From: Sulfurospirillum sp. 1612
GTDB lineage: Bacteria > Campylobacterota > Campylobacteria > Campylobacterales > Sulfurospirillaceae
Direction of reading: 5' to 3'
Assembly (NCBI RefSeq): GCF_036556685.1
Contig: NZ_CP140614.1
Span: 1,550,001 to 1,614,000 of the forward strand
DNA: 64,000 nt
Positions within the stretch are counted from its first letter, which is position 1; each line of letters starts with the position of its first letter. Below the pieces are notes generated by a model, which saw nothing but the letters and a program-made list of their open reading frames with translations, was not told the origin of the DNA and did not search any database. Shown here piece by piece: positions 1 through 64,000 of this stretch. A program made the translations under genes and the position numbers.

Positions 1-263
1 TTAACACTACTGAGCAAGATACCATTATCAATCTCAATGATTTTTGCAGAGAGTTGATTGCTAAAACTGATATCGCCATAAAATTCTTTTCCTATTGCAA
101 CATGGGTCGGCTTGACACTGAGTTCCACCTCACTGCCTAGTTTCACCCCTTCTGCCAATTCTAGACCAAGCATCACCAAGGTTTGATCGCCAAAAGCGAA
201 CGTTACGATATTGAGGTTCTCATGATTTTCAATCTTGATGACCTCCGCTTTGAGTGGATTCAC
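1..263 (-). CDS. TOBE-domain molybdate-binding protein, 3' end beyond the window edge
   Basis: The frame opens at GTG (263) and overlaps the modA stop by four bases (GTGA), a sign of translational coupling. It runs open to the window edge, so the C-terminus is missing. The visible 87 residues start MNPLKAEVIKIEN and include LGSEVELSVKPTHVAIGK, the pattern of a TOBE/Mop domain that binds molybdate or tungstate oxyanion. In Campylobacter jejuni a TOBE protein gene sits at the same place, between modA and modB, so modB and modC probably follow to the left. The domain call is from sequence pattern; the role as intracellular oxyanion buffer or transporter accessory is inference. Confidence 0.8.
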   Translation of the reverse strand, partial: MNPLKAEVIKIENHENLNIVTFAFGDQTLVMLGLELAEGVKLGSEVELSVKPTHVAIGKEFYGDISFSNQLSAKIIEIDNGILLSSV

Positions 264-1009
264 GGAACGATGTATCCAAAATCATTGAAGATTTTTTTGG
301 CTCTTTTGCTTAAAATAAAGCTATAAAATGCCGCCACTTCTTGATTTTTTTCACCTTTTTTCAAAATCACGATGCCTTGATTGATAGGGGTATAAAGTTT
401 TGGACTCACATCACTCCAATTGATTCCTTTTTTATATTGAGCCATTTTAGGACTAAACAACGAGGATTTTGCGATAAAACCAACATCAGCCGCACTCAGC
501 GCATAAGTGACCGTTTGAGAGATGGACTCTGCATAAACCAGTTTATCTTTGACTTTATCATAGACACCACCATTTTTCATCGCTTGTATGGCAGCTTTGC
601 CATAAGGGGCTGTTTTTGGATTGGCCACCGCAATTTTGGAAATATTTTTTCCCTCAACTAAGGTGATACCTTGATTGAAATCTTGTTTTTTAACACTCAA
701 ATAGGCCAGTGAGCCTTGCGCATAGATAAGAGGCCTCGTGATGGCATCGCCACTTTTATAAAGAGCTTCAGGGTATTTCATATTCGCGGCCATAAAGAGT
801 CCATAGGGAGCACCATTTTTGATTTGTGCGGTTAATTTACCACTACTACTGAGTGTGACATGAACATTAATATCGGGATAGAGTTTGTGAAATTCGCTTT
901 TGAGTGTATCCATCGCATAACTCACATTGGCCGCCACGGCAATATTAATCGTGCCAGCAAAGAGTGAGGCACTCATCAACACACTCGCTATTACCATTTT
1001 TTTAAACAT
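260..1009 (-). CDS. modA: Molybdate ABC transporter substrate-binding protein ModA
   Basis: Periplasmic molybdate/tungstate-binding protein of the ModABC importer, 249 aa, the usual length. An N-terminal signal peptide (residues 1-26, MFKKMVIASVLMSASLFAGT) is followed by the family start INIAVAANVSYAMDTLKSEF. Further landmarks are the SSGKLTAQIKNGAPYGLFMAAN segment (about 55-76), which contains oxyanion-contacting residues in ModA, and IAVANPKTAPYGKAA (about 125-140). A strong AAGGAG ribosome site precedes the ATG. It lies 9 nt after modE and overlaps the next TOBE gene, so all three are probably one transcript controlled by the ModE operator upstream of modE. Whether molybdate or tungstate is preferred cannot be read from the sequence. 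Confidence 0.93.
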   Translation of the reverse strand: MFKKMVIASVLMSASLFAGTINIAVAANVSYAMDTLKSEFHKLYPDINVHVTLSSSGKLTAQIKNGAPYGLFMAANMKYPEALYKSGDAITRPLIYAQGSLAYLSVKKQDFNQGITLVEGKNISKIAVANPKTAPYGKAAIQAMKNGGVYDKVKDKLVYAESISQTVTYALSAADVGFIAKSSLFSPKMAQYKKGINWSDVSPKLYTPINQGIVILKKGEKNQEVAAFYSFILSKRAKKIFNDFGYIVP

Positions 1010-1018
1010 TTTTTCTCC

Positions 1019-1798
1019 TTATTTTCCTATCATAATTTCACTTGATTTGATTAGAGCTACAACCTGTGAGCCCACCTTTAATCCCAATCTTTTAACCGAA
1101 CCAGTCGTAATCACCGAAGTGATACTATCGCCACCGACATCAATCACTACTTCACTGTTGGTATTGTTTTGTGTGATTTGTGTGATGATACCACTAATAC
1201 GATTTCTCGCACTGATAGTGATATTTTCATCTGTTGAGAGCATGATGCTTGAAGATTTAAAAATCGCTACGACTTCATCACCCTCTTGTACCATGAGAGA
1301 TTCGATGCCTGAGTTGGTAATATTGGCAAAGAGTTCATGACCACTTTTGGGCACCACGATCACATTGGCATTGACATCTCCGGTGACGATTTTATCCACA
1401 ACGCCTCTGATCTGATTTCGTGCACTAATTTGCATGGAGATCCTTTTTATAGTTTTTATATCTTTGGTATCAAAATCTGCTAAGGTCGATAAATAAGAGA
1501 GAAACTTTTCTTCTTCTCGTTTTAAGATTTCGTAATTTTTTAGGAGTGTTTTACCATAATCTGTCAGTCGTGTCCCCCCACCTCCAGCGCCACCGGTCTC
1601 TTTTTCCACGATGGGCGATGGCGAGAGATTGTTCATCGTATCGATGGCTTCCCAAGCCGATTTATAGCTCATCGGAACCTTTTTAGAGGCTTTGAGCATG
1701 GAGCCCTCTTGATCGATTGCTTTGAGCAATTTGATTCTTTTTTCGATTAATAGCGGTTGGTTGTCTTCGCTGAGTGTCAATGTAGATGTGAATTGCAT
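1019..1798 (-). CDS. modE: ModE-family molybdate-responsive transcriptional regulator
   Basis: 259 aa with the full ModE architecture. A LysR-type winged helix (about 20-90; EKRIKLLKAIDQEGSMLKAS, then SYKSAWEAID) contains the family glycine loop GGAGGGGTRLTDYG (about 69-82). Two tandem TOBE/Mop domains follow (about 122-186 and 193-257; both begin with ISARNxIxG), forming the molybdate-binding dimer interface. In known ModE proteins molybdate binding turns on DNA binding and represses mod genes. A perfect 11-bp inverted repeat lies directly upstream of the start, consistent with autorepression of modE-modA. The G6 run in the gene encodes the conserved glycine loop and is not a phase switch. 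Confidence 0.92.
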   Translation of the reverse strand: MQFTSTLTLSEDNQPLLIEKRIKLLKAIDQEGSMLKASKKVPMSYKSAWEAIDTMNNLSPSPIVEKETGGAGGGGTRLTDYGKTLLKNYEILKREEEKFLSYLSTLADFDTKDIKTIKRISMQISARNQIRGVVDKIVTGDVNANVIVVPKSGHELFANITNSGIESLMVQEGDEVVAIFKSSSIMLSTDENITISARNRISGIITQITQNNTNSEVVIDVGGDSITSVITTGSVKRLGLKVGSQVVALIKSSEIMIGK

Positions 1799-1809
1799 TG
1801 TTTACCTTA

Positions 1810-1849
1810 GTATATAACGAAATATTCTAGGAATCTTATCGTTATATAC
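1810..1849. promoter_or_regulatory. Putative ModE operator, inverted repeat
   Basis: Two perfect 11-base arms, GTATATAACGA (1810-1820) and TCGTTATATAC (1839-1849), are separated by 18 bases. They begin 12 bases upstream of the modE start. The half-site matches the core of known ModE boxes (ATAACG/CGTTAT), but arm orientation and spacing differ from the compact E. coli site. The role as ModE operator is inferred from sequence and position. Confidence 0.7.
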
Positions 1850-1899
1850 CTTAAGCTACAATGAAATTTGAAAGTATATTAGTGCTTACTATTTAGTCA

Positions 1900-2310
1900 T
1901 TAAATGGAATCTTCTTGAGCATTTTTGATATCATCTAAAAACTTATCAACCGTTCGGTAACCATACGCTTCCCATTCGGTCTCTTGAGTGCTAGGGTCAA
2001 TAAAAGAGACCACGGGGACAATCGCAGTGTGATAACATGCTGGCATTTTTTGGTTTCTATCAATAAGAATTTTGACAAATTGGGATGTTTTTTGTTGAAT
2101 CTTGGTATCACAAAGTGTTTTTTGCTCTAATTTTTTGCACCAAGGGCAGTGGTCTTTCACCACTACGAGCATCACCATCTTGTGCTCTTTTTTCGCGAGT
2201 GCCATGCCTTGCTCAAAGGAGTTTATATAGTGCAACTCTTGTGCTGTTTTCGTCGCAGTATAGGCATAAAGTGAGGCAACAATAGATAAAAATAAACAGA
2301 CTTTTTTCAT
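1900..2310 (-). CDS. Periplasmic thioredoxin-fold protein with CPWC motif
   Basis: 136 aa. A signal peptide (MKKVCLFLSIVASLYA, 1-16) is followed by a thioredoxin-like fold of the DUF255/thioredoxin_7 type. The redox motif is C55-P-W-C58 in VVKDHCPWCKKLEQ, and the cis-proline loop is visible as HTAIVPVVSFIDP (about 93-105). Such single-domain secreted thioredoxins in Campylobacterota act in thiol reduction, for example in cytochrome c maturation or Sox-type sulfur oxidation, but no partner is adjacent, so the substrate is unknown. It has its own 90-nt AT-rich upstream region and is separate from the mod operon. Confidence 0.8.
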   Translation of the reverse strand: MKKVCLFLSIVASLYAYTATKTAQELHYINSFEQGMALAKKEHKMVMLVVVKDHCPWCKKLEQKTLCDTKIQQKTSQFVKILIDRNQKMPACYHTAIVPVVSFIDPSTQETEWEAYGYRTVDKFLDDIKNAQEDSI

Positions 2311-2400
2311 AACATCTTCCTAATATGAATTTCAGTTAAAAGTATAGTTTATTTAACCTTTTATTTTAATAATAAAATATAATTGCCCTAAATATTTTTA

Positions 2401-3288
2401 TTACTTTAAAATAATTTCCTCTATGGGTGCGTAATATTTGTTGCTTTGATTTTGATCAAAAAAGAGTGTGATGCCGCGGTGCTCATTTTTGTTGCCATGC
2501 ACCAAGATAATCTCCCCTTTTTCGATTTTTTTATTGCTGACATTGAGCCAATTGTTTGTTCCTAGTGGCAAAAGATTATAAGTTTTGATAAGTTTATGAA
2601 CCAATGTTGCATCACTAATGAGACCGGGAAAGCGAAAGAAAACAGAAGGCGTTTGGTGATTGATGATGAGTAGCTTTTCTGTTTTAATAATCTCCGCATC
2701 AAAAGCCTCTGGGTTTTTTAACATAAAATTTTTGGACCAATCTTTTTCATTTCTATCATAATAGTGGCTAAAAGAGTGATTGATCCAACGCACCTTCAAA
2801 GCACTCTTAATCAAAGCATCAAAATCATGAGAATGCCCTAACATCCACTTGCCACTGATTGAGATATTGGCGACTGAGCCAGATTTTTCCAAAAATCTAA
2901 AGAGCTTTTTCTCATACCCTTTTTTACTTGAGGGGCACATATCAATCGTGAGAAAATCTTGATTATTTTGAGGTGAGGTAATACCAAAGTTATGCAATTT
3001 TGGCGCTTGTTTGAGAAGTTTTTCTTTGAGCGCCATGAAGGGAGTCGCTATTGTCTTTTTTTTCATGATATCGACTAAAGGCGCTTTTATAATCTCGGTT
3101 TTTAGATTGTTTTGATTGACGACAAGATAGTATTGCTCTTGCTTGATATGCCAAGTTCGTATGGCTTTATATGGGGTTTTGTGTCGCCAAAAATCGGTAT
3201 CCACCACATGATAATTTTGAATCGATTCCATGACAGACTCAAAACCCCATAAGGGCAAAATCAACAAAAAAATTGTTACAAATCTCAA
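2401..3288 (-). CDS. Divergent polysaccharide deacetylase-like (NodB-fold) exported protein
   Basis: 295 aa with a short hydrophobic N-terminus (1-15) that looks like a signal or anchor. The second half follows the NodB deacetylase order: motif 1 at 114-118 (TIDMC), motif 2 HSFSH (171-175, two candidate metal histidines), motif 3 RFPG (219-222) and motif 5 ILVHG (261-265). In canonical enzymes motif 1 is TFDD; here the second aspartate is replaced, so activity is uncertain. The start is a TTG with a weak ribosome site, because no in-frame ATG is available nearby. It lies 23 nt after the dehydrogenase gene on the same strand. The substrate (peptidoglycan or other acetylated glycan) cannot be deduced. 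Confidence 0.68.
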   Translation of the reverse strand: MRFVTIFLLILPLWGFESVMESIQNYHVVDTDFWRHKTPYKAIRTWHIKQEQYYLVVNQNNLKTEIIKAPLVDIMKKKTIATPFMALKEKLLKQAPKLHNFGITSPQNNQDFLTIDMCPSSKKGYEKKLFRFLEKSGSVANISISGKWMLGHSHDFDALIKSALKVRWINHSFSHYYDRNEKDWSKNFMLKNPEAFDAEIIKTEKLLIINHQTPSVFFRFPGLISDATLVHKLIKTYNLLPLGTNNWLNVSNKKIEKGEIILVHGNKNEHRGITLFFDQNQSNKYYAPIEEIILK

Positions 3289-3311
3289 AAAATCTCTTTT
3301 ATCATGATAGA

Positions 3312-4160
3312 TTATTTGAAGAGTTGATAGATGGAGCTCAAATCTTCATCTCCTTTTCCCATTTGTTTCATTTTAGAAAACAGTTCTTTGACAATACTGC
3401 CCGTATATAAAGGGCGTTGCATACTATAAGCCAAATCTTGCACACAGTGTAAATCTTTGTTGATAGCAGCATTACTGAAATGCGCACTAAAATCTTCATC
3501 GATGAGTTTTTGTGTTTTGGCCGCAAGTACGAGTGATTTACCCCCACCCACACCTAAAATGTCCAAAATATCTTTTTTCTCGATACCACAAGCCTCACCT
3601 AGAGCGGTTGATTCAGCGATTGTTGCCATAAAAGAGCCAAGGCATAGGTTATTGATGAGTTTCATCTTCGTCGCCAATCCCGCTGCGCCTAAAAAGAAAA
3701 TATTGTTACCAAATTTCTCCAACTGCGCTTTGTGCGCTTGAAAAACAGCCTCTTTCCCTGAGACAACCACCGTGACTTCCCCTTTACTCGCTGGCACCAC
3801 ACTACCAAAAATCGGGGATTCGAGATAATCGCCACCCTTTTCTTCTACCATTTGGTGGAAAGAGAGGACATCATTAAAATGATTTGTCGATAAATCAATA
3901 ATCGTTTTACCACTCAAATCAGCACTCAAAAGTCCATCTGTTTGTGTCAGTACGTCTCTCACACCGTTTGAATCAAACAAGCACATAAAAACAGTGTCAC
4001 AATTATCGACCAACTCTTTGGGAGTAAACATCATCTCAAAGCCCAAGGCATCAGCTTTGGCCTTTGTACGGTTCCATACTTTGATATCTTCTCCCATATC
4101 GGCCAATCTTCGGGCAATCGCGCTACCGAGATTTCCTAATCCTATAAATCCTACGGACAT
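3312..4160 (-). CDS. NAD(P)-dependent 3-hydroxyisobutyrate dehydrogenase-family oxidoreductase
   Basis: 282 aa. The N-terminal Rossmann fold starts at residue 3 with the dinucleotide motif FIGLGNLGS, followed by an NADP-type VWNRTKAKADAL stretch. The family substrate-binding block is replaced by FGSVVPASKGEVTVVVSG (about 117-134), and GLATKMKLINNLCLG (about 160-174) carries the catalytic lysine. A C-terminal all-helical dimerisation domain follows. The best match is the beta-hydroxyacid dehydrogenase / glyoxylate-succinic semialdehyde reductase group; the substrate is not assignable. I chose the ATG at 4160, which has AAGGAG six bases upstream, instead of an in-frame TTG 24 bases further out. 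Confidence 0.85.
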   Translation of the reverse strand: MSVGFIGLGNLGSAIARRLADMGEDIKVWNRTKAKADALGFEMMFTPKELVDNCDTVFMCLFDSNGVRDVLTQTDGLLSADLSGKTIIDLSTNHFNDVLSFHQMVEEKGGDYLESPIFGSVVPASKGEVTVVVSGKEAVFQAHKAQLEKFGNNIFFLGAAGLATKMKLINNLCLGSFMATIAESTALGEACGIEKKDILDILGVGGGKSLVLAAKTQKLIDEDFSAHFSNAAINKDLHCVQDLAYSMQRPLYTGSIVKELFSKMKQMGKGDEDLSSIYQLFK

Positions 4161-4239
4161 TCTCTCTCCTTTGGTTTTTTTCAATTATATTCTAATTTAT
4201 ATAAAATTTTTAACAAAAATTCAAAGTAGCATTTCTTTA

Positions 4240-5100
4240 TCAGCGCAGCACACGACTTTTGAGATATTGCAACATTTCAATGAGTAAAAATACGATAAAT
4301 CCGATGACCAAACCAATCACCAAATCATTAATAATCGCAGGAATATTCGGGATGAAAAAATGGTGTAACCAAGTGATATGATGAGTCAAAATCCCACCAC
4401 CGACCAAAATCATCGCCACCGTCCCGACAAATCCTAACACACGAATCAATTTTGGCATGGCGCGAATTAAGGATTTCCCGATTGCTGATTGTTTTTTGCC
4501 AATCAACCAAAATCCAAAATTATCCATCCTCACAATCAAAGCCACAATTCCATAAACACCAAATGTAGCAAAAAGTGCGACAAAAACCGTCGAAATCATT
4601 TGCACCAAAAGCGTCGCGTTGGCCACAGAACTCAGTGCTATCACAATAATTTCAATCGAGAGAATAAAATCGGTAAAGATGGCCGATTTTATCTTTTGCT
4701 TCTCCAAATCTAGTATATTTTCAGTCGTAGATTGCAAGAGTGTTTTATCAGGTTTTTTATGATGCCGCGCCGCGATGGATTCCACCACTTTTTCGCTTCC
4801 CTCATATAATAAATAAAATCCCCCTGCCATCAAAAAATAGATAATGATACTCGGAGCAAGCCAGTTTAACAAAAAAGCTATCGGCAAGATAATGGCTTTG
4901 TTTTTGAGTGAGCCTTTGGTGATGGCCCACAAAATCGTCAATTCTCTAGATTGCTGAAATCCCGTAGCTTTTTCAGCATTGACCGCAAGATCATCTCCTA
5001 GTACAGCCGTTGTCTTCTGGGTTGCAATCTTTGCGGCCACACTCACATCATCGGCGAGTGTCGCAATATCATCTAAAAGTGCAAAAAATCCTGATGCCAA
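4240..5100 (-). CDS. DUF808 (YedI-like) inner-membrane protein
   Basis: 286 aa, typical for DUF808. The conserved N-terminus MASGFFALLDDIATLADDVS is followed by KTTAVLGDDLAVNAEKATGF and RELTILWAITKGSLKNK, which are family signatures. Several hydrophobic segments follow (about 76-100, 140-165, 170-190, 220-240, 255-280). Function is unknown; the E. coli homologue YedI is an uncharacterised inner-membrane protein. The TTG start at 5100 has AAGGA seven bases upstream and gives the conserved N-terminus. The gene is monocistronic in appearance, with about 80 nt on the 3' side before the dehydrogenase. Confidence 0.88.
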   Translation of the reverse strand: MASGFFALLDDIATLADDVSVAAKIATQKTTAVLGDDLAVNAEKATGFQQSRELTILWAITKGSLKNKAIILPIAFLLNWLAPSIIIYFLMAGGFYLLYEGSEKVVESIAARHHKKPDKTLLQSTTENILDLEKQKIKSAIFTDFILSIEIIVIALSSVANATLLVQMISTVFVALFATFGVYGIVALIVRMDNFGFWLIGKKQSAIGKSLIRAMPKLIRVLGFVGTVAMILVGGGILTHHITWLHHFFIPNIPAIINDLVIGLVIGFIVFLLIEMLQYLKSRVLR

Positions 5101-5130
5101 TCTGTATCCTTTTTATTTCATTGTGGCATC

Positions 5131-5148
5131 ATTCTATCATGATAGAAT
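5131..5148. repeat. Perfect 18-bp palindrome
   Basis: ATTCTATCATGATAGAAT is its own reverse complement. It sits between the DUF808 start and the stop of the DsbC/G-like gene. As RNA it could form a 7-bp stem with a CATG loop, but no T tract follows on the minus strand, so an operator for the DUF808 gene is as likely as a terminator. No known regulator is recognised. Confidence 0.5.
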
Positions 5149-5149
5149 T

Positions 5150-5983
5150 TTAGAGTGCCGCAAATCGTGTTTTCGTTCTGTCTAAGTTGCCATTGACAAA
5201 GAGAGTGGGTGTGCCTTGAACCATCACGTTGTTCCCCATTTTCATATCCGATTGTATCACTTTTTTCAGCGATGCATCTTGAATTTGACTCGGTGTGATA
5301 GAGGTTTTTAAAATCGCATTGATCCCATCGAGAATTTTTTGTGCATTTTTCTCTTTGACGGTAAAATATTTCTTATAATCAGACTCATAAATCTTCAATT
5401 CGACATCTTTGATACCCTCACGCTTAGCCACTATCATCGCCTTACTCACAACATCTGAAGCCGGATGCAATGCAAGAAGCGGAAATTGATAATAAAAGAG
5501 TGCAATCTTTTTAGGTTCGGCTTGAGCTTTTTTGATAATACCCGGTAAGGCGCGTCTGCAAAATGGACACAGGGGATCAGAAAAGACCACGACTTTATTT
5601 TTGGCATCCATCGTACCTGCTATGAGATGATTGGCTTGATAATACGCCGAGGTGACTTTTAAAGAGAGTGAATCTTTATAATTATGACCCGTTTGTACGT
5701 TCATCAAATCCGGTGTGACCATCTCGCCATTTGAAAACAATATATCATGCGCATTCACGCTACCATGTCCGGTAACATCAACTTTAATATGTAAAATATA
5801 ACCATACCACTGACCAAAAGGTATTTTCTCTTTTTTCTCGATTTTTACCTCATCCAGAAGCATATTTTTTTGCGCCAAAAACCGTTGATTTTCAAAATGA
5901 ATCACCTTTTTATCGATAGTGCTAGAAGCCGACAAACTCCCTGCTATCAATAAAAATATCGTCGCTAATTTGATTTTATTCAT
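5150..5983 (-). CDS. Periplasmic thiol:disulfide oxidoreductase, DsbC/DsbG-like (HP0231 type)
   Basis: 277 aa: signal peptide (MNKIKLATIFLLIAGSLSAS, 1-20), an N-terminal dimerisation-like region (about 25-115), then a thioredoxin fold with C139-P-F-C142 (FSDPLCPFCRRALPG) and the cis-Pro loop VQGTPTLFVNG (about 254-264). This is the layout of DsbC/DsbG and of the dimeric H. pylori HP0231 protein, which introduces disulfides in secreted proteins. Whether it acts as oxidase or isomerase cannot be seen. I took the ATG at 5983, which has AGAGGA upstream, over a start seven codons earlier. No DsbB/DsbI or DsbD partner is adjacent. Confidence 0.83.
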   Translation of the reverse strand: MNKIKLATIFLLIAGSLSASSTIDKKVIHFENQRFLAQKNMLLDEVKIEKKEKIPFGQWYGYILHIKVDVTGHGSVNAHDILFSNGEMVTPDLMNVQTGHNYKDSLSLKVTSAYYQANHLIAGTMDAKNKVVVFSDPLCPFCRRALPGIIKKAQAEPKKIALFYYQFPLLALHPASDVVSKAMIVAKREGIKDVELKIYESDYKKYFTVKEKNAQKILDGINAILKTSITPSQIQDASLKKVIQSDMKMGNNVMVQGTPTLFVNGNLDRTKTRFAAL

Positions 5984-6077
5984 GAAACGATCCTCTTTTG
6001 TCATATTTTAGAATATAATCATACTTTATTAATTTAAACGCAAAATAAATCATGATACTCACCCAAAATCAAAATCT

Positions 6078-7520
6078 TCAAATGGCTGAGAGCTCATGAT
6101 ACTCATGCAGGGCAAAATCATCGGTCATTCCGCTAATATAGTCGATAATCAAGCGCACTCTATAATAATATTCCAAGATTTCAAAAGATTCTCTATCATG
6201 ACGCTCAAGCTTTTTGATTTCACTTTTATACGCAGCTATTTGTTTGGATGAGATACGTTTTATCAAGCGCATCGTCACAAAAGCATCGATAGACTCATCA
6301 CGCAAAAGAGCGTCAAAATCTTCACAAGAGAGCAGTAAAAGGGGCTTATAAATATCAAAGAGTTTGTTGATAATAGCATAGCCTTTGAGTTCGAGAGTTT
6401 GGACCTCTTTATTTTTGTAAATATATTTACTGGAGATATTTTGCAAAATTTTAACCGCTTTGTAGTACTTGCTTTGTTGGTCATATTCAAGCAGTGCTGC
6501 ATTAAATGAGCCCTCAAAAATTGCATCATGATGTGCCACATAAATATCGGCAACATGGTAGACTAAAGCGGTCACGACTTTGGCGCGTACGAGTGTAAAA
6601 AACATATTAAACTGATAGGGTTCTTCATTTTCTTTTGCCTGTTTGTAACGCGCTTCAATGACCTCTAAAAGATAATCTTCACCCTCTTTTTCACACTCTT
6701 TTTTAATCAAGTTATAAACCGTATCAAGATTCAAAATTCCCTTTTGCACCGCATCTTCCAAATCCGCTGTCAGATAGGAGATGTCATCAGCTGCTTCCAT
6801 GATATAGGTGATAGGGAAACGATGCCCTGGTTGCACTTGCAATGTGTCTTGAATCACGCCAATACTCTCTTTTTCACTATAATAAAATCCCGGCTTTTTT
6901 TGCAAATAATCCAAAGCATGTGTCGTGCTTGGTCGTGGCTCAAAGGCACCTCGGGTATATTTTAAGACTGAGAGAATTTGTGTATAGGAAAGGTTGAGAC
7001 GTTGCAGTTTGATGATGAGCCGAATCGCTTGAGCATTGCCATCATAATTACAAATATCCCTCGCTAACATTGCTTTGAGCTCTTGGGTATCAGGTGTGCT
7101 TGCTGGAAAGGCTTGCAACTTTTCAAGCGCATTGTCACGCATCCATTGGTTAATCGTCTGCTCAGCAAAATGTCCAAAAGGCGGATTGCCGATATCATGG
7201 AGCAAGCTAGTCATCTCAGCAGTGGAGACAAAAGCATTGTGCAACTGATCTAAACCACACTGTTGTTCTTTACTCTGTTTGAGTTTTGCGATAATCGTCT
7301 TGGCAATAAAACGCGCCGTTTGAGAAACCTCTAGTGAGTGGGTCAAACGTGAGCGAATTGAAGCGTTGAGCTCCAGCGCAAAGACTTGGGTGCGTTTTTG
7401 CAATCTCCTTAGCGCTCCAGAGGAGAGAATCCGTCCGCGATCACTTTCAATAGACGCGTCTAAGTTGTTCATAGGATAGAGTGCTCTATCGGTGGTCAGT
7501 TTCGTGTTATAATCAATCAT
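6078..7520 (-). CDS. dgt: Deoxyguanosinetriphosphate triphosphohydrolase (Dgt-like HD-domain dNTPase)
   Basis: 480 aa, close to the long E. coli-type Dgt. It hydrolyses dGTP (and possibly other dNTPs) to deoxynucleoside and triphosphate. Motifs: N-terminal DRGRILSSGALRRLQKRTQ, SRLTHSLEVSQTAR with the first metal histidine, LLHDIGNPPFGHFAEQ (HD pair) and EAADDISYLTADLEDAV (second aspartate of the HD site). The ATG at 7520 has AAAAGGG just upstream and lies 13 nt after the sbcC stop, so the gene is probably the third in sbcD-sbcC-dgt. That coupling of DNA-end nuclease and dNTP control suggests a joint role in genome maintenance or phage restriction (inference). Confidence 0.88.
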   Translation of the reverse strand: MIDYNTKLTTDRALYPMNNLDASIESDRGRILSSGALRRLQKRTQVFALELNASIRSRLTHSLEVSQTARFIAKTIIAKLKQSKEQQCGLDQLHNAFVSTAEMTSLLHDIGNPPFGHFAEQTINQWMRDNALEKLQAFPASTPDTQELKAMLARDICNYDGNAQAIRLIIKLQRLNLSYTQILSVLKYTRGAFEPRPSTTHALDYLQKKPGFYYSEKESIGVIQDTLQVQPGHRFPITYIMEAADDISYLTADLEDAVQKGILNLDTVYNLIKKECEKEGEDYLLEVIEARYKQAKENEEPYQFNMFFTLVRAKVVTALVYHVADIYVAHHDAIFEGSFNAALLEYDQQSKYYKAVKILQNISSKYIYKNKEVQTLELKGYAIINKLFDIYKPLLLLSCEDFDALLRDESIDAFVTMRLIKRISSKQIAAYKSEIKKLERHDRESFEILEYYYRVRLIIDYISGMTDDFALHEYHELSAI

Positions 7521-7533
7521 CAATTACCCTTTT

Positions 7534-9906
7534 TTAAAGCTCAATTACCCGCTCAAACATCTCTTTGATTTCCATCTCATGAGAAATTAAAAAGATTTGG
7601 CGATACTGCTCTTTTATGAGATGAAACGCTTCTAAGATTTGCATCCTGCGGCTCTCATCTTGGGAGCCAAAAACCTCATCAAAAGCCAAAAAACCAATAC
7701 GACTCGCCCCATTGAGCTCCCCTAGTGTTTTTGAGATAGCAATACGCAGCACCAAATTGGCCAAATCCACCTCACCCCCACTAAAGCGCTCTATGGGGTA
7801 TTTTGCCCCTTCATCATAAATATAAAAATCAAAATCATTACTGACTTCGATGTATTGATATTTCCCTTTGGTAATGCTCGCATACATCTGCGATGCAATC
7901 TCAGAGATGCGTGGGGCTACTTTGGCATTTAAGCGGGTTTTAAAAGCACCAAGACTCACTTTGATCTTCTCATAATCTTGCATGTCATCTTTTTTCTTTT
8001 GGACTTTGGCAAGCCCTATTTCATTTTGTTTAAAATCATTTTGCAACGTTTTGATTTCCCCGTCATATCGGGCAATCTGAATCTTTAGGCGATTGAGTTG
8101 GTCTAATTTTTCCTCTTTTGATTGTTGCAATGTTTCTAATGCCTTCTGTGCGACTTGATGTTCCTTCTCATCATAATGAATGTTTTGATACGCCTCTTGC
8201 TTGTTTTTTAATTGTTCATCTAGGACTTTTAGTGCCTCTTTGAAGCGTCTCCACTCCGCTTTGAGGTCTGCTTCTCTTTTGAGTTCTGCCTCTAAACGTA
8301 GCACGTGCTCATATTGGATTTTTAAAGTTTCCATAGCACGGAGTAAGCTGATATGCACCTTCTCATCATAAACATGACCCTCTAGCGCTTTGAGTGCCTC
8401 ATTGTTGGCTGTGCCTTGCTCACGCACTGTGACAAATGCCTCTTTTGCACGCTCTAAATCCTTTTGTTTGCTCTGTATCAGGGTGAGTGATTGGCTAATC
8501 TCTTGCAGGGATTTTTCTAGCTTTTTTTGCTCTATTTCAGCTTTTTCTAGTGCTGTTTGAGTATTGTGGACTTTGACCTTGATTTTGTCAATCTTCTCTT
8601 CAGTGGTGGTTTTCACTATCGATTCAAGTGAGTCAATCACTTGATCATACGCATCCAAAAGTGCCCGCGTACAAGTCGGACAAGGAGATTGACGTCCCAA
8701 TGTTTTGATGTTTTTGATTTTTTTCTTGGTATCTTCTACGATTCTATTTTCTGCTGAGAGTTCGGAGCGTAATTGTTGTTCTATGCCTTTGAGGCGCGTT
8801 ATTTCTTTCAATAACACCGCCAGTGTAGTTTTGAATTCTTTCTCTTTGAGACGCATTTGCTCATACCCCGCACAAGCGTGTTCTAGGGATTTGATGTCAT
8901 TTTTGTATTTTTGATACTGCACTCTAAGTTGTACTTGTTCTTTTTGCAAGCCCTCTTTTTGGAGATGGAAATTTTTCAATTTTTCCTGCTCTTTGAGCTT
9001 TAAATTAAGAACCTCATACTCTTTTTTCACATCCTTTTTCGCGTGAAGCTCTTTGGCTTTGGCTTCTAATATGTTTAGCTCACGTTCACATCGATTTTGA
9101 TTTTGTATATTGGCTTTTTTGTCTTTTTCTAAAAGTTCCAATTCGCTGTGTGTTTTTTGTCGGTGCTCCTTGATAGTGACAAAAGTCGCTAACTCTTTTT
9201 TCACCAAAACTTCTTGAGATTTGAGCGCTAGAATCTCTTTTTCTAACACCTCGGTATCTTTTACAATCAGTGCCGTTTTATCTTTAATCTGCTGAATACT
9301 CTCATTTTTACTCTTAATCTCCTCTTCACTCAAAAGCATTTCAGCAACGGTGCTAATCTCCTTTTTGAGCTCTCTTAGTGTCAAAATCAACTCATTTTCT
9401 ACAAAATCAATCTTTTCTAGACCCAAAAGACGGCGTATCATCTTTTTTCGTTCTTCATTTTTGAGAATACTCAAGCTCATGAGCTCTTTTTGTGAGGCAA
9501 AAAGCGTATGCAAAAAGGCCTCTTTACTCATCTTTATCAATTTGATAATCGCATGAGTGACCTCTTTAGCCCCTGTGGTCATCAGCGTCCCGTTTTTATA
9601 AAACTTTGCACTTGCACTCAAAGCTTTACCCCGAAATGCCCGTACGACTTGATACGTGGTATTTTCAAACTCAAAATCCAGTTTGACCAAAACCGCATCT
9701 TTATCGCTCGCTGAGGCATTGCGTAGGACCTCTTTGTATTTTCTATTTTTGAGTTCACCATAAAGAGCAAAAAGGATGGCTTCAAAGAGTGTTGATTTGC
9801 CACTACCGTTTTTACCGATGATACCGATGAGTCCTTCTGTCAATTCAATCTCAAAAGTGGTGTATTTTTTAAAATTCTCAAGGTGCAATTTAGTGAGTAT
9901 CATCAT
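7534..9906 (-). CDS. sbcC: Exonuclease subunit SbcC (Rad50-like SMC ATPase)
   Basis: 790 aa, shorter than E. coli SbcC (about 1050) but normal for Campylobacterota. Walker A is GKNGSGKST (31-39). Two long coiled-coil arms (about 175-405 and 420-660) flank the zinc hook C409-P-T-C412. The ABC signature FSGGEVDLANL and Walker B GFLAFDEVFGSQDE are in the C-terminal head. With SbcD it forms the Mre11-Rad50-type nuclease that opens hairpins and trims blocked DNA ends. The start overlaps the end of sbcD by 17 nt and follows a GGAGGTGA ribosome site, so the two are translationally coupled. Confidence 0.95.
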   Translation of the reverse strand: MMILTKLHLENFKKYTTFEIELTEGLIGIIGKNGSGKSTLFEAILFALYGELKNRKYKEVLRNASASDKDAVLVKLDFEFENTTYQVVRAFRGKALSASAKFYKNGTLMTTGAKEVTHAIIKLIKMSKEAFLHTLFASQKELMSLSILKNEERKKMIRRLLGLEKIDFVENELILTLRELKKEISTVAEMLLSEEEIKSKNESIQQIKDKTALIVKDTEVLEKEILALKSQEVLVKKELATFVTIKEHRQKTHSELELLEKDKKANIQNQNRCERELNILEAKAKELHAKKDVKKEYEVLNLKLKEQEKLKNFHLQKEGLQKEQVQLRVQYQKYKNDIKSLEHACAGYEQMRLKEKEFKTTLAVLLKEITRLKGIEQQLRSELSAENRIVEDTKKKIKNIKTLGRQSPCPTCTRALLDAYDQVIDSLESIVKTTTEEKIDKIKVKVHNTQTALEKAEIEQKKLEKSLQEISQSLTLIQSKQKDLERAKEAFVTVREQGTANNEALKALEGHVYDEKVHISLLRAMETLKIQYEHVLRLEAELKREADLKAEWRRFKEALKVLDEQLKNKQEAYQNIHYDEKEHQVAQKALETLQQSKEEKLDQLNRLKIQIARYDGEIKTLQNDFKQNEIGLAKVQKKKDDMQDYEKIKVSLGAFKTRLNAKVAPRISEIASQMYASITKGKYQYIEVSNDFDFYIYDEGAKYPIERFSGGEVDLANLVLRIAISKTLGELNGASRIGFLAFDEVFGSQDESRRMQILEAFHLIKEQYRQIFLISHEMEIKEMFERVIEL

Positions 9907-11008
9907 TCACCTCCTCATAGCGGGCAAACAACTCTTGTACTTTGCTGTGCAATCTCTCATACTCTTGGCCATCGGCCTCTTCTTTGATATGTTCTAAAAA
10001 ATACTCCTCCACAGAAGGCGCCTCAATATCACCTAGAGTGCTCTTATAATCACTCTGTACAAATTCGCGTCGAATCGTGACATGCAATGCGTGAGGGAAA
10101 AGTGCTTCAATCTCCTGGCTTTGGATTTCAATAGAGCGCATCGGGGTGAGATGGGTGAGTGTGACTTCAATCAGACAATCTTTGATATCGCTCACATCAA
10201 GCGCAGCAATGGCATGCTCAAAATCCTCACAGTTTATCTCATACGTTTTAATCGGGCGAATTTTTATCTCATGATAGCGCACTTGCAGGGCATCTGTGAG
10301 AGTAAGCTCCACAAAGCCTTTGGAGTTGCGCTTGTCATTGAGACTGGTGCGCTCACTGGAACCTGCATAATAGACATTTTTGTGTGTGCCCACCGCACCA
10401 AATCCATGCCAATGCCCAAGGGCAACATAATCCATCTTTTCAAAAAGATACTCTTTCTCCCTTGGATAAACCCACTCGCCAAATTCAGCCATCAAAAAGT
10501 GCGCCCCCACAGAACAATGGAGCATCATGATGTTTTTTTTCGCTTCATCAATCTGTGCGTCACAGCGCTCAATCTCAGCCACGGCTTTGGTCTCATCATT
10601 CATGTGAGGCAGCGTATGAAAGATAACATCATCAAACTCTATTTTTTTGTATTGTTGCTCATAAGAGACATGGATATTTTTGAAATTTTCAAAGATTTTG
10701 AGAATCGGAGAGCTCAGATTGGTCCTGGGTGTGGAGTGATTGCCAGCTATCATGATAAAAGGAATATCCAGCGCGTCGATTATCTTAAACTGCTCTAGCG
10801 CAAAAGTGATGGCGCGATTGCTCGGGGAAGCGCGATGAAAAAGATCTCCGGTATGGATGATATAATCGGGTTTCATCGCCTTTATCTCTTTGACGATAGC
10901 CGCAAAAGCGTCATAAAAATCCGCTTCTCTTTGATTGATATTTTCTTCATTTAAAATATCCAAATCACTAAAGCCCAAATGGGTATCACTAAAATGCACA
11001 ATTTTCAA
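9890..11008 (-). CDS. sbcD: Exonuclease subunit SbcD (Mre11-like nuclease)
   Basis: 372 aa. Calcineurin-like phosphoesterase motifs appear in order: SDTHLGF (7-13), HTGDLFHRASPSNRA (about 55-69), IAGNHSTPR (about 96-104), MLHCSVGAHF, and ALGHWHGFGAV (about 203-213). These supply the two-metal nuclease site. The C-terminal capping region follows. Translation starts at TTG (11008), with AAGGCT upstream. First gene of sbcD-sbcC-dgt. It provides the double-strand exonuclease and single-strand endonuclease activity of the SbcCD complex. Confidence 0.95.
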   Translation of the reverse strand: MKIVHFSDTHLGFSDLDILNEENINQREADFYDAFAAIVKEIKAMKPDYIIHTGDLFHRASPSNRAITFALEQFKIIDALDIPFIMIAGNHSTPRTNLSSPILKIFENFKNIHVSYEQQYKKIEFDDVIFHTLPHMNDETKAVAEIERCDAQIDEAKKNIMMLHCSVGAHFLMAEFGEWVYPREKEYLFEKMDYVALGHWHGFGAVGTHKNVYYAGSSERTSLNDKRNSKGFVELTLTDALQVRYHEIKIRPIKTYEINCEDFEHAIAALDVSDIKDCLIEVTLTHLTPMRSIEIQSQEIEALFPHALHVTIRREFVQSDYKSTLGDIEAPSVEEYFLEHIKEEADGQEYERLHSKVQELFARYEEVNDDTH

Positions 11009-11125
11009 CGCGAGCCTTTTATATTACGTAACGAAATTTTTTAAACTTTACTATTTTTTTTCTTAAAGGTCCGTTATGTTCTCTGTGGCATCCAAGGAGA
11101 GGCTTATCTTAGCCAAAGTCAAACA

Positions 11126-12904
11126 TCAAGCATTCATATCAGACTCATGACATTGATGGCAAAAAAGTGCTTCAAAGGCTTCGATGCTAATGTCGCTTTG
11201 GATATTTTGAAGGTCCACATAGTGGTAACATGCGCTCACATGCGTCCCTTTTAGAGATTCAAAAGGCAATATATCTAGCGTATGGGGTCTTTTTTTGTGT
11301 AAGATAATAAAATCATCGCCAAAACTTCTAAAAACCAAAGCTTCGGGGAAGCGAGTGCGTAACTCTTCTGCAAATAGTGTCAACAACACATCTCCAGCAT
11401 GCCATCCAAACTCATGATTGTACTCTGAAAAATGGTGCAAGTAAATACCGTGTGCCCCTTGATAATGATAGATATCTTGCTCAGAGTGTTGCAATACAAA
11501 TTTGAGATATTCTCGGTTATAAGCCCCAGTTAATTGGTCATTATAAAAGTAGACAAAACGTGCTTTTTCCAGGCTGCTATTTGGGTCTTGGAAAATGGTT
11601 TGTTCAATTTCTATATCGCGCAATGCGACAACAGCAGCATCAACAACCAAAGGATGAAACTGTTTGCCTCTGAGTGCTTGAATCTCTTTGATGGCCTCTT
11701 GGATACTTTTTCGCCCTTTGTAGATGCGGTCTGTTGTCATAGCGTCAAAAGCATCTGCTAGGCACATGATATAAGAGAGTATCGGAATCTGATCTCCTTT
11801 GAGTTTTTGAGGATATCCCAATCCGTCATAGCGCTCATGATGGTGTCTCACAATCTCAGCCAAATCTTTAAAAATATCCATACTCTTTAAGATATTGTAT
11901 CCCGTTGTCACATGCTCTTGTATCACAGCATACTCTGATTGATTTAACCGACTTGGTTTTAATAATATCGAATCAGGCGTAGAGATTTTGCCAATATCAT
12001 GAAGCATGGACGCTCGGTATAATTGGTGGATTTCCCGCTCATTGCATCCCATCTGTCTGGCTATCAAACTCGCATAATGCGCCACTCTTCGCGTGTGCCC
12101 TGCTGTGTAACTATCTCTTTGTTCCATCAAATCTACCAAAGAATAAATATTTTGTTCATAAAGGCTGATTTGCATTTTGAAACTTTGTTGGACTTTGTTT
12201 GAAGAAAACCATATCAAAACCAGACCAAAAAGCCACACAATACAACCAAATGCAACACTACGAAATGATTGATTATAGGCATTTTCATAGGCATTTTTCA
12301 ATGGAATTGAGATGGATACCCCTCCTCTAACATCACCGATTTTATAACCTTGAATACCGTGACATTTCAAACAACTCTGTTGGGTTATCATCGGTCCTAA
12401 ATAACGCAAATATTGATGATGATTGATGTTGCTTTTTTCGTAAAAAGGAAGTTTGCTTTTTTCGACTATTTTCAAAGCTTTGGCTTCCCAGGGATCGGGC
12501 TTGTTTTTGGGATTCATGAGCTTACTGCTCGTAATCTTGGTGCGAATTCCATAAAGCTCAGTATAATCATGCATCATTTGAGAGAGCGTATAAGAGGGAT
12601 TCATCAAGGTGAGCGATTGTCCATCATTTGTCGTGACATCACGATTTTTGATATTTTTGAGATAAGGATTAGGGGGTGTTCTCAAAGTAATGGGCACATA
12701 AACACCGCCATGAGAAGAGACCCAAGAACGGTAAGCAAAATCTTTTTGGACACTGACTTTTGCTTCATTGAGTGCCAATTCATCGGCATATTGATAAAAA
12801 GATTTGATATTATAATACAAAAAAATGAAGATAAAAATACTCCAGATTAATAGTGCAAATATTGCATATTTATTCAAAAGTTTGTAATTATTTTCCGTAG
12901 ACAT
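11126..12904 (-). CDS. Heme-containing DUF3365 sensor HD-GYP phosphodiesterase with degenerate GGDEF tail
   Basis: 592 aa. A transmembrane helix (about 12-32) is followed by a periplasmic DUF3365 domain (about 40-210) with a c-type heme motif C178-L-K-C181-H182, then a second helix (about 215-235). The cytoplasmic HD-GYP domain follows (about 255-435: H302-D303, HHERYDGLGYP 355-365). A GGDEF-like domain ends the protein (about 450-565; DQLTGAYNREYL, with FGDDF at 528-532 in place of GGDEF). HD-GYP proteins hydrolyse cyclic-di-GMP, so this is probably a heme-based redox or gas sensor that lowers c-di-GMP. A second CxxCH-like sequence, C582-H-Q-C585-H586, lies ten residues from the C-terminus on the cytoplasmic side. 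Confidence 0.85.
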   Translation of the reverse strand: MSTENNYKLLNKYAIFALLIWSIFIFIFLYYNIKSFYQYADELALNEAKVSVQKDFAYRSWVSSHGGVYVPITLRTPPNPYLKNIKNRDVTTNDGQSLTLMNPSYTLSQMMHDYTELYGIRTKITSSKLMNPKNKPDPWEAKALKIVEKSKLPFYEKSNINHHQYLRYLGPMITQQSCLKCHGIQGYKIGDVRGGVSISIPLKNAYENAYNQSFRSVAFGCIVWLFGLVLIWFSSNKVQQSFKMQISLYEQNIYSLVDLMEQRDSYTAGHTRRVAHYASLIARQMGCNEREIHQLYRASMLHDIGKISTPDSILLKPSRLNQSEYAVIQEHVTTGYNILKSMDIFKDLAEIVRHHHERYDGLGYPQKLKGDQIPILSYIMCLADAFDAMTTDRIYKGRKSIQEAIKEIQALRGKQFHPLVVDAAVVALRDIEIEQTIFQDPNSSLEKARFVYFYNDQLTGAYNREYLKFVLQHSEQDIYHYQGAHGIYLHHFSEYNHEFGWHAGDVLLTLFAEELRTRFPEALVFRSFGDDFIILHKKRPHTLDILPFESLKGTHVSACYHYVDLQNIQSDISIEAFEALFCHQCHESDMNA

Positions 12905-13076
12905 ACAACGCCTTCATAGATATTAACAGATTATTATTTCTAAATTATAATATCGCCATAATCCAAAAAAAATTTAGAGTTTTTTCTCTATCATAAAAGT
13001 CAGAAAATCAAAATAGACCTTCTCAATATTATGTAAAATCGTGATATGATTGCATTATTATAAAGGATAACCAATC

Positions 13077-13289
13077 ATGAAATTTGAATTACACGATGAG
13101 TATATTGAACTCTTTAAACTCATCAAAATCATGGGATTAGTAGATAGTGGTGCGCATGCGAAAATGCTCATAGAAGAAGGCTCTGTTCAAAGAAATCACG
13201 AAGTAGAACTGCGAAAACGTGCCAAAATCATTGCAGGCGATGTCATTAATGTTGCTGATACGAGTATCGAAGTCATCGCGAAACATTAA
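13077..13289 (+). CDS. Small S4-domain RNA-binding protein (YbcJ/RlbA type)
   Basis: 70 aa, nearly all a single S4 domain: IELFKLIKIMGLVDSGAHAK, then LIEEGSVQRNHEVELRKRAK and IIAGDVIN. This matches the short YbcJ-like family that binds structured RNA, probably rRNA or ribosomal particles. It has an AAAGGA ribosome site and is divergent from the HD-GYP gene across a 172-nt AT-rich intergenic stretch. Function beyond RNA binding is not known. Confidence 0.85.
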   Translation: MKFELHDEYIELFKLIKIMGLVDSGAHAKMLIEEGSVQRNHEVELRKRAKIIAGDVINVADTSIEVIAKH

Positions 13290-13322
13290 TCTACGCATCT
13301 TAAAAAGGGAGAAAGAAGCCGT

Positions 13323-13586
13323 ATGAATACCCATAATAAGGTTTTTTTAGACTTAGGTCAAGAACACATCACGATTCAACGACGATATGAAGCGTTAGGA
13401 GCTTTTAATGACCTTCTTATCGCACTGTGGTTTTTAATTGGAAGCTTTTTATTTCTGACCCATTCGCTTGTCGAAAGTGGCACGTGGTTATTTATAGCCG
13501 GTAGTGCGCAACTCCTTATCAAACCAATCATAAAATTGACCAGTTTGATTCATGTGAGTCGGGTCTATCATACAGAAAAAAGATAA
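13323..13586 (+). CDS. YrhK-domain small membrane protein
   Basis: 87 aa with two hydrophobic helices (about 33-53 and 56-76) joined by a short loop. The pattern ERRYEALGAFNDLLIALWFLIGS-like, here RRYEALGAFNDLLIALWF, plus GTWLFIAGSAQLLIKP matches the YrhK domain. The role is unknown. It follows the S4 gene by 33 nt with its own GGGAG site and precedes the ABC importer genes by 82 nt, so it may be cotranscribed with the former. Confidence 0.75.
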   Translation: MNTHNKVFLDLGQEHITIQRRYEALGAFNDLLIALWFLIGSFLFLTHSLVESGTWLFIAGSAQLLIKPIIKLTSLIHVSRVYHTEKR

Positions 13587-13668
13587 CTAAAAGACCTAAA
13601 TAACGTATGAGAAATGAATCATTTTATAATTTTGATATAATTCTCGAGACAGAATAACAAGGAAGACA

Positions 13669-14679
13669 ATGACACTAAAGCAGAAAATCCTAATGCTAAT
13701 GATTGTGGCTTTGACACTGGACATAACACAAGCAAAAGCAGCAGAAAAAATCACCGTAGGCGCTTTGCGCTGGACGTCTCACGCCGCAAGTTTTGTGGCA
13801 TATGAGCGAGGATATTTCAAGAATGCAGGTCTTAATGTGAAGTTTAAATTTTTCAAAGCCGCGCAACCTATGGCCATCGCCATCGCTTCAGGAGATGTGG
13901 ATTTTGGCGTGACCGCTACCACAGGAGGTTTGATCAATCTCGCGGGCAAAGGAGCCATCAAAATCATTGGTGGGGCATTACATGAAGACAAATCTATCGA
14001 TGGAATGATGATTTTGGCTTCCAAAAAAGCCTATGATGCGGGGCTGAAGACTCCTGCTGATCTTAAAGGGCACACTTTTGGTATCACCCAAACAGGCTCT
14101 TCGTTTCATTATATGGCTCACAAAATCGCTCAAAAAGAGGGATTTTTAGATTCGGATATCATATTAAAACCCTTGCAAAAAGTTGGCGCACTCATTGGCG
14201 CATTGAAAACCCAGCAAATCGATGCATTGGCGATGGTACCGCACATTGCAAAAAACTTGATTCAAAATCCCAATATCATCATGATTGGTAAAATATCAGA
14301 TTATATCCCTGATTATCAAGTCACGACTGTATTTACCTCCACTAAAAATGCCCAAGACAGACCCAAACTCGTCACAGCATTTTTAAAAGCATTTTCAAAA
14401 GGAGTGGCAGACTTTGATGCGGCACTCGTTGATAAAACAGCGGGCAAAAAAGCCGAAGTAGCCATGATAAAATTAATCCACAAATATGTCTATAGCGATA
14501 AACCCTATGACAAAGCTGCACCCCTTATCAAAAACGGGGCCATGCGTCTCAATAAGGGAGCACGTTTGGATTTAAAAAGCATCCAAGACCAGCTTGATTG
14601 GTTCAAATCTGAGGGCTTTGTCAAAAACAATATTACTATGAAAATGCTCGTCGATCCACAATATGTAAAAACGTACTAA
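13669..14679 (+). CDS. ABC transporter substrate-binding protein, SsuA/TauA/ThiY-like
   Basis: 336 aa. A signal peptide (about 1-24, ending TQAKAAE) is followed by a type-II periplasmic fold of the NMT1/SsuA group: KITVGALRWTSHAASFVAYE, RGYFKNAGLNVKFKFF, ASGDVDFGVTATTGG, DLKGHTFGITQTGSSFHYMA. First gene of an SBP-ATPase-permease set with 13-nt and overlapping junctions. Family members carry sulfonates, taurine, nitrate, pyrimidine precursors or polyamines. Nothing here fixes the ligand, and no sulfonate monooxygenase or thiamine gene is adjacent. Confidence 0.85.
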   Translation: MTLKQKILMLMIVALTLDITQAKAAEKITVGALRWTSHAASFVAYERGYFKNAGLNVKFKFFKAAQPMAIAIASGDVDFGVTATTGGLINLAGKGAIKIIGGALHEDKSIDGMMILASKKAYDAGLKTPADLKGHTFGITQTGSSFHYMAHKIAQKEGFLDSDIILKPLQKVGALIGALKTQQIDALAMVPHIAKNLIQNPNIIMIGKISDYIPDYQVTTVFTSTKNAQDRPKLVTAFLKAFSKGVADFDAALVDKTAGKKAEVAMIKLIHKYVYSDKPYDKAAPLIKNGAMRLNKGARLDLKSIQDQLDWFKSEGFVKNNITMKMLVDPQYVKTY

Positions 14680-14692
14680 ATCGGGAGTCTTT

Positions 14693-15454
14693 GTGAAATT
14701 ACAAATCGAAGATCTCTCTCATCACTATGGTCAAGTCGAAGTACTCAGTCATATCAATTTAGAAATCAATAAACACCAAATTATCTGCTTGGTCGGTCCA
14801 TCGGGTTGTGGAAAATCCACATTATTGAGGCTCTTAGGTGGTTTGGAACAACCCTCAAGTGGTCAGGTGCTCCAAATCGGTGACGCCCCGGCAAACTCAC
14901 TCAACCCACTCACATACATCTTTCAAGATTTTGCCCTACTTCCTTGGCGTAGTGTGTATGATAATATCGCACTGGTACTTGAAGACCATGGCATCAAGAA
15001 AAAAGAGAAACAGGAGATTATTGCCAATGTATTAGCACGCACTAAACTCACAGAATTTGCCCATGCCATGCCCAAACAACTCAGCGGCGGGATGAAACAG
15101 CGCGTCGCCATCGCACGAGCTTTGAGTGTCCGCCCTGCGGTATTGCTCATGGATGAGCCCCTCTCCGCACTTGATAGTCAAACTTCTGCATTGTTGATTG
15201 ATGATTTGATTGGATTGTGGAATCGTGAAAAATTCACCGCCTGCTATGTCACACACAATCTCGCTGAGGCCGTGCGTCTTGGGCACAAAATCGTTGTCTT
15301 ATCACGCAGACCCGGTCGTATTTGTGACATCGTGGATATCGATATCCCACTCAATGAGCGCCACAATCACATCGAAGAGCTTAACAACAAGCAAAACGAC
15401 CTTTGGAATCTCATGAGAGCAGAAGCCTCTATGGCAGACAAGGAACTCTTATGA
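14693..15454 (+). CDS. ABC transporter ATP-binding protein, SsuB/TauB-like
   Basis: 253 aa nucleotide-binding subunit for the import system. Walker A GPSGCGKST (about 35-43), Q-loop YIFQDFALLPWRSVYDNIAL, signature QLSGGMKQRVAIARAL, Walker B VLLMDEPLSALD and switch histidine CYVTHNLAEAV are intact. The LLPWRSVYDNI wording is typical of the nitrate/sulfonate/taurine group. A GTG start at 14693 follows the SBP stop by 13 nt. The end overlaps the permease start by four bases (ATGA). Confidence 0.92.
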   Translation: MKLQIEDLSHHYGQVEVLSHINLEINKHQIICLVGPSGCGKSTLLRLLGGLEQPSSGQVLQIGDAPANSLNPLTYIFQDFALLPWRSVYDNIALVLEDHGIKKKEKQEIIANVLARTKLTEFAHAMPKQLSGGMKQRVAIARALSVRPAVLLMDEPLSALDSQTSALLIDDLIGLWNREKFTACYVTHNLAEAVRLGHKIVVLSRRPGRICDIVDIDIPLNERHNHIEELNNKQNDLWNLMRAEASMADKELL

Positions 15455-16257
15455 ATCACAAAAAGAGAGACAATCGCAAACGTGTGCCTTTTCGTGGTGG
15501 AGGCTTTACACATAAACCCCTCTTTTATGTCGGGCCACTAGTATTTGTCATCCTAATCGCCCTATTGCAATGGGGAACGACAAAGGGGTGGATTTCAAAT
15601 CTCACCCTTCCCAAGCCTTCTGGAGTCGCACACGCACTCATAGAACTCTATCAATCAGGACTTTTATACAAACATCTTGTGCCTTCGCTCACGCGATTGC
15701 TTGTAGGATCGTTGATTGGTGTGAGTGCGGGTATTGTCATTGGAGTATTCATCGGACTCTTTAGTATGGCGCGTGCGGCATTGCTTCCACTAGTCGCCGC
15801 CCTCTTTCCCGTACCAAAAATCGCCCTCTTACCGCTTTTTGTCATCTGGTTTGGTATTGATGAAGGATCCAAATACGCGCTGATTGCGTTGGGCTCATTT
15901 GCTCCGATGGTAGTGGCTACATATGCAGCCATCGACAATGTCGATCGCAGTTTGATTCGCATGGGACAAAGTTTTGGACTCAAGTGGTTTTCAATCGTGC
16001 GCAAAATCGTCTTACCCGGGGCACTTCCGGGCATCCTCTCCGGTCTTAGAATCGCCCTTTCAATCTCTATTATCCTTTTGGTCGCAGCTGAAATGTTGGG
16101 GGCAAATTACGGTATTGGAGCTTATGTTCTTGAAGCGGGTTCCTTATATGATTTGGAGCGCTTGTTTGCCGGTGTTTTTATACTCTCACTCATCGGGGTG
16201 ATTATCAATTGGTTGATTGGAATCTTGGAGCGGAAACTTTTGGCATGGCGTACATAA
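15451..16257 (+). CDS. ABC transporter permease, SsuC/TauC-like
   Basis: 268 aa from the ATG at 15451, which overlaps the ATPase stop. Six hydrophobic segments carry the BPD_transp_1 fold. The EAA-type coupling motif is AIDNVDRSLIRMGQSFGLKW, followed by FSIVRKIVLPGALPGILSGLR, which docks the ATPase. The basic N-terminus (NHKKRDNRKRVPFRGG) is cytoplasmic. It completes an importer with unknown substrate. Confidence 0.9.
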   Translation: MNHKKRDNRKRVPFRGGGFTHKPLFYVGPLVFVILIALLQWGTTKGWISNLTLPKPSGVAHALIELYQSGLLYKHLVPSLTRLLVGSLIGVSAGIVIGVFIGLFSMARAALLPLVAALFPVPKIALLPLFVIWFGIDEGSKYALIALGSFAPMVVATYAAIDNVDRSLIRMGQSFGLKWFSIVRKIVLPGALPGILSGLRIALSISIILLVAAEMLGANYGIGAYVLEAGSLYDLERLFAGVFILSLIGVIINWLIGILERKLLAWRT

Positions 16258-16587
16258 ATGTAACATAATGACACAATTTTTGAAAAATTTTCTTCAAGAC
16301 AAACATTTTCTACTGACACGTGGCATCTCTTGATTTTCACGCCAGTTTGGGCTCTTTTTGAATCGGTATCTACCGATAGAACCACACAAGATGACATCAC
16401 TAAAATACTCTCTAATACGGTACTTTTTCTGCTATCATGATACCCACCAAAGTCCTATGACATTTGGATTGGTTTTATGACAAAAAAAATAAAAAATATG
16501 ATAAAGTACCACTAGAAATCACACCGCTTTTACGGCCCTGATTTCTTCAAAAATAAAAATACAGATTGTATTTACAAGGAGTTTATC
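16258..16587. other. Intergenic stretch before rubredoxin, with two inverted repeats
   Basis: 330 bases without a convincing gene; short frames here lack ribosome sites and conserved sequence. Two symmetric sites stand out. One is ATCGGTA-TC-TACCGAT (16362-16377). The other is AAATACA-GAT-TGTATTT (16557-16573), four bases before the AAGGAG of rubredoxin and therefore well placed to be an operator for the rubredoxin-flavodiiron operon. A TATCATGATA palindrome lies near 16433. No regulator family can be assigned. Confidence 0.4.
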
Positions 16588-16752
16588 ATGCAAAAATATG
16601 TTTGTAGTGTTTGTGGTTATATCTATGACCCAGAACTCGGTGATCCTGATTCTGGTATTGCGCCCGGAACGGCATTTGAAGATATCCCTGATGATTGGGT
16701 TTGCCCAGATTGTGGTGTTGCAAAAGAAGATTTTGACCCAGTAGAAGCGTAA
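16588..16752 (+). CDS. Rubredoxin
   Basis: 54 aa small iron protein. The two Cys knuckles are C6-S-V-C9-G-Y and C39-P-D-C42-G, which coordinate one Fe(SCys)4 centre. The typical [20 protein letters not shown] and [12 protein letters not shown] blocks are present. AAGGAG lies six bases upstream of the ATG. It is followed after seven bases by the flavodiiron gene, whose product takes electrons from rubredoxin in known systems. The pair is therefore a reductive O2/NO detoxification module. Confidence 0.96.
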
Positions 16753-16759
16753 GTTTCCC

Positions 16760-17974
16760 GTGAGCTTTACTATCAAAAACAACATTTACCTCGTCGGTAA
16801 TGTGGATTGGGAAATTGAGCAATATCAAGGCTATAAATACTCCACACACAAAGGCTCCTCTTACAATGCCTATCTTATAAAAGAGCAGAAAAATGTCCTG
16901 ATAGATACGGTTGATGCTCCTTTTACTGAAGTGTTTATCAAAAATCTCAAAAATGAAATCGACTTAAAGACAATCGATTATATCATCATCAATCACGGAG
17001 AGAAAGACCATACCGGAGCCCTTCCTGAACTCATGAAGCTCATCCCTGATACGCCGATTTACTGCACAAAAAACGGTATCAAATCGCTGCGGGGACAATA
17101 CCATCAAGATTGGAATTTCAATAGTGTCAAAACAGGGGATAGACTCAGTCTGGGTGATAAAGAGTTGATATTTGTCGAAATGCCGATGCTGCATTGGCCC
17201 GATAGCATGCTGTGTTATTTGACTGAGGATAATATACTCTTTAGCAATGATGCCTTTGGACAACATTACGCTACTTCAGCGATTTACAATGATTTGGTCG
17301 ATCAAGATGAGTTGTTTGTGGAGTGTTTAAAATACTACTCCAACATCCTCACACCCTACAACACAAAAGTCACTAAAAAGATAGAAGAGATTTTATCGCT
17401 CAATCTGCCTATTGATATGATTTGTCCATCACATGGCGTGCTGTGGCGTGATAATCCCACGCAAATTGTACAACTGTACCTCAAATGGGCACAGAATTAT
17501 CAAGAGAATCAAATCACCATCCTGTATGACACCATGTGGGAATCGACAAGACACATGGCTGAGGCGATTGCTGAGGGGATTAAAAAATCAGATGAGACCA
17601 CCATCATCAAACTCATGCATCTCTCCAAAAGAGACAAAAATGATGTCATCGCCGAAGTCTTTAAATCCAAAGCCATCTTAGTGGGTTCACCTACGGTCAA
17701 CAAAGGATTGCTCACGTCCATCGCTTCCATATTTGAATTTATCAAATCTTTACAGTTCAAAGAGAAAAAAGGGGCGGCATTTGGCTCTTATGGTTGGAGT
17801 GGAGAATCCACCAAACTCATCAATGCTAGATTGGTAGAGAGTGGTTTTGATTTGGCCAATGAGGGGCTGAAGATTTCATGGAAGCCTGATGAAGAGGCAC
17901 TGAGAGCGTGCATTGAATTTGGTAAAACATTTGCAGATCATGTCAATGAAAAGAAAGCTGAGAGCGTAAATTAA
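16760..17974 (+). CDS. Flavodiiron protein (FprA/rubredoxin:oxygen or NO oxidoreductase)
   Basis: 404 aa, the two-domain class A length. The N-terminal metallo-beta-lactamase-like domain holds the diiron ligands H79-x-E81-x-D83-H84 (NHGEKDHTGALPE), later MLHWPDS (about 148) and the SNDAFGQHYA block, with CPSHGVLWR closing the site. The C-terminal flavodoxin domain (about 255-400; TILYDTMWESTRHMAEAI) binds FMN. It reduces O2 to water or NO to N2O with electrons from the rubredoxin encoded just upstream. GTG start seven nt after the rubredoxin stop, so the genes are coupled. Confidence 0.95.
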   Translation: MSFTIKNNIYLVGNVDWEIEQYQGYKYSTHKGSSYNAYLIKEQKNVLIDTVDAPFTEVFIKNLKNEIDLKTIDYIIINHGEKDHTGALPELMKLIPDTPIYCTKNGIKSLRGQYHQDWNFNSVKTGDRLSLGDKELIFVEMPMLHWPDSMLCYLTEDNILFSNDAFGQHYATSAIYNDLVDQDELFVECLKYYSNILTPYNTKVTKKIEEILSLNLPIDMICPSHGVLWRDNPTQIVQLYLKWAQNYQENQITILYDTMWESTRHMAEAIAEGIKKSDETTIIKLMHLSKRDKNDVIAEVFKSKAILVGSPTVNKGLLTSIASIFEFIKSLQFKEKKGAAFGSYGWSGESTKLINARLVESGFDLANEGLKISWKPDEEALRACIEFGKTFADHVNEKKAESVN

Positions 17975-18031
17975 CGATACCTTAATACCATCATCTTATA
18001 ATGCAATTATCTAAAATAAAGGTAGGAGATT

Positions 18032-18628
18032 ATGAAATATAGAAAAATATTTGATTCATTTGAAAAAATAGTCGTCCAAGATGAGTTGGCCAAGTTTTTA
18101 GGTGTCAATGAGGATGGTGTGATAGAGTTCTCATATATCGATATCATCAAGTGTGCGGGACATAGTTGTGGCACAGTTGCAGGTGCTTACCTCATCGCAT
18201 TAAAGGGATTAAAAGCACTCTACAAAGAGGAACTTCCAAAACGCGGTGAGATAAAAGTAGAAATTAAACGTGCCCCAAGAGAAGAAAATGCCGGAGTCAT
18301 AGGATCGGTACTTTCAAATATCACAGGCGCCAGTGTTGATCTTGGTTTTGGTGGTATTCCAACCGGAGCATTCAACCGAAGAGATACGCTTTTTTTTAAA
18401 GTAGATATGCAAGAAGATGTTCGATTGACGCGTTTGGATACCCATGAGCGTGTCGCTATAAACTACAGACCAGGAAAAGTCGTCAATCCTATGTCGATTT
18501 TGATGAGTGCCATCGCGCCTGATGCAACACAAGCAGATAAAGATAGTTTTGCTGATCGTTTTCAAGAGATGGTGCAGACACTTTTTAAAAACGCTGATAC
18601 CGTGATAGAGATAAATCCTATTTCTTAG
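18032..18628 (+). CDS. FmdE-like domain protein of unknown function
   Basis: 198 aa soluble protein. The segment IIKCAGHSCGTVAGAYL (about 38-54) has a Cys-x2-His-x-Cys arrangement (C41, H44, C46) like the metal-binding start of FmdE-type proteins, which sit in formylmethanofuran dehydrogenase operons. A glycine-rich block AGVIGSVLSNITGA and GFGGIPTGAFNRRDTLFF follow. No methanofuran genes are present, so the name describes only similarity. It is 57 nt after the flavodiiron gene, with a TATAAT-like box at 17997-18002 and a weak ribosome site, so it may have its own promoter. A metal- or redox-linked role is a guess. Confidence 0.55.
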   Translation: MKYRKIFDSFEKIVVQDELAKFLGVNEDGVIEFSYIDIIKCAGHSCGTVAGAYLIALKGLKALYKEELPKRGEIKVEIKRAPREENAGVIGSVLSNITGASVDLGFGGIPTGAFNRRDTLFFKVDMQEDVRLTRLDTHERVAINYRPGKVVNPMSILMSAIAPDATQADKDSFADRFQEMVQTLFKNADTVIEINPIS

Positions 18629-18696
18629 GATATCAACAACTTTATAGTACTATTTTGTTATGATTATAAACAAACAGTACTTAAAGGAGTGGTATC

Positions 18697-19260
18697 ATGA
18701 AGGGCAAAATCTTGGATTTTAATGCGCAATCTCGCGAGGGTGTTATTTCGGGTGATGACGGTCAGCGTTATACCTTTTTGATGCAAGAGTGGCAATCAGC
18801 ACAAATACGTCCAACAATAGGACAATACGTAGATTTTGTCGCACAAAATAATATCGCCACCAGTATTTATGTAGAACCAAAAGCCACCAATGGTATTGAA
18901 AATGTATTGACAAGTGAGAATATTTTTATGAGATATTATGTCGGTGTTTTGAAAAATTATGTTACATTTAGCGGACGGGCAAGACGTGAGGAATTTTGGT
19001 ATTTTACCTTGTTTAGTTTTCTTATTTCTCTGCTATTATCAGCAATCAATCCCGCACTCAGTGGACTTTACAGTTTAGCTGTATTGCTTCCGACATTGGC
19101 CGTTTCAGCAAGACGCCTACACGATACGGACCGCAGTGCTTGGTGGTTATTGTTGTATCTTATCCCTATCATCGGTCTCCTCGTTTTGATTCTCTTTTTC
19201 ATCTTTGATAGCAAACCCGGAGCCAACAGATTTGGAGCCAATCCTAAGGGTATCGACTAA
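18697..19260 (+). CDS. DUF805 membrane protein with N-terminal cold-shock-like domain
   Basis: 187 aa. Residues 1-65 (MKGKILDFNAQSREGVISGD, YTFLMQEWQ, QYVDFVAQNN) resemble a cold-shock-like OB fold. From about residue 80 a DUF805 domain follows: FSGRARREEFWYFTLFS, ARRLHDTDRSAWW, and the closing PGANRFGANPKG, with three or four hydrophobic helices. This fusion is seen in several proteobacterial DUF805 proteins, but its function is unknown. An AAAGGAG site precedes the ATG. The gene faces the exonuclease gene tail to tail across a 68-nt gap. Confidence 0.8.
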   Translation: MKGKILDFNAQSREGVISGDDGQRYTFLMQEWQSAQIRPTIGQYVDFVAQNNIATSIYVEPKATNGIENVLTSENIFMRYYVGVLKNYVTFSGRARREEFWYFTLFSFLISLLLSAINPALSGLYSLAVLLPTLAVSARRLHDTDRSAWWLLLYLIPIIGLLVLILFFIFDSKPGANRFGANPKGID

Positions 19261-19270
19261 AATTTCAAAG

Positions 19271-19320
19271 TATCATGAGATGTAGCACCCTTTCTAAAAA
19301 GATGCTGATGTCTCATGATA
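19271..19320. terminator. Inverted repeat between convergent genes
   Basis: Perfect 10-bp arms TATCATGAGA (19271-19280) and TCTCATGATA (19311-19320), with an inner AGCA/TGCT pair, can fold into a long hairpin. It lies between the stops of the DUF805 and exonuclease genes. There is no clear T tract, so termination is inferred from position only. Confidence 0.4.
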
Positions 19321-19328
19321 GCCTTCAT

Positions 19329-20069
19329 TTACTTCTTTGCAATCTGCTCTAGGGTGTATTTCATATCAGAATCCAATTCCATTTTATCAATCATCCAGTT
19401 GATATAGCCCCTATCTTCTTGATAAATTTCAGCAATTTTTCTGCCTTTATATTTCCCAAATTTAAAGGTTTCGATGTAAATCGGTGTTTGCGTTAATAGC
19501 TCTAATTGTACCATCGGATTGGTGTGTGGATATTGGCTCTTGGTGCGTTTGACGAGTTCAGAGAGCAATAGCTTCATGACCAACACATCTCCAATCGCAT
19601 CATGTGCTTTGATCGTAATATCGTATTTGTCGGCTTCTTGTGCCTCTTTTTTATAAAGTTCAAGCGCGTATCTGAGGTATTGGAGGGCATGAGAGGAAAA
19701 ATCTTTGAGTAGATTCTTGGCACATCGCAAGGTATCGATGATACGAAACTCAGATGTAAACCCCTCTTTTTCAAGCATGCCTAAATCAAAAGGCATATTA
19801 TGCGCGATGAGAAAATTCTCTTTGGTATTCAGCGCGCATAAATCTTGATAAAAATTAGTTTCTACAAACTTGCCTTTGCCTTCTATCTGATCGGGAGTAA
19901 TCCCATGTACTGCCATCGCTTCGAGTTTAATCGGAACACTCGTACTACAAAGTTCATCATAAACCTTCACCGCTTTATTGCGCTCCACAATCATGGCGCC
20001 CACTTGGATGATGCGATCTTCTTCTTGCGTCCCGGTTGTCTCCGTATCAAAGAGTATGTATTTGGCCAA
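19329..20069 (-). CDS. DEDDh 3'-5' exonuclease with ExoX-like C-terminal domain
   Basis: 246 aa. Exo I is FDTETTGTQEEDR (7-19, acidic pair D8/E10), Exo II is LIAHNMPFDLGMLEKE (about 87-102), and the Exo III region has IKAHDAIGDVLVM (about 151-163, His-x4-Asp). This is the DnaQ/epsilon-like nuclease fold. A short C-terminal module FGKYKGRKIAEI...GYINWM (about 205-235) matches the ExoX-like/DUF3820 region. The likely role is DNA repair or RNA/DNA end trimming; the main replicative proofreader is normally a different gene. Confidence 0.87.
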   Translation of the reverse strand: MAKYILFDTETTGTQEEDRIIQVGAMIVERNKAVKVYDELCSTSVPIKLEAMAVHGITPDQIEGKGKFVETNFYQDLCALNTKENFLIAHNMPFDLGMLEKEGFTSEFRIIDTLRCAKNLLKDFSSHALQYLRYALELYKKEAQEADKYDITIKAHDAIGDVLVMKLLLSELVKRTKSQYPHTNPMVQLELLTQTPIYIETFKFGKYKGRKIAEIYQEDRGYINWMIDKMELDSDMKYTLEQIAKK

Positions 20070-20195
20070 TAGATAATCCTTATTCTTAATTGGTTAATTA
20101 TTTTATTATCTTATATATTAAGCACAAAGAATCAAGCACATATTGGCCTAAAATTTTGTTGCAAATAGGCAATGATATTTAAAATCATCTTATGG

Positions 20196-20201
20196 TATAA
20201 T
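20196..20201 (+). promoter_or_regulatory. Extended -10 promoter for the PAS histidine kinase
   Basis: TGGTATAAT gives an extended -10 (TGnTATAAT) with the hexamer at 20196-20201, about 40 bases before the kinase start. No good -35 is seen, which fits extended -10 promoters common in AT-rich Campylobacterota. Confidence 0.45.
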
Positions 20202-20239
20202 AAAATCTCACCAATCAAGAAAATGTGAGAGGAATATAT

Positions 20240-22855
20240 ATGAATATCATAAAGAACATTTCTCCTCGAATCAGCTTAGTTTTCCTATATGCAGCAATTG
20301 GTATATTGTGGATTTCTCTTTCTGATAATGTATTGCTCTATTTTGTCAAAGATATCGAACATCTAAGCTTGTATCAATCCTACAAAGGTTGGGCTTTTGT
20401 ACTCTTCACCACCCTATTGCTCTATCTGATACTGCTATGGTATGGAAAAATATTACACGCGACAATGCAATCGCGAAATCAAACAGAAAAAAAATTTAAT
20501 CTCCTCTATGAAGATGCACCAAACCCCTACCAATCGCTTGATCAAGAGGGGAAGATTATCGCGGTCAATCAAAAATGGTTAGACCTATTAGGCTATCAAA
20601 GACAAGAAATTATAGGCCGTTGGTTTAAAGACATGCTCGCACCACAAAGTATTGCAACATTTCAAAAAAACTTTCCCAAATTCAAAACTCACGGTTATGT
20701 TAAAGGGGTTGAATTTGACATGCTTCATAAAGATGGTCATATTGTGCCTGTTTTACTTCATGGACAAATCTCTTATGATTCCAATCATACGGTAATCCAA
20801 ACACATTGTGCCTTTGAAGATATCTCTAACAGACGGCAAGTAGAACATCTCAATCGTGTCTTAAAGCTCATTCGAGATGTCAATCAATCCATCGTCAGAA
20901 TCAAAAACCGTGATGAACTACTACAAGAGAGTTGCGAGATCTTAATCTCATCGGATCTTTATCAGTATGCATGGATCAAGATTACACAAGATCATTTCCA
21001 AAAACTCTATTATACTTCAAAGCAAGAAGATATATTTGATGCTTTTAAAACAAAAATTAGTGGAGGTTGGATTCCCTCTTGTATACATCTTTTGGATCAA
21101 AAAAATAACACTTATGCCTATATTCAAAATACCAAAGAGTCTTGTCAAGACTGTCCCATAAAAGACTCTGACACACTCCAAGGACATGCCTATCTTCTCA
21201 AACTTCAACATGGCAACTCTCAATATGGTTATTTGGCGGTCTATTCTTTCGATTCGTTTGATGAAAAAGAGTTCGCACTACTTGAAGAAGTCGCCGGAGA
21301 TATCGCTTATGGCATCTTTAATATTGAAACCGAACAAATCCTAAAAGACAAGGAAGAACGCTACCGTTTCGTAGTAGAAGCGACAACCGATGGATTTTGG
21401 GATTATGATATCTTAAACCAAAAAGTATATTATTCATCACGATGGAAAGAAATCCTTGGATACGAAGATGAGGAATTAGAAAACACGCTAGAGACTTGGA
21501 AAAATCGCATACACCCAGATGACAAACAAACAATATTATCCGATTTTGAATTATCTCAGGAAAAAGGCACAAAGCACTATCGTAATATTTATAGACTCCA
21601 ACATAAAGATGGACATTGGGTCTGGATTGAATCAACTGGACAAACAATCTATGATACAAGCGGTAAAGCGATTCGGATGATAGGCTCACATACCGATATC
21701 ACAGAGCAAGTCACATATCGAGAAAAACTCATCTTGCAAGCAAAACTTCTCGAAGAAAAAAAACAAGAACTTGAAAATATCATCAACAATGCACCCAATC
21801 CTATCATCATACTCGAAGAAGGCGGGAAAATCTTGATGCTCAATCAAGCTTGGATCGATTCATCTGGTTTTTCTCTAGAAGACCTGCCTACTATCGATGC
21901 ATGGCTTAATCTCGTATATGAGGATGCCCAAACACGAGAGAGTATTAAAAAACATATTACCTCCCTTTATGATTTAACTGAAAGCTTAGATGAGGGTGAG
22001 TTTACTTTTTTGAATAAAAACAAAGATCTCGTCACCTGGCAATTTAGCTCCGCTCCACTGGGGATCAGAGATGGCAAACGCACGATTATCGCATCAGCAA
22101 TGGATGTAACCGAGTTAAAACACAAAGATGAGATGCTGATCCGCCAATCCCGTCATGCTGCCATGGGAGAGATGATAGGGATGATAGCGCATCAATGGAG
22201 ACAACCGCTCTCCACCATATCCATGGATGCTAACAACATGTTACTTGATATTGCCCTAGAGCAATTAGATATGAGCCATGCAGAAAACTATGCCCACAAC
22301 ATCATGCAACAAACCCAACATCTCTCTCAAACGATTGATGATTTCAGAAACTTTTTCAAGCCCGATAAAGTCATTGTGACCGTAAAGATAGAAGAAATTG
22401 TGGAGCAAACATTATCAATCGTAGCTGATAGTCTAAAAAACAATAGTATCACGCTCACGACCTCGTTTGAGACCGATAAGCTAGTGGATACTTATCCGAG
22501 AGAATTGATGCAGGTTTTTGTCAATATCATCACCAATGCCAAAGATGCCCTCGTCTTGCAAAAAAAAGAAAATGCTCTCATATCGATTCGCGTTTATGAA
22601 GATCACCACTATATCAATACAACAATATGCGATAATGGCGGTGGCATCGATGAAGCCATATTGCCCAAGGTTTTTGATCCCTATTTTTCTACCAAAGATG
22701 AGAAAACAGGAACCGGTTTGGGATTATACATGGGGAAAATGATTATAGAAAAACATCTCGGGGGTATCCTTGAGGTTTGCAACAACCATGCCGGTGCTTG
22801 TTTTACTATTCGATTACTCAAAAACCCCCAAAGAGGGCATGAAAATGAAAAATAA
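20240..22855 (+). CDS. Membrane PAS/GAF hybrid sensor histidine kinase
   Basis: 871 aa. Two transmembrane helices (about 10-28 and 50-68) with a short loop are followed by PAS (about 85-205), a GAF-like region (about 215-370, containing CQDC), a PAS-PAC (about 385-500; DGHWVWIESTG), a third PAS (about 515-635), then HisKA with IAHQWRQPLSTIS and a HATPase (DNGGGIDEAILPKVFDPYFS, GTGLGLYMGK). There is no receiver domain. The ATG at 20240 has GAGAGGA before it and is preferred to a GTG 15 bases upstream. Its end overlaps the HD-GYP response regulator, which is therefore the probable phosphate acceptor. The signal is unknown; cytoplasmic PAS and GAF domains suggest redox or a small ligand. Confidence 0.88.
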   Translation: MNIIKNISPRISLVFLYAAIGILWISLSDNVLLYFVKDIEHLSLYQSYKGWAFVLFTTLLLYLILLWYGKILHATMQSRNQTEKKFNLLYEDAPNPYQSLDQEGKIIAVNQKWLDLLGYQRQEIIGRWFKDMLAPQSIATFQKNFPKFKTHGYVKGVEFDMLHKDGHIVPVLLHGQISYDSNHTVIQTHCAFEDISNRRQVEHLNRVLKLIRDVNQSIVRIKNRDELLQESCEILISSDLYQYAWIKITQDHFQKLYYTSKQEDIFDAFKTKISGGWIPSCIHLLDQKNNTYAYIQNTKESCQDCPIKDSDTLQGHAYLLKLQHGNSQYGYLAVYSFDSFDEKEFALLEEVAGDIAYGIFNIETEQILKDKEERYRFVVEATTDGFWDYDILNQKVYYSSRWKEILGYEDEELENTLETWKNRIHPDDKQTILSDFELSQEKGTKHYRNIYRLQHKDGHWVWIESTGQTIYDTSGKAIRMIGSHTDITEQVTYREKLILQAKLLEEKKQELENIINNAPNPIIILEEGGKILMLNQAWIDSSGFSLEDLPTIDAWLNLVYEDAQTRESIKKHITSLYDLTESLDEGEFTFLNKNKDLVTWQFSSAPLGIRDGKRTIIASAMDVTELKHKDEMLIRQSRHAAMGEMIGMIAHQWRQPLSTISMDANNMLLDIALEQLDMSHAENYAHNIMQQTQHLSQTIDDFRNFFKPDKVIVTVKIEEIVEQTLSIVADSLKNNSITLTTSFETDKLVDTYPRELMQVFVNIITNAKDALVLQKKENALISIRVYEDHHYINTTICDNGGGIDEAILPKVFDPYFSTKDEKTGTGLGLYMGKMIIEKHLGGILEVCNNHAGACFTIRLLKNPQRGHENEK

Positions 22856-24359
22856 TATAACTGCTAATATAAAGTCCTTGATCGAAAAAGCAAAAAATCT
22901 TGAGATTCTTTATGTCGAAGATGAAAAGGACTTACGCGAGAAAACCGCTGCTTTTTTTAGGAAAATTTTTACGCATATTGATATTGCTATTGATGGCAAA
23001 GATGGATTAGAAAAGTATCAAAGCCAACACTACGATCTCATCATCACAGATATTTTGATGCCTAAGATGAATGGCATCGAATTCATCCGCAATATACGCA
23101 AACAAAATGAAAAACAAGAGATTATTATCATCTCTGCATATACTGAATTGTCTTATCTGATGGAATCTATCAGGTTGGGTGTCACGGGCTATTTGATCAA
23201 ACCTTTGAACTTTGAGGATACGCTTAAAATCATCGAGCAATCTCTTGATAAATTGCAAGCATTTCACGATGTGGAGATGTATAGGACAAAACTCGAAACA
23301 ATCGTAGAACAACGCACCAAAGAAGTCGTCGAACTGCAACGACAGCAAACTATCAATTATCAATATGCCGTGAAATCTTTTGTCAAAATGATGGAACGAC
23401 GCGATACCTACACCAGTGGACACAGTGAACGGGTTGCGCAATATTCCAAAGATATTGCCAAAGAACTTGGCTGTACCAAAGAAGAATGTCAATTGATATA
23501 CCAAGCTGGCATCTTACATGATATTGGAAAGATCATGACACCTGATTCTATCTTATTGAAACCAGGGAAATTGACAAAAGAGGAGTACCGTCTCATCCAA
23601 GAACATGTCACAACAGGATATGAAATCCTCTCAGAAGTCCCCATGTACAAAAATCTTGCCGATATCGTTTACTCACACCATGAAAATTTTGACGGTAGTG
23701 GCTATCCTCGATCTTTAAAAGGTGATGCCATTCCACTTCTAGGTCGCATCATGATTATAGCAGATGCCTTTGATGCCATGACCACCAGTCGGATTTACAA
23801 AAGCAGAAAAACAGTCCAAGAAGCCCTACAAGAACTACAAGACCTTAGTGGCACTCGGTATGACCCCGATATCATACCTAGCGCTATTCGTGCTCTTCAA
23901 ACCATTAATATTGATGAATCGATTAATCAAACTCCAAAATCCGATATCGATGATGAGCGTTTTGCATATTTTTTCAAAGATACCCTGACCAAAGCTTATA
24001 ATCATGATTATTTGGATTTTATCTTGCAAAAGAACAAAGATGAGCAGAACTTCTTATGTTTTAATATTATCTATATCAAAAATTTTACATTATACAACCA
24101 AGAACATGGCTGGGATGCGGGAGATCTTTTTTTGAAAAACTTTGCGGGTTATCTACAAACTGCATTTGAGGATTCCAAAATATTTCGCATTTTTGGTGAT
24201 GATTTTCTCATCTTATCCAAAGCACATCTTGCGATTGATATCGATGAGCTTAATCGCTCAAAACTACTCCAAGAAAACCATCTTCGATGCGAACTTCGGC
24301 ATCTAGAATCACAAAAATATCACATCAATAGTTATCACGATTTACAAAGTTTATCATAA
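22845..24359 (+). CDS. Response regulator with HD-GYP phosphodiesterase and degenerate GGDEF tail
   Basis: 504 aa. The receiver domain (about 18-135) has acidic D26/E27, phosphoacceptor D69 (IITDILMPKMNG) and K119 (YLIKP). The HD-GYP domain (about 170-350) has H225-D226 and HHENFDGSGYP (278-288), giving c-di-GMP hydrolysis. The C-terminus (about 370-490) resembles GGDEF (KDTLTKAYNHDYLDF), but the signature is FGDDF (450-454). I used the ATG at 22845, seven bases after AGAGGG; the kinase overlaps it by 11 nt. The C-terminal half is clearly paralogous to the heme HD-GYP protein at 11126-12904. Confidence 0.9.
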   Translation: MKNNITANIKSLIEKAKNLEILYVEDEKDLREKTAAFFRKIFTHIDIAIDGKDGLEKYQSQHYDLIITDILMPKMNGIEFIRNIRKQNEKQEIIIISAYTELSYLMESIRLGVTGYLIKPLNFEDTLKIIEQSLDKLQAFHDVEMYRTKLETIVEQRTKEVVELQRQQTINYQYAVKSFVKMMERRDTYTSGHSERVAQYSKDIAKELGCTKEECQLIYQAGILHDIGKIMTPDSILLKPGKLTKEEYRLIQEHVTTGYEILSEVPMYKNLADIVYSHHENFDGSGYPRSLKGDAIPLLGRIMIIADAFDAMTTSRIYKSRKTVQEALQELQDLSGTRYDPDIIPSAIRALQTINIDESINQTPKSDIDDERFAYFFKDTLTKAYNHDYLDFILQKNKDEQNFLCFNIIYIKNFTLYNQEHGWDAGDLFLKNFAGYLQTAFEDSKIFRIFGDDFLILSKAHLAIDIDELNRSKLLQENHLRCELRHLESQKYHINSYHDLQSLS

Positions 24360-24368
24360 AGATGACAA

Positions 24369-24402
24369 AGAAAGACTCCGGCTTACAAAACCGTGTCTTT
24401 CT
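24369..24402. terminator. Hairpin between convergent genes
   Basis: AGAAAGAC (24369-24376) pairs with GTCTTTCT (24395-24402), and inner CGG/CCG extends the stem. The hairpin sits between the stops of the HD-GYP regulator and the PEBP-like gene and could end transcription from both sides. The T run is short. Confidence 0.5.
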
Positions 24403-24411
24403 ATATCATGA

Positions 24412-24921
24412 TTAAAAAATTCCAAGCGTCAAACGAGTAGAACCAAGCGTTTTACCGGCATCATCTACTGCTTTAATAAGAACGCTATAAACATGTCCTT
24501 TACCTCCTGAGCATGGGGCAAGATAGGCTCCTTCTGTTTTACCGTATTTTCCACCACGATGTTTTTCAACGACAGAAAATTTAGCTGGTAAATCAAATGT
24601 TTCACCCGGAATCGAAGGGATGATAACATGCGTGGTATTTTTACCAAGTTTATAAGAAATAATCCCATGACCTCCATCGCTCATGCCCTTAAAACTCTCA
24701 TCACTAAAAGCTAAGACTATAGCTGAAGTATTGGCGGGAATATTATCGAGTGTAATGCTCGGCGTACTGCCAGGTTTTGTATTATAATTGCTACACACCT
24801 CTGATTTTGGAACTTCTTTTTGATTCCAAATACTATCTGTAAATTTAGCGCTTAAATTCGCAGCACTCAAACCTACAACACTTACGGCCAACATAACAAA
24901 CCCTAAAACCAATCGTTTCAT
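24412..24921 (-). CDS. Secreted PEBP-like (YbhB/YbcL type) protein
   Basis: 169 aa with a signal peptide (MKRLVLGFVMLAVSVVGLSA, 1-20). The order of motifs resembles phosphatidylethanolamine-binding/Raf kinase inhibitor-like proteins: SITLDNIPANTSAIVLAFSD, then THVIIPSIPGE, and YLAPCSGGKGHVYSVLIKA, where PEBP has GPxPPxGxHRY. The match is distant. C43 and C137 could form a disulfide in the periplasm. Strong AAAGGAG before the ATG. Ligand and function are unknown. Confidence 0.55.
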   Translation of the reverse strand: MKRLVLGFVMLAVSVVGLSAANLSAKFTDSIWNQKEVPKSEVCSNYNTKPGSTPSITLDNIPANTSAIVLAFSDESFKGMSDGGHGIISYKLGKNTTHVIIPSIPGETFDLPAKFSVVEKHRGGKYGKTEGAYLAPCSGGKGHVYSVLIKAVDDAGKTLGSTRLTLGIF

Positions 24922-25265
24922 ATCATCTCCTTTAAAAACAATTTACTTATCATATCTCTATATATTAAATGAAAGCTAAATAAGAATATTACCTATTTGG
25001 GTGATGTTTTTATTTAATGTTTATTGTATCCTTTAATATAAAATCATAAGGAGGATTAGCACGATGAGAACAAAAAAAATGAAACATTTAACATGTTTGT
25101 GCGTCAGTTTATTATTTGGTGTCTCAGCATTTGGGGCATTGGTGTCCTATAATGTACTATAAGAATACTAATTTTACCTTTTTATTTAAAAATTAAGCTT
25201 TTAAAATATATATTCTCAGAAAATTGTCTTGACTTTTGGTGGCTGTATATAGTGGTAGTATCGAT
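24922..25265. other. AT-rich junction between core genes and the restriction island
   Basis: 344 bases holding only one short reading frame (25064-25162, listed separately). The rest is AT-rich without recognisable terminators. The hsdR stop lies at its right edge. A TGGTGTC heptamer at 25140-25146 also occurs at the tRNA-Met 3' end (33658-33664), in the same orientation, on the other side of the island. Confidence 0.4.
25064..25162 (+). CDS. Short exported peptide or truncated gene start
   Basis: 32 codons from ATG to TAA with an unusually strong AAGGAGG ribosome site eight bases upstream. The sequence has basic residues (MRTKKMKH) then a hydrophobic core (LTCLCVSLLFGVSAFGA), which is a signal peptide ending only nine residues before the stop. 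Real translation is plausible. It could be a small membrane peptide, or the 5' remnant of an exported-protein gene cut off when the neighbouring island arrived. I cannot decide from sequence alone. Confidence 0.45.
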   Translation: MRTKKMKHLTCLCVSLLFGVSAFGALVSYNVL

Positions 25266-28200
25266 TTAAGATGCAACAAGTTCATTGGCAATCATCTCTG
25301 CTTGTTTGAGTACAGTTTCAGTCGCCAACATCTGCATATCGGGAGGATAGCCAAACTGTCTCAGTGTTCTTTTAACAGCTATTTTTAACTTAGCACGAAC
25401 ATTTTCTTTGATAGTCCAATCTATGGAAGCATTTGCTTTTACCTTTTGAGTTAAAACAACCGCTAATTCTCTAAGCTTATCTTGTTGCATTAACTCTTTT
25501 GCACTTTCATTATTTGCAACTGCTGTATAAAAAGCATATTCAAAATCTGTAAGCCCAAGTTTTGATGCTTCACTGTCCATATCTTTTATATCTTTTGCTA
25601 GATTCATAAGCTCATCTATCACTTCAACTGCTGTGATGATTTTATTATGATATTTTTTAATAGAGTTTTCTAACATCTCCATAAGAGATTTGCTTTGCAC
25701 TAGATTTGTTTTCATCCTCGTTTTGATCTCATCGTTAAGGAGTTTTTTAAGTACTTCAAGGGCGATGTTTTTATGCTTCATCCCTTGAACTTCCATGAGA
25801 AACTCTTCAGATAGTATAGAAATATCAGGCTTTTTGATTCCACTTGCATCAAATATATCTATAACTTGTTGGGTTACAAGTGCTTTATCTATGACTTGTC
25901 TAATGGTTGTTTCCAGCTCTTCATCAGTTTTTCCATCACCAGAACTCTCAAACTTCACAAGTCGTGCTTTTACAGCTTGAAAAAATGAAATTTCATCTTT
26001 TACATCCATAGCCTCTTCATGAGGAACTGCTATTGCAAAAGCTTGAGAAAGTGCACTCACTTCATTAATATATCTTTTCTTGCCATCTTCAAGTCCTAAG
26101 ATGTGTTCTTCCGCTTCAAGTATGAGCGCCAATTTCCCTCGAGTATCCGCTTCAAAATAATTCTCATAAGCAAATCCATGATACATAGCAGATACCACTT
26201 CGAGTTTTTCTAACATAAGAGCAACTGCTCGTTCTTGCGCAAGTGCTGGATCACCTTTTCCACCACTATCACTATAAAATGAGAGAGCTTTTTTTAAATC
26301 ACTTGCAATTCCAAGATAATCAACTACAAGTCCAGCAGGTTTATCTTTATAAACCCTATTTACCCTTGCTATGGCTTGCATAAGGTTGTGACCTTTCATA
26401 GGTTTATCTATATAAAGTGTATGTAGCGAAGGAGCATCAAATCCAGTAAGCCACATATCTCGAACGATCACAAGTTTTAACTCATCATTGATATCTTTCA
26501 TACGATTGGCCAAAGAACGTCTTTGTTGTTTACTTGTATGGTATTTGGCTAACTCTGGGCCATCATGTGAACTTGCTGTCATGATAACTTTGATAACCCC
26601 TTTGTCTAAGTCATCACTATGCCACTCTGGTCTCAATGCAATAATTTCATTGTATAACTCAACGGCAATTCTCCTACTCATAGAGACAATCATACCTTTA
26701 CCATCAAACACAACTTGACGGTTTTCAAAGTGAGCGACTATATCATTTGCCACTTCTTTAATTCTGTTTTTACTACCTATAAGTGCTTCAAGTTGAGTCC
26801 ATTTTGCTTTTGCTTTTTGGGTATCGTTTAAATCATCATTTTTTATCTCGCTATCTAACTCTTTAACAAGCTCTTTACCTTCATCACTCAGTTGTATCTT
26901 AGCAAGTCGGCTCTCATAGTAAATCTTGACTGTAGCTCCATCTTCAACCGCTTGAGAAATATCATATATATCTATATAATCACCAAATACAGCTGGAGTG
27001 TTTACATCATGACTTTCAATAGGAGTTCCTGTAAATCCAAGATAAGTAGCATTTGGTAAAGCGTCTCTTAGATATTTTGCAAAACCATAAACAATTTTTT
27101 TGCCGATGACATTTCCATCTTTATCTTTTTCATCAACTGTTTTTGGTTTAAATCCATACTGCGTACGGTGTGCTTCATCTGCTAAAACTATGATATTTCG
27201 TCTATCTGAGAGCTCATCATAGATATTTCCCTCTTCAGGCTGAAATTTTTGAATAGTGGCAAATATAACTCCACCACTTGCTACTTTTAAAAGTTTTTTG
27301 AGATGCTCTCTATCTTGTGCTTGTATAGGTTCTTGTCTCAATAAACTCTGTGAACTAGCGAAGGTGTCAAAAAGTTGATCGTCCAAATCATTTCTATCTG
27401 TGATAACTAAAATCGTAGGATTATTCAAGCTCAATACTATCTTCCCCGTATAAAACACCATAGAGAGAGATTTACCACTCCCTTGCGTATGCCAAACGAC
27501 ACCACCTTTTTTATCTCCATGCTCGCTACTTGCTTTTATAGTTCTCTCAACTGCTTTATTTACTGCATAGTACTGATGATAAGCTGCTAGTTTTTTAACT
27601 GTTTCTATAGTAGTTATACCAGTTTTGCTATCCTCTTTCGTACTTTTTTCATAAACTATAAAGTTACGGATTAAGTCTAAAAGAGTTACAGGGTTTAACA
27701 TGCCAGTTATCATAGTTTCTACTTGAGATATTAACTTTGAAGCTTCACTTTTACCATCACTACTTTTCCAGCTCATAAACCGTGACAAGCCTGCACTTAT
27801 AGTTCCTGCTTTTGCGTCTAGTCCATCACTTATGATACAAAAAGCATTGTAAGTAAATAAAGATGGAATAACGCTTTTATAAGTCTGTATCTGCTTGTAA
27901 GCACTTGCAACAGTTGCATTTTCATCTACTGGATTTTTAAGCTCTATTACAACTAAGGGTAAGCCATTTACAAAGAGGATCAGATCTGGTCGTTTGTTGA
28001 TACCATTTTCTACTATGGTAAATTGATTGGATACTACAAAATCATTACGGCTTACATCATCAAAATCTATGAGTTTAATGATTTCACCACGAGTAACGCC
28101 ATCTTTTTGCACTTCAACTTTTAGCCCTTCTGTAAGCATTTTATGAAAGAGCTCATTGTCAGTTAAAAGCTCTGTTGTTATCAGCCTTTGGCATTGTTTT

Positions 28201-28412
28201 ACAGCATATTCTATTTGCTCATTTCCTAAAGTAGGATTGATAGCAGTGAGTGAGTTTGTAAGTTTTTCTTTTAGTATCACATCTTCAAAAGATTCTCTCA
28301 TAGGAGTATCGCTATCAGGTGCAATGCTAGGAGCATAGATATATTCAAAACCCTGTTTTTCTAATAGCTCTATGGCAAAAAGTTCTATTTCATTTTCAGT
28401 TATTTTAGTCAT
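25266..28412 (-). CDS. hsdR: Type I restriction enzyme, endonuclease/translocase subunit HsdR
   Basis: 1048 aa, full length. The N-terminal nuclease region has RPDLILFVNGLPLVVIELKN (PD-...-ELK catalytic core, about 155-180). The SF2 motor follows: WHTQGSGKSLSM (Walker A), ILVITDRNDLDDQLF, ADEAHRTQYG (DEAH box), FTGTPIE (motif III) and ARVNRVYKDKP (motif VI). The long helical C-terminus binds the HsdM2S core. It cuts DNA after ATP-driven translocation when the target is unmethylated. The gene is last in the minus-strand cluster and is separated from hsdS by three other genes. No frameshift is visible, so restriction is probably active. Confidence 0.95.
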   Translation of the reverse strand: MTKITENEIELFAIELLEKQGFEYIYAPSIAPDSDTPMRESFEDVILKEKLTNSLTAINPTLGNEQIEYAVKQCQRLITTELLTDNELFHKMLTEGLKVEVQKDGVTRGEIIKLIDFDDVSRNDFVVSNQFTIVENGINKRPDLILFVNGLPLVVIELKNPVDENATVASAYKQIQTYKSVIPSLFTYNAFCIISDGLDAKAGTISAGLSRFMSWKSSDGKSEASKLISQVETMITGMLNPVTLLDLIRNFIVYEKSTKEDSKTGITTIETVKKLAAYHQYYAVNKAVERTIKASSEHGDKKGGVVWHTQGSGKSLSMVFYTGKIVLSLNNPTILVITDRNDLDDQLFDTFASSQSLLRQEPIQAQDREHLKKLLKVASGGVIFATIQKFQPEEGNIYDELSDRRNIIVLADEAHRTQYGFKPKTVDEKDKDGNVIGKKIVYGFAKYLRDALPNATYLGFTGTPIESHDVNTPAVFGDYIDIYDISQAVEDGATVKIYYESRLAKIQLSDEGKELVKELDSEIKNDDLNDTQKAKAKWTQLEALIGSKNRIKEVANDIVAHFENRQVVFDGKGMIVSMSRRIAVELYNEIIALRPEWHSDDLDKGVIKVIMTASSHDGPELAKYHTSKQQRRSLANRMKDINDELKLVIVRDMWLTGFDAPSLHTLYIDKPMKGHNLMQAIARVNRVYKDKPAGLVVDYLGIASDLKKALSFYSDSGGKGDPALAQERAVALMLEKLEVVSAMYHGFAYENYFEADTRGKLALILEAEEHILGLEDGKKRYINEVSALSQAFAIAVPHEEAMDVKDEISFFQAVKARLVKFESSGDGKTDEELETTIRQVIDKALVTQQVIDIFDASGIKKPDISILSEEFLMEVQGMKHKNIALEVLKKLLNDEIKTRMKTNLVQSKSLMEMLENSIKKYHNKIITAVEVIDELMNLAKDIKDMDSEASKLGLTDFEYAFYTAVANNESAKELMQQDKLRELAVVLTQKVKANASIDWTIKENVRAKLKIAVKRTLRQFGYPPDMQMLATETVLKQAEMIANELVAS

Positions 28413-28436
28413 CTTGTTTACTCATTTTTAATTAAG

Positions 28437-29336
28437 TTATATTTTTTTATTAGCGTTTGCCATAAATGAGTCACCAGTAAAATCCCCTTGATATACTTGC
28501 TCACTACAAGCTTTCATGAAGATTTTCATATTGTTATCAGATTGAATAGAAATTTTTTCATCACTTACAAGTTCTTTTAAAACATCAAATTTATTCATAT
28601 ATATTAAAAATTCATTTGGATTATTTTTTATTTTTTCAAAAGTACCATTCGTTTTATAAAAAGAAATTTTCTTTAAATTTATTGAACTTATCTTATTGCT
28701 ATTTATTAAATCACTATTAATATCTACTAAATTCACAAGTTCCGTATTGAATATATTATTAACATCACTTTTAGACGCTTCTTTATATAAATGTTTAAAA
28801 TCCCCATGTATATTGTTTAAATGTGATAACTGCTTAAAATAAATTCTCCCAGTATCTTCACATAAAATAAAATCTACTTTATCCTCAAATTGTAAAAGGT
28901 TATTATTCTCTAAAAGTTTTGTCCCATTATCAAAAAATAAGAACTTTTTATCTTCAGCTATATATTTTTTACTTGTAATGACTTGGAAGTTGATTTTTAA
29001 TTTACTATCTACTTCTTCTCCATACATAACAAGCTTAATATCATTTAATGTTAAACTATCAATATTTGACAAATCAGTACTTGACCTAAAGTGCTCATAA
29101 ATCTTATCAATATGCCTCTTTACATTATTTTCCAAATCATCAGTTTCTAAATAAAACCATTCGTCATAAGCAGGAATATAATCAGGAGAGACTTTAAAAT
29201 TAGTGAGATTATTATCTTCAATAGTTATAAAACTAGAAAAGTTTGGTACATTCTCTGCAAACTTATCAAATTCATCACTAGAATCAAAAAGATTATTAAA
29301 CTTATTTTTTTTCAATTTACATATACATTCAGCCAT
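28437..29336 (-). CDS. kwaB: KwaB-like (DUF4868) anti-phage protein
   Basis: 299 aa soluble protein, predicted cytoplasmic. The layout fits the DUF4868/KwaB family: an N-terminal strand region (PNFSSFITIEDN), YDEWFYLETDDLENNVKRHI, then a beta-rich core with KLKINFQVITSKKYI, KKFLFFDNGTKLL, FEDKVDFILCEDTG and RIYFKQLSHLNNIHGDF (about 112-180). In Kiwa defence KwaB partners the membrane protein KwaA and acts on phage DNA. It overlaps the preceding four-helix gene by 8 nt, as expected for a coupled kwaA-kwaB pair, and ends 24 nt before hsdR. Strongly AT-rich. The family is recognised from pattern and pairing, not from a search. Confidence 0.62.
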   Translation of the reverse strand: MAECICKLKKNKFNNLFDSSDEFDKFAENVPNFSSFITIEDNNLTNFKVSPDYIPAYDEWFYLETDDLENNVKRHIDKIYEHFRSSTDLSNIDSLTLNDIKLVMYGEEVDSKLKINFQVITSKKYIAEDKKFLFFDNGTKLLENNNLLQFEDKVDFILCEDTGRIYFKQLSHLNNIHGDFKHLYKEASKSDVNNIFNTELVNLVDINSDLINSNKISSINLKKISFYKTNGTFEKIKNNPNEFLIYMNKFDVLKELVSDEKISIQSDNNMKIFMKACSEQVYQGDFTGDSFMANANKKI

Positions 29337-29925
29337 TTGTATCCTTTGTATGAATTAGTAACTCTTCATCAATTTTTTTTAACTTATTTTGTTGAGATAA
29401 AAACTTATAGTCTTTTTCATTTGAGATTAAAATATATTCTGATTTATCTGTTTCTATTTTATATATTCTAATTCCTAAAATGTAGTAAAATGGATTTAAA
29501 AAACCTATTTTTGTCATATAAAAAAGTACAAATAAAAAAACAAATATTGAGTTAAAGAATACAATATTATATTCTTGTATATTTTTGAGTGATAAAGCTA
29601 TGATAATAATTGATAAAAAGACAGGTAAATATTCTCTATATATTGGATTGATTTTTTTTATTGTAATTGTTAGTTCTTTAGATACTTTTGCAATATCTTT
29701 TAATAAATAGACACTTATTAAACTCATTATAAAAATAATTAATAAATATAATACAATATTCATCAACTCATTATATTGTGTAAAATCAAAAATATATTCT
29801 TTATATTCAAAGATATAATCAATATTAACTAGAAATATTTTATTGTTTAGTATGTATAAAAATATTATCCATAAAAAAGAATTGATATGAATAAAAAGCT
29901 TTAAAAATAAACTTTTTAACTTCAT
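29329..29925 (-). CDS. kwaA: KwaA-like four-helix membrane protein of a Kiwa-type system
   Basis: 198 aa. Four hydrophobic segments lie at about 8-27, 55-76, 100-114 and 121-140, followed by GFLNPFYYILGIRIYKIETD (141-160) and a cytoplasmic tail with EYILISNEKDY. The length, four helices, the N-P-x-x-Y-x-L-G block and the tail resemble KwaA, the membrane sensor of Kiwa, which responds to phage attachment or injection and signals to KwaB. ATG with AAGGTAAAG upstream. Base composition is extremely AT-rich compared with flanking genes, a sign of transfer. An unrelated small membrane protein remains possible. Confidence 0.6.
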   Translation of the reverse strand: MKLKSLFLKLFIHINSFLWIIFLYILNNKIFLVNIDYIFEYKEYIFDFTQYNELMNIVLYLLIIFIMSLISVYLLKDIAKVSKELTITIKKINPIYREYLPVFLSIIIIALSLKNIQEYNIVFFNSIFVFLFVLFYMTKIGFLNPFYYILGIRIYKIETDKSEYILISNEKDYKFLSQQNKLKKIDEELLIHTKDTNG

Positions 29926-29955
29926 GACTTTACCTTAGCTTTGTTTCTAACATAA

Positions 29956-30612
29956 TTATTCATCTTCAATATCTCTTTCGCTAGTCATAAAGTTAGTATG
30001 CTCAGTTTTATATGCTGAATAGTCAATGTTATATAAAACCTCACTTGCAGGATAAGTATAATCCTCAGTCATAGAAAAATCACCATACATTTCATCCCAA
30101 AACTCATTAAACTCTTCTTCTTGTTCATAATGGATTTTTTCTATATTTTGCTTGACTCTAGGATTTTCATTTTCAAAACTTTTAATTAAAAAACTAGCTG
30201 TAAGTATTGTTGTATTGATTAAAAATTCTTTTGTTAATTCATCTATGCCATCATTTCTAATTTGAAGTTCTTGCATAGTTCTGCCATGAGATGTAGCACC
30301 TATTTCATTTCTTAAATTACCCATCTGTTGACCAATATTTGCAATGGAAGTTGACAATTGTACTTCTAAGTCTCCTCCCTTAAAACCTATAGCCTTATAG
30401 GCTTGTTTTAATGAACCACCAATACTCTCTGTGGAATTTAACTCTATACCTTTTTCACTACAAATTTCTTTAGATATGGACTCTAAGAGAGATTTTGCAT
30501 TCTCTAAAGCTGAGCCAAAATCACTATCTACAAAAGTTTCAATTCGTAATAAGTATTCTTCTAGTGGTTTCCACCTACCATATTGTTCGATTAAAACTTT
30601 TAACTTTTCCAT
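29956..30612 (-). CDS. Abortive-infection C-terminal (Abi_C) domain protein
   Basis: 218 aa, soluble. The middle follows the Abi_C helical pattern: ALENAKSLLESISKEICSEK (35-54), SLKQAYKAIGF (67-77) and the diagnostic block NLRNEIGATSHGR (99-111), an RN-x-HG arrangement like that of Abi_C/HEPN-type proteins. The C-terminal 60 residues are acidic. Proteins of this kind are common passengers in type I restriction loci and are presumed anti-phage effectors. It lies two bases after hsdS, so it is cotranscribed with it. The N-terminal effector domain seen in longer Abi proteins is absent. Function remains inferred. Confidence 0.65.
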   Translation of the reverse strand: MEKLKVLIEQYGRWKPLEEYLLRIETFVDSDFGSALENAKSLLESISKEICSEKGIELNSTESIGGSLKQAYKAIGFKGGDLEVQLSTSIANIGQQMGNLRNEIGATSHGRTMQELQIRNDGIDELTKEFLINTTILTASFLIKSFENENPRVKQNIEKIHYEQEEEFNEFWDEMYGDFSMTEDYTYPASEVLYNIDYSAYKTEHTNFMTSERDIEDE

Positions 30613-30614
30613 AC

Positions 30615-31727
30615 TTAATAATTAACCTTAACTTCACCACTCATAAGCTTAGGCAAAAGTGTATCTCTCATATTTTCAAGAGTTTTGATTTGGCCCAAAC
30701 TAAAAATGATTTTTTCAAACATAGGAGATATTATTTTTGAATACTTTTCTATTTCATCTTTATCTAATTCTGCAAAAGGACAATTCTCTATATCCGTTGC
30801 ACTAATATTTGGTTGAGCACTTCCTGAAGCTGTATTTATAATATAGTCATAACCAAATTCTGATGTTAAGTGCAAATAGGCAAGAAAGCACGCACCATTA
30901 AATTTCTCCCGTAACATACCAACTCGTTGATTTAGCCATAAATTTTTATCAGTATTTGGGACTATTCCCATTTTCCCAATTTCAGCACCAGTCATAGCAA
31001 AAAGAATATCACCACTATTTATTTTAAATTTCTCATCAGTTCTTATTGCAACATTGTCATCTATAAAATCACTTTCAGATATATTAACTATTGAATTTGA
31101 AATATTTTTTATTTTTATTACTAAATTATTTCCAAAATCTTGAAAATCTTTACTTTTAAAAGCGTAACCACTTTGAAGATTAACAATATTACCAATAGTT
31201 GAGTTAAAATCAGACTCTTTAAACCATTGTCTAAAAAGTGTTTGTGCTAGCTCTTCAAGGGTTTTGTTTTGGCGGTGGAGAAGGTCGATTTTATCATCAA
31301 GAGAGCTTAAAACTTCTGCTATTGCTTTTTGTTCTTCTAATGGTGGAAGTGTAATAAAAGCGTCACTTAAATCATTAATTGTAATTTGAGATTGTGCAGA
31401 CCCACTATCTAAGTATCTTAAAGTTTCAATAGCATAGTAATAATAAATAAATTTATTATCAACAATATTTTTGTCAAAATCCATTTTAAGCGATAGATTA
31501 GTAAGAAAGCAATCTTCTTTAATAACTTTCACATCACCTGTTCCACCAACACCCCTTGCAACTACAATTAAATCACCTTTATTACAATTAAATTCAGGAT
31601 AAGTGTATTGATATTTATATCCCGAAAATGTTGGATAATTCCCCGAATTTAATTTATCTTTTTTGGGCATTTTCCCATATGAAAAGTTACCAATATCGCC
31701 TATTCTATATTGTATCCACTCACCCAT
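30615..31727 (-). CDS. hsdS: Type I restriction-modification specificity subunit HsdS
   Basis: 370 aa with two target recognition domains separated by conserved helical spacers. TRD1 is about 1-125; the central repeat is LPPLEEQKAIAEVLSSLDDK with NKTLEELAQTLFRQWF (about 128-175). TRD2 (about 180-325) is closed by the distal repeat YSKIISPMFEKI and TLLPKLMSGEV. The ATG at 31727 overlaps the stop of the small gene before it (TGATG). It determines the bipartite DNA target of both methylation and cleavage. The sequence motif recognised cannot be predicted. No second hsdS or inverted repeats for shuffling were seen. Confidence 0.93.
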   Translation of the reverse strand: MGEWIQYRIGDIGNFSYGKMPKKDKLNSGNYPTFSGYKYQYTYPEFNCNKGDLIVVARGVGGTGDVKVIKEDCFLTNLSLKMDFDKNIVDNKFIYYYYAIETLRYLDSGSAQSQITINDLSDAFITLPPLEEQKAIAEVLSSLDDKIDLLHRQNKTLEELAQTLFRQWFKESDFNSTIGNIVNLQSGYAFKSKDFQDFGNNLVIKIKNISNSIVNISESDFIDDNVAIRTDEKFKINSGDILFAMTGAEIGKMGIVPNTDKNLWLNQRVGMLREKFNGACFLAYLHLTSEFGYDYIINTASGSAQPNISATDIENCPFAELDKDEIEKYSKIISPMFEKIIFSLGQIKTLENMRDTLLPKLMSGEVKVNY

Positions 31728-31930
31728 CAAACATCCCCCTCATAAAGCATATTTATAACAAGTTTGATGATTATCTCTTTTTGATCTGGGTGTGACTGTG
31801 CTACGAGCAGAGCTATAGAAGCTAAGGCATTGTCATTGATTTTAGTTTGTTTTTTGCCCTCTAAAGCCCTATGCTTAGTGGTGTGTTCCAAAATGGAACA
31901 AGTTGATTTTTTATCTAATTCTTCACTCAT
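31727..31930 (-). CDS. Small 67-aa protein overlapping hsdM and hsdS
   Basis: [20 protein letters not shown] to the C-terminus, a charged, probably helical soluble protein with no recognised domain. Its ATG lies inside the end of hsdM (8-nt overlap) and its stop overlaps the hsdS start (TGATG), so all three are translationally coupled. Coupled placement and a proper start and stop argue that it is a real gene. It might tune HsdS level or complex assembly, but that is only suggested by position. Confidence 0.65.
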
Positions 31931-33485
31931 CAATAACAACCTTTGCCAAGTTATCATTTATCCTTTGATTTAGTATTTGTTCCTCTTTTATCTGCTCTTT
32001 AAGCTCAGCTTGCAAGCTAGTAAATCTCTCTTTAAAATCAAATTCATCATCTACCTCTTCAAGTCCTACATATCGCCCAGGGGTTAGTACATAGTTTAGC
32101 TCTTTTACTTCATCTAATGAAGCTGATTTACAAAAACCTTTTATATCTTCATACTCACTATTTCCACTCTTCCAATCATGATAAACCTTAGCTATGTGGT
32201 TTGTATCTTCATGACTTAACTCTTTTGTTCGTCTGTTGATAAGATGCCCCATATTTCGAGCGTCTATAAAAAGAATGTCTTTAGTAGTTTTTCCTCTTTT
32301 CATAAACCAAATGCTCGCTGGAATTTGAGTATTTAAAAAGAGTTTTGCAGGGAGGTTTACTATTGCATCAACTAAATTAGCTTCTATAAGAGCTTTTCTA
32401 ATCTCTCCCTCATTTGATGTGTTAGAAGTGAGGCTCCCTTTTGCTAGTACAAATCCTGCTGTTCCAGTTGGGCTCAAGTGATAGAGGAAGTGTTGTATCC
32501 AAGCGTAGTTTGCATTTCCCTCTGGTGGAGTTCCATATTTCCATCTTCCATCATTTCGCAGGAGATCACCACTCCAATCACTTACATTAAAAGGTGGATT
32601 TGCGATGATAAAATCAGCTTTTAAATCTTTGTGGGCATCGTTTAAAAATGAGCCTTCATTGTTCCATTTTACTTGAGAGCTGTCTATTCCACGAATGGCA
32701 AGATTCATCTTTGCTAGACGCCATGTGGTTTGGTTTGACTCTTGACCATAGATAGATATATCGTTTATCTTGCCTTGGTGTTCTTTTACAAACTTTTCAG
32801 ATTGTACAAACATACCACCACTACCACAACAAGGATCAAACACTCTACCTTTGCAGGGCTCTAACATTTTTACAAGAAGTTCAACGACACTTTTTGGCGT
32901 ATAAAACTGTCCCCCTTGTTTGCCCTCAGCTAGTGCAAACTCACCTAAAAAGTATTCAAATACATGACCAAGTACATCAGCACTTCTTGCTTTGGCATCA
33001 CCAAGGGCAATGTTTCCTATAAGGTCGATAAGCCCGCCCAGTGCTTTACTATCTAAGTTGTCTCTTGCATAGACTTTTGGCAGTACCCCTTTTAGTGATG
33101 GATTGTCTTTTTCTACAACATCCATAGCTTCATCGACAATTTTCCCGATATTTGGAAGTTTTGCATTTGAAAGTAAGTAGTTCCATCTAGCAGCAGGAGG
33201 GACGAAAAATACATTTTCCGCTTTATATTCATCTTTGTCTTCGGGGTCTGCTCCAACATACTCACCTTCACCAGATTTTAGTTTATTGTGAAGCTCTTCA
33301 AAACTATCAGAAATATACTTTAAAAACACAAGTCCCAATACGACATGTTTGTACTCCGCCGCATCGATGTTTTTTCGTAGCTTATCAGCTGCTTTCCATA
33401 ATTGTTTCTCTAGTGATTCTTCTTGCTTCTCTTTTTGGGACAACTTTTCAACTTTTTTCAAATCATTATGCGCTAGTTTTGCCAT
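31923..33485 (-). CDS. hsdM: Type I DNA adenine methyltransferase subunit HsdM
   Basis: 520 aa. An N-terminal helical domain ([20 protein letters not shown]) is followed by the gamma-class N6-adenine methylase fold: SAM-binding [14 protein letters not shown] (motif I), catalytic [12 protein letters not shown] (motif IV, NPPF) and [26 protein letters not shown] is another hallmark. First gene of the cluster, with its own ATG and 170 nt of AT-rich upstream DNA next to tRNA-Met. It methylates the HsdS-defined target and protects host DNA. Confidence 0.95.
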
Positions 33486-33636
33486 ATACCTATCTTTCTA
33501 GTAATATTAACCTATCGATGATTCTAGCTAATTAGGGCTTAATGAAAAATTCATTGGAATATTATATTTTAATGTTTGTGAGTGGGGTAAAAAGTGTGGT
33601 AAGCTATTTTGGGATGAAATGTAAAACATTTTAAAT

Positions 33637-33650
33637 CCCTAAATTTAGGG
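33637..33650. terminator. Palindrome just downstream of tRNA-Met
   Basis: CCCTAAATTTAGGG is a perfect 14-base palindrome seven bases beyond the tRNA CCA end. On the minus strand it could form a short stem followed by an A/T-rich stretch (ATTTAAAATGTTTT), making it a weak terminator for the tRNA. The rest of the 33486-33657 stretch shows only AT-rich leader sequence for hsdM. Confidence 0.4.
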
Positions 33651-33657
33651 TCTTAGA

Positions 33658-33734
33658 TGGTGTCAAGAGGGAGACTTGAACTCCCGACCTCCGGCTTATG
33701 AGACCAGCGCTCTAACCAGCTGAGCTACCTTGAC
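33658..33734 (-). tRNA. tRNA-Met (anticodon CAT)
   Basis: 77 bases including an encoded CCA. Acceptor arm GTCAAGG pairs with TCTTGAC; D arm GCTC...GAGC; anticodon arm CTGGT-CTCATAA-GCCGG with anticodon CAT; T arm GGGAG-TTCAAGT-CTCCC. The first base pair is G-C, which argues against initiator fMet (usually unpaired at position 1). Elongator tRNA-Met is most likely; a lysidine-modified tRNA-Ile2 with CAT cannot be fully excluded. Its 3' end faces the restriction island. Confidence 0.95.
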
Positions 33735-33782
33735 ACACACTTTGAAGGTCGAAATTATATCTCGTCTAAACTTACAAATTGG

Positions 33783-35780
33783 TTAATTAAATAGTTTCAA
33801 GAGATCTTTGATCGGTTCTTTCAAATCTTTTGGCACATGCTTATCGATAACATCATTTATTTTCTTTTTAATATAGGTTGAGGATTTGACATCCACCTTA
33901 GGATGGTGGATATCGCCTTTAATATTTCCATTGAGATCTTTGTCTTTGATTTTGAGTTGAAATGATGCGTTGATATTTTTATCTGCGAGATTTACATGAC
34001 CTGCTGGAATCTTCAGATACCCCCCATCACTCCCCATATAAAGTGCAAAATTAGTATCATCATGATCGATTGTCCCCGTGAGGTTACTATCGATAAAGCG
34101 CTCATGAGTTAGATCATATCCACTCAACATAAAAATCAAATCGCTCGTCTCCCCAGCTTTAAATTGCCCTGTAGGTGCCAGTGCGGAAAAGCGTCCCTGT
34201 TTTGAGATTAAATCATACGTGATATTAGCATCAACCTGCGAATCAAATATCTCAGGTAAAAACGCCGCATGGCTCATACGTAACGCCGATAAGTTTTGAA
34301 TTCGCACATCTAGAAGATTGTTTGTAAGATCAAAAGAACTGTTTGAATCCAAGAATCCACTCATCCCCGTGAGCGTGATATTGTTATCAACGCCTAAAAA
34401 TCTACCGGTTACGTCCAGTGTCCCTCGGAGTTTCATATTTGTCAAAAATTCCATATTTTCAAGCTTGCCAACAGAGAGATTATAGTCCCCCTCATATTGT
34501 TGCGTCTTGGGATCATACATGATATTTGGACTTTTTAAACTCGCCAGATTGGATAGAAAATCCACACTATTTGTGATATTTTGATCTCTATTTTCAGAGT
34601 GGACATGCAGAGAAAATGTACTGTTTTGAGGAAAATCTGTCTCTAGCAACGCACTCATATTTTGGGCTACAAAATGTCCATCATGAACACGCACATCCGA
34701 TTGAAACACCCCTTTTGAGAGATCATCGATCGTAATATCACCGTCGATTAACGCATCAGTATATCTCTTGGCTTCGAACATATCCCAAACCTTGGCAGCC
34801 TGAAGTCCGACAAAATGCAATGTCGCTTGTTGATTAATCACCGATAGATCAATCAATCCACCAAATGTCTTACTTTGTGCTTTGATGACCCGATTGTCAC
34901 CCTCCATCATGATATTTCCACTGAGGCGCATCTCTCCTTTGAGTTTTTGTCCCACAACCGGAGGCAACAAACCCAAACTCGGCAATACCAATGCATAATC
35001 AGCAGAAAAACGTTGATTTGCGAGGTGATATTCACTTTTGTTGAACTTTAACTGTGCGATATTTGACAAGATATTGCCAGAACTGTAGATAATGTCATTG
35101 CTGATTTTTGAATTGACTGAACCTTTGTAACTGATGGCATCTTTGAGTTTTATACCAAAATGCTTGGCGATGACATCATTGTTTAGGACTCCAAAATAGA
35201 TTGTATTTTTGATGGTTCCAGCAAAATTTTCACCATCATCTGAAACTAAATCAGCCGATGCACTCAAAACACCATGCGTATAAATCGGTTGATTGAGAAA
35301 CGCTAGGATATCTTCAATTCGTAAACTTTTCGCATCAATCTGTAATGTTCTTACTTTTTTATCTTTGATAGCCACCAAAAATTTCGTTTTAGACTTAAAA
35401 GCCGTCCCTTCTCCATTGATCGTGTATTCGTGTCGGTTTCCTTTTAGATTACCATCTAATAACATATGGCTTGTGATGGTCAGATACGGGGTGCGGAGAT
35501 TATTGACATCAATCTTATAAATCAAATCGAAATTTTGTTTGAAAAGATTAATCTTGCCATTTACGACCAATGTCGCGTTGTGATCGATTACCATTTCAAA
35601 ATCAAGAAAGTCAGGCTTTAGTGTCAATGACTCAATGTTTACATCATGATCAATATTTTTTGCAATGATTTTCCCAACATAGGGCTTCAAAATATTATTT
35701 CCAATGCTTGTAAAAAGCAAAATATAGACCAAAGAAAACAAAAACATGATAAAAACTATGATAGATACAAATATTCGCAC
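33783..35780 (-). CDS. AsmA/TamB-like envelope protein
   Basis: 665 aa. One N-terminal transmembrane helix (about 3-25) leads to FTSIGNNILKPYVGKIIAKN, the beginning typical of AsmA-like proteins, and a long beta-rich periplasmic body with repeating strand patterns (for example NATLVVNGKINLFKQNF, LLDGNLKGNRHEYTI, LRGTLDVTGRFLGVDNN). The C-terminus is helical and basic (KKKINDVIDKHVPKDLKEPI). AsmA/TamB/YhdP proteins are bridge-like lipid transporters between the membranes; that role here is by family analogy. Divergent from groES. Confidence 0.8.
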   Translation of the reverse strand: MRIFVSIIVFIMFLFSLVYILLFTSIGNNILKPYVGKIIAKNIDHDVNIESLTLKPDFLDFEMVIDHNATLVVNGKINLFKQNFDLIYKIDVNNLRTPYLTITSHMLLDGNLKGNRHEYTINGEGTAFKSKTKFLVAIKDKKVRTLQIDAKSLRIEDILAFLNQPIYTHGVLSASADLVSDDGENFAGTIKNTIYFGVLNNDVIAKHFGIKLKDAISYKGSVNSKISNDIIYSSGNILSNIAQLKFNKSEYHLANQRFSADYALVLPSLGLLPPVVGQKLKGEMRLSGNIMMEGDNRVIKAQSKTFGGLIDLSVINQQATLHFVGLQAAKVWDMFEAKRYTDALIDGDITIDDLSKGVFQSDVRVHDGHFVAQNMSALLETDFPQNSTFSLHVHSENRDQNITNSVDFLSNLASLKSPNIMYDPKTQQYEGDYNLSVGKLENMEFLTNMKLRGTLDVTGRFLGVDNNITLTGMSGFLDSNSSFDLTNNLLDVRIQNLSALRMSHAAFLPEIFDSQVDANITYDLISKQGRFSALAPTGQFKAGETSDLIFMLSGYDLTHERFIDSNLTGTIDHDDTNFALYMGSDGGYLKIPAGHVNLADKNINASFQLKIKDKDLNGNIKGDIHHPKVDVKSSTYIKKKINDVIDKHVPKDLKEPIKDLLKLFN

Positions 35781-35856
35781 ACATTTTCCTTATAAATATT
35801 TTTTAAAATACTTTAGCCAAATGGACTAAAGTATTCTACTTTTTTCATAAAATTAC

Positions 35857-35885
35857 TTGACATATTAGCATATTTTTAGTAAAAT
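35857..35885 (+). promoter_or_regulatory. Sigma70 promoter of groES-groEL
   Basis: TTGACA (35857-35862), a 17-base spacer, then TAAAAT (35880-35885). The hexamers and spacing are close to ideal. Transcription would begin near 35892, inside the CIRCE element. Confidence 0.8.
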
Positions 35886-35886
35886 T

Positions 35887-35913
35887 CTGTCACTCAAATA
35901 AAAAGAGTGCTAA
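35887..35913 (+). promoter_or_regulatory. CIRCE operator for HrcA
   Basis: CTGTCACTC - nine bases - GAGTGCTAA, compared with the consensus TTAGCACTC-N9-GAGTGCTAA. The right arm is perfect. The left arm keeps only the inner CACTC. Spacing is exactly nine. Position over the start of transcription fits HrcA repression, as known for groESL in Helicobacter and Campylobacter. Confidence 0.8.
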
Positions 35914-35935
35914 AATTTTGCTAAAAGGATAAACC

Positions 35936-37868
<1,933 letters not shown>

Positions 37869-37904
37869 CTACCCTTTAATCAAGCAATCCTTTCAAAAAA
37901 CTGC

Positions 37905-37956
37905 TTGGAAGTCGTATATCAAGTATTATACGACTTCCAAAAAAACTCTTTTTTTT
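37905..37956 (+). terminator. Rho-independent terminator of groESL
   Basis: A 14-bp perfect stem, TTGGAAGTCGTATA (37905-37918) with TATACGACTTCCAA (37927-37940), and an 8-base loop. A7C, then a run of T (to 37956) follows. The opposite strand also has a T6 stretch after the stem, so it may work in both directions. Confidence 0.8.
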
Positions 37957-38281
37957 GATATAATATCATCAAAAAAGGAGTAGAAGATGCAAGTATCAAA
38001 TTTTGTTGCCTATACTTCGTTTTTTAGCTCCCATCACATCAAAAAATTAGCCCGAAATATTTTAAGCTATATCAAACCTTGTCATTGCAATTATATCTTT
38101 AGATTAAAAATCAGACTTATTATGCTCTTGCATATATTTATACCTCGATGTCCTTATTACTGTACTTATTTTGCTTTTAGGCGAACTGGTGTACATCCTC
38201 CTTTTTCCTATCAAAACTTATAACCCATTTTCATAGTCGGCAATCGACACAATCAATATTATAAATAAGATAGGAATCACT
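37957..38281 (+). other. metE leader region with an uncertain 78-codon frame
   Basis: From the groEL terminator to metE there is no certain gene. A TATAAT box lies near 37959. A frame from 37987 to 38223 has an AAAGGAG site at good spacing, yet its product (MQVSNFVAYTSFFSSHHIKK and a Cys/Phe/Tyr-rich rest) shows no domain and may be chance, or a decayed or leader peptide. Near metE, GTCG-GCAAT-CGAC (about 38236-38248) can form a small hairpin, and TATTATAAAT lies about 20 bases before the start. No known SAM or B12 riboswitch core is recognisable. Confidence 0.35.
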
Positions 38282-40555
38282 ATGTCAAAAAATTATGTAA
38301 CCGGTTTCCCAAGAATCGGGGAACAAAGAGAATTAAAAAAAGTATTGGAGAGTTTTTGGGCAAAAAAAGTCCCATTTAATGAAGTCGAAACTATTGCAAA
38401 AAATCTCAGACAAAGACACTGGGAGTATCAAAGAAACGCGGGTATCGACTACATCAGTTCTAACGATTTCTCCCTTTATGACACTATGCTAGACACCAGC
38501 ATCATGCTCAATGCCATCCCAAAAAGATTTCGGGATCTCACAGATGAAACGCTGTATTTTACGATGGCACGAGGTGATAAGACACGAATCGCCATGGAAA
38601 TGACCAAATGGTTTAATACCAACTATCACTACATCGTTCCAGAATTATCACTTGAAGATCACTACAAAGCCAATGCTTCAAAAATCATAAACGAATATAT
38701 GGAAGCCAAAAAGCTCGGTATCAAAACCAAGATAAATCTCATAGGTCCATTAACATTTTTAGGCCTATCAAAAAGGATTGATGGAAAAGATCCTTATGAA
38801 TTTTTAGGCAGAGTATTGCCAATCTATGAAGAAGTACTTTCGCGTATCGGCACGCTTGATGATATCATCACGGTGCAGATTGATGAGCCGATCTTTGTAA
38901 AAGATTTGGAACCAAAAGTGAAAAGTCTCATCAAACCGACCTATGACAGGCTCTCAACTACGGCTTCCAATGTGAAGCTCATCGTCACAAGTTACTTTGA
39001 GCATGCAAACGAAGCCACAAAAATATTGGTCAATACTCCGATATGGGGACTTGGCCTTGATTTCGTATATGGAGAGGAAAATCTCGAAGTGCTTGATTTT
39101 ATTGCAAAAAGCGGCAAACATCTGATAGCGGGCGTGGTTGATGGGCGAAATATCTGGAAAAATGATTTTCAAAAAACCCTGAATTTGCTAGATAAAATCT
39201 CGCAAACACTCGGCAAAGAAAATCTTATTATCAGCACCTCATGTTCACTTTTACATGTACCTTTTAGTATAACTCTTGAGAAACATATGAAGGAAGAAAT
39301 AAAAAATTGGCTTAGTTTTGCCGTTGAAAAACTGGATGAAATCACTATAATCTCAAGGCTGTTTTTCGAGGAACATCATAAACATGACAAAAATCTACAT
39401 GACGCTTTAAGAGAAAATACGCAAGCCAACCTCAACAGACGAAGCTCCAAACGCATACATGATGATCTCGTCTTACAAAAAATCAAGAATCTTCAAAAAT
39501 TTCAACGGGACGGACAATTTGAAGAGCGAATCAAAATCCAGAGAAAAACCTTGGGGTATAGCGATTTAACAACTACAACCATCGGCTCATTTCCTCAAAC
39601 CGGCGAGATAAGGACAGCAAGAAGCCAGTACAAAAAGAATCTCATATCAAAAAAGGATTATGAATCGTGCATGAAACATTACATCGATGAGTGTATCGCA
39701 TTTCAAGAAGAGATAGATTTGGATGTTTTGGTACACGGAGAGCCGGAACGAAATGACATGGTTGAGTATTTTGGAGAACAACTCAAGGGGTATGGCTTCA
39801 CTCAAAACGGATGGGTACAAAGCTATGGAAGTCGATGCGTCAAACCCCCTTTTATTTACGGAGATATCAGCAGGCCTAAACCGATGACGGTTGAGTGGAT
39901 AACTTATGCACAAAGCAAAACGAACAAAATCATAAAAGGGATGCTCACAGGCCCTGTTACGATACTCAACTGGTCTTTTGTACGAGATGATAAGCCCCGA
40001 CATATAGTAGCCCAGGAGATTGCTGTTGCCATCAGTGAGGAAGTTGATGACTTACAAAATGCCGGTATCAAAATCATCCAGATTGATGAAGCTGCTTTTA
40101 AAGAAGGGTATCCTCTTCGAACTGACAAAATAAAAGAGTATGAAAAGTGGGCTGTGGCAAACTTCAAACTTTGTGCTTCTACAGCCCGCAAAGAAACTCA
40201 AATCCACACACACATGTGTTATAGCGAGTTTAATGATATCATCAAAACGATTGAAGCTATGGATGCCGATGTCATCACAATAGAAACTGCACGAAGCGGC
40301 AATGAGCTTTTGAAAATCTTTAAAAAAGTCGGATACAAACAAGAGATAGGACCCGGAGTTTATGATATTCACTCTCCACGCGTTCCAAGTGTGGAGGAAA
40401 TCGTCAAACAAATCAACCGATTACTTGAAGTGCTGCCAAAAGAACAGCTATGGATCAATCCTGATTGCGGACTGAAGACCAGAGGCTGGAGCGAAGTAAA
40501 ACAGAGTTTGGAAAATATGGTCAAAGCGGTAAAACTTGTGAAAAGCTCGCTTTAG
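38282..40555 (+). CDS. metE: Cobalamin-independent methionine synthase MetE
   Basis: 757 aa, the normal two-domain length. It transfers the methyl group of methyltetrahydropteroyl-glutamate to homocysteine. N-terminal domain: TGFPRIGEQRELKKVLESFW. C-terminal catalytic barrel: TTTTIGSFPQTGEIRTARSQ, HGEPERNDMVEYF, QIDEAAFKEG, IHTHMCYSEF (zinc His and Cys) and NPDCGLKTRGW (second zinc Cys). AGGA precedes the ATG. It converges with the EamA gene with only three bases between the stops. Confidence 0.97.
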   Translation: MSKNYVTGFPRIGEQRELKKVLESFWAKKVPFNEVETIAKNLRQRHWEYQRNAGIDYISSNDFSLYDTMLDTSIMLNAIPKRFRDLTDETLYFTMARGDKTRIAMEMTKWFNTNYHYIVPELSLEDHYKANASKIINEYMEAKKLGIKTKINLIGPLTFLGLSKRIDGKDPYEFLGRVLPIYEEVLSRIGTLDDIITVQIDEPIFVKDLEPKVKSLIKPTYDRLSTTASNVKLIVTSYFEHANEATKILVNTPIWGLGLDFVYGEENLEVLDFIAKSGKHLIAGVVDGRNIWKNDFQKTLNLLDKISQTLGKENLIISTSCSLLHVPFSITLEKHMKEEIKNWLSFAVEKLDEITIISRLFFEEHHKHDKNLHDALRENTQANLNRRSSKRIHDDLVLQKIKNLQKFQRDGQFEERIKIQRKTLGYSDLTTTTIGSFPQTGEIRTARSQYKKNLISKKDYESCMKHYIDECIAFQEEIDLDVLVHGEPERNDMVEYFGEQLKGYGFTQNGWVQSYGSRCVKPPFIYGDISRPKPMTVEWITYAQSKTNKIIKGMLTGPVTILNWSFVRDDKPRHIVAQEIAVAISEEVDDLQNAGIKIIQIDEAAFKEGYPLRTDKIKEYEKWAVANFKLCASTARKETQIHTHMCYSEFNDIIKTIEAMDADVITIETARSGNELLKIFKKVGYKQEIGPGVYDIHSPRVPSVEEIVKQINRLLEVLPKEQLWINPDCGLKTRGWSEVKQSLENMVKAVKLVKSSL

Positions 40556-40558
40556 CGG

Positions 40559-41440
40559 TTATCGGCTCTTTTTTCTATTGATAAAATAGACTCCTAAAAA
40601 GATCAACCCTGCGGAGATATAATCGACCCAGTTTATATCTTCGCCTACGATAACAACACCGATAAAAAGCGCCACAACCGGCGGTAAATATGTAACCGAA
40701 GCGGCTTTGATGGAACCGAACTTCTCAATCAGATAATAATAGATAATATAGGCCAAGCCTGTACCTAAAAGCCCCAAACCCAGCACTAAACCCACCGCAG
40801 TATTGGCATCACTCCACACACGATTGATACCATCAAAATCTGTAATAAAGAGCAATATAAGCAATGCAAACCCCAACTGATATGTTGTCAGTGCGACTAC
40901 TGGAATCCTGAGCGGCATGATATATTTTTTAGCATAAACAAACGATGCCCCAACACTAAGTGAGCCAGATAGCATATAAACGATACCTTTTATACTAAGA
41001 GATTCCACATGCCAGGTGAAAATACCGCTGATGGTGACAACCCCTAAAAACCCAAGCAGCAATCCTAAGAAACCAAATTTATCCGTTTTTTCATCTTTTA
41101 AAAATATGATGGAAAGCAAAAACGAGAAAAGCGGTATCGCACCGCTCAGTACACCGGCTACACCCGATGGCAGCAAAAAGGAGCCTTTGACAAAACCAAA
41201 ATAATATATAACCGCTGCAAGCAATGCCATGATAATAAAATGCCTAAAATGCTTCAAGTGCGATAAAGAGAGAACTTTTGAATAATACGCATACAAAAGT
41301 ACCGGAATAAACCCAAAAAGTATCCTAAAAAACACCACTTGCATCGGACTAATCAAATGAGCTGCCAATTTCATGTAGATAAAATTGCTGCCCCAGATAA
41401 TCCCAAGCGCAAAAAATGCAATGACAGGGAGAAATCTCAT
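40559..41440 (-). CDS. EamA/DMT-family transporter
   Basis: 293 aa with ten hydrophobic helices in two EamA repeats. Signatures include ALGIIWGSNFIYMKLAA, PMQVVFFRILFGFIPVL, SGVAGVLSGAIPLFSFLLS in the first half, and SLSVGASFVYAKKYI, YYLIEKFGSIKAASVTYLPP in the second. Such carriers usually export amino acids or metabolites; the substrate is unknown. Its ATG overlaps the LhgO-like stop (ATGA), so the two are coupled, which suggests a shared metabolite. Confidence 0.88.
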   Translation of the reverse strand: MRFLPVIAFFALGIIWGSNFIYMKLAAHLISPMQVVFFRILFGFIPVLLYAYYSKVLSLSHLKHFRHFIIMALLAAVIYYFGFVKGSFLLPSGVAGVLSGAIPLFSFLLSIIFLKDEKTDKFGFLGLLLGFLGVVTISGIFTWHVESLSIKGIVYMLSGSLSVGASFVYAKKYIMPLRIPVVALTTYQLGFALLILLFITDFDGINRVWSDANTAVGLVLGLGLLGTGLAYIIYYYLIEKFGSIKAASVTYLPPVVALFIGVVIVGEDINWVDYISAGLIFLGVYFINRKKSR

Positions 41441-42630
41441 TTATTTATCACATAATGATCCACAACCCACTCAGAAAATGGCATCGAAGAGGTAAAAGCC
41501 GGAGAGACTGCATTGAGTACGTGAATACTCACATCATCGCCTTCAACCACGAAATCCTGAACCAGTTCCAGCGTCGTCGTATCTAAAAGTTGTGCTCTGA
41601 TACCCGGGGTACTCCATGTCGTAAATCCACTCATATCAAGTGGTTTCGTCAGTCCTTTTGCAAGATTTAGAAGATAGGATTTGGAGTATTTTTTCACTTC
41701 ACTTACAGCAAGCGCTCTAAACCCAAAAGCATTCGTAAAAAATAATTTGGCTTCATAAAACAGGATTTGAGCCATCTCAAAAATATTAAAATTCGCAAAG
41801 CCCTTATAATTTTCCCGCCAAAAAGCAGGAATCGCTGTGGGGCCGATTTTACTAGCATTTTCAACCGCATACGTATAATGCACTCCCAAAAAAGGATTGG
41901 CGAGATTGGGAACCGGATAGACATTGGTCGTAAGTCCACAGATATTTTTTTTATCTTTGAGATAAATTCCTTTAAATGGAATGATGACATATTTGTGAGC
42001 AAAACCAAAATCTTTGGCGATTTTATCGGCATACAATCCCGCACAATTGATGAGTTTTCTAAATCTAAGTATTCGTTTGCTCGTCTGAATCTCATGCGTA
42101 TCCGTTCGCTTCACATAGGCCGTATCTGTCATGATCTCCACACCCATCTCTTGAATATATTTTTTGAATTCAAGCGTGACTTCTTTGGGGTCAATCGTCG
42201 CAGTAGTAGGTGAAAATAGCGCCTTTGTTGTGGTCTTGAGATGGGGATATCGCGCGTCTAACTCTTCATCGCTCAACCAATCTAAAGCAACACCATTGAC
42301 ATCCCCTCTTCTTTTTAACTCTTCTAAACCCTCGACTTCATCATCGTTTTGGGCGACGACGACCTTGGCGCATTTATTGATACGCAGTCCACGTTCATCA
42401 CAAAAAGTCTGAAGCCTCGCGTTGCCCTCTTTGGTAAATTTTGCCTTGAGGGAATCGGCACTATAGTAAAATCCCGCGTGTAAGACGCCGCTATTTCTGC
42501 CACTACTGTGCATACCGACATCTTCTTCTTTTTCAATCACTGCAATAGTGGCACTCTTTTGTTTTTCTTTGAGTGCGCGTGCAATATTTAATCCAATAAT
42601 TCCCCCACCAATCACAACATAATCATACAT
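41437..42630 (-). CDS. lhgO: FAD-dependent L-2-hydroxyglutarate oxidase-like enzyme (LhgO)
   Basis: 397 aa DAO-family flavoprotein. The FAD dinucleotide motif is at the start (VVIGGGIIGLNIARALKEK), followed by EKEEDVGMHSSGRNSGVLHAGFYYSADSLKA, which includes the HSSGRNSGVxHxG block of LhgO/YgaF proteins. KLINCAGLYADKIAKDFG and LGVHYTYAVENASKIGPTAIPAF also fit. It would oxidise L-2-hydroxyglutarate to 2-oxoglutarate and pass electrons to the membrane pool, repairing a by-product of malate dehydrogenase. Other 2-hydroxyacids remain possible. Confidence 0.83.
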   Translation of the reverse strand: MYDYVVIGGGIIGLNIARALKEKQKSATIAVIEKEEDVGMHSSGRNSGVLHAGFYYSADSLKAKFTKEGNARLQTFCDERGLRINKCAKVVVAQNDDEVEGLEELKRRGDVNGVALDWLSDEELDARYPHLKTTTKALFSPTTATIDPKEVTLEFKKYIQEMGVEIMTDTAYVKRTDTHEIQTSKRILRFRKLINCAGLYADKIAKDFGFAHKYVIIPFKGIYLKDKKNICGLTTNVYPVPNLANPFLGVHYTYAVENASKIGPTAIPAFWRENYKGFANFNIFEMAQILFYEAKLFFTNAFGFRALAVSEVKKYSKSYLLNLAKGLTKPLDMSGFTTWSTPGIRAQLLDTTTLELVQDFVVEGDDVSIHVLNAVSPAFTSSMPFSEWVVDHYVINK

Positions 42631-42659
42631 ATTGACATCCCCCCGAATGTTCTAGACAT

Positions 42660-44618
42660 TTACTCATTCGTAATTGTAGCAGTTTTTAGACTCTTTTTAT
42701 ATCGTCTTTTGTGTAAAATAAATGCTACTATCATGATAATCACTCCCAGTATATTGGTATCTTGTACCAAATCAAAATAACTGGTCCAATTAAAAACTTG
42801 ATCTTGGAAGAGTAAGAAAAACGTTGCGACCGCAAATAATCCTCGCTCTAAAATCGTCATCTTCATATCCCAATATCCCTCTGTCGTGGCGGCTACTCCT
42901 AAAAATCCCGGTATGGCAAAGGCAAATACTTCAAATCGTTCTGGCCATGTTCCTGTGATTAGAGGACTAAAAGCAAACAACAAGGGCATAATATAAAAGG
43001 CTTTGGCCGTTGAGAGTGCTTTGAAGCCTGTTTGCATCGGTGGTGTTTCAGCAATCGCAGCACCCGCAAACGCAGCCAAACAAACCGGTGGCGTCAAATT
43101 AGAGACTTGCGCCAACCAAAAAATCATCAAATGTGCCGCCAAAAGATACATCGTCGCTTGAGGGACATTCACACCCGCACTCAAAAGTGCAGCCGTCGCA
43201 GGGTCTAACATCAAGCCTACTAAAGCCGGAGCGGAGAGGACAACCAAAACCACATAAGAAGCCGTCGTTGGCAAGCCCATACCCAAGACTATCGCCGCAA
43301 TAGAGACCAATAAAAGTGCGATTAAGAGACTATTGTGAGACCATTCCATAATCAACTGTGAAAAAGTAACGCCAATACCTGAGATATTTACCACACCAAC
43401 AATCACTCCAATACTCACCAATAAGGTCCCTGTCACCACCATATTTTTGGAACCATCGGCTAATGCTTCTAAAATCAATCGAAAACTCATTCTTTTATTT
43501 TTAGTCAAATACGATGAAAAAACAATCGCAACCATAGAGATTCCCGCCGCATACGTTGGGGTAAAACCATAAATCAACAAGACAACTAAAGTACCAATAG
43601 GAATCAAAAAGTGAAATCCCTCACGAACAATCGGCCATGCTCTTTTATTAACATCTTCTGAAACAATATTGTGTTTTTTAGCATGAATATGAATATAAAA
43701 AGAGATTGAGATGAAGTACAACATCGCAGGCAAAATTGAAAGCACGATAATCGTAGAAAAGGCAATCTGTGTCATCTGTGCCATGATAAAAGCCCCCGCC
43801 CCCATAATCGGTGGCATAATCTGACCACCCGTACTCGCACTCGTCTCCACTGAAGCCGCGAACATCGGTCTGAATCCTGATTTTTTCATCATCGGAATAG
43901 TAATGGAGCCCGTTGAGACGACATTGGCCACAGCACTTCCTGAAATCGTTCCCATAAGAGCGGAACTAAAAAGAGCAACGTGTCCGGAGCCCCCTTTGAA
44001 TTTTGAAGTGGCCACAGAAGCGAGATCGACGATGAAATCTCCCGCACCACTTTTCATCAAAAAGGCAGAAAAGAGTATAAACATAAAGACATAAGTCGCT
44101 GATATAGTTGCAATAGAACCAAAAAGTCCCTCGCCAGTATAATACATACGATATAAAAATCGCTCGACACTCATCCCTCTAAATGCAAAGACACCATCTA
44201 GCAGAGTCCCAAAATAGAGGAGGTAACCAATGGCAATGATAATCATAGTCGGAATAATATACCCCGTGGTTCTTCTTAAAATTTCTAAAGACAACAAAAT
44301 CGCAAGTGTTGCATAAATCAAGTCAAATGGCCGCATATTACTGTGTGCGACAGTATAGAGGCTTTGCTCAAAAAACATCATGTATACAACAACACTTGAT
44401 GTCAAAATAGCAAGAATAATATCATAAATCGGTACCCTACTTTGATCGGAATGTTTGGAGGCACGGAAGGTCAAAAAGCCAAGTGAGGCTAGAAGTGAGA
44501 AATGTGCGGCATTGAACCAGAGATTACTCATCCCTCCCCAAATATTTTGATAAAAGTGGAACAGCGATATAAAAATTGCATAGACAAATATAAACTTGTT
44601 AAGAGACTCTCTTTTCAT
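42660..44618 (-). CDS. TRAP transporter fused 4TM/12TM permease
   Basis: 652 aa integral membrane protein combining the small (DctQ-like) and large (DctM) subunits. About 16 hydrophobic helices. The DctM core carries SALMGTISGSAVANVVSTGS, ETSASTGGQIMPPIMGAGAF and ALVLGMGLPTTASYVVLVVL-like segments, a signature of TAXI-associated fused permeases. It uses an ion gradient to import a ligand delivered by the TAXI receptor upstream. The 57-nt gap to that gene has a strong hairpin. Substrate unknown; candidates are dicarboxylates or amino acids. Confidence 0.92.
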   Translation of the reverse strand: MKRESLNKFIFVYAIFISLFHFYQNIWGGMSNLWFNAAHFSLLASLGFLTFRASKHSDQSRVPIYDIILAILTSSVVVYMMFFEQSLYTVAHSNMRPFDLIYATLAILLSLEILRRTTGYIIPTMIIIAIGYLLYFGTLLDGVFAFRGMSVERFLYRMYYTGEGLFGSIATISATYVFMFILFSAFLMKSGAGDFIVDLASVATSKFKGGSGHVALFSSALMGTISGSAVANVVSTGSITIPMMKKSGFRPMFAASVETSASTGGQIMPPIMGAGAFIMAQMTQIAFSTIIVLSILPAMLYFISISFYIHIHAKKHNIVSEDVNKRAWPIVREGFHFLIPIGTLVVLLIYGFTPTYAAGISMVAIVFSSYLTKNKRMSFRLILEALADGSKNMVVTGTLLVSIGVIVGVVNISGIGVTFSQLIMEWSHNSLLIALLLVSIAAIVLGMGLPTTASYVVLVVLSAPALVGLMLDPATAALLSAGVNVPQATMYLLAAHLMIFWLAQVSNLTPPVCLAAFAGAAIAETPPMQTGFKALSTAKAFYIMPLLFAFSPLITGTWPERFEVFAFAIPGFLGVAATTEGYWDMKMTILERGLFAVATFFLLFQDQVFNWTSYFDLVQDTNILGVIIMIVAFILHKRRYKKSLKTATITNE

Positions 44619-44645
44619 CTTGAAATACCTTTATATAAAAGTTGC

Positions 44646-44668
44646 GGCATGGTAGAAGCTACCATGCC
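44646..44668 (-). promoter_or_regulatory. Intercistronic hairpin between TAXI receptor and TRAP permease
   Basis: A perfect 10-bp stem, GGCATGGTAG and CTACCATGCC, with a three-base loop, follows the receptor stop by seven bases. On the transcript a short T-rich stretch (CTTTTATAT) follows. Such hairpins commonly act as partial terminators or 3' stabilisers, raising receptor over permease levels. Confidence 0.65.
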
Positions 44669-44675
44669 TGATTGA

Positions 44676-45695
44676 CTATTTTGCTATTAGTCTTGCTGGG
44701 ATTTTAAGCCCCATCTCTTTGTAGTATTTTGCAGCACCTGGGTGAAGTGGCATTGGGAGACCGTCGATTGCTTTTTGCAAACTCATGACTAAAGTTGCTT
44801 TATGAACGGAATGTAAAAATGGAAGGTTTTCATAAATCGTTTTTGTCAAAAGATACACTGTTTGCTCTGGAGTATCTGCGGTCACGACCAAAAGATTTGG
44901 TTGTGCGATAGTATGTACATCTTTGGTTTGTCCGGGATATGTTCCGGCTTTGATAGTAAATGGAGTCCATACCGGATAGTTATCATCAATCTTTTTAAGA
45001 TCGTCTGCTGTAAAGTTTAAGATAGCTAAATTTTTTGCACCAATAGTAGCATAGGCATTGGTAACAGAACTCGTTGGTGTACCCGCTGGTGTATTCATCC
45101 CTTGGATTTTTCCATCTTGAAGGGCATTAGAACTTGGAGTGTACCCGAGATATTGTACATCCATCTTGTTATAATCAATACCCAAAGAGCTCATGATAGT
45201 TTCAGAAGAAGTTCTACTTCCTGAGTTTCTACCACCGGATGAGAAACCTTCACCGTAGAGATTTTTTAAATCCATAATATTGCCCGTTTTGGCATATTTT
45301 TTATAGACGGTAAATTGCTCGACATTTTGCCATAACATCGTGATTGATCTTAGATTTTTTTTCGCTTTTCCTTTATAGAGACCTTTTCCTTGCCATGCCA
45401 TAGAACCAAACAAACCTTGCAAAATTGCAAATTTTGCTTCACCTTTATCCATCATATCAATATTTTCATTACTTCCCGCACTCGTGATTGCCGAAAAAGT
45501 GATGCCATATTTTTTTGCCAGTTTAATACTTGCAATAGTTGCAATACCGACACCAACAGGATAATACGTTCCCCCAGTACTTGCCGTAGCGATGATATAT
45601 CGATGCTCTTTTTGGGCTGCATTTAGGCTACCTGCCATAGACGCAATCACTGCAGTTGTCACTAAAACTCTTTTGAGAATTTTGCTCTTAATCAT
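44676..45695 (-). CDS. TAXI-family TRAP transporter solute receptor
   Basis: 339 aa periplasmic protein. A signal peptide (about 1-26, ending GSLNAAQ) is followed by the TAXI motif YIIATASTGGTYYPVGVGIA. KYGITFSAITSAGSNENIDMM, FAILQGLFGSMAW and LKNLYGEGFSSGGRNSGSRTSSE are also family hallmarks. It captures the ligand for the fused permease. AAGGAG before the ATG. A promoter with TATACT (45722-45727) and two 11-bp-spaced direct repeats lies immediately upstream. Confidence 0.92.
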   Translation of the reverse strand: MIKSKILKRVLVTTAVIASMAGSLNAAQKEHRYIIATASTGGTYYPVGVGIATIASIKLAKKYGITFSAITSAGSNENIDMMDKGEAKFAILQGLFGSMAWQGKGLYKGKAKKNLRSITMLWQNVEQFTVYKKYAKTGNIMDLKNLYGEGFSSGGRNSGSRTSSETIMSSLGIDYNKMDVQYLGYTPSSNALQDGKIQGMNTPAGTPTSSVTNAYATIGAKNLAILNFTADDLKKIDDNYPVWTPFTIKAGTYPGQTKDVHTIAQPNLLVVTADTPEQTVYLLTKTIYENLPFLHSVHKATLVMSLQKAIDGLPMPLHPGAAKYYKEMGLKIPARLIAK

Positions 45696-45736
45696 GTAAT
45701 CTCCTTATTTGATATAAAGAGAGTATAACATCATAA

Positions 45737-45756
45737 TTTCAAAATAGTTTCAAAAT
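45737..45756 (-). promoter_or_regulatory. Direct-repeat site over the TAXI-TRAP promoter
   Basis: TTTCAAAAT occurs at 45737-45745 and again at 45748-45756, spaced exactly 11 bp (one helical turn). Read on the minus strand, the repeats cover the -35 region of a TATACT -10 (45722-45727), and no proper -35 exists. That is the design of a promoter activated by an OmpR-family regulator, and such a regulator is encoded just upstream. Confidence 0.6.
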
Positions 45757-45798
45757 TGTTGTTTTATATGTAATTTTTTTTGAAGTGTTACTTTTTGA

Positions 45799-46506
45799 CT
45801 ACTTTTTTTCAATCATGTAACCTTGACCTTTGAGTGAGAGTATAAAATCTTCTTTGCCAATTTTGTCTTTTAAACGCTTCATGACCGTCCGAAACGTCAC
45901 ATCTGATTTATTGATATCATTCCATAACGCGAGTTTAAATGTCTCAATGGTTGTGATATTTCCTATATTGTTGGCTAAAATATCTAAAAGTTGCGTCTCT
46001 TGTTTGGATAATTTCACCCATTCATCATCGCAATACAGGAGTTTGCGCTTTGGATAATAGGTGTAATGCGTATTGATAACAATGGCATCGGAGATCAAAG
46101 ATTGCTCTTTTTCTTTGAGCACTTGTTCTTTCGCTTTGCTCAGGATTTTCATCATATTATCAACATTGATGGGTTTTAAAAAATAGCCCAATACTCTAAA
46201 GTTGATGGACTTCAATAGCTTTTCTTCATCTTTATACGCCGATACGATGATGAATTTTTGCTCTTTTCGTAATGCCAACATTTGTTCAATCATATCCATA
46301 CCATTTAGGTTGGGCATTTTGATGTCAGTGAGCACCAAATCAAATGTTTTCCCAGCTTCTAACTCTTTTTGAAACGTTTCATAACCAATCGCACCATCGA
46401 CCGCAGTCACCACATCTTCAAAGATTGTATTGAGATAAAAGCTCAAAATCTCTCTGGCATCTGCTTCATCTTCCACCAATAAAACTCTTGTGACATTTTT
46501 TTTCAC
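45799..46506 (-). CDS. OmpR-family response regulator
   Basis: 235 aa. Receiver domain (about 5-125): VLLVEDEADAREIL, phosphoacceptor in LVLTDIKMPNLNG, KP pair in YFLKPINVDN. A winged-helix Trans_reg_C domain follows (about 150-232; KLSKQETQLLDILANN, TFRTVMKRLKDKIGKEDFIL, GQGYMIEKK). GTG start overlaps the kinase stop (GTGA), with AGGAGG upstream. It very likely controls the TAXI-TRAP genes that follow, where matching direct repeats are found. Confidence 0.9.
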   Translation of the reverse strand: MKKNVTRVLLVEDEADAREILSFYLNTIFEDVVTAVDGAIGYETFQKELEAGKTFDLVLTDIKMPNLNGMDMIEQMLALRKEQKFIIVSAYKDEEKLLKSINFRVLGYFLKPINVDNMMKILSKAKEQVLKEKEQSLISDAIVINTHYTYYPKRKLLYCDDEWVKLSKQETQLLDILANNIGNITTIETFKLALWNDINKSDVTFRTVMKRLKDKIGKEDFILSLKGQGYMIEKK

Positions 46507-49151
46507 GATTCCTCCTGTGTGGGCAATATAACCTTAAATTCGACACCCTCTTCGATATTATGCACCTCAATTGTCCCTAGCATACTATTTTCGATAATCA
46601 TCTTCGTCATGTACAACCCAATACCCGTGCCTTGTTTTTCAAACTTTGTCGTAAAATAAGGTTCAAACATTCGGTCCATTATATCTTCTTTTATGGCTCC
46701 GGCATTATTGGCGATAATGATTTCATAACTATCATGATGCTGTCTTCCAAAGATATCGATGATACCTTGAAAAGTCTTGTCTTTTTCTAATTTCTGTGAA
46801 ATCGCATCTTTGGCATTGGAGATAATATTCAAGATCGCTTGTTTAAACTCATTTTCAAAACTGCACAGTGTCGCCTCCTCGATATCTATCTGAATGTTAA
46901 AGGCCTTTGTGTCTAAATCCGAACTGGCAATCTCTTTGATGGCGAGCAAGGTCTTTTTGAGATCAAACGTAGCACGCTCTTTTGAAGGTTTATAAAAATT
47001 TCTAAAGTCATCAATCGTATGAGACATATAATCAATCTGTTTTTTACCTTTATCGATATAATTACTAATCATATCATGACTGAGTTTTTGATTATCATAA
47101 TTATCCCGAATAAAATGCAAAATCAGGGAGATATTATTGAGCGGTTGACGCCATTGATGGGCTATAGCACCAATCATCTCACCCATGGCGGCTAGTTTGT
47201 TTTGTTGCACCAATAATTTGTCTTTTGCGATATTTTTAGCAACCTCATCTTTGACTTTGAGTTCCAGCTCTTGTTCGCTTTGTTTAATCGCCGTAATATC
47301 ATAAATATATCCATACAGTGCCGTGACATTTCCAAAATCATCTTTGATGAAAATCGCATGAGAAAAGACCCAGCGCAACTCTTGTGTTCCCTTTTTCAAA
47401 ATCCTATAAATACAAGAAAATCCCTCTTGATGGTTAGCAATATGCTCTTGCAAAGATTGCATGACTATTGGCAAATCATCTTTATAGATAATATCAGTGT
47501 ACATCATGCTCTGTTGCAATAAATCATCTGGAACATATCCAAATTTGGCAATGCTCTCAGACGCAAAAGTCACAGTCAGATACGCATCATTATTCCAGCG
47601 AAATAGGACAATATCCCCCTCACGCATCAAAAGCCACGTATCATCAAGTGTTTTTTCGATTCTTTTACGATCGACTATATTCATCGCCATCATGACCAAG
47701 CGTTCTTGTTGGTGTTTTTCGTCATAAAAAATCTTGCCTCGAGATAATACCCATCGGTAACGATTGAGTTTTGTCTTGATACGATATTCTGCGATAAAAT
47801 GATCACGAAGACCCCGTTTATGTTCGCTCATGATCTTTTCGACATTATCGCGATCATCCTTGTGAATTAATTCTAGCCAAGCATCATAGGAGTCAATATC
47901 ACCCCGCTTGTATCCAAACATCTCAAGCCACGTATTGGAAAAGAAGATTTTTCCCGTTTTAAAGTTAATATCCCACAATCCATCGTTTGAGGCGATGATT
48001 GCGAGCTCATAGCGCTCCTTCCAAATCTGCAATAATCTATTTTTGTTTTCAAATCTTTTATTATATGAAGAGAAAACTTTTTTGATAAAATTACTAAAAC
48101 TCACCGATGCAATCAAAAAGATAACGGTAAAAATTAAAATGATGACACCCACCAGTGTTTTGCGATGTTGGAAGACTTGTTGGATTTTCTTTTTCTCTGC
48201 AAGATACCGATCGACTATTTGATGATGTTTTGTTTTGATTCCCACACCAAAACTGTATTGGTAAAAATCATAAAAATTTTTAAAAAGAGTATTTTCCCGA
48301 CTCTGTTTTTGATTGATTCTTTGAATCATATGCGCCTCTTTTGGGCTCAACTTTGGTAAGACATCTTTGATGCTGTGCCATTTTTTTTGATTAAAGATAT
48401 TGAAAAAATATCGTTCATTATAATCATAAAAATAAAAATATTGGTGGGCTTGTGTAGAGGTCTCTTTTCCTATGGCGTGAAACAGTGTTTTGGCCGTAAA
48501 TTTTTTGAGATTATCTGTAATCGAAAACGCTCCAATAAACCAATCTGTTTTTTTATCCAGTTCGAAATAATTCACTTGAATACTTTTGGTATCGTCATTT
48601 TTCCAATAAAAACTACTTTTATCACCCTGTGAAGAGATGTATAAAATCGTCAATTGAAGGGATCTTGGATTATTATAATTGTTAAAAATTAATTTTTGTA
48701 TATTTTTTAATGTATTCAACCCATAAATGACATTATAAGTATTTTTTTCAAAAATAACAAAATGGATGTGCTCTTGTCGTTCAACTGACTCTAAATATGG
48801 TGTTAGCTGTGCCACGGTTGGATGATTGTTCTGAGCAGAAAGACCATTGATAGTACCTCGGATTTGAGCGACGTTGAACATTAGTTTTTTTTCAATATTT
48901 TTAAAATAGGTATGCACTTTATTGAGATTGTTATCAACATAATCGAGTAATTTTTTGTTATTTTCATAACTGCTTTGGAGTTTTGCTCTTTGTGAAATCA
49001 AATCAAGTTGTGAATTTTTATTGAAATCTAAAATAAAAGAAGCCACTAAAAAAGAGATAATAGACAATAAGAGGATAAAAAATATAGGGAAAAATACTAA
49101 CATTTTCTCAATATCATGTAATCTATAAAGACGTCTTGATTTGTTAGACAT
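46503..49151 (-). CDS. Sensor histidine kinase with large periplasmic domain and two PAS domains
   Basis: 882 aa from the ATG at 49151 (GGAG upstream; the longer frame lacks one). A transmembrane helix (about 18-42), a periplasmic sensor region of roughly 280 residues, a second helix (about 325-348), PAS-PAC twice (about 370-500 and 505-635), HisKA with GAIAHQWRQPLNNIS, and HATPase (ANNAGAIKEDIMDRMFEPYF, GTGIGLYMTK). Coupled to the response regulator. The extracytoplasmic domain probably senses the TRAP ligand or a related compound, an inference from the neighbouring genes. Confidence 0.88.
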   Translation of the reverse strand: MSNKSRRLYRLHDIEKMLVFFPIFFILLLSIISFLVASFILDFNKNSQLDLISQRAKLQSSYENNKKLLDYVDNNLNKVHTYFKNIEKKLMFNVAQIRGTINGLSAQNNHPTVAQLTPYLESVERQEHIHFVIFEKNTYNVIYGLNTLKNIQKLIFNNYNNPRSLQLTILYISSQGDKSSFYWKNDDTKSIQVNYFELDKKTDWFIGAFSITDNLKKFTAKTLFHAIGKETSTQAHQYFYFYDYNERYFFNIFNQKKWHSIKDVLPKLSPKEAHMIQRINQKQSRENTLFKNFYDFYQYSFGVGIKTKHHQIVDRYLAEKKKIQQVFQHRKTLVGVIILIFTVIFLIASVSFSNFIKKVFSSYNKRFENKNRLLQIWKERYELAIIASNDGLWDINFKTGKIFFSNTWLEMFGYKRGDIDSYDAWLELIHKDDRDNVEKIMSEHKRGLRDHFIAEYRIKTKLNRYRWVLSRGKIFYDEKHQQERLVMMAMNIVDRKRIEKTLDDTWLLMREGDIVLFRWNNDAYLTVTFASESIAKFGYVPDDLLQQSMMYTDIIYKDDLPIVMQSLQEHIANHQEGFSCIYRILKKGTQELRWVFSHAIFIKDDFGNVTALYGYIYDITAIKQSEQELELKVKDEVAKNIAKDKLLVQQNKLAAMGEMIGAIAHQWRQPLNNISLILHFIRDNYDNQKLSHDMISNYIDKGKKQIDYMSHTIDDFRNFYKPSKERATFDLKKTLLAIKEIASSDLDTKAFNIQIDIEEATLCSFENEFKQAILNIISNAKDAISQKLEKDKTFQGIIDIFGRQHHDSYEIIIANNAGAIKEDIMDRMFEPYFTTKFEKQGTGIGLYMTKMIIENSMLGTIEVHNIEEGVEFKVILPTQEES

Positions 49152-49230
49152 TTCACTACTCCTGCATTGCTTTAGATTTACCAAATAAAACAAATAGTAT
49201 AATACCAAAAAAATACAAGGACTTTACAAT

Positions 49231-49941
49231 ATGGGAAGAGCTTTTGAGTATAGAAAAGCAGCAAAACTGAAAAGATGGGGAAATATGTCCAGAGTATTTC
49301 CACGATTAGGCAGATCCATCACAATGGCAGCCAAAGAAGGCGGAACTGATCCTGAGAGTAATGCCAAGCTAAGGACGGCCATACTCAATGCCAAGGCAGA
49401 AAATATGCCAAAAGACAACATCGAAGCAGCCATAAAACGTGCGGACAGCAAAGACCTCGCTAACATGAGCGAAGTGACGTATGAGGGCAAAGGACCACAC
49501 GGCTCACTCTTTTTTGTTGAATGCGCTACCGATAATCCAACACGAACCGTGGCGAAAGTCAAAAATAATTTCAAAAAAGCCGGTGGCGAAATGCTCAACA
49601 ATGGGTCACTCGACTTTATGTTTTCAAGAAAATCGGTATTTGAATTTAAAAAAACTGAGGATATGGACTTAGAAGAGCTAGAATTAGAACTGATTGATGC
49701 CGGACTTGAAGAAATCGAAGAGGAAGATGGCATTGTCTTGGTGCATGGAGATTATAAAGATTTTGGAAACTTATCTCATGCATTTGAAGCGCTACATATT
49801 GAACTCTCAAAAGCAACACTAGAGCGTATTGCCAACAATCCTGTTAAATTTACGCCAGAACAACTTGAAGAGATAGAAAAAATCGTCGAAAGAGTAGAAG
49901 ATGACGATGATGTCCAAGCTGTTTATACCAATATCGGATAA
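49231..49941 (+). CDS. YebC/PmpR-family protein
   Basis: 236 aa, standard for the family. [59 protein letters not shown] and [24 protein letters not shown] are signatures. Members are DNA-binding regulators (PmpR) or ribosome-associated factors that help translate proline stretches (recent work on YebC). Divergent from the sensor kinase. AAGGA precedes the ATG. Confidence 0.95.
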
Positions 49942-49960
49942 TACGTAATCTCCATAGAGA

Positions 49961-50455
49961 TTACGTTCTTTGAAACACACCGATTTTTCTATTTTTAAAA
50001 ACATGCTGATGGGGTTCCACCAGACCGTGCATCCCGATATAAACTCCATATTTTGGAGCGTTGAGCAAATATCCAATCGACGTAGCGAAATTTGAAGTTG
50101 CTTCAGTTTTGTCAATACTCACAGGTACCATCGCTCCGCTTAGAACAATACATTTATCCGCAACAACCTTTTCTAAAAATTGAGCGGTTTGGTCCATCGT
50201 ATCCGTGCCATGGACTATCATGATATGGGTAAAAGAAGAAGCCAAGATATATTGGGCTAAAATTTCACGATCGGTATCTAGCATTTCAAGACTATCTTTA
50301 TAAATCAAGCCTTTTAATTCATACTGTAGATTGGGAAAGTATTGCAAGATACCTTCCAACGCAATGTTATCATGAGGCACTTCTAATGCTCCATTAAGAG
50401 GGTTGTATCGTTTATTGAAAGTGCCACCGGTATTAATGATGAGTATTTTTTCCAT
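49961..50455 (-). CDS. Single-domain asparaginase-like protein
   Basis: 164 aa from the ATG at 50455. It contains only the N-terminal domain of bacterial L-asparaginases: ILIINTGGTFNKRYN (first catalytic Thr), VHGTDTMDQTAQF (Thr-Asp pair) and CIVLSGAMVP (conserved lysine is not in this block). The C-terminal domain, which helps shape the active site in the usual 330-aa enzyme, is missing. Short forms of this kind occur in Campylobacterota, so it is probably not a recent truncation. Activity is uncertain. No clear ribosome site; the leader is very short. Confidence 0.75.
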   Translation of the reverse strand: MEKILIINTGGTFNKRYNPLNGALEVPHDNIALEGILQYFPNLQYELKGLIYKDSLEMLDTDREILAQYILASSFTHIMIVHGTDTMDQTAQFLEKVVADKCIVLSGAMVPVSIDKTEATSNFATSIGYLLNAPKYGVYIGMHGLVEPHQHVFKNRKIGVFQRT

Positions 50456-50494
50456 TTTAATCACTTTTTTATTTTAATTGTAACATGTTGTGCT

Positions 50495-50500
50495 ATAATT
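50495..50500 (+). promoter_or_regulatory. Extended -10 promoter for the small membrane protein
   Basis: TGCTATAAT forms an extended -10 (hexamer 50495-50500), 24 bases before the TTG start of the following gene. No consensus -35. Confidence 0.5.
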
Positions 50501-50524
50501 TTCGCTCTAAAAAAAGGAGTAATT

Positions 50525-50779
50525 TTGGATATTTATCAATGGATTGGTTTTATCGGTATGATTTTTATCGTTTATGCCTATTTTTTATTGCAAACGAATC
50601 AAGTCACCAACAGCTCAACAAGATTTCAATTGTTAAATTTATCAGGGGCCACGCTCTTGATTATTTCACTCATCGTACATTTTAATCTGGGGTCATTTCT
50701 AATAGAGGTCTTTTGGATCATGATTACGCTTTATGGCATCATGAAAAATTACAAAAAGAGTAAGGGCAGCACAAAATAG
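50525..50779 (+). CDS. Small three-helix membrane protein (CBU_0592-like)
   Basis: 84 aa. Three hydrophobic helices at about 5-22, 37-55 and 57-76. The pattern IYQWIGFIGMIFIVYAYFLL, then QLLNLSGATLLI and EVFWIMITLYGI, matches the CBU_0592-type family seen across proteobacteria. Function unknown. TTG start with AAGGAG at proper distance; no ATG is available in frame at the conserved N-terminus. Converges on the small gene behind acs. Confidence 0.75.
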   Translation: MDIYQWIGFIGMIFIVYAYFLLQTNQVTNSSTRFQLLNLSGATLLIISLIVHFNLGSFLIEVFWIMITLYGIMKNYKKSKGSTK

Positions 50780-50797
50780 TGCACTGCCCTGGATAGA

Positions 50798-50992
50798 TTA
50801 GCCGATTTCCATACCGTATTCATCTAGCATAATATCAACATTGACATTATGTCTTTTGGCTTGTATTTTGACACCTTTGGTCCCTTTAATACTCTCCAAA
50901 AATTTTTCTACTTTACTTTCCAAATCTTTAACATTATCCATATTTTCAGGCTCATACGTAATCTTGATATCTATAACTTTATGATTTCTCAT
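50798..50992 (-). CDS. Small conserved-looking protein coupled to acs
   Basis: 64 aa, soluble. NHKVIDIKITYEPENMDNVK, KVEKFLESIKGTKGVKIQA and VDIMLDEYGMEIG suggest a small alpha-beta fold (beta-helix-beta). No family recognised. The AAAGGA ribosome site lies inside the last codons of acs, and the ATG is two bases after the acs stop, so its translation is tied to acs. Possibly a small regulatory partner of acetyl-CoA synthetase, which is speculation. Confidence 0.6.
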   Translation of the reverse strand: MRNHKVIDIKITYEPENMDNVKDLESKVEKFLESIKGTKGVKIQAKRHNVNVDIMLDEYGMEIG

Positions 50993-50993
50993 T

Positions 50994-52934
50994 TTAATTT
51001 CCTTTATATAGCTGTTCTATTTTGGTGATGATGCTTGGGTCTTCAAGAGTAGAGATATCTTGTGTTATCGCTTCTCCTTTAGCAATGGTGCGCAATAATC
51101 GTCTCATGATCTTACCACTTCTTGTTTTCGGAAGTCCCGGAACTAAGAGGATAGAATCGACTTTTGCAATCGGTCCGATTTCTTTAACGATTTCAGTATT
51201 GATTGCTTTTTGCAAGACATCGGCTTCCATCTCATCTTTTAAGACGATATAAGCAAACAGGCTCTCCCCTTTGATATCATCAGGTTTACCCACGATTGCA
51301 ACTTCAGCAACGCCTTCAACATGAGCGATGACCGCTTCAACTTCTGCTGTTCCCATACGGTGTCCTGAGACATTGACCACATCATCGGTTCGTCCTGTGA
51401 TAGTGATGTAGCCTTGCTCATCATACATCGCACCATCTCCTGAGAAGTAAACAGGTTTGCCATCTTTTTTACAATCTCCAAAATAGGATTTGACAAAGCG
51501 ATCGGGATCACCCCAAATGGTACGAATCATTGAAGGCCAAGGTTTTGTGATACAAAGTAAACCTTTTTCACCTACAGGTGTCGGATTCCCGTCTTCATCA
51601 ATGATTTCTGCTTTGATTCCTGGCAATGGGAACGTTGCGCTTCCTGGTTTAATCGGAGTCGCTCCTGGCAGTGGTGAAATCATATGACCACCGGTCTCTG
51701 TTTGCCACCACGTATCCACAATCGGACATCGTCCGCCACCGATTTCATTATAATACCACATCCATGCATCAGGATTGATCGGCTCACCCACGGTGCCTAA
51801 GACCTTCAAGGAGTTGAGATCATACTTGCCTGGCTCATCGGCTCCCACTTTATGAAGAAGACGAATGGCAGTAGGTGCGGTATAAAATTGATTGACACGA
51901 AGTTGTTCTATCATATCCCACCAGCGACCGGCATTTGGATACAGTGGTACGCCCTCATACATAATCGTCGTCGCACCCATCGCAAGTGGACCATAAACAA
52001 TATACGTATGCCCTGTAATCCAACCCACATCGGCAGTACACCAGAAGGTATCATTCTCTTTGACATCAAAGACATGCTCCATCGTATATTGCGCCCATAG
52101 AATATATCCGGCACTTGAGTGTTGTACCCCTTTTGGTTTTCCGGTACTTCCTGAAGTATAAAGCAAGAAGAGTGGGTCTTCACTATCCATCGGTTCAGGA
52201 TCACAATGTTGGGATTCATTTTTGATTAGATCATTGTAAACAAAATCACGACCTGCGACCATATCAATATCTTCAAAGTTTCGTTTTACAACCAAAACTT
52301 TACTACAACAGTCACAACCCTCTTCTAGTGCAGTATCAACTGTTGGTTTTAATAAATATGGAGTCCCACGTCGATAAGCACCATCGGCAGTGATGACTAA
52401 CTTCGCCTCTGCATCGATAATACGATCTCTTAGCGCTTCTGCTGAAAATCCACCAAAAACAACCGAATGAATCGCTCCAATTTTAGCACATGCCAACATT
52501 GCAAAGGCCGCTTCAGGAATCATAGGCATATATAAAACGACGCGATCGCCCTTTTTGATGCCAAACTGGTTTTTCAAAAGGTTTGCCATACGGTTGACGC
52601 GATAATATAAAAGTAAATAAGTGATAATTCGTCGCGTGCCATCTTCACCTTCCCAGATGATTGCAGCTTTGTTTTTTCGCTCTTTCAGGTGTCTTCCGAT
52701 GCACTGATGCGTCACATTCAGTTTACCGCCGACGAACCATTTATAAAAAGGTGCTTCACTCTCGTCCAACACTTTGTCATAAGGCTCAAACCAGTCGATC
52801 TTTTCTTTGGCAAGTTTATCCCAATATCCCTCATAGTCATCATCAACCTGATAACACAATTCTTTATACTCACACATATTTTTGATGCGTGCTTTTCGGC
52901 TAAACTCTCGATTTGGCTCAAAAATTTCTGACAT
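50994..52934 (-). CDS. acs: Acetyl-CoA synthetase
   Basis: 646 aa AMP-forming ligase making acetyl-CoA from acetate, ATP and CoA. Motifs: [20 protein letters not shown] (P-loop A3), [15 protein letters not shown] (A5), [20 protein letters not shown] (A7/A8), and the regulatory/catalytic lysine in [14 protein letters not shown] (near 610). I used the ATG at 52934, which follows AAGGAGCGATAT, over an upstream GTG. The promoter region carries two 11-bp-spaced TAGCATT repeats. The adjacent upstream two-component system suggests acetate-responsive or growth-phase control. Confidence 0.96.
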
Positions 52935-52997
52935 ATATCGCTCCTTATTCACGTTAATTTATCTTATCTTTTATCCATACATAATAATAAAATTTCG

Positions 52998-53015
52998 TAG
53001 CATTTCCATAGCATT
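52998..53015 (-). promoter_or_regulatory. Direct-repeat activator site upstream of acs
   Basis: TAGCATT at 52998-53004 and 53009-53015, start to start 11 bp. On the minus strand, a TATTAT -10 at about 52984-52989 would place the -35 inside the second repeat. OmpR-family regulators bind such tandem repeats. The adjacent regulator gene (53078-53743) is the obvious candidate. Confidence 0.55.
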
Positions 53016-53077
53016 ACCCGCCACTTTCCCCTTAGTCTCTCTTTTTTTAGGCTAATGTGAAAAAAAGTAGCACATTT

Positions 53078-53743
53078 TCATACAAAATATTTCTCTATCT
53101 TATACCCCACTCCTTTCATGTTGACAATAAAATCTTCTTTTAAAGATTTTCTAAGGCGGCTAATCTCTGCACGTATTGTGGCATTATCAACCGGCTCATC
53201 CTTCCAGACAAAACTTCTAAATTTCTCAAAATCCACGACAATACCAAGGTTTTGCGACAAAAGTGTCAAAATTTGCAACTGTTTTTTTGTCAAGGTTTGC
53301 GCGCTGTTATTGTAAAACAACAATTGTTTTTCTTTTGAGAAACTGTAACGTTTACTCAAAACAACTTGTTGCAATTCCCTCGCATTTTGCTCTTTTTTAA
53401 TCTGATTGATTTTGAACGCTAACTCTTTGAGGTGAAAGGGTTTTTTGAGATAATCAGCAGCTCCCAACTCATACGCATGACTGATATCTTCGATGTCAAT
53501 CATCGCACTGATGAAGATCGTCGTCGTCGCATGTTTGGTTTTATTTAATGCCTCTAAAAGCTCTAAACCATTGAGTTTTGGCACATTGATATCCAAAAGC
53601 AAAAGATCATACCGCTCTTTTTTGAGCACCTCATACGCCTCGGTACCATTAGAGAAACACGCAATCTCATGACCTAATGATTCAAGATACTCACGAATCG
53701 AATTGCGTAGCATTGTCTCATCTTCTAAAAGTAAAATTTTCAA
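53078..53743 (-). CDS. OmpR-family response regulator next to acs
   Basis: 221 aa. Receiver (about 1-115): ILLLEDETMLRNSIREYL, DLLLLDINVPKLNG (phosphoacceptor Asp) and GAADYLKKPFHLKELAF (KP). Winged-helix output (about 135-218): TKKQLQILTLLSQN, DNATIRAEISRLRKSLKE and GVGYKIEKYF. TTG start overlaps the kinase stop (TTGA). Probable regulator of acs across the 143-nt gap, where paired direct repeats sit over the promoter. Confidence 0.9.
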   Translation of the reverse strand: MKILLLEDETMLRNSIREYLESLGHEIACFSNGTEAYEVLKKERYDLLLLDINVPKLNGLELLEALNKTKHATTTIFISAMIDIEDISHAYELGAADYLKKPFHLKELAFKINQIKKEQNARELQQVVLSKRYSFSKEKQLLFYNNSAQTLTKKQLQILTLLSQNLGIVVDFEKFRSFVWKDEPVDNATIRAEISRLRKSLKEDFIVNMKGVGYKIEKYFV

Positions 53744-55275
53744 CTCAATGCTCCATTGAAAAAATATCGAAATGTAATGACATTTTCTTGTGAAGTCACG
53801 GCAATTTTGACACCATTGACATCACAAATTTCTTTGACAATATTCAAGCCCAAACCAAAACCTCCTCGTGCCTTATCTTCTCTATAAAATTTCTCAAATA
53901 ATTTATCAACATTTTGTATATAATCTCCTTTATTGGTGATTTCAAAAACAAAAAAATTCTCTTGCGCGTATAATTTCACAGATATAATTTCATTGGCAAA
54001 ACTGTATTTGATAGCATTTGAGATGTTATTATCACAGAGGCGTTGCAATTGGACTTCATTAAATAAAATAAAAATATCCTCTTCGATATTGGCAATAATT
54101 TTCAGATCATTACCCCGAGCCACATCTTGGAAATATTCAACGCGCTTCGCAACAAATAATGAAAAATCAATCATATTTCGCTCATAAACAACGCGATCTT
54201 TTTTGACAATATAGCTAAGATCTCCATAAATATTTTCGATGACTTTCACTGCTGCTTCGATATTGGTCAGGTAGCTATTTTTGTCAAATTTTAAATTATA
54301 CAGTTCAATATTGATCAAAATAATTGAAAGGGGCGTATTGATCTCATGTATGGCATTTCGTACAAATTTTTCTTGATAATGCAATAACTCTTTTTGTTTT
54401 TCCATCGCTTTAGTCAGCTCTGCTGTTTTCTTCTCGACAAGTTTACCCAAATCCTCATTGAGGCTCTCAAGTGCCCTATTTTTATTTTTAATTTTATCAA
54501 TCATGGCATTGGCATGCAAGGCAATTTGATCAAATTCGTAAAATTCAATATGATGACGGTCAATGGGCTGATATTTGAGTGAGGCCACCTTGAAAGAATC
54601 CGTAATGTATTTCAATTCTTTTGTCAATTTCTCTGTATAGTAGCGGTATTTTATGATACTGAGAAGATACAATAAAAAAGTCAATGAGACGATTTTGAGA
54701 ATAAAACCCGAGATTTTATTACGATAAACCACGCGCTTGGCATCAATAACCTTGTTGAAATCATCCAAGCTCACATCCCCGCCATATACGAGATTTCGGC
54801 TTTTAAATCTTTTAATATAGACCAAATACTCGCGTGCTTCGATACGGATATTCAAAAACCCTCCCCCTTTGGCGGCAATCTCAAAAATTGATTCTTTGAT
54901 GGCGGGAGAAAAACGTTGTTTTTTTGAGTTGCACACAATTCTTTTTGTGTCATCAAAGATAAAAAAGTTGGTTTGTTCATTTTTGGTATTTAAAATCACA
55001 CGCCCCATGCTGGAGAGATTTTTTTCAAAGCGCTCTTGTTGTTGGAAATTTTGAGCGTTGTAAATAATAAGATTCTCTAAAACCCTGACTTTGCGGATAA
55101 TGTCGTTTTTTTGATTTTGCATGAAATCTTTTTCGATTTGAACGATTTCTCGATTAAAATCCAAATATTCATTGAAAATCACAATAAATGCCGCAGCAAA
55201 GGCAAAAATACCGGCAAAAAAGATAGCATAGATATTAATCTGATTGATACTCTTTTTTTGCCATTTTTTAAACAT
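53740..55275 (-). CDS. Sensor histidine kinase with single Cache-like periplasmic domain
   Basis: 511 aa. Transmembrane helices at about 15-35 and 190-208 bracket a periplasmic region resembling a single Cache domain (DIIRKVRVLENLIIYNAQNF, FIFDDTKRIVCNSKK, GGGFLNIRIEAREYLVYIKR). A HAMP-like/coiled-coil linker leads to HisKA (RNAIHEINTPLSIILINIEL) and HATPase (LCDNNISNAIKYSF, RGGFGLGLNIVKEIC). Single Cache sensors bind small carboxylates or amines; an acetate-like ligand would fit acs next door but is unproven. Confidence 0.88.
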   Translation of the reverse strand: MFKKWQKKSINQINIYAIFFAGIFAFAAAFIVIFNEYLDFNREIVQIEKDFMQNQKNDIIRKVRVLENLIIYNAQNFQQQERFEKNLSSMGRVILNTKNEQTNFFIFDDTKRIVCNSKKQRFSPAIKESIFEIAAKGGGFLNIRIEAREYLVYIKRFKSRNLVYGGDVSLDDFNKVIDAKRVVYRNKISGFILKIVSLTFLLYLLSIIKYRYYTEKLTKELKYITDSFKVASLKYQPIDRHHIEFYEFDQIALHANAMIDKIKNKNRALESLNEDLGKLVEKKTAELTKAMEKQKELLHYQEKFVRNAIHEINTPLSIILINIELYNLKFDKNSYLTNIEAAVKVIENIYGDLSYIVKKDRVVYERNMIDFSLFVAKRVEYFQDVARGNDLKIIANIEEDIFILFNEVQLQRLCDNNISNAIKYSFANEIISVKLYAQENFFVFEITNKGDYIQNVDKLFEKFYREDKARGGFGLGLNIVKEICDVNGVKIAVTSQENVITFRYFFNGALS

Positions 55276-55305
55276 ATTCTGCCCTTCATTATGTTAAAAT
55301 TAAAA

Positions 55306-55311
55306 TATAAT
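55306..55311 (+). promoter_or_regulatory. -10 box for the agmatine deiminase gene
   Basis: TATAAT at 55306-55311, 20 bases before the TTG start, within the 55-nt gap shared with the divergent kinase gene. No good -35. Confidence 0.4.
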
Positions 55312-55330
55312 ACCGAAAAAAGGATAAAAT

Positions 55331-56335
55331 TTGTCAATAAGAGTGCCAGCAGAATGGGAAAAACAAGAATTTATCTTACTCGTCTTCCCATATCCCCAAA
55401 GTGATTGGCAACACAGCATCCATGAGATTCGTCTCGCCTATGCCAATCTCATACGTACGTTGTTACCATATCAACGATGCGTGGTACTTTGTCAAGACCA
55501 ACAAGCGCTCAACACTTATCTTGAGCCATCACAAAATTTAACCTCCATAGTGATTGATTTCAACGATACATGGATTCGAGATTTTGGTATCATCGGTGCG
55601 TATGAAAATCAAAAACTCAAACTCTACGACTTCACTTTTAATGCCTGGGGTGGAAAATTTGATGCACAAAAAGACAATCGTGTCAATCAAAAACTTCAAA
55701 AAACGGGACTTTTTGATGCCACACCAATGGAGACGATAGACTTCGTTTTAGAAGGTGGAAGTATCGATAGTAATGGCGATGGCGTGATTTTAAGTACCCA
55801 GAATTGTATCTATAACCAAAACCGAAATCCCCAATATTCACCCGAACAAATCCAAAAAAAGCTCAAAACATTATTAGGTGCGCGTGAGCTTATCGTACTA
55901 AAACATGGCGGATTAGAAGGTGATGATACGGATTCGCATATCGATACACTCGCACGTTTCATCGACCCAAAAACCATCGCTTACGTAGCCTGTCATGATA
56001 CGGCTGATACGCATCATGATGCTTTAGCACTGATGGAACAAGAGCTGAAAAAAACGGGCTTTGATCTCTTGCCTTTACCCCTGCCAAAAGCACAATTTTT
56101 TCAAAACCATAGATTGCCTGCAACGTATTTGAATTTTATTTTCATCAACAATGCACTCATTGTCCCTACTTATGATGATCCACAAGATGCTGAAGTTCTT
56201 GGAACATTACAAGGCTTTTTCCCAAATCGAGATGTTATTGGAGTCGATGCGAGAGTTTTTATACGAGAACACGGTAGTTTGCATTGTGCAAGTATGAACT
56301 ATTTTTGTTATAATTCCAATCCAACAAACTCATGA
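55331..56335 (+). CDS. aguA: Agmatine deiminase
   Basis: 334 aa peptidyl-arginine deiminase fold. It converts agmatine to N-carbamoylputrescine and ammonia. N-terminal MSIRVPAEWEKQEFILLVFP, the guanidino-binding FNDTWIRDFGIIG (about 76-88), LVLEGGSID-type block (FVLEGGSIDSNGDGVI, about 140-155), GGLEGDDTDSHIDTLARF (catalytic His region) and the nucleophilic Cys in HGSLHCASMNYF near the C-terminus. TTG start with AAAAGGA upstream; no better ATG. The next enzyme of the route (60247-61137) lies 4 kb away. Confidence 0.88.
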   Translation: MSIRVPAEWEKQEFILLVFPYPQSDWQHSIHEIRLAYANLIRTLLPYQRCVVLCQDQQALNTYLEPSQNLTSIVIDFNDTWIRDFGIIGAYENQKLKLYDFTFNAWGGKFDAQKDNRVNQKLQKTGLFDATPMETIDFVLEGGSIDSNGDGVILSTQNCIYNQNRNPQYSPEQIQKKLKTLLGARELIVLKHGGLEGDDTDSHIDTLARFIDPKTIAYVACHDTADTHHDALALMEQELKKTGFDLLPLPLPKAQFFQNHRLPATYLNFIFINNALIVPTYDDPQDAEVLGTLQGFFPNRDVIGVDARVFIREHGSLHCASMNYFCYNSNPTNS

Positions 56336-56372
56336 TGCTTATTTTAGCACCGCAACTCACGGAGTAACTACC

Positions 56373-57284
56373 ATGTCATTACAAAAAAAAGCCACCATCG
56401 TCTCAAGTGTTACCGCCATTGTCCTCATCGTCATCAAACTGACAATCGGAGTCATCAGTGGATCTGTAGCAGTTTTGGCGAGTGCCATCGATTCGATGCT
56501 AGATTTTATTGTTTCTGCTTTTAACTACTTTGCCATCAAAAAATCAGAACAACCAGCAGATGTCTATTTTAATTATGGTAAAGGCAAAATTGAAGCTTTA
56601 GCTGCTGTAATTGAAGGTACGATTATCGCGCTATCCGGTGTTTTTATCTTTTATGAATCTGTCAAAAAAACATTTGAACATGAAATATTAACCCATCTTG
56701 ATTCATCCATTTGGGTTATGGTCATCTCCCTTGTTTTAACTATTGGATTGGTTATTTTTCTAAACTATGTTGCAAAGAAAACCGACAATATGGTCATCAA
56801 AGCCGATGCCCTGCACTACAAAACCGATGTCTATAGCAATGGCGTAATTTTAATCTCCTTGGTCGTGATTCATTTCACACAGTTTTATCTCATAGATGCC
56901 ATTATGGGTATCATGATATCTTTATATATTATTTATTCGGTTTATGAGATTATCAAAGGGGGCGTTTTGGTCCTGCTAGATGTCGCGCTTGAAAAGGATC
57001 TGGTAGAGAAGATACAAACCATCATAGAATCTGAAAAAGAGATTACAGGATATCACCTGCTCAAAACACGAAAAGCCGGTAACATCAACTTTGTGGATGT
57101 CCACCTTGTCTTAGATCCGACTATGTCACTACTGCGAGCGCATTATGCCGGGGATCGTGTCGAGGATAAAATCAAAGAAATTGATTTGAAATATGACTGG
57201 GTTATCAACATACATCTTGACCCATATGATGATCTTGAGCTAAATGAGTGTCCCATACCCCATAAAAATGTCAATACAAAATAA
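56373..57284 (+). CDS. Cation diffusion facilitator (FieF-like) metal exporter
   Basis: 303 aa. Six predicted helices in the first 205 residues. The metal site aspartates appear in ASAIDSMLDFIV (about 33-44) and ADALHYKTDVYSN (about 147-159), matching the Asp/Asp and His/Asp tetrad of FieF/ZitB proteins. A cytoplasmic CTD follows (about 210-290; NFVDVHLVLDPTMSLLRAH). It exports Zn2+ or Fe2+ against protons. The neighbourhood of feo genes suggests iron, not proven. GGAG before the ATG. Confidence 0.9.
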   Translation: MSLQKKATIVSSVTAIVLIVIKLTIGVISGSVAVLASAIDSMLDFIVSAFNYFAIKKSEQPADVYFNYGKGKIEALAAVIEGTIIALSGVFIFYESVKKTFEHEILTHLDSSIWVMVISLVLTIGLVIFLNYVAKKTDNMVIKADALHYKTDVYSNGVILISLVVIHFTQFYLIDAIMGIMISLYIIYSVYEIIKGGVLVLLDVALEKDLVEKIQTIIESEKEITGYHLLKTRKAGNINFVDVHLVLDPTMSLLRAHYAGDRVEDKIKEIDLKYDWVINIHLDPYDDLELNECPIPHKNVNTK

Positions 57285-57286
57285 TA

Positions 57287-57619
57287 TCAAGGCCGATTTT
57301 TGTTTTCGGCCGCCACTTCATTTTGAAGGGCTTCACAGCATCTTTCTCTGTTGCCACCCCTAAATTTTTTTCTAAATCCAAAGCCATTGCCGCCAACAGG
57401 CGTGACTTCAATAAATGCAGCTTCATCACGGCTCAGAGCAAGACACGCTGCACAATCGAGTGTCACGTGAAGAGAGTCCTGATTGAGGGTTTTTCGACAA
57501 ACTTTGATAGTTGCTCCAATGCAGATGCCCATAGACATCAATCGCTCTTTAATCTCTTGTTTTAAATTGATTTTATTGATCAGGGCTTTTTGGCCTTTTT
57601 CTAATTCGCTTAATTTCAT
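57287..57619 (-). CDS. feoA: FeoA-domain protein with Cys-containing tail
   Basis: 110 aa. Residues 1-75 form an SH3-like FeoA domain (MKLSELEKGQKALINKINLK, ERLMSMGICIGATIKV, LSRDEAAFIEV). The extra 35 residues are glycine- and arginine-rich with a C94-C95 pair (RERCCEALQNE) and resemble the small cytoplasmic Cys-rich tails of some FeoA/FeoC proteins. It lies downstream of feoB on the same strand, separated by a 144-nt stretch with hairpins. Probable helper of FeoB-mediated Fe2+ uptake. Confidence 0.8.
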   Translation of the reverse strand: MKLSELEKGQKALINKINLKQEIKERLMSMGICIGATIKVCRKTLNQDSLHVTLDCAACLALSRDEAAFIEVTPVGGNGFGFRKKFRGGNRERCCEALQNEVAAENKNRP

Positions 57620-57631
57620 TTATAAATCTCC

Positions 57632-57759
57632 TTTTCAAGAAGTACAGCTTCTTGAAAATTCCTCTCACTAAAGCTTCGCCAATGGCGAGATCAACTATCA
57701 AGATTTTGGTTCTAGCATAGATATTTGAAACATGATAGTTTCAATATTCTATACTAGAA
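57632..57759 (-). repeat. Cluster of inverted repeats between feoB and downstream feoA
   Basis: Three symmetric elements. (1) 11-bp arms TTTTCAAGAAG and CTTCTTGAAAA (57632-57642 and 57648-57658) around TACAG, abutting the ribosome site of feoA. (2) TCGCCA-A-TGGCGA (57676-57688). (3) A 22-base imperfect repeat (57710-57731 with 57738-57759, 18 of 22 pairs), just after the feoB stop. None is followed by a T run on the minus strand, so they look like mRNA structure or operators and not simple terminators. Confidence 0.6.
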
Positions 57760-57763
57760 TTAC

Positions 57764-59866
57764 TTAATAACCCATCAAAGACAAGATTTTATAGGAAGCA
57801 TAAGCCAAAAGCCACGCCACGACATTCGGATAGATTGTATAAAACGTTCGCCAAGCCCATTGTGGAACCTCAGCATAAAATGTACTCATCGCAGCCAGAC
57901 AAGGAGAATAGATCATGACGATGATGATCAGAGCAAAGGCTGCTTTAAAATCCACATTTTCCTGCATCTTTTGAATCAGCCCCTGATTGGCCTCACCGGC
58001 ACCGCCTACTGCATACAACGTTCCCATCGTAGAGACCACTACTTCTTTAGCAGCAAGTCCTGCGATTACAGAAACACTCATCCGCCAATCAAAACCCAAT
58101 GGTTTAAATACTGGCTCAATAAACTTACCGACTTGCCCCAAGAAACTCCCCTCGAGCAATTTGGCATTTAAGGTGTTAATCAACGCTTTTTTTGATTCGA
58201 GGTTTTGAGTCATTTCGATTTTTTGGTTATAGCTTTGAGAGAGTTCCATATTTTTAGGATAAGAGCTTAAAAACCAAACGACCATGGAAGCTAGAGCGAT
58301 AAAAGTTCCTGCTTTTTTTAGAAACATCCGTGTTTTGTTCCAAAGATCCATAAACAGCGCTTTTCCGGAAGGGAAACGATACGGTGGCATCTCCATTACA
58401 AAGGGTTCTGGCTCGCCTTTAAACAACACCACTCTGAGTACTTTCGCGACAATCAAACCCAAAAGTGCACCACCGATATAGATATAAAACAAGATATTTC
58501 CTGGATTGTAGTTAGAAAAAAATGCGGCAATAATCAAAACATAAATCGGAAGTCGCGCCCCACAGCTCATAAACCCCAAAACCAGCATCGTAATAATGCG
58601 ATCTTTTGGATTTTTTAGCGTCCGTGCAGCCATGTAAGCGGGTACCGTACAACCAAAACCACTCACAAGTGGAATAAAGGCTTTACCTTGCAATCCGAAG
58701 CGTTTCAAAAATCCATCCATCAAATAAGCCGCACGGCTCATGTAACCGGTTTGTTCTAAAAGGTTGAGTCCAAAAAAGAGGATTAAAATATTAGGCAAGA
58801 ACATCACCACAGCACCAACTGCTGGCAATATTCCCTCGGTTAAAATCGAATTAAAAATTCCCTGCGGCAGAAATCCTGCCAAAAAATTTGCAGTCTGAGA
58901 AAAAGCACTGTCAATGAGATTCATCGGAATGTTACCCAACTCAAAGGTAAGCTGAAACAGCGCCCACATAAAAAATAAAAATATCGGCAGCCCCAGGATC
59001 GGATGGATGAGAATATTGTCGATTTTTTCACTCAAGCTCACTTCATCATCATCCAAACTCAATGTTTGTCGTTGTAAATCATAAGCAATGGCCGCTCGTT
59101 GATTAGAAAAGATATCAATCGTGCTCTCTTCATCAAACTCATTTTCCAAGTTTTTATACATTTTTTCCAATGCATTATGCGCTTCAATGAAAATGGGCAT
59201 ATCATGTATCATTTTATAGACACTCTCATCACGATCCAACAAGCGAATCGCTAAAAATCTCGAATAATCATAATCTTTAAAATGTGGTGATTTTCTCAAT
59301 ATTTTTGCTAAATTTTCGATACGTTGTTCAATACGCTCATCATAAAATACTTTATTTTTAATCAGCTCTTTTTTACTCAGTGCTATAATCTGTGTCGTGA
59401 TCTCTTCAACACCTCGATTCTCTTTGGCCGAGGTTAAAATCACAGGAATACCCAAGAGCGTTTCCAAGCTTTCTTTGTTTAAAAAGTGACTCTTTTTTTC
59501 AACCTCATCAATCATATTCAACACTAAGATAGTCTTTTTATGCATATCCAAAAGTTGTAGCGTAAAAATCAGATTTCTTGAGAGTGTATTGGCATCGACG
59601 ACATTTAGGATGATATCATACTCTTCATGAAGGAGAAAATTCTTGGCCACTTGCTCTTCTGGCGTGTAGGCATTGAGCGAATAAATTCCTGGTAAATCGG
59701 TCATCTTAATATCATATAAATCGCGTTTTAAGAAAACCTCTTTTTTCTCGACTGTCACTCCGGTAAAATTTCCAACATGTAAACTGGCATTCCCCATGGA
59801 GTTGATAATCGAAGATTTCCCGACATTTGGTTGCCCTACAATGGCAACTTTGATACTTTTATTCAT
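57764..59866 (-). CDS. feoB: Ferrous iron transporter FeoB
   Basis: 700 aa. The N-terminal G domain has G1 GQPNVGKSSI, G3 DLPGIYSLNAYTPEE and G4 NMID (about 118). A guanine-dissociation-inhibitor-like helical region follows, then a polytopic core with GLGNLLEQTGYMSRAAYLMD-type gate sequence (LNLLEQTGYMSRAAYLMDGF), GFGCTVPAYMAARTL and MSCGARLPIYVLII. The GTPase-linked membrane domain imports Fe2+. The ATG at 59866 overlaps the small feoA stop. A Fur box is upstream of the operon. Confidence 0.97.
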   Translation of the reverse strand: MNKSIKVAIVGQPNVGKSSIINSMGNASLHVGNFTGVTVEKKEVFLKRDLYDIKMTDLPGIYSLNAYTPEEQVAKNFLLHEEYDIILNVVDANTLSRNLIFTLQLLDMHKKTILVLNMIDEVEKKSHFLNKESLETLLGIPVILTSAKENRGVEEITTQIIALSKKELIKNKVFYDERIEQRIENLAKILRKSPHFKDYDYSRFLAIRLLDRDESVYKMIHDMPIFIEAHNALEKMYKNLENEFDEESTIDIFSNQRAAIAYDLQRQTLSLDDDEVSLSEKIDNILIHPILGLPIFLFFMWALFQLTFELGNIPMNLIDSAFSQTANFLAGFLPQGIFNSILTEGILPAVGAVVMFLPNILILFFGLNLLEQTGYMSRAAYLMDGFLKRFGLQGKAFIPLVSGFGCTVPAYMAARTLKNPKDRIITMLVLGFMSCGARLPIYVLIIAAFFSNYNPGNILFYIYIGGALLGLIVAKVLRVVLFKGEPEPFVMEMPPYRFPSGKALFMDLWNKTRMFLKKAGTFIALASMVVWFLSSYPKNMELSQSYNQKIEMTQNLESKKALINTLNAKLLEGSFLGQVGKFIEPVFKPLGFDWRMSVSVIAGLAAKEVVVSTMGTLYAVGGAGEANQGLIQKMQENVDFKAAFALIIIVMIYSPCLAAMSTFYAEVPQWAWRTFYTIYPNVVAWLLAYASYKILSLMGY

Positions 59867-60083
59867 CAATTATGATCCCACGTGCTTCTTCTTCTCTCAA
59901 CGCAATTTTTGTATTATTACTCACGATGTCCCATGTTTGTTTTGCCAATGTGTATTCTAAAACTTTAATAACGGCACCTTTGACGATGCCCATCGCAAAG
60001 AGTCTACTTTTTATTGGTTCTTTTGCTATAATCTTCTTGATAATAGCTTTTTCAGATATTTTCATATCAGATACTGTTTTCAT
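59859..60083 (-). CDS. feoA: FeoA
   Basis: 74 aa, the normal size for a single FeoA SH3-like domain: MKISEKAIIKKIIAKEPIKS, RLFAMGIVKGAVIKVLEY, ALREEEARGIII. It likely activates FeoB GTPase or complex assembly. First gene of feoA-feoB with a four-plus-base overlap to feoB. The upstream gap contains a Fur box, so iron repression is expected. Confidence 0.93.
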   Translation of the reverse strand: MKTVSDMKISEKAIIKKIIAKEPIKSRLFAMGIVKGAVIKVLEYTLAKQTWDIVSNNTKIALREEEARGIIIDE

Positions 60084-60150
60084 TAGTTTTCTAATCCTTC
60101 AGTTAAATATTAAAAGAATCATAGCAAAAATAAATTAAAACCCTCTTAAA

Positions 60151-60172
60151 TTGATAATCATTCTCATAATAA
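60151..60172. promoter_or_regulatory. Fur box for the feo operon
   Basis: TTGATAATCATTCTCATAAT (60151-60170) closely matches the Fur consensus GATAATGATAATCATTATC. It lies in the 163-nt gap between feoA (minus) and the amidase gene (plus), and is nearer to the feo side by function. Confidence 0.7.
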
Positions 60173-60246
60173 TGGTTTTAAATTTATTTGCTTTGATAAA
60201 ATTTTATGCTAATATTCCCATAATAAAGTTCAAATAAGGCTCGATA

Positions 60247-61137
60247 ATGTCAAACAAAACCACATTAAAAATCGCTTTAATCCAACACGCCAACCATCCA
60301 TCAAAACAAGAAACCATACAGACGACAAAAGCCATGATTCAATCCGCCGCGAAACAAGGGGCAGAACTTGTCATTCTACAAGAGTTACATCAAGATCGCT
60401 ATTTTTGTATCAACGAAGATGTCAAATGCTTTGATCTTGCTGATAATTGGGAAGAAGATATCCGATTTTGGTCTGATGTTGCCAAAGAAAACCACGTCGT
60501 TCTCGTCAGCTCGTTATTTGAAAAACGCGCAGAAGGGCTCTATCACAATACGGCTGTCGTATTTGAAAAAGATGGCCAAATCGCAGGAAAATACAGAAAG
60601 ATGCATATCCCAGATGATCCGGGATTTTATGAAAAATTCTATTTCACACCCGGTGATCTAGGATACCAACCAATTCAAACTAGTGTGGGCAAACTGGGTG
60701 TTTTAATCTGCTGGGATCAATGGTACCCTGAAGCGGCACGTTTGATGGCATTGGCGGGGGCTGAAATCTTAATATACCCCACCGCTATAGGATGGTTTGA
60801 TGAAGACGCTCCAGAAGAAAAAGCACGCCAACTTGATGCTTGGATAGGCATACAACGAGGTCATGCCATCGCCAATGGTTTACCACTCATCGCTGTCAAT
60901 CGTGTCGGCAAAGAGTTCGATAATCATCAAGCACTCGATGGTATTAGATTTTGGGGCAACTCTTTTGTATGTGGGCCACAAGGGGAAATACTAGCACAGG
61001 CAGACGCTCAAAAAGAGTGTATCCTCCTACAAGATATCGATATGCTACGCTGTGCTGAAGTGAGAAAAATTTGGCCATTTTTGAGGGATCGAAGAATTGA
61101 GACCTATGATAATATCACCAAAAGATTGATTGATTAA
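60247..61137 (+). CDS. aguB: N-carbamoylputrescine amidase
   Basis: 296 aa nitrilase-superfamily enzyme that completes the agmatine route to putrescine, releasing CO2 and NH3. Glu-Lys-Cys triad: E in VILQELHQDRYF, K in GKYRKMHIPDDPGFYEKFYF, C in VLICWDQWYPEAAR. GDLGYQPIQTSVGKLG and ANGLPLIAVNRVG also match AguB. With aguA at 55331 it gives a complete agmatine-to-putrescine pathway in this window. Confidence 0.93.
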   Translation: MSNKTTLKIALIQHANHPSKQETIQTTKAMIQSAAKQGAELVILQELHQDRYFCINEDVKCFDLADNWEEDIRFWSDVAKENHVVLVSSLFEKRAEGLYHNTAVVFEKDGQIAGKYRKMHIPDDPGFYEKFYFTPGDLGYQPIQTSVGKLGVLICWDQWYPEAARLMALAGAEILIYPTAIGWFDEDAPEEKARQLDAWIGIQRGHAIANGLPLIAVNRVGKEFDNHQALDGIRFWGNSFVCGPQGEILAQADAQKECILLQDIDMLRCAEVRKIWPFLRDRRIETYDNITKRLID

Positions 61138-61146
61138 CGTTTGATT

Positions 61147-62511
61147 TTATTTGAGTAAAAAGAGTGAGGCCAGACCCAAGAAACTAAAAAATCCTACCAC
61201 ATCGGTAAAGGTTGTCAAAATCACAGTACTCCCAATAGCCGGGTCAATCCCAACACGTTTTAGAAGAAGCGGAATCCCCGCACCAACCAATCCGGCTAGG
61301 AGTAAATTGATCTGCATCGATGAGGCAATAATCAACCCCAAGCGCCAATCTTTGAACCAGAAAAAAGCAATCAACCCCATAATGATACCAAAGAGTAAGC
61401 CATTAACGCAGGAGAGAATCAACTCTTTCCAAAGCGCCTCTTTGGCATTTTGAAAATCTACCTCGCCAAGCGCTAATTGACGCACCATAATCGTCAAGGT
61501 CTGTGTTCCGGCATTGCCTCCCATGGACGCGACAATCGGCATCAAAACCGCTAGTGCTACATAAGATTGTAGTGTCTTATCAAATAATCCGATAACAATG
61601 GAAGCAAGAATTGCTGTCAACAAATTCACAAATAACCACGATGCACGAGATTTTCCTGCTTCTGTGATATTTTCTTCATGTTCGGCTTCATCATCAACTC
61701 CGGCGAGTCCATAGATCTGCTCTGTGGCTCTCTCTTGCACGAGATCATGAATATCATCAGACGTAATACGACCGAGAAGTTTATGGTTACTATCCACTAC
61801 TGGCAAACTCGTCAAGTCATAATTTTCTACAATATGGACAATCTCATCGATTTCATCGGTATCTTGGACATATTTGGGTTGAAATTCATCTTCTTTATCT
61901 TTGAGCTCTTCTCGAAATGTTTTGTTAAAATCGAACAAAATCAGATCTTCTAACGTAATCGTAAACATCAATCGACCCAGAGTATCAATAATAAAGGTGT
62001 GGTGAATATTTTCTAAGATACCCTCTCTTTTTTCTTGTTTCAATCGTTCCAAAGCATCTTGTATACGCTCATCATACGTTGCCATAAACAACTCCGTCTG
62101 CATATATGCACCGGCTTGTTCATCATCATAGCGCTTTAGTTTTTTGATTTCTTCTTGATCTTCTTTGTCCAAAAAGGAGAGAATCTCTTTGGCTTGTTCG
62201 CTATCTACATCTTCAATATCTTGGATTAAGTCAGTAGCATCATCGCTTTCCAACTCTTCAATGGCTTCTTTGAGGCTGTTTTTAGGAACATTTTCGATAA
62301 TTTCTTTTAAAAATCGATCCGGAAGTTCCAGGACGATTTCACCCAAGATATCGCTTGGCATTTTTTCAAGATACTGAAAAAATAGCTCTTCATCATTTTT
62401 TTTGATATTCTTGAGAATTTTTGCTAATTCGGTCGCAGAGATTTCACTGTCATTTTTATCAGCAATGAAATCATTAAGGATATCGATGTTTTTTTCAAAT
62501 TCTTCATTCAC
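61147..62511 (-). CDS. mgtE: Magnesium transporter MgtE
   Basis: 454 aa. Soluble N domain of Asp/Glu-rich helical repeats (about 1-130; EMPSDILGEIVLELPD-type, here KMPSDILGEIVLEL), a CBS pair (about 135-255; LTSLPVVDSNHKLLGRIT), a plug helix and five transmembrane helices (about 285-450) with MPIVASMGGNAGTQTLTIMV, the selectivity motif. It is a Mg2+-gated channel. GTG start at 62511 with AAGGA upstream, 9 nt after the peptidase stop. Confidence 0.95.
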   Translation of the reverse strand: MNEEFEKNIDILNDFIADKNDSEISATELAKILKNIKKNDEELFFQYLEKMPSDILGEIVLELPDRFLKEIIENVPKNSLKEAIEELESDDATDLIQDIEDVDSEQAKEILSFLDKEDQEEIKKLKRYDDEQAGAYMQTELFMATYDERIQDALERLKQEKREGILENIHHTFIIDTLGRLMFTITLEDLILFDFNKTFREELKDKEDEFQPKYVQDTDEIDEIVHIVENYDLTSLPVVDSNHKLLGRITSDDIHDLVQERATEQIYGLAGVDDEAEHEENITEAGKSRASWLFVNLLTAILASIVIGLFDKTLQSYVALAVLMPIVASMGGNAGTQTLTIMVRQLALGEVDFQNAKEALWKELILSCVNGLLFGIIMGLIAFFWFKDWRLGLIIASSMQINLLLAGLVGAGIPLLLKRVGIDPAIGSTVILTTFTDVVGFFSFLGLASLFLLK

Positions 62512-62520
62512 GAAAAATCC

Positions 62521-63705
62521 TTATTCTACGAATTTGTCTTTCATTTGTAATCTTACAATATAGTCGAATTTCTTCTCTTTTGGAGGCTCTTTATGGCTTG
62601 TCAATGCCAAGTTAATATTCTCTTTAACTTTGGCCGTATATTTTAAAAAGTCCTCTTTTTTCTTGCCGCTGAGGACACTTTTGACTAATTTGATGGCACT
62701 ATCAGGATTAATCGCAAGAGAACCACGATAAAGACCAAAATGCAAGTGTGGTCCGGTACTCAAACCCGTAGATCCCACATAAGCCACAACTTGACCTTTT
62801 TTGACGTGTTTTCCCCGTTTGATCCCTCTTTTAAACTTTTTAAGATGACCGTAGAGTGTTTTATATCCACCTTCGTGCGCGATGATGATGGTATTACCAT
62901 ACCCACCTTTTCGCCCTGCAAATATAATCCGACCCGCGCGTGCTGCTTTGACAGGAGTGCCTCTAGGAGCTGCATAATCAATCCCTAAATGTGCGCGATA
63001 ACGATGCAAGATAGGATGCCATCTTTTATAGGTAAAGCGGTCTGATATTCGGGTATAGTGCACTGGTAAACTTAAGAAAAATCCTTCCACTTCTCTTCCA
63101 TGTGCATCATAATATCTATTTTTGTTATACAAAAAGACATAATGACGCTCTCCTCGTACCTCGACCATAGAAGCTTCGATTGTTGGTGATCCAAACTGTT
63201 GCCCTAATCGTATTTTTTTGGTGTAAAGGATAACGAGTTTATCGCCCTTTCTCAAATATTTAAAATTAACACTTTTTTTGTAAGATTGAATAAATTCATG
63301 AGCGAGCAAATAATTGTGTGTCGCATCGATGATATCTTGATAGGGAGATGTTTTAATATCAATCGTCAAAGTTTCTTCTTTGGTTTGATATGCGATGGGA
63401 GTAGTTGTCAAAATGTACTTATCCGCACTTTTTTCGATGTGCAGTTCTATCTCTTCTCCAACAGGTATCAAAACTTGTTCGATTTTGTCATTATCATCTC
63501 GTAGTATCTGAAACTTCGTACCTGCAATGATTTCAGTCGCAAGTTCTTTATCTTTTCCGTCTAAATCATAATAGATACTTGATGGTAGAGAATTTTTGCT
63601 TAAAAAATCAAGAAATGTTTCTCCATTTTTCCAAACAGATTCCTCCAAATACGCAGCATTTAAACAAGACGAAATAAATAAAACAAGACAGACCAATCTC
63701 CTCAT
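62521..63705 (-). CDS. M23 family metallopeptidase (peptidoglycan endopeptidase)
   Basis: 394 aa. Signal peptide (MRRLVCLVLFISSCLNA, about 1-17). An N-terminal region of about 215 residues includes the OapA/LysM-like SLPSSIYYDLDGKDKEL segment. The C-terminal LytM domain has zinc ligands H and D in HRYRAHLGIDYAAPRGTPV and the H-x-H of STGPHLHFGLYR. It resembles Csd1/Csd2/Csd3-type enzymes, which trim peptidoglycan cross-links and shape helical cells. ATG at 63705 with AAAAGGG, preferred to a GTG six bases upstream. Confidence 0.9.
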   Translation of the reverse strand: MRRLVCLVLFISSCLNAAYLEESVWKNGETFLDFLSKNSLPSSIYYDLDGKDKELATEIIAGTKFQILRDDNDKIEQVLIPVGEEIELHIEKSADKYILTTTPIAYQTKEETLTIDIKTSPYQDIIDATHNYLLAHEFIQSYKKSVNFKYLRKGDKLVILYTKKIRLGQQFGSPTIEASMVEVRGERHYVFLYNKNRYYDAHGREVEGFFLSLPVHYTRISDRFTYKRWHPILHRYRAHLGIDYAAPRGTPVKAARAGRIIFAGRKGGYGNTIIIAHEGGYKTLYGHLKKFKRGIKRGKHVKKGQVVAYVGSTGLSTGPHLHFGLYRGSLAINPDSAIKLVKSVLSGKKKEDFLKYTAKVKENINLALTSHKEPPKEKKFDYIVRLQMKDKFVE

Positions 63706-63833
63706 AAGCACCCTTTTAAAATAATAATACCGATTATAACTTAGTGTTTCTTATAAATTGCAAAAGTTTTATTTTCGTTAAGTTATTGTATAATTTGATT
63801 TTTAATAAAATTACGAGCTAAAAGGAGCACTTT

Positions 63834-64000
63834 TTGAGAAAAACCCTATTGATTTTATCCATTGTTTTTTCTGTTTTGAATGCGGATGGATTATACAAAG
63901 AGTATAAAACGGATATTATTGGAATCAATGGCAATACAGCCACGATTAAAGATTCAAACGAGATTGTTATCGGCTCAAGCGGTATCGTCGTCCACCATTT
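63834..64000 (+). CDS. PgbA-like exported protein, 3' end beyond the window
   Basis: Open from TTG (63834) to the window end, 55 residues visible, with AAAGGAG six bases upstream. A signal peptide (MRKTLLILSIVFSVLNA, about 1-17) is followed by DGLYKEYKTDIIGINGNTAT, IKDSNEIVIGSSGIVVHHF. The last segment matches the N-terminal domain of the plasminogen-binding proteins PgbA/PgbB of H. pylori, a family widespread in Campylobacterota. Plasminogen binding need not apply to this organism; the family more likely has an envelope role. Confidence 0.7.
   Translation, partial: MRKTLLILSIVFSVLNADGLYKEYKTDIIGINGNTATIKDSNEIVIGSSGIVVHH

Follow-up and report, generated by a model that had tools for sequence, protein, structure and literature searches.

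A strongly diverged candidate Kiwa pair inside a type I restriction operon of Sulfurospirillum sp. 1612, and the recurrence of such nesting in Campylobacterota

In the Kiwa defence system as reviewed, KwaA forms membrane tetramers with KwaB dimers bound to them, KwaA being the sensor of infection at the membrane and KwaB a protein that attaches to injected DNA but leaves it uncut (PMC12904381). Defence genes embedded in hsd operons, in the hsdS–hsdR interval or at other positions, have already been described for DarTG2, TgvAB and PrrC, and PMC12255303 cites a survey of embedded defence genes. For Kiwa inside restriction operons we found no description in the open-access journal papers searched.

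Three of the described arrangements bear comparison with the locus presented here. TgvAB, in the VPI-2 type I operon of V. cholerae, is likewise a two-gene defence inside an hsd operon, but unlike Kiwa it is a modification-dependent restriction system rather than a membrane system, and it protects without the HsdR restriction activity of its host operon (PMC11411939). A known toxin-antitoxin cargo occupies the identical hsdS–hsdR slot, which its authors regard as a potential recombination hotspot; it stands under the repressor RptR, whereas no such repressor was identified at our locus. PrrC, embedded in the type IC operon of EcoprrI (PMC3874165, PMC12707154), is an anticodon nuclease that the restriction complex keeps silent, and the pair described below is likened to it by embedding alone.

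The window (the whole stretch of 64,000 nucleotides that was analysed) contains a run of genes on one strand, which in order of reading are as follows.

31923–33485, minus strand: hsdM, type I methyltransferase, 520 aa (Pfam N6_Mtase 3.3e-111, HsdM_N 1.1e-26)
31727–31957, minus strand: 76-aa ORF between hsdM and hsdS, overlapping both; probable 3' remnant of rhuM
30615–31730, minus strand: hsdS, type I specificity subunit, 371 aa (Pfam Methylase_S 1e-35)
29956–30612, minus strand: Abi_C-domain gene, 218 aa (Pfam Abi_C 26.3 bits, cut-off 24)
29329–29925, minus strand: kwaA, start ATG, 198-aa four-helix membrane protein of the KwaA family
28437–29336, minus strand: kwaB, start ATG, 299 aa, assigned as a diverged member of the KwaB/DUF4868 family
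25266–28412, minus strand: hsdR, type I restriction subunit, 1048 aa (PADLOC REase_I E=0, TIGR00348 1.4e-184)

By Pfam, PADLOC and NCBIfam the three hsd genes are unambiguous and apparently intact, and the two Methylase_S stretches of hsdS are the only ones in this genome. An earlier note, made from the bare sequence, had placed two overlapping ORFs of 198 and 299 aa between hsdS and hsdR; both are confirmed there on the minus strand, full length and with intact frames that share 8 bp, and to this picture we add the 218-aa Abi_C gene, unmentioned earlier, which lies between hsdS and the pair. Spacing is tight throughout (hsdS to Abi_C gene 2 bp, kwaB to hsdR 24 bp), the 30 bp between the Abi_C gene and kwaA being the longest gap of the run. 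The strong AT-richness noted earlier is likewise evident, with G+C contents of 17.8% for kwaA and 23.9% for kwaB against 37.6% for the whole window; the neighbours range from hsdM (37.6%) and hsdR (35.2%) to the Abi_C gene (30.4%) and hsdS (29.6%), and this dip between hsdM and hsdR fits inserted cargo. A promoter and terminator scan of the locus returned 51 sites against 44 in shuffled sequence (sd 6.8), about equal, and is thus uninformative on the transcript.

The 198-aa protein matches eight PADLOC KwaA models (best 1.1e-7) and the NCBIfam KwaA model NF041622 (2.8e-7, 30.5 bits, under the curated cut-off of 100). As a single query against six KwaA proteins of other loci it scored 99.1% (hhalign, E=1.6e-18), and with a KwaA profile made from nine members of the family the solved structures 9o0i/9mrg of KwaA are reached at 1.3e-5. 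Hydropathy and the AlphaFold model (mean pLDDT 64.6) both show the four long hydrophobic helices of the earlier description, placed in the model at residues 2–28, 46–79, 95–115 and 120–138. The best fold match of this model is chain A of 9mrx, a KwaA–KwaB complex (probability 0.99, though with E=0.009 and TM 0.45).

Its partner is harder to place. Alone, the 299-aa protein went unmatched in searches of Pfam, PADLOC, NCBIfam and the PDB. Its AlphaFold model, at pLDDT 46.6, is too poor to use and has no fold match, and a KwaB-family profile run against the PDB did not reach any solved KwaB chain at the sequence level. Eight relatives were nevertheless found among 399 genomes of the order, and in all eight a KwaA-like membrane protein directly precedes kwaB; since homologues form an adjacent pair in other genomes, kwaA and kwaB are real genes rather than chance ORFs. 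The closest relative, L002 (E=1.9e-12), matches PADLOC KwaB at 6.4e-21, and KwaB models are matched by five of the nine family members. Against an independent alignment (A4) of seven KwaBs, four from plasmids of other phyla and three from Campylobacterota, that excludes the window protein, the single sequence scored 97.4% (hhalign, E=1.3e-11), the match covering residues 49–295. Conserved motifs run through the family, among them the YF strand and the C-terminal segment. With four close KwaBs as query, only three loci were recovered, and no end branch of the KwaB tree is longer than that of the window protein (1.85). Judged by sequence, the 299-aa protein is in our view a true but fast-diverging KwaB.

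The pair thus resembles the solved Kiwa systems (9mrx, 9mrr, 9mrg, 9o0i) in having two adjacent genes with the membrane protein first, kwaA and then kwaB on one strand, in the four-helix KwaA, and in the homology of both proteins by profile. It differs in that its KwaA is only about 18% identical to solved KwaA where the folds are matched, KwaB falls below all curated models, the genes lie in a restriction operon, and the host has AddAB-like proteins and lacks RecC. The earlier note had called the pair a diverged Kiwa and proposed an HMM search of both proteins: the KwaA models were matched and the KwaB models were not matched directly, so that the proposal is borne out by direct matches on one side and, on the other, by the independent alignment and through L002. 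It would have given up Kiwa for want of a match to either model combined with an unrelated fold; KwaA models were matched, and the KwaA fold is nearest to 9mrx. On these comparisons of sequence and profile, the window pair is a real, strongly diverged Kiwa.

How often Kiwa lies within restriction operons was surveyed across Campylobacterota, where a family profile search found KwaB in 30 of 397 genomes. The census comprised 32 Kiwa loci including the window (the family-profile loci and two more from the first relative search); Hsd, Mod, Res, RhuM and Kwa genes were marked by profiles grown from the surveyed loci, and a locus was counted as nested if it had a restriction-modification gene on each side in one same-strand run with gaps of less than 300 bp. 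By this rule 15 of the 32 loci are nested, ten in type I operons (the window, L039, L041, L050, L052, L054, L055, L056, L057 and L060) and five in type III operons (L063, L064, L065, L066 and L069), the latter in the order mod, kwaA, kwaB, rhuM, res, with the Mod, RhuM and Res calls in members of this group confirmed by Pfam. Four changes of the type I label are required on the KwaB tree, at least three of them forced by well-supported branches, so that type I nesting has been gained or lost repeatedly; the type III label requires two, and the nested type III loci appear to represent essentially a single clade. The order mod-kwaA-kwaB-rhuM-res in type III operons forms a recurrent unit, found mostly in one KwaB clade and also in L040.

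Nesting by the same rule was found for HamA (Hachiman) in 10 of 19 loci and for AbiEii in 0 of 20. With control loci drawn mostly from top-scoring matches in two control families of one phylum, Kiwa differs from AbiEii (Fisher p=1.4e-4) and not from HamA (p=0.78), both p values ignoring relatedness. We therefore reject the idea that nesting is special to Kiwa, given that Hachiman is nested equally: the slot houses several kinds of defence system. In two Sulfurimonas genomes (L055, L057), HamA and a helicase sit beside Kiwa in a single type I operon. The state of kwaB also differs with position: none of the 15 nested copies is broken, against eight of the 17 others (Fisher p=0.003), but the broken loci cluster in a few genera, so that relatedness confounds the contrast and we give it little weight. 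Split or truncated KwaB occurs in the non-nested loci L042, L043, L044, L047, L048, L049, L058 and L061.

Outside Campylobacterota, plasmid Kiwa pairs of Sphingobium, Roseivivax, Apilactobacillus, Latilactobacillus and Persicobacter are not nested. In Neisseria gonorrhoeae, hsdR, a rhuM fragment, hsdS, kwaA, kwaB and hsdM form one run (L157:2877-10508), and nesting is thus not confined to Campylobacterota. The Neisseria record is filed as a plasmid, yet is chromosome-sized. From a KwaB-like gene of a Shigella plasmid, the search led to one E. coli plasmid only.

The contents of the slot between hsdS and hsdR are exchanged. In a genome of the same genus (G289) whose HsdR is 85% identical to that of the window, the roughly 105 bp upstream of hsdR, up to the contig end, have no match to kwaB and encode instead a protein tail that, over 29 residues, shares 66% identity with the RhuM end; a rhuM tail where the window has kwaB marks the slot as swappable cargo space. 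In two genomes of the family whose HsdR is more distant, the place before hsdR is taken by an AAA_13 protein (L112:9211-11319) and by a HerA-type protein (L111:9216-11204); taken together, cargo other than Kiwa in or near the slot includes HamA with a helicase, HerA, AAA_13, Abi_C, Abi_2 and Fic. The 76-aa ORF matches residues 282–323 of a RhuM-marked protein in L060 (E=1.7e-11), which there sits between hsdM and hsdS; the ORF thus probably remains from cargo that once occupied a second slot, hsdM–hsdS. That it encodes a separate small regulator was considered and rejected in favour of this match to the RhuM C-terminus.

In our judgement the window pair is likely a genuine, strongly diverged Kiwa, carried as interchangeable cargo of the hsdS–hsdR slot and working in parallel to restriction. 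By analogy with described Kiwa, KwaA in the inner membrane would respond to phage attachment or injection and hold KwaB there, and KwaB would bind incoming DNA and block its replication and late transcription. The tight gene spacing implies that hsdMS, kwaAB and hsdR may be read as one transcript, and the shared promoter that the earlier note thought possible would agree with it. The joint action with restriction that the note also suggested is to be read as a hypothesis, nesting being, by the Hachiman control, a general property of the slot. Two complementary layers would result, one independent of methylation at the membrane and the other cutting unmethylated DNA in the cytoplasm, which presumably act in parallel and not through contact. 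The recurrence of nesting in related bacteria suggests that the restriction and Kiwa defences are inherited and switched on together. Because this genome lacks RecC and has an AddAB-like pair, the link to RecBCD reported for E. coli Kiwa could not apply unchanged; any RecBCD-linked step would here either be missing or depend on AddAB.

Three other readings have to be weighed against that of a genuine Kiwa acting in parallel to restriction. The genes could form a distinct two-gene membrane/DUF4868-like system that resembles Kiwa and differs in its working, as might be argued from the lack of a direct KwaB model match for the 299-aa protein, identities of 14–26% to all other members, the long branch (1.85) on the KwaB tree and the unreliable fold model of KwaB; yet both partners have significant profile matches, the gene order is identical, the YF strand and C-terminal segment are conserved, and intermediates match KwaB models, so that we hold this to be very unlikely. 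Lower still we would place the idea of a decaying, non-functional passenger that is being lost. The extreme AT content of the pair would suit it, cargo does decay in this operon, as the adjoining 76-aa rhuM remnant attests, and broken Kiwa loci are many in Campylobacterota, but kwaA and kwaB are full length with intact overlapping frames, and the flanking hsd genes are intact.

The remaining reading concerns working rather than identity, and holds that Kiwa guards the restriction system, being silenced by HsdRMS or switched on by phage inhibition of that complex, in the way that PrrC is tied to EcoprrI. Kiwa is embedded in a type I operon just as prrC is (PMC3874165, PMC12707154), nesting recurs across unrelated KwaB lineages in both type I and type III operons, and kwaB is intact wherever it is nested, with the broken copies confined to the other loci and clustered in a few genera as described above. 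Against this, Kiwa functions elsewhere without a restriction operon, the S. thermophilus system protecting when cloned alone on a plasmid (PMC11514479), and plasmid-borne pairs stand alone; Hachiman occupies the slot at an equal rate, which argues for a general cargo site; the known triggers of Kiwa are at the membrane; and type I and type III partners have no obvious common docking surface. We consider such guarding unlikely, and slightly more doubtful the specific form in which the disabling of type I or III restriction by a phage would set free or trigger membrane-bound KwaA–KwaB. Were guarding true, it would explain why unrelated Kiwa lineages come to lie repeatedly between the modification and restriction genes of two restriction types.

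As a genuine Kiwa, the window pair would carry the system into sequence territory where the KwaB partner escapes present detection models. Roughly half of the Kiwa and Hachiman loci sampled in Campylobacterota do not stand alone but form part of a restriction operon, and such embedded loci allow a direct test of co-expressed cargo against wiring to the state of the restriction enzyme. They also offer a rule for searches, namely to inspect hsdS–hsdR and mod–res intervals for unrecognised systems, for which the Abi_C gene of the window is an example. This gene is a second cargo of the slot and possibly a further, unrecognised defence gene. It has no relative in 249 genomes of the order apart from its own, and the only one found, at 31% identity, lies on a Picosynechococcus plasmid, exactly between hsdS and hsdR of a type I operon.

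Follow-up and report, generated by a model that had tools for sequence, protein, structure and literature searches.

The OmpR-class regulator DccR of Campylobacter jejuni reportedly recognizes TTCAC-N6-TTCAC, a site with an 11-bp period, and is set apart from the system analyzed here by its half-site and its targets, both of which differ. The available text on PhoB describes binding to two 11-nt direct repeats in a head-to-tail arrangement, with a contact to sigma (PMC4415409). The site reported below resembles the Pho box in that two 11-nt direct repeats go with an OmpR/PhoB-class regulator, whose binding is in our case predicted; in contrast to the Pho box, the half-site is TGAAAC instead of CTGTCAT, and the operon concerned encodes a TAXI-TRAP transporter, not phosphate genes. 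In Sulfurospirillum, the PceP/PceS pair (TCS2) controls organohalide respiration and has, according to the part of the account available, the consensus CTATW-N17-CTATW (PMC7755780). It is likewise an OmpR-class pair of a Campylobacterales genus with a site overlapping the -35 of its target, and its CTATA repeats with 6-nt gaps amount to the same 11-bp period (PMC7755780). The CTATW-N17-CTATW consensus was, by eye, absent from the intergenic sequence studied here.

A two-component pair beside a transporter dependent on a solute-binding protein (SBP), as found at the present locus, is also described for BctDE/BctCBA of Bordetella, where the pair lies next to a TTT transporter and activates it in response to its substrate, citrate; the Bordetella system differs in concerning citrate and the TTT family and, as far as the consulted text goes, in that its receptor takes part in signalling (PMC5812351). 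For the TAXI-TRAP/kinase-regulator system itself, no description of regulation or substrate was found in the literature searched, which covered few subscription papers.

Organization of the locus

The window, i.e. the whole stretch of 64,000 nucleotides that was analyzed, belongs to a genome of 2.38 Mb in one contig (G000 in our set). On its minus strand, a sensor kinase gene and a response regulator gene are followed by a gap of 103 bp and then by the genes for a TAXI receptor, a fused TRAP permease, an L-2-hydroxyglutarate oxidase and an EamA transporter, the latter being probably on the same transcript as the operon in this genome (Table 1).

Table 1. Features of the TAXI-TRAP locus, in window coordinates
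Feature	Position	Strand	Basis or remark
EamA-family transporter	40559..41440	-	Pfam; overlaps the oxidase gene
L-2-hydroxyglutarate oxidase (NF008726)	41437..42630	-	29 bp downstream of the permease gene; 320 bits vs cut-off 299
Fused TRAP permease (TIGR02123)	42660..44618	-	profile match
TAXI solute receptor (TIGR02122); follows the putative operator as its first gene	44676..45695	-	profile match
Extended -10, TG-T-TATACT, TGTTATACT	45722..45730 (hexamer 45722-45727)	-	sequence reading and model assignment
Tandem 11-bp operator (predicted), TGAAAC-N5-TGAAAY	45737..45756	-	sequence and conservation in regulator-linked relatives
GTAACA (GTWACA family)	45786..45791	-	similar to the HP1021/CemR box; lies 64 nt upstream of the -10
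OmpR/PhoB-class response regulator, proposed operator binder	45799..46506	-	Pfam and recognition-helix alignment
Sensor histidine kinase: periplasmic double-Cache-like, PAS, HisKA, HATPase_c	46503..49208	-	Pfam, structure model, fold search

The first-pass annotation had placed the regulator in the OmpR class, an assignment borne out by a Response_reg (PF00072, 64.5 bits) and a Trans_reg_C domain (PF00486, 36.7 bits), both above cut-off. The phospho-acceptor Asp and the Lys of the receiver are kept, with the TD..MP and KP blocks conserved in aligned orthologues, and the protein is not PhoB proper (45.9 bits vs a PhoB equivalog cut-off of 296.2). The periplasmic domain of the kinase was modelled with a pLDDT of 84.5. 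A fold search with this sensor domain returned Cache domains as the best structural matches, which are weak (E about 1e-3); matches were of Cache type only, and no ligand was assigned. Of the 12 kinase members, 4 match Pfam dCache_2 (best E 8e-5); the kinase of the window is not among them. Both transporter components belong to the TAXI-TRAP families by score (283.5 bits vs a cut-off of 84.35 for TIGR02122; 603.7 vs 320.65 for TIGR02123), and the nearest solved TAXI structure is 9ibp (E 7e-107).

Sequence and geometry of the repeat

Inspection of the sequence had previously suggested that two 9-base direct repeats, 11 bp apart, cover the -35 region in front of a TATACT -10. As listed in Table 1, the repeat is present exactly as claimed, TTTCAAAAT-AG-TTTCAAAAT occurring with zero mismatches, in two copies with a period of 11 bp. 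Read along transcription of the TAXI operon, i.e. on the minus strand, the site is TTTTGAAACTATTTTGAAATTATGATGTTATACT, which gives the transcribed-strand unit TGAAAC-N5-TGAAAY, also written TGAAACTATTT-TGAAAT, with 8 nt between the second TGAAAY and the -10. The hexamer found 17 nt from the -10 is AAACTA instead of TTGACA, so that the -35 region is indeed taken up by the repeats. The comparative unit is an 11-bp TGAAAC-N5, instead of a 9-mer plus 2.

Evidence from this single sequence is only moderate, since 62 of 2000 shuffles contained an exact 9-mer repeat at some lag between 9 and 25; of 5000 dinucleotide-shuffled versions of the 103-bp gap, 14 contained one at lag 11 itself. Counting 9-mers with at least three different letters, the repeat is the sole exact lag-11 pair of the window (20 shuffled windows average 0.45), and for lag-11 signal within the window the TAXI promoter holds the top rank among 32. 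A looser scan of the window, allowing 3 mismatches, was non-significant when taken alone (2 matches, with as many in 34 of 100 shuffles). The strength of the case comes from the relatives.

Conservation of the repeat in relatives

A regulator orthologue (E <= 1e-42) was present in 41 of 398 genomes sampled from the order, distributed over families f1, f6, f9 and f10, and further orthologues were found on GTDB contigs labelled Campylobacteraceae, Sulfurovum and Nitratifractor. In the loci retrieved, upstream regions were read for TAXI genes sharing 52% identity or more. Of 33 regulator-linked loci, 32 promoters were retained; the one left out is L133 (G326), where the TAXI gene abuts the regulator gene with no intergenic space for a site. 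Dropped before this count were G005, whose TAXI gene runs off the contig, the duplicates L034/L099 and L037/L100, the ~30% TAXI set, and loci with a regulator and no readable TAXI gene of the right type (L040, L041, L105, L108, L111 and L114).

Within these 32 promoters, lag 11 was top among lags 8-20 in 27 cases and sole top in 20, with a mean of 9.38 matches out of 11. The corresponding controls gave lag 11 as top in 3 of 43 kinase-upstream regions (mean 6.28) and in 7 of 26 permease-upstream regions (mean 6.54), and TAXI promoters of regulator-less genomes gave 3 of 6 (mean 7.33), with sole top in none. For general upstream regions of this and related genomes, lag 11 was tied or top in 19 of 86, with a mean of 6.47.

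A model in which a -10 follows two TGAAAC-like units with an 11-bp period was then scored against each promoter's own shuffles. The first-pass annotation had named absence of the repeat where regulator and transporter are both conserved as grounds for refutation, a test that its idea withstands: the repeat was recovered by this model in 31 of the 32 linked promoters, where at most 5% of the shuffles reached the score, keeping in mind that the relatives' sequences are akin and the counts therefore not independent. The one exception lies on a Nitratifractor contig (shuffle fraction 0.06). Apart from G010, which is treated below, none of the regulator-less TAXI promoters (six) passed, their fractions being 0.06 (G062, borderline), 0.30, 0.385, 0.50, 0.595 and 1.0; two of them (G062 and G029) reach 9/11 at lag 11 through T-runs.

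An extended -10 was present in 20 of the 32 linked promoters. Between the end of the repeat pair and the -10 lie 6-10 nt in 20 of these 32 promoters; in the other 12, which comprise all 8 f9 genomes together with G006, G025, G110 and G122, the distance is 19-20 nt. An inverted copy, GTTTCAAAA, occupies the nearer position in 6 of the 8 f9 promoters, and several g1 promoters show, by eye, a third and weaker copy 11 bp upstream. Several bacterial families share this arrangement, which is nevertheless of a familiar kind.

Paralogous kinase-regulator pairs were also encountered in f9, where they are convergent with a different (~30%) TAXI-TRAP (L101, L104, L106, L120 and L122). Several upstream regions of the ~30% TAXI genes in f9 carry what look like two to three TGYAAT-like 11-bp repeats, located farther from the -10. 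For the ~30% set, which stands outside the main counts, lag 11 gave at least 9/11 in 9 of 19 upstreams, these 19 including L094, the second TAXI gene of a regulator-less genome, and L039, on a contig of unassigned family.

Linkage between the site and the regulator

The site tracks the TAXI gene, not the regulator gene. The repeat stays at the TAXI promoter in G007, G281, G109 and G396, in which regulator and TAXI genes are separated by an ABM-domain gene, by a gap of ~940 bp and, in the last two, by about 4 kb, respectively. The recognition helix FRTVMKRLKDK is nearly invariant in the alignment of regulator orthologues; in Nitratifractor, the helix reads FRAIMKRLKDK and the half-site has drifted, so that both differ. 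As a side observation, the ABM-domain gene of G007 (L034/L099) lies at 2608-2952, between the regulator and the TAXI gene, the operator remaining with the latter.

Searching 60 genomes with TGAAAY-N5-TGAAAY-N6-11-TATRMT yielded 6 matches, 5 of which are TAXI promoters, with one match in this genome; the reversed-pattern control yielded 3 matches in the same 60 genomes. This genome contains 259 two-mismatch matches. The other near matches read here, 6 of 6 places, lie inside genes, 3 of these six having been read among the roughly 100 two-mismatch matches listed; of five other near matches from a separate search, four were read. The operator may have a wider regulon in this genome.

A particular situation was observed in G010, a genome rated 100% complete, which carries a perfect 11/11 repeat, TGCAATTTTATTGCAAT, before its TAXI gene (model shuffle fraction exactly 0.05). 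No regulator orthologue was detected in G010 at E <= 1e-45, the best match being background (34%), and no kinase-regulator pair lies upstream of the TAXI gene, the genes in front of it being unrelated. Two explanations offer themselves: a recent loss of the pair, or a takeover of the site by a different regulator. The G010 repeat (L092) is located around 5380, and an inverted-repeat-like sequence, GGGGACAGGCTAC, is seen upstream of it.

Proposed mode of regulation and alternative explanations

The sequence and conservation of the repeat, the geometry of the promoter and the link with the regulator gene lead us to infer that the repeat is very probably a tandem operator of the PhoB-like kind, used by the adjacent OmpR/PhoB-class regulator to activate the TAXI-TRAP operon. 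According to this model, the periplasmic Cache-type sensor kinase would detect a signal and phosphorylate the regulator, two winged-helix domains of which would then bind head-to-tail along the same face of the helix, at the pair of 11-bp units and in place of a -35 box. The bound regulator would bring RNA polymerase to the extended -10, and the TAXI-TRAP operon, including the L-2-hydroxyglutarate oxidase, would thereby be switched on. The combination of operator, regulator, Cache-type kinase and linked oxidase would offer a testable substrate and a ready reporter, and the regulator-less lineages natural controls for the gain or loss of a two-component layer over a fixed promoter.

In this phylum, as described for Campylobacter jejuni, general promoters carry a T-rich, roughly 11-bp periodic signal in place of the -35. 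A signal of this kind, binding no regulator, might in principle account for the repeat, given that the window is AT-rich, that the units are T/A-rich and that two regulator-less promoters show a weak lag-11 signal. However, the 86 general upstream regions lack a lag-11 peak, their means ranging from 6.06 to 6.51 over lags 8-20, a result on which a general periodic promoter signal was rejected as the cause; moreover, T-runs leave the conserved G and C of TGAAAC unexplained, and we consider this explanation highly improbable. That the repeat is bound by another OmpR-class protein of the cell, with the neighboring pair being incidental, is compatible with the persistence of the repeat in G010 without such a neighbor and with the 37 regulator-like matches of this genome. 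This possibility too appears quite improbable to us in view of the co-occurrence of site and regulator gene (31 of 32 promoters with the regulator vs 0 of 6 without) and of the intragenic position of all near matches read elsewhere in the genome.

The adjacent regulator could also bind the repeat as a repressor, blocking polymerase until a signal releases it, and the overlap of the site with the -35 region would fit such a role. Nevertheless, there is no recognizable -35 to block, and an extended -10 that lacks a -35 suggests a promoter dependent on an activator. In all 8 f9 promoters, a distance of 20 nt separates the end of the pair from the -10, which fits activation, and OmpR-class sites over the -35 in Sulfurospirillum are, in the available part of the study, argued to activate (PMC7755780). 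Repression is accordingly regarded as unlikely, and activation by the adjacent pair remains our preferred reading.

A second conserved element, GTWACA

In 19 of 24 promoters (f1, f6 and Nitratifractor), among them 5 of 7 regulator-less ones (G010 included), a GTWACA sequence begins 63-66 nt ahead of the -10, the chance expectation being about 0.004 per promoter. In G003, which has a longer leader, the element shifts together with the -10. The f9 and f10 promoters that were read lack it. The first-pass annotation had suggested that kinase, regulator and transporter form a self-contained unit; this wording now seems too strong, since an element conserved independently of the regulator implies that the unit is probably not self-contained.

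By sequence, GTWACA fits the core of the HP1021 box TGTTWCW, the box of an orphan regulator. Cj1509 of C. jejuni and CemR/Cj1608 are presumably one and the same. In the portion of the source consulted, where the name Cj1509 is used, TGTTACA is the box that this protein binds best (PMC6052347), and CemR is described as affecting TCA-cycle genes (PMC11334517, in part). The assignment of GTWACA as a putative HP1021/CemR box is a lead only.

Substrate of the transporter

The TAXI-TRAP transporter of Proteus mirabilis is reported, in the text available, to be specific for 2-oxoglutarate and 2-hydroxyglutarate, matching the oxidase neighbor found here (PMC12344293), and VcGluP is described as transporting glutamate (PMC11574862, likewise in part). 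The L-2-hydroxyglutarate oxidase of the operon, together with the specificity of the Proteus transporter, favors a substrate of the 2-hydroxyglutarate/2-oxoglutarate type, for which the chances appear to be roughly even.

A broader and distinctly more tentative possibility, which we would not expect to hold in full, is that of a dual-input promoter for 2-hydroxyglutarate/2-oxoglutarate uptake, combining an HP1021/CemR-type box with the Cache-kinase/PhoB-class pair and its tandem operator. If this were true, the GTWACA box would form the older layer, tying uptake to energy status, and the kinase-regulator pair a second, lineage-variable layer sensing the substrate itself, lineages having kept or lost the pair while the GTWACA layer stayed.

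Among the 58 loci searched, an oxidase orthologue was found near TAXI-TRAP in 17, a count that includes one partial, weak match (L036), and many of the other loci are too short to show one. These neighbors include the regulator-less genomes G062, G033 and G029, where the oxidase gene is divergent. In G062, a LUD-domain gene is located alongside the oxidase gene.
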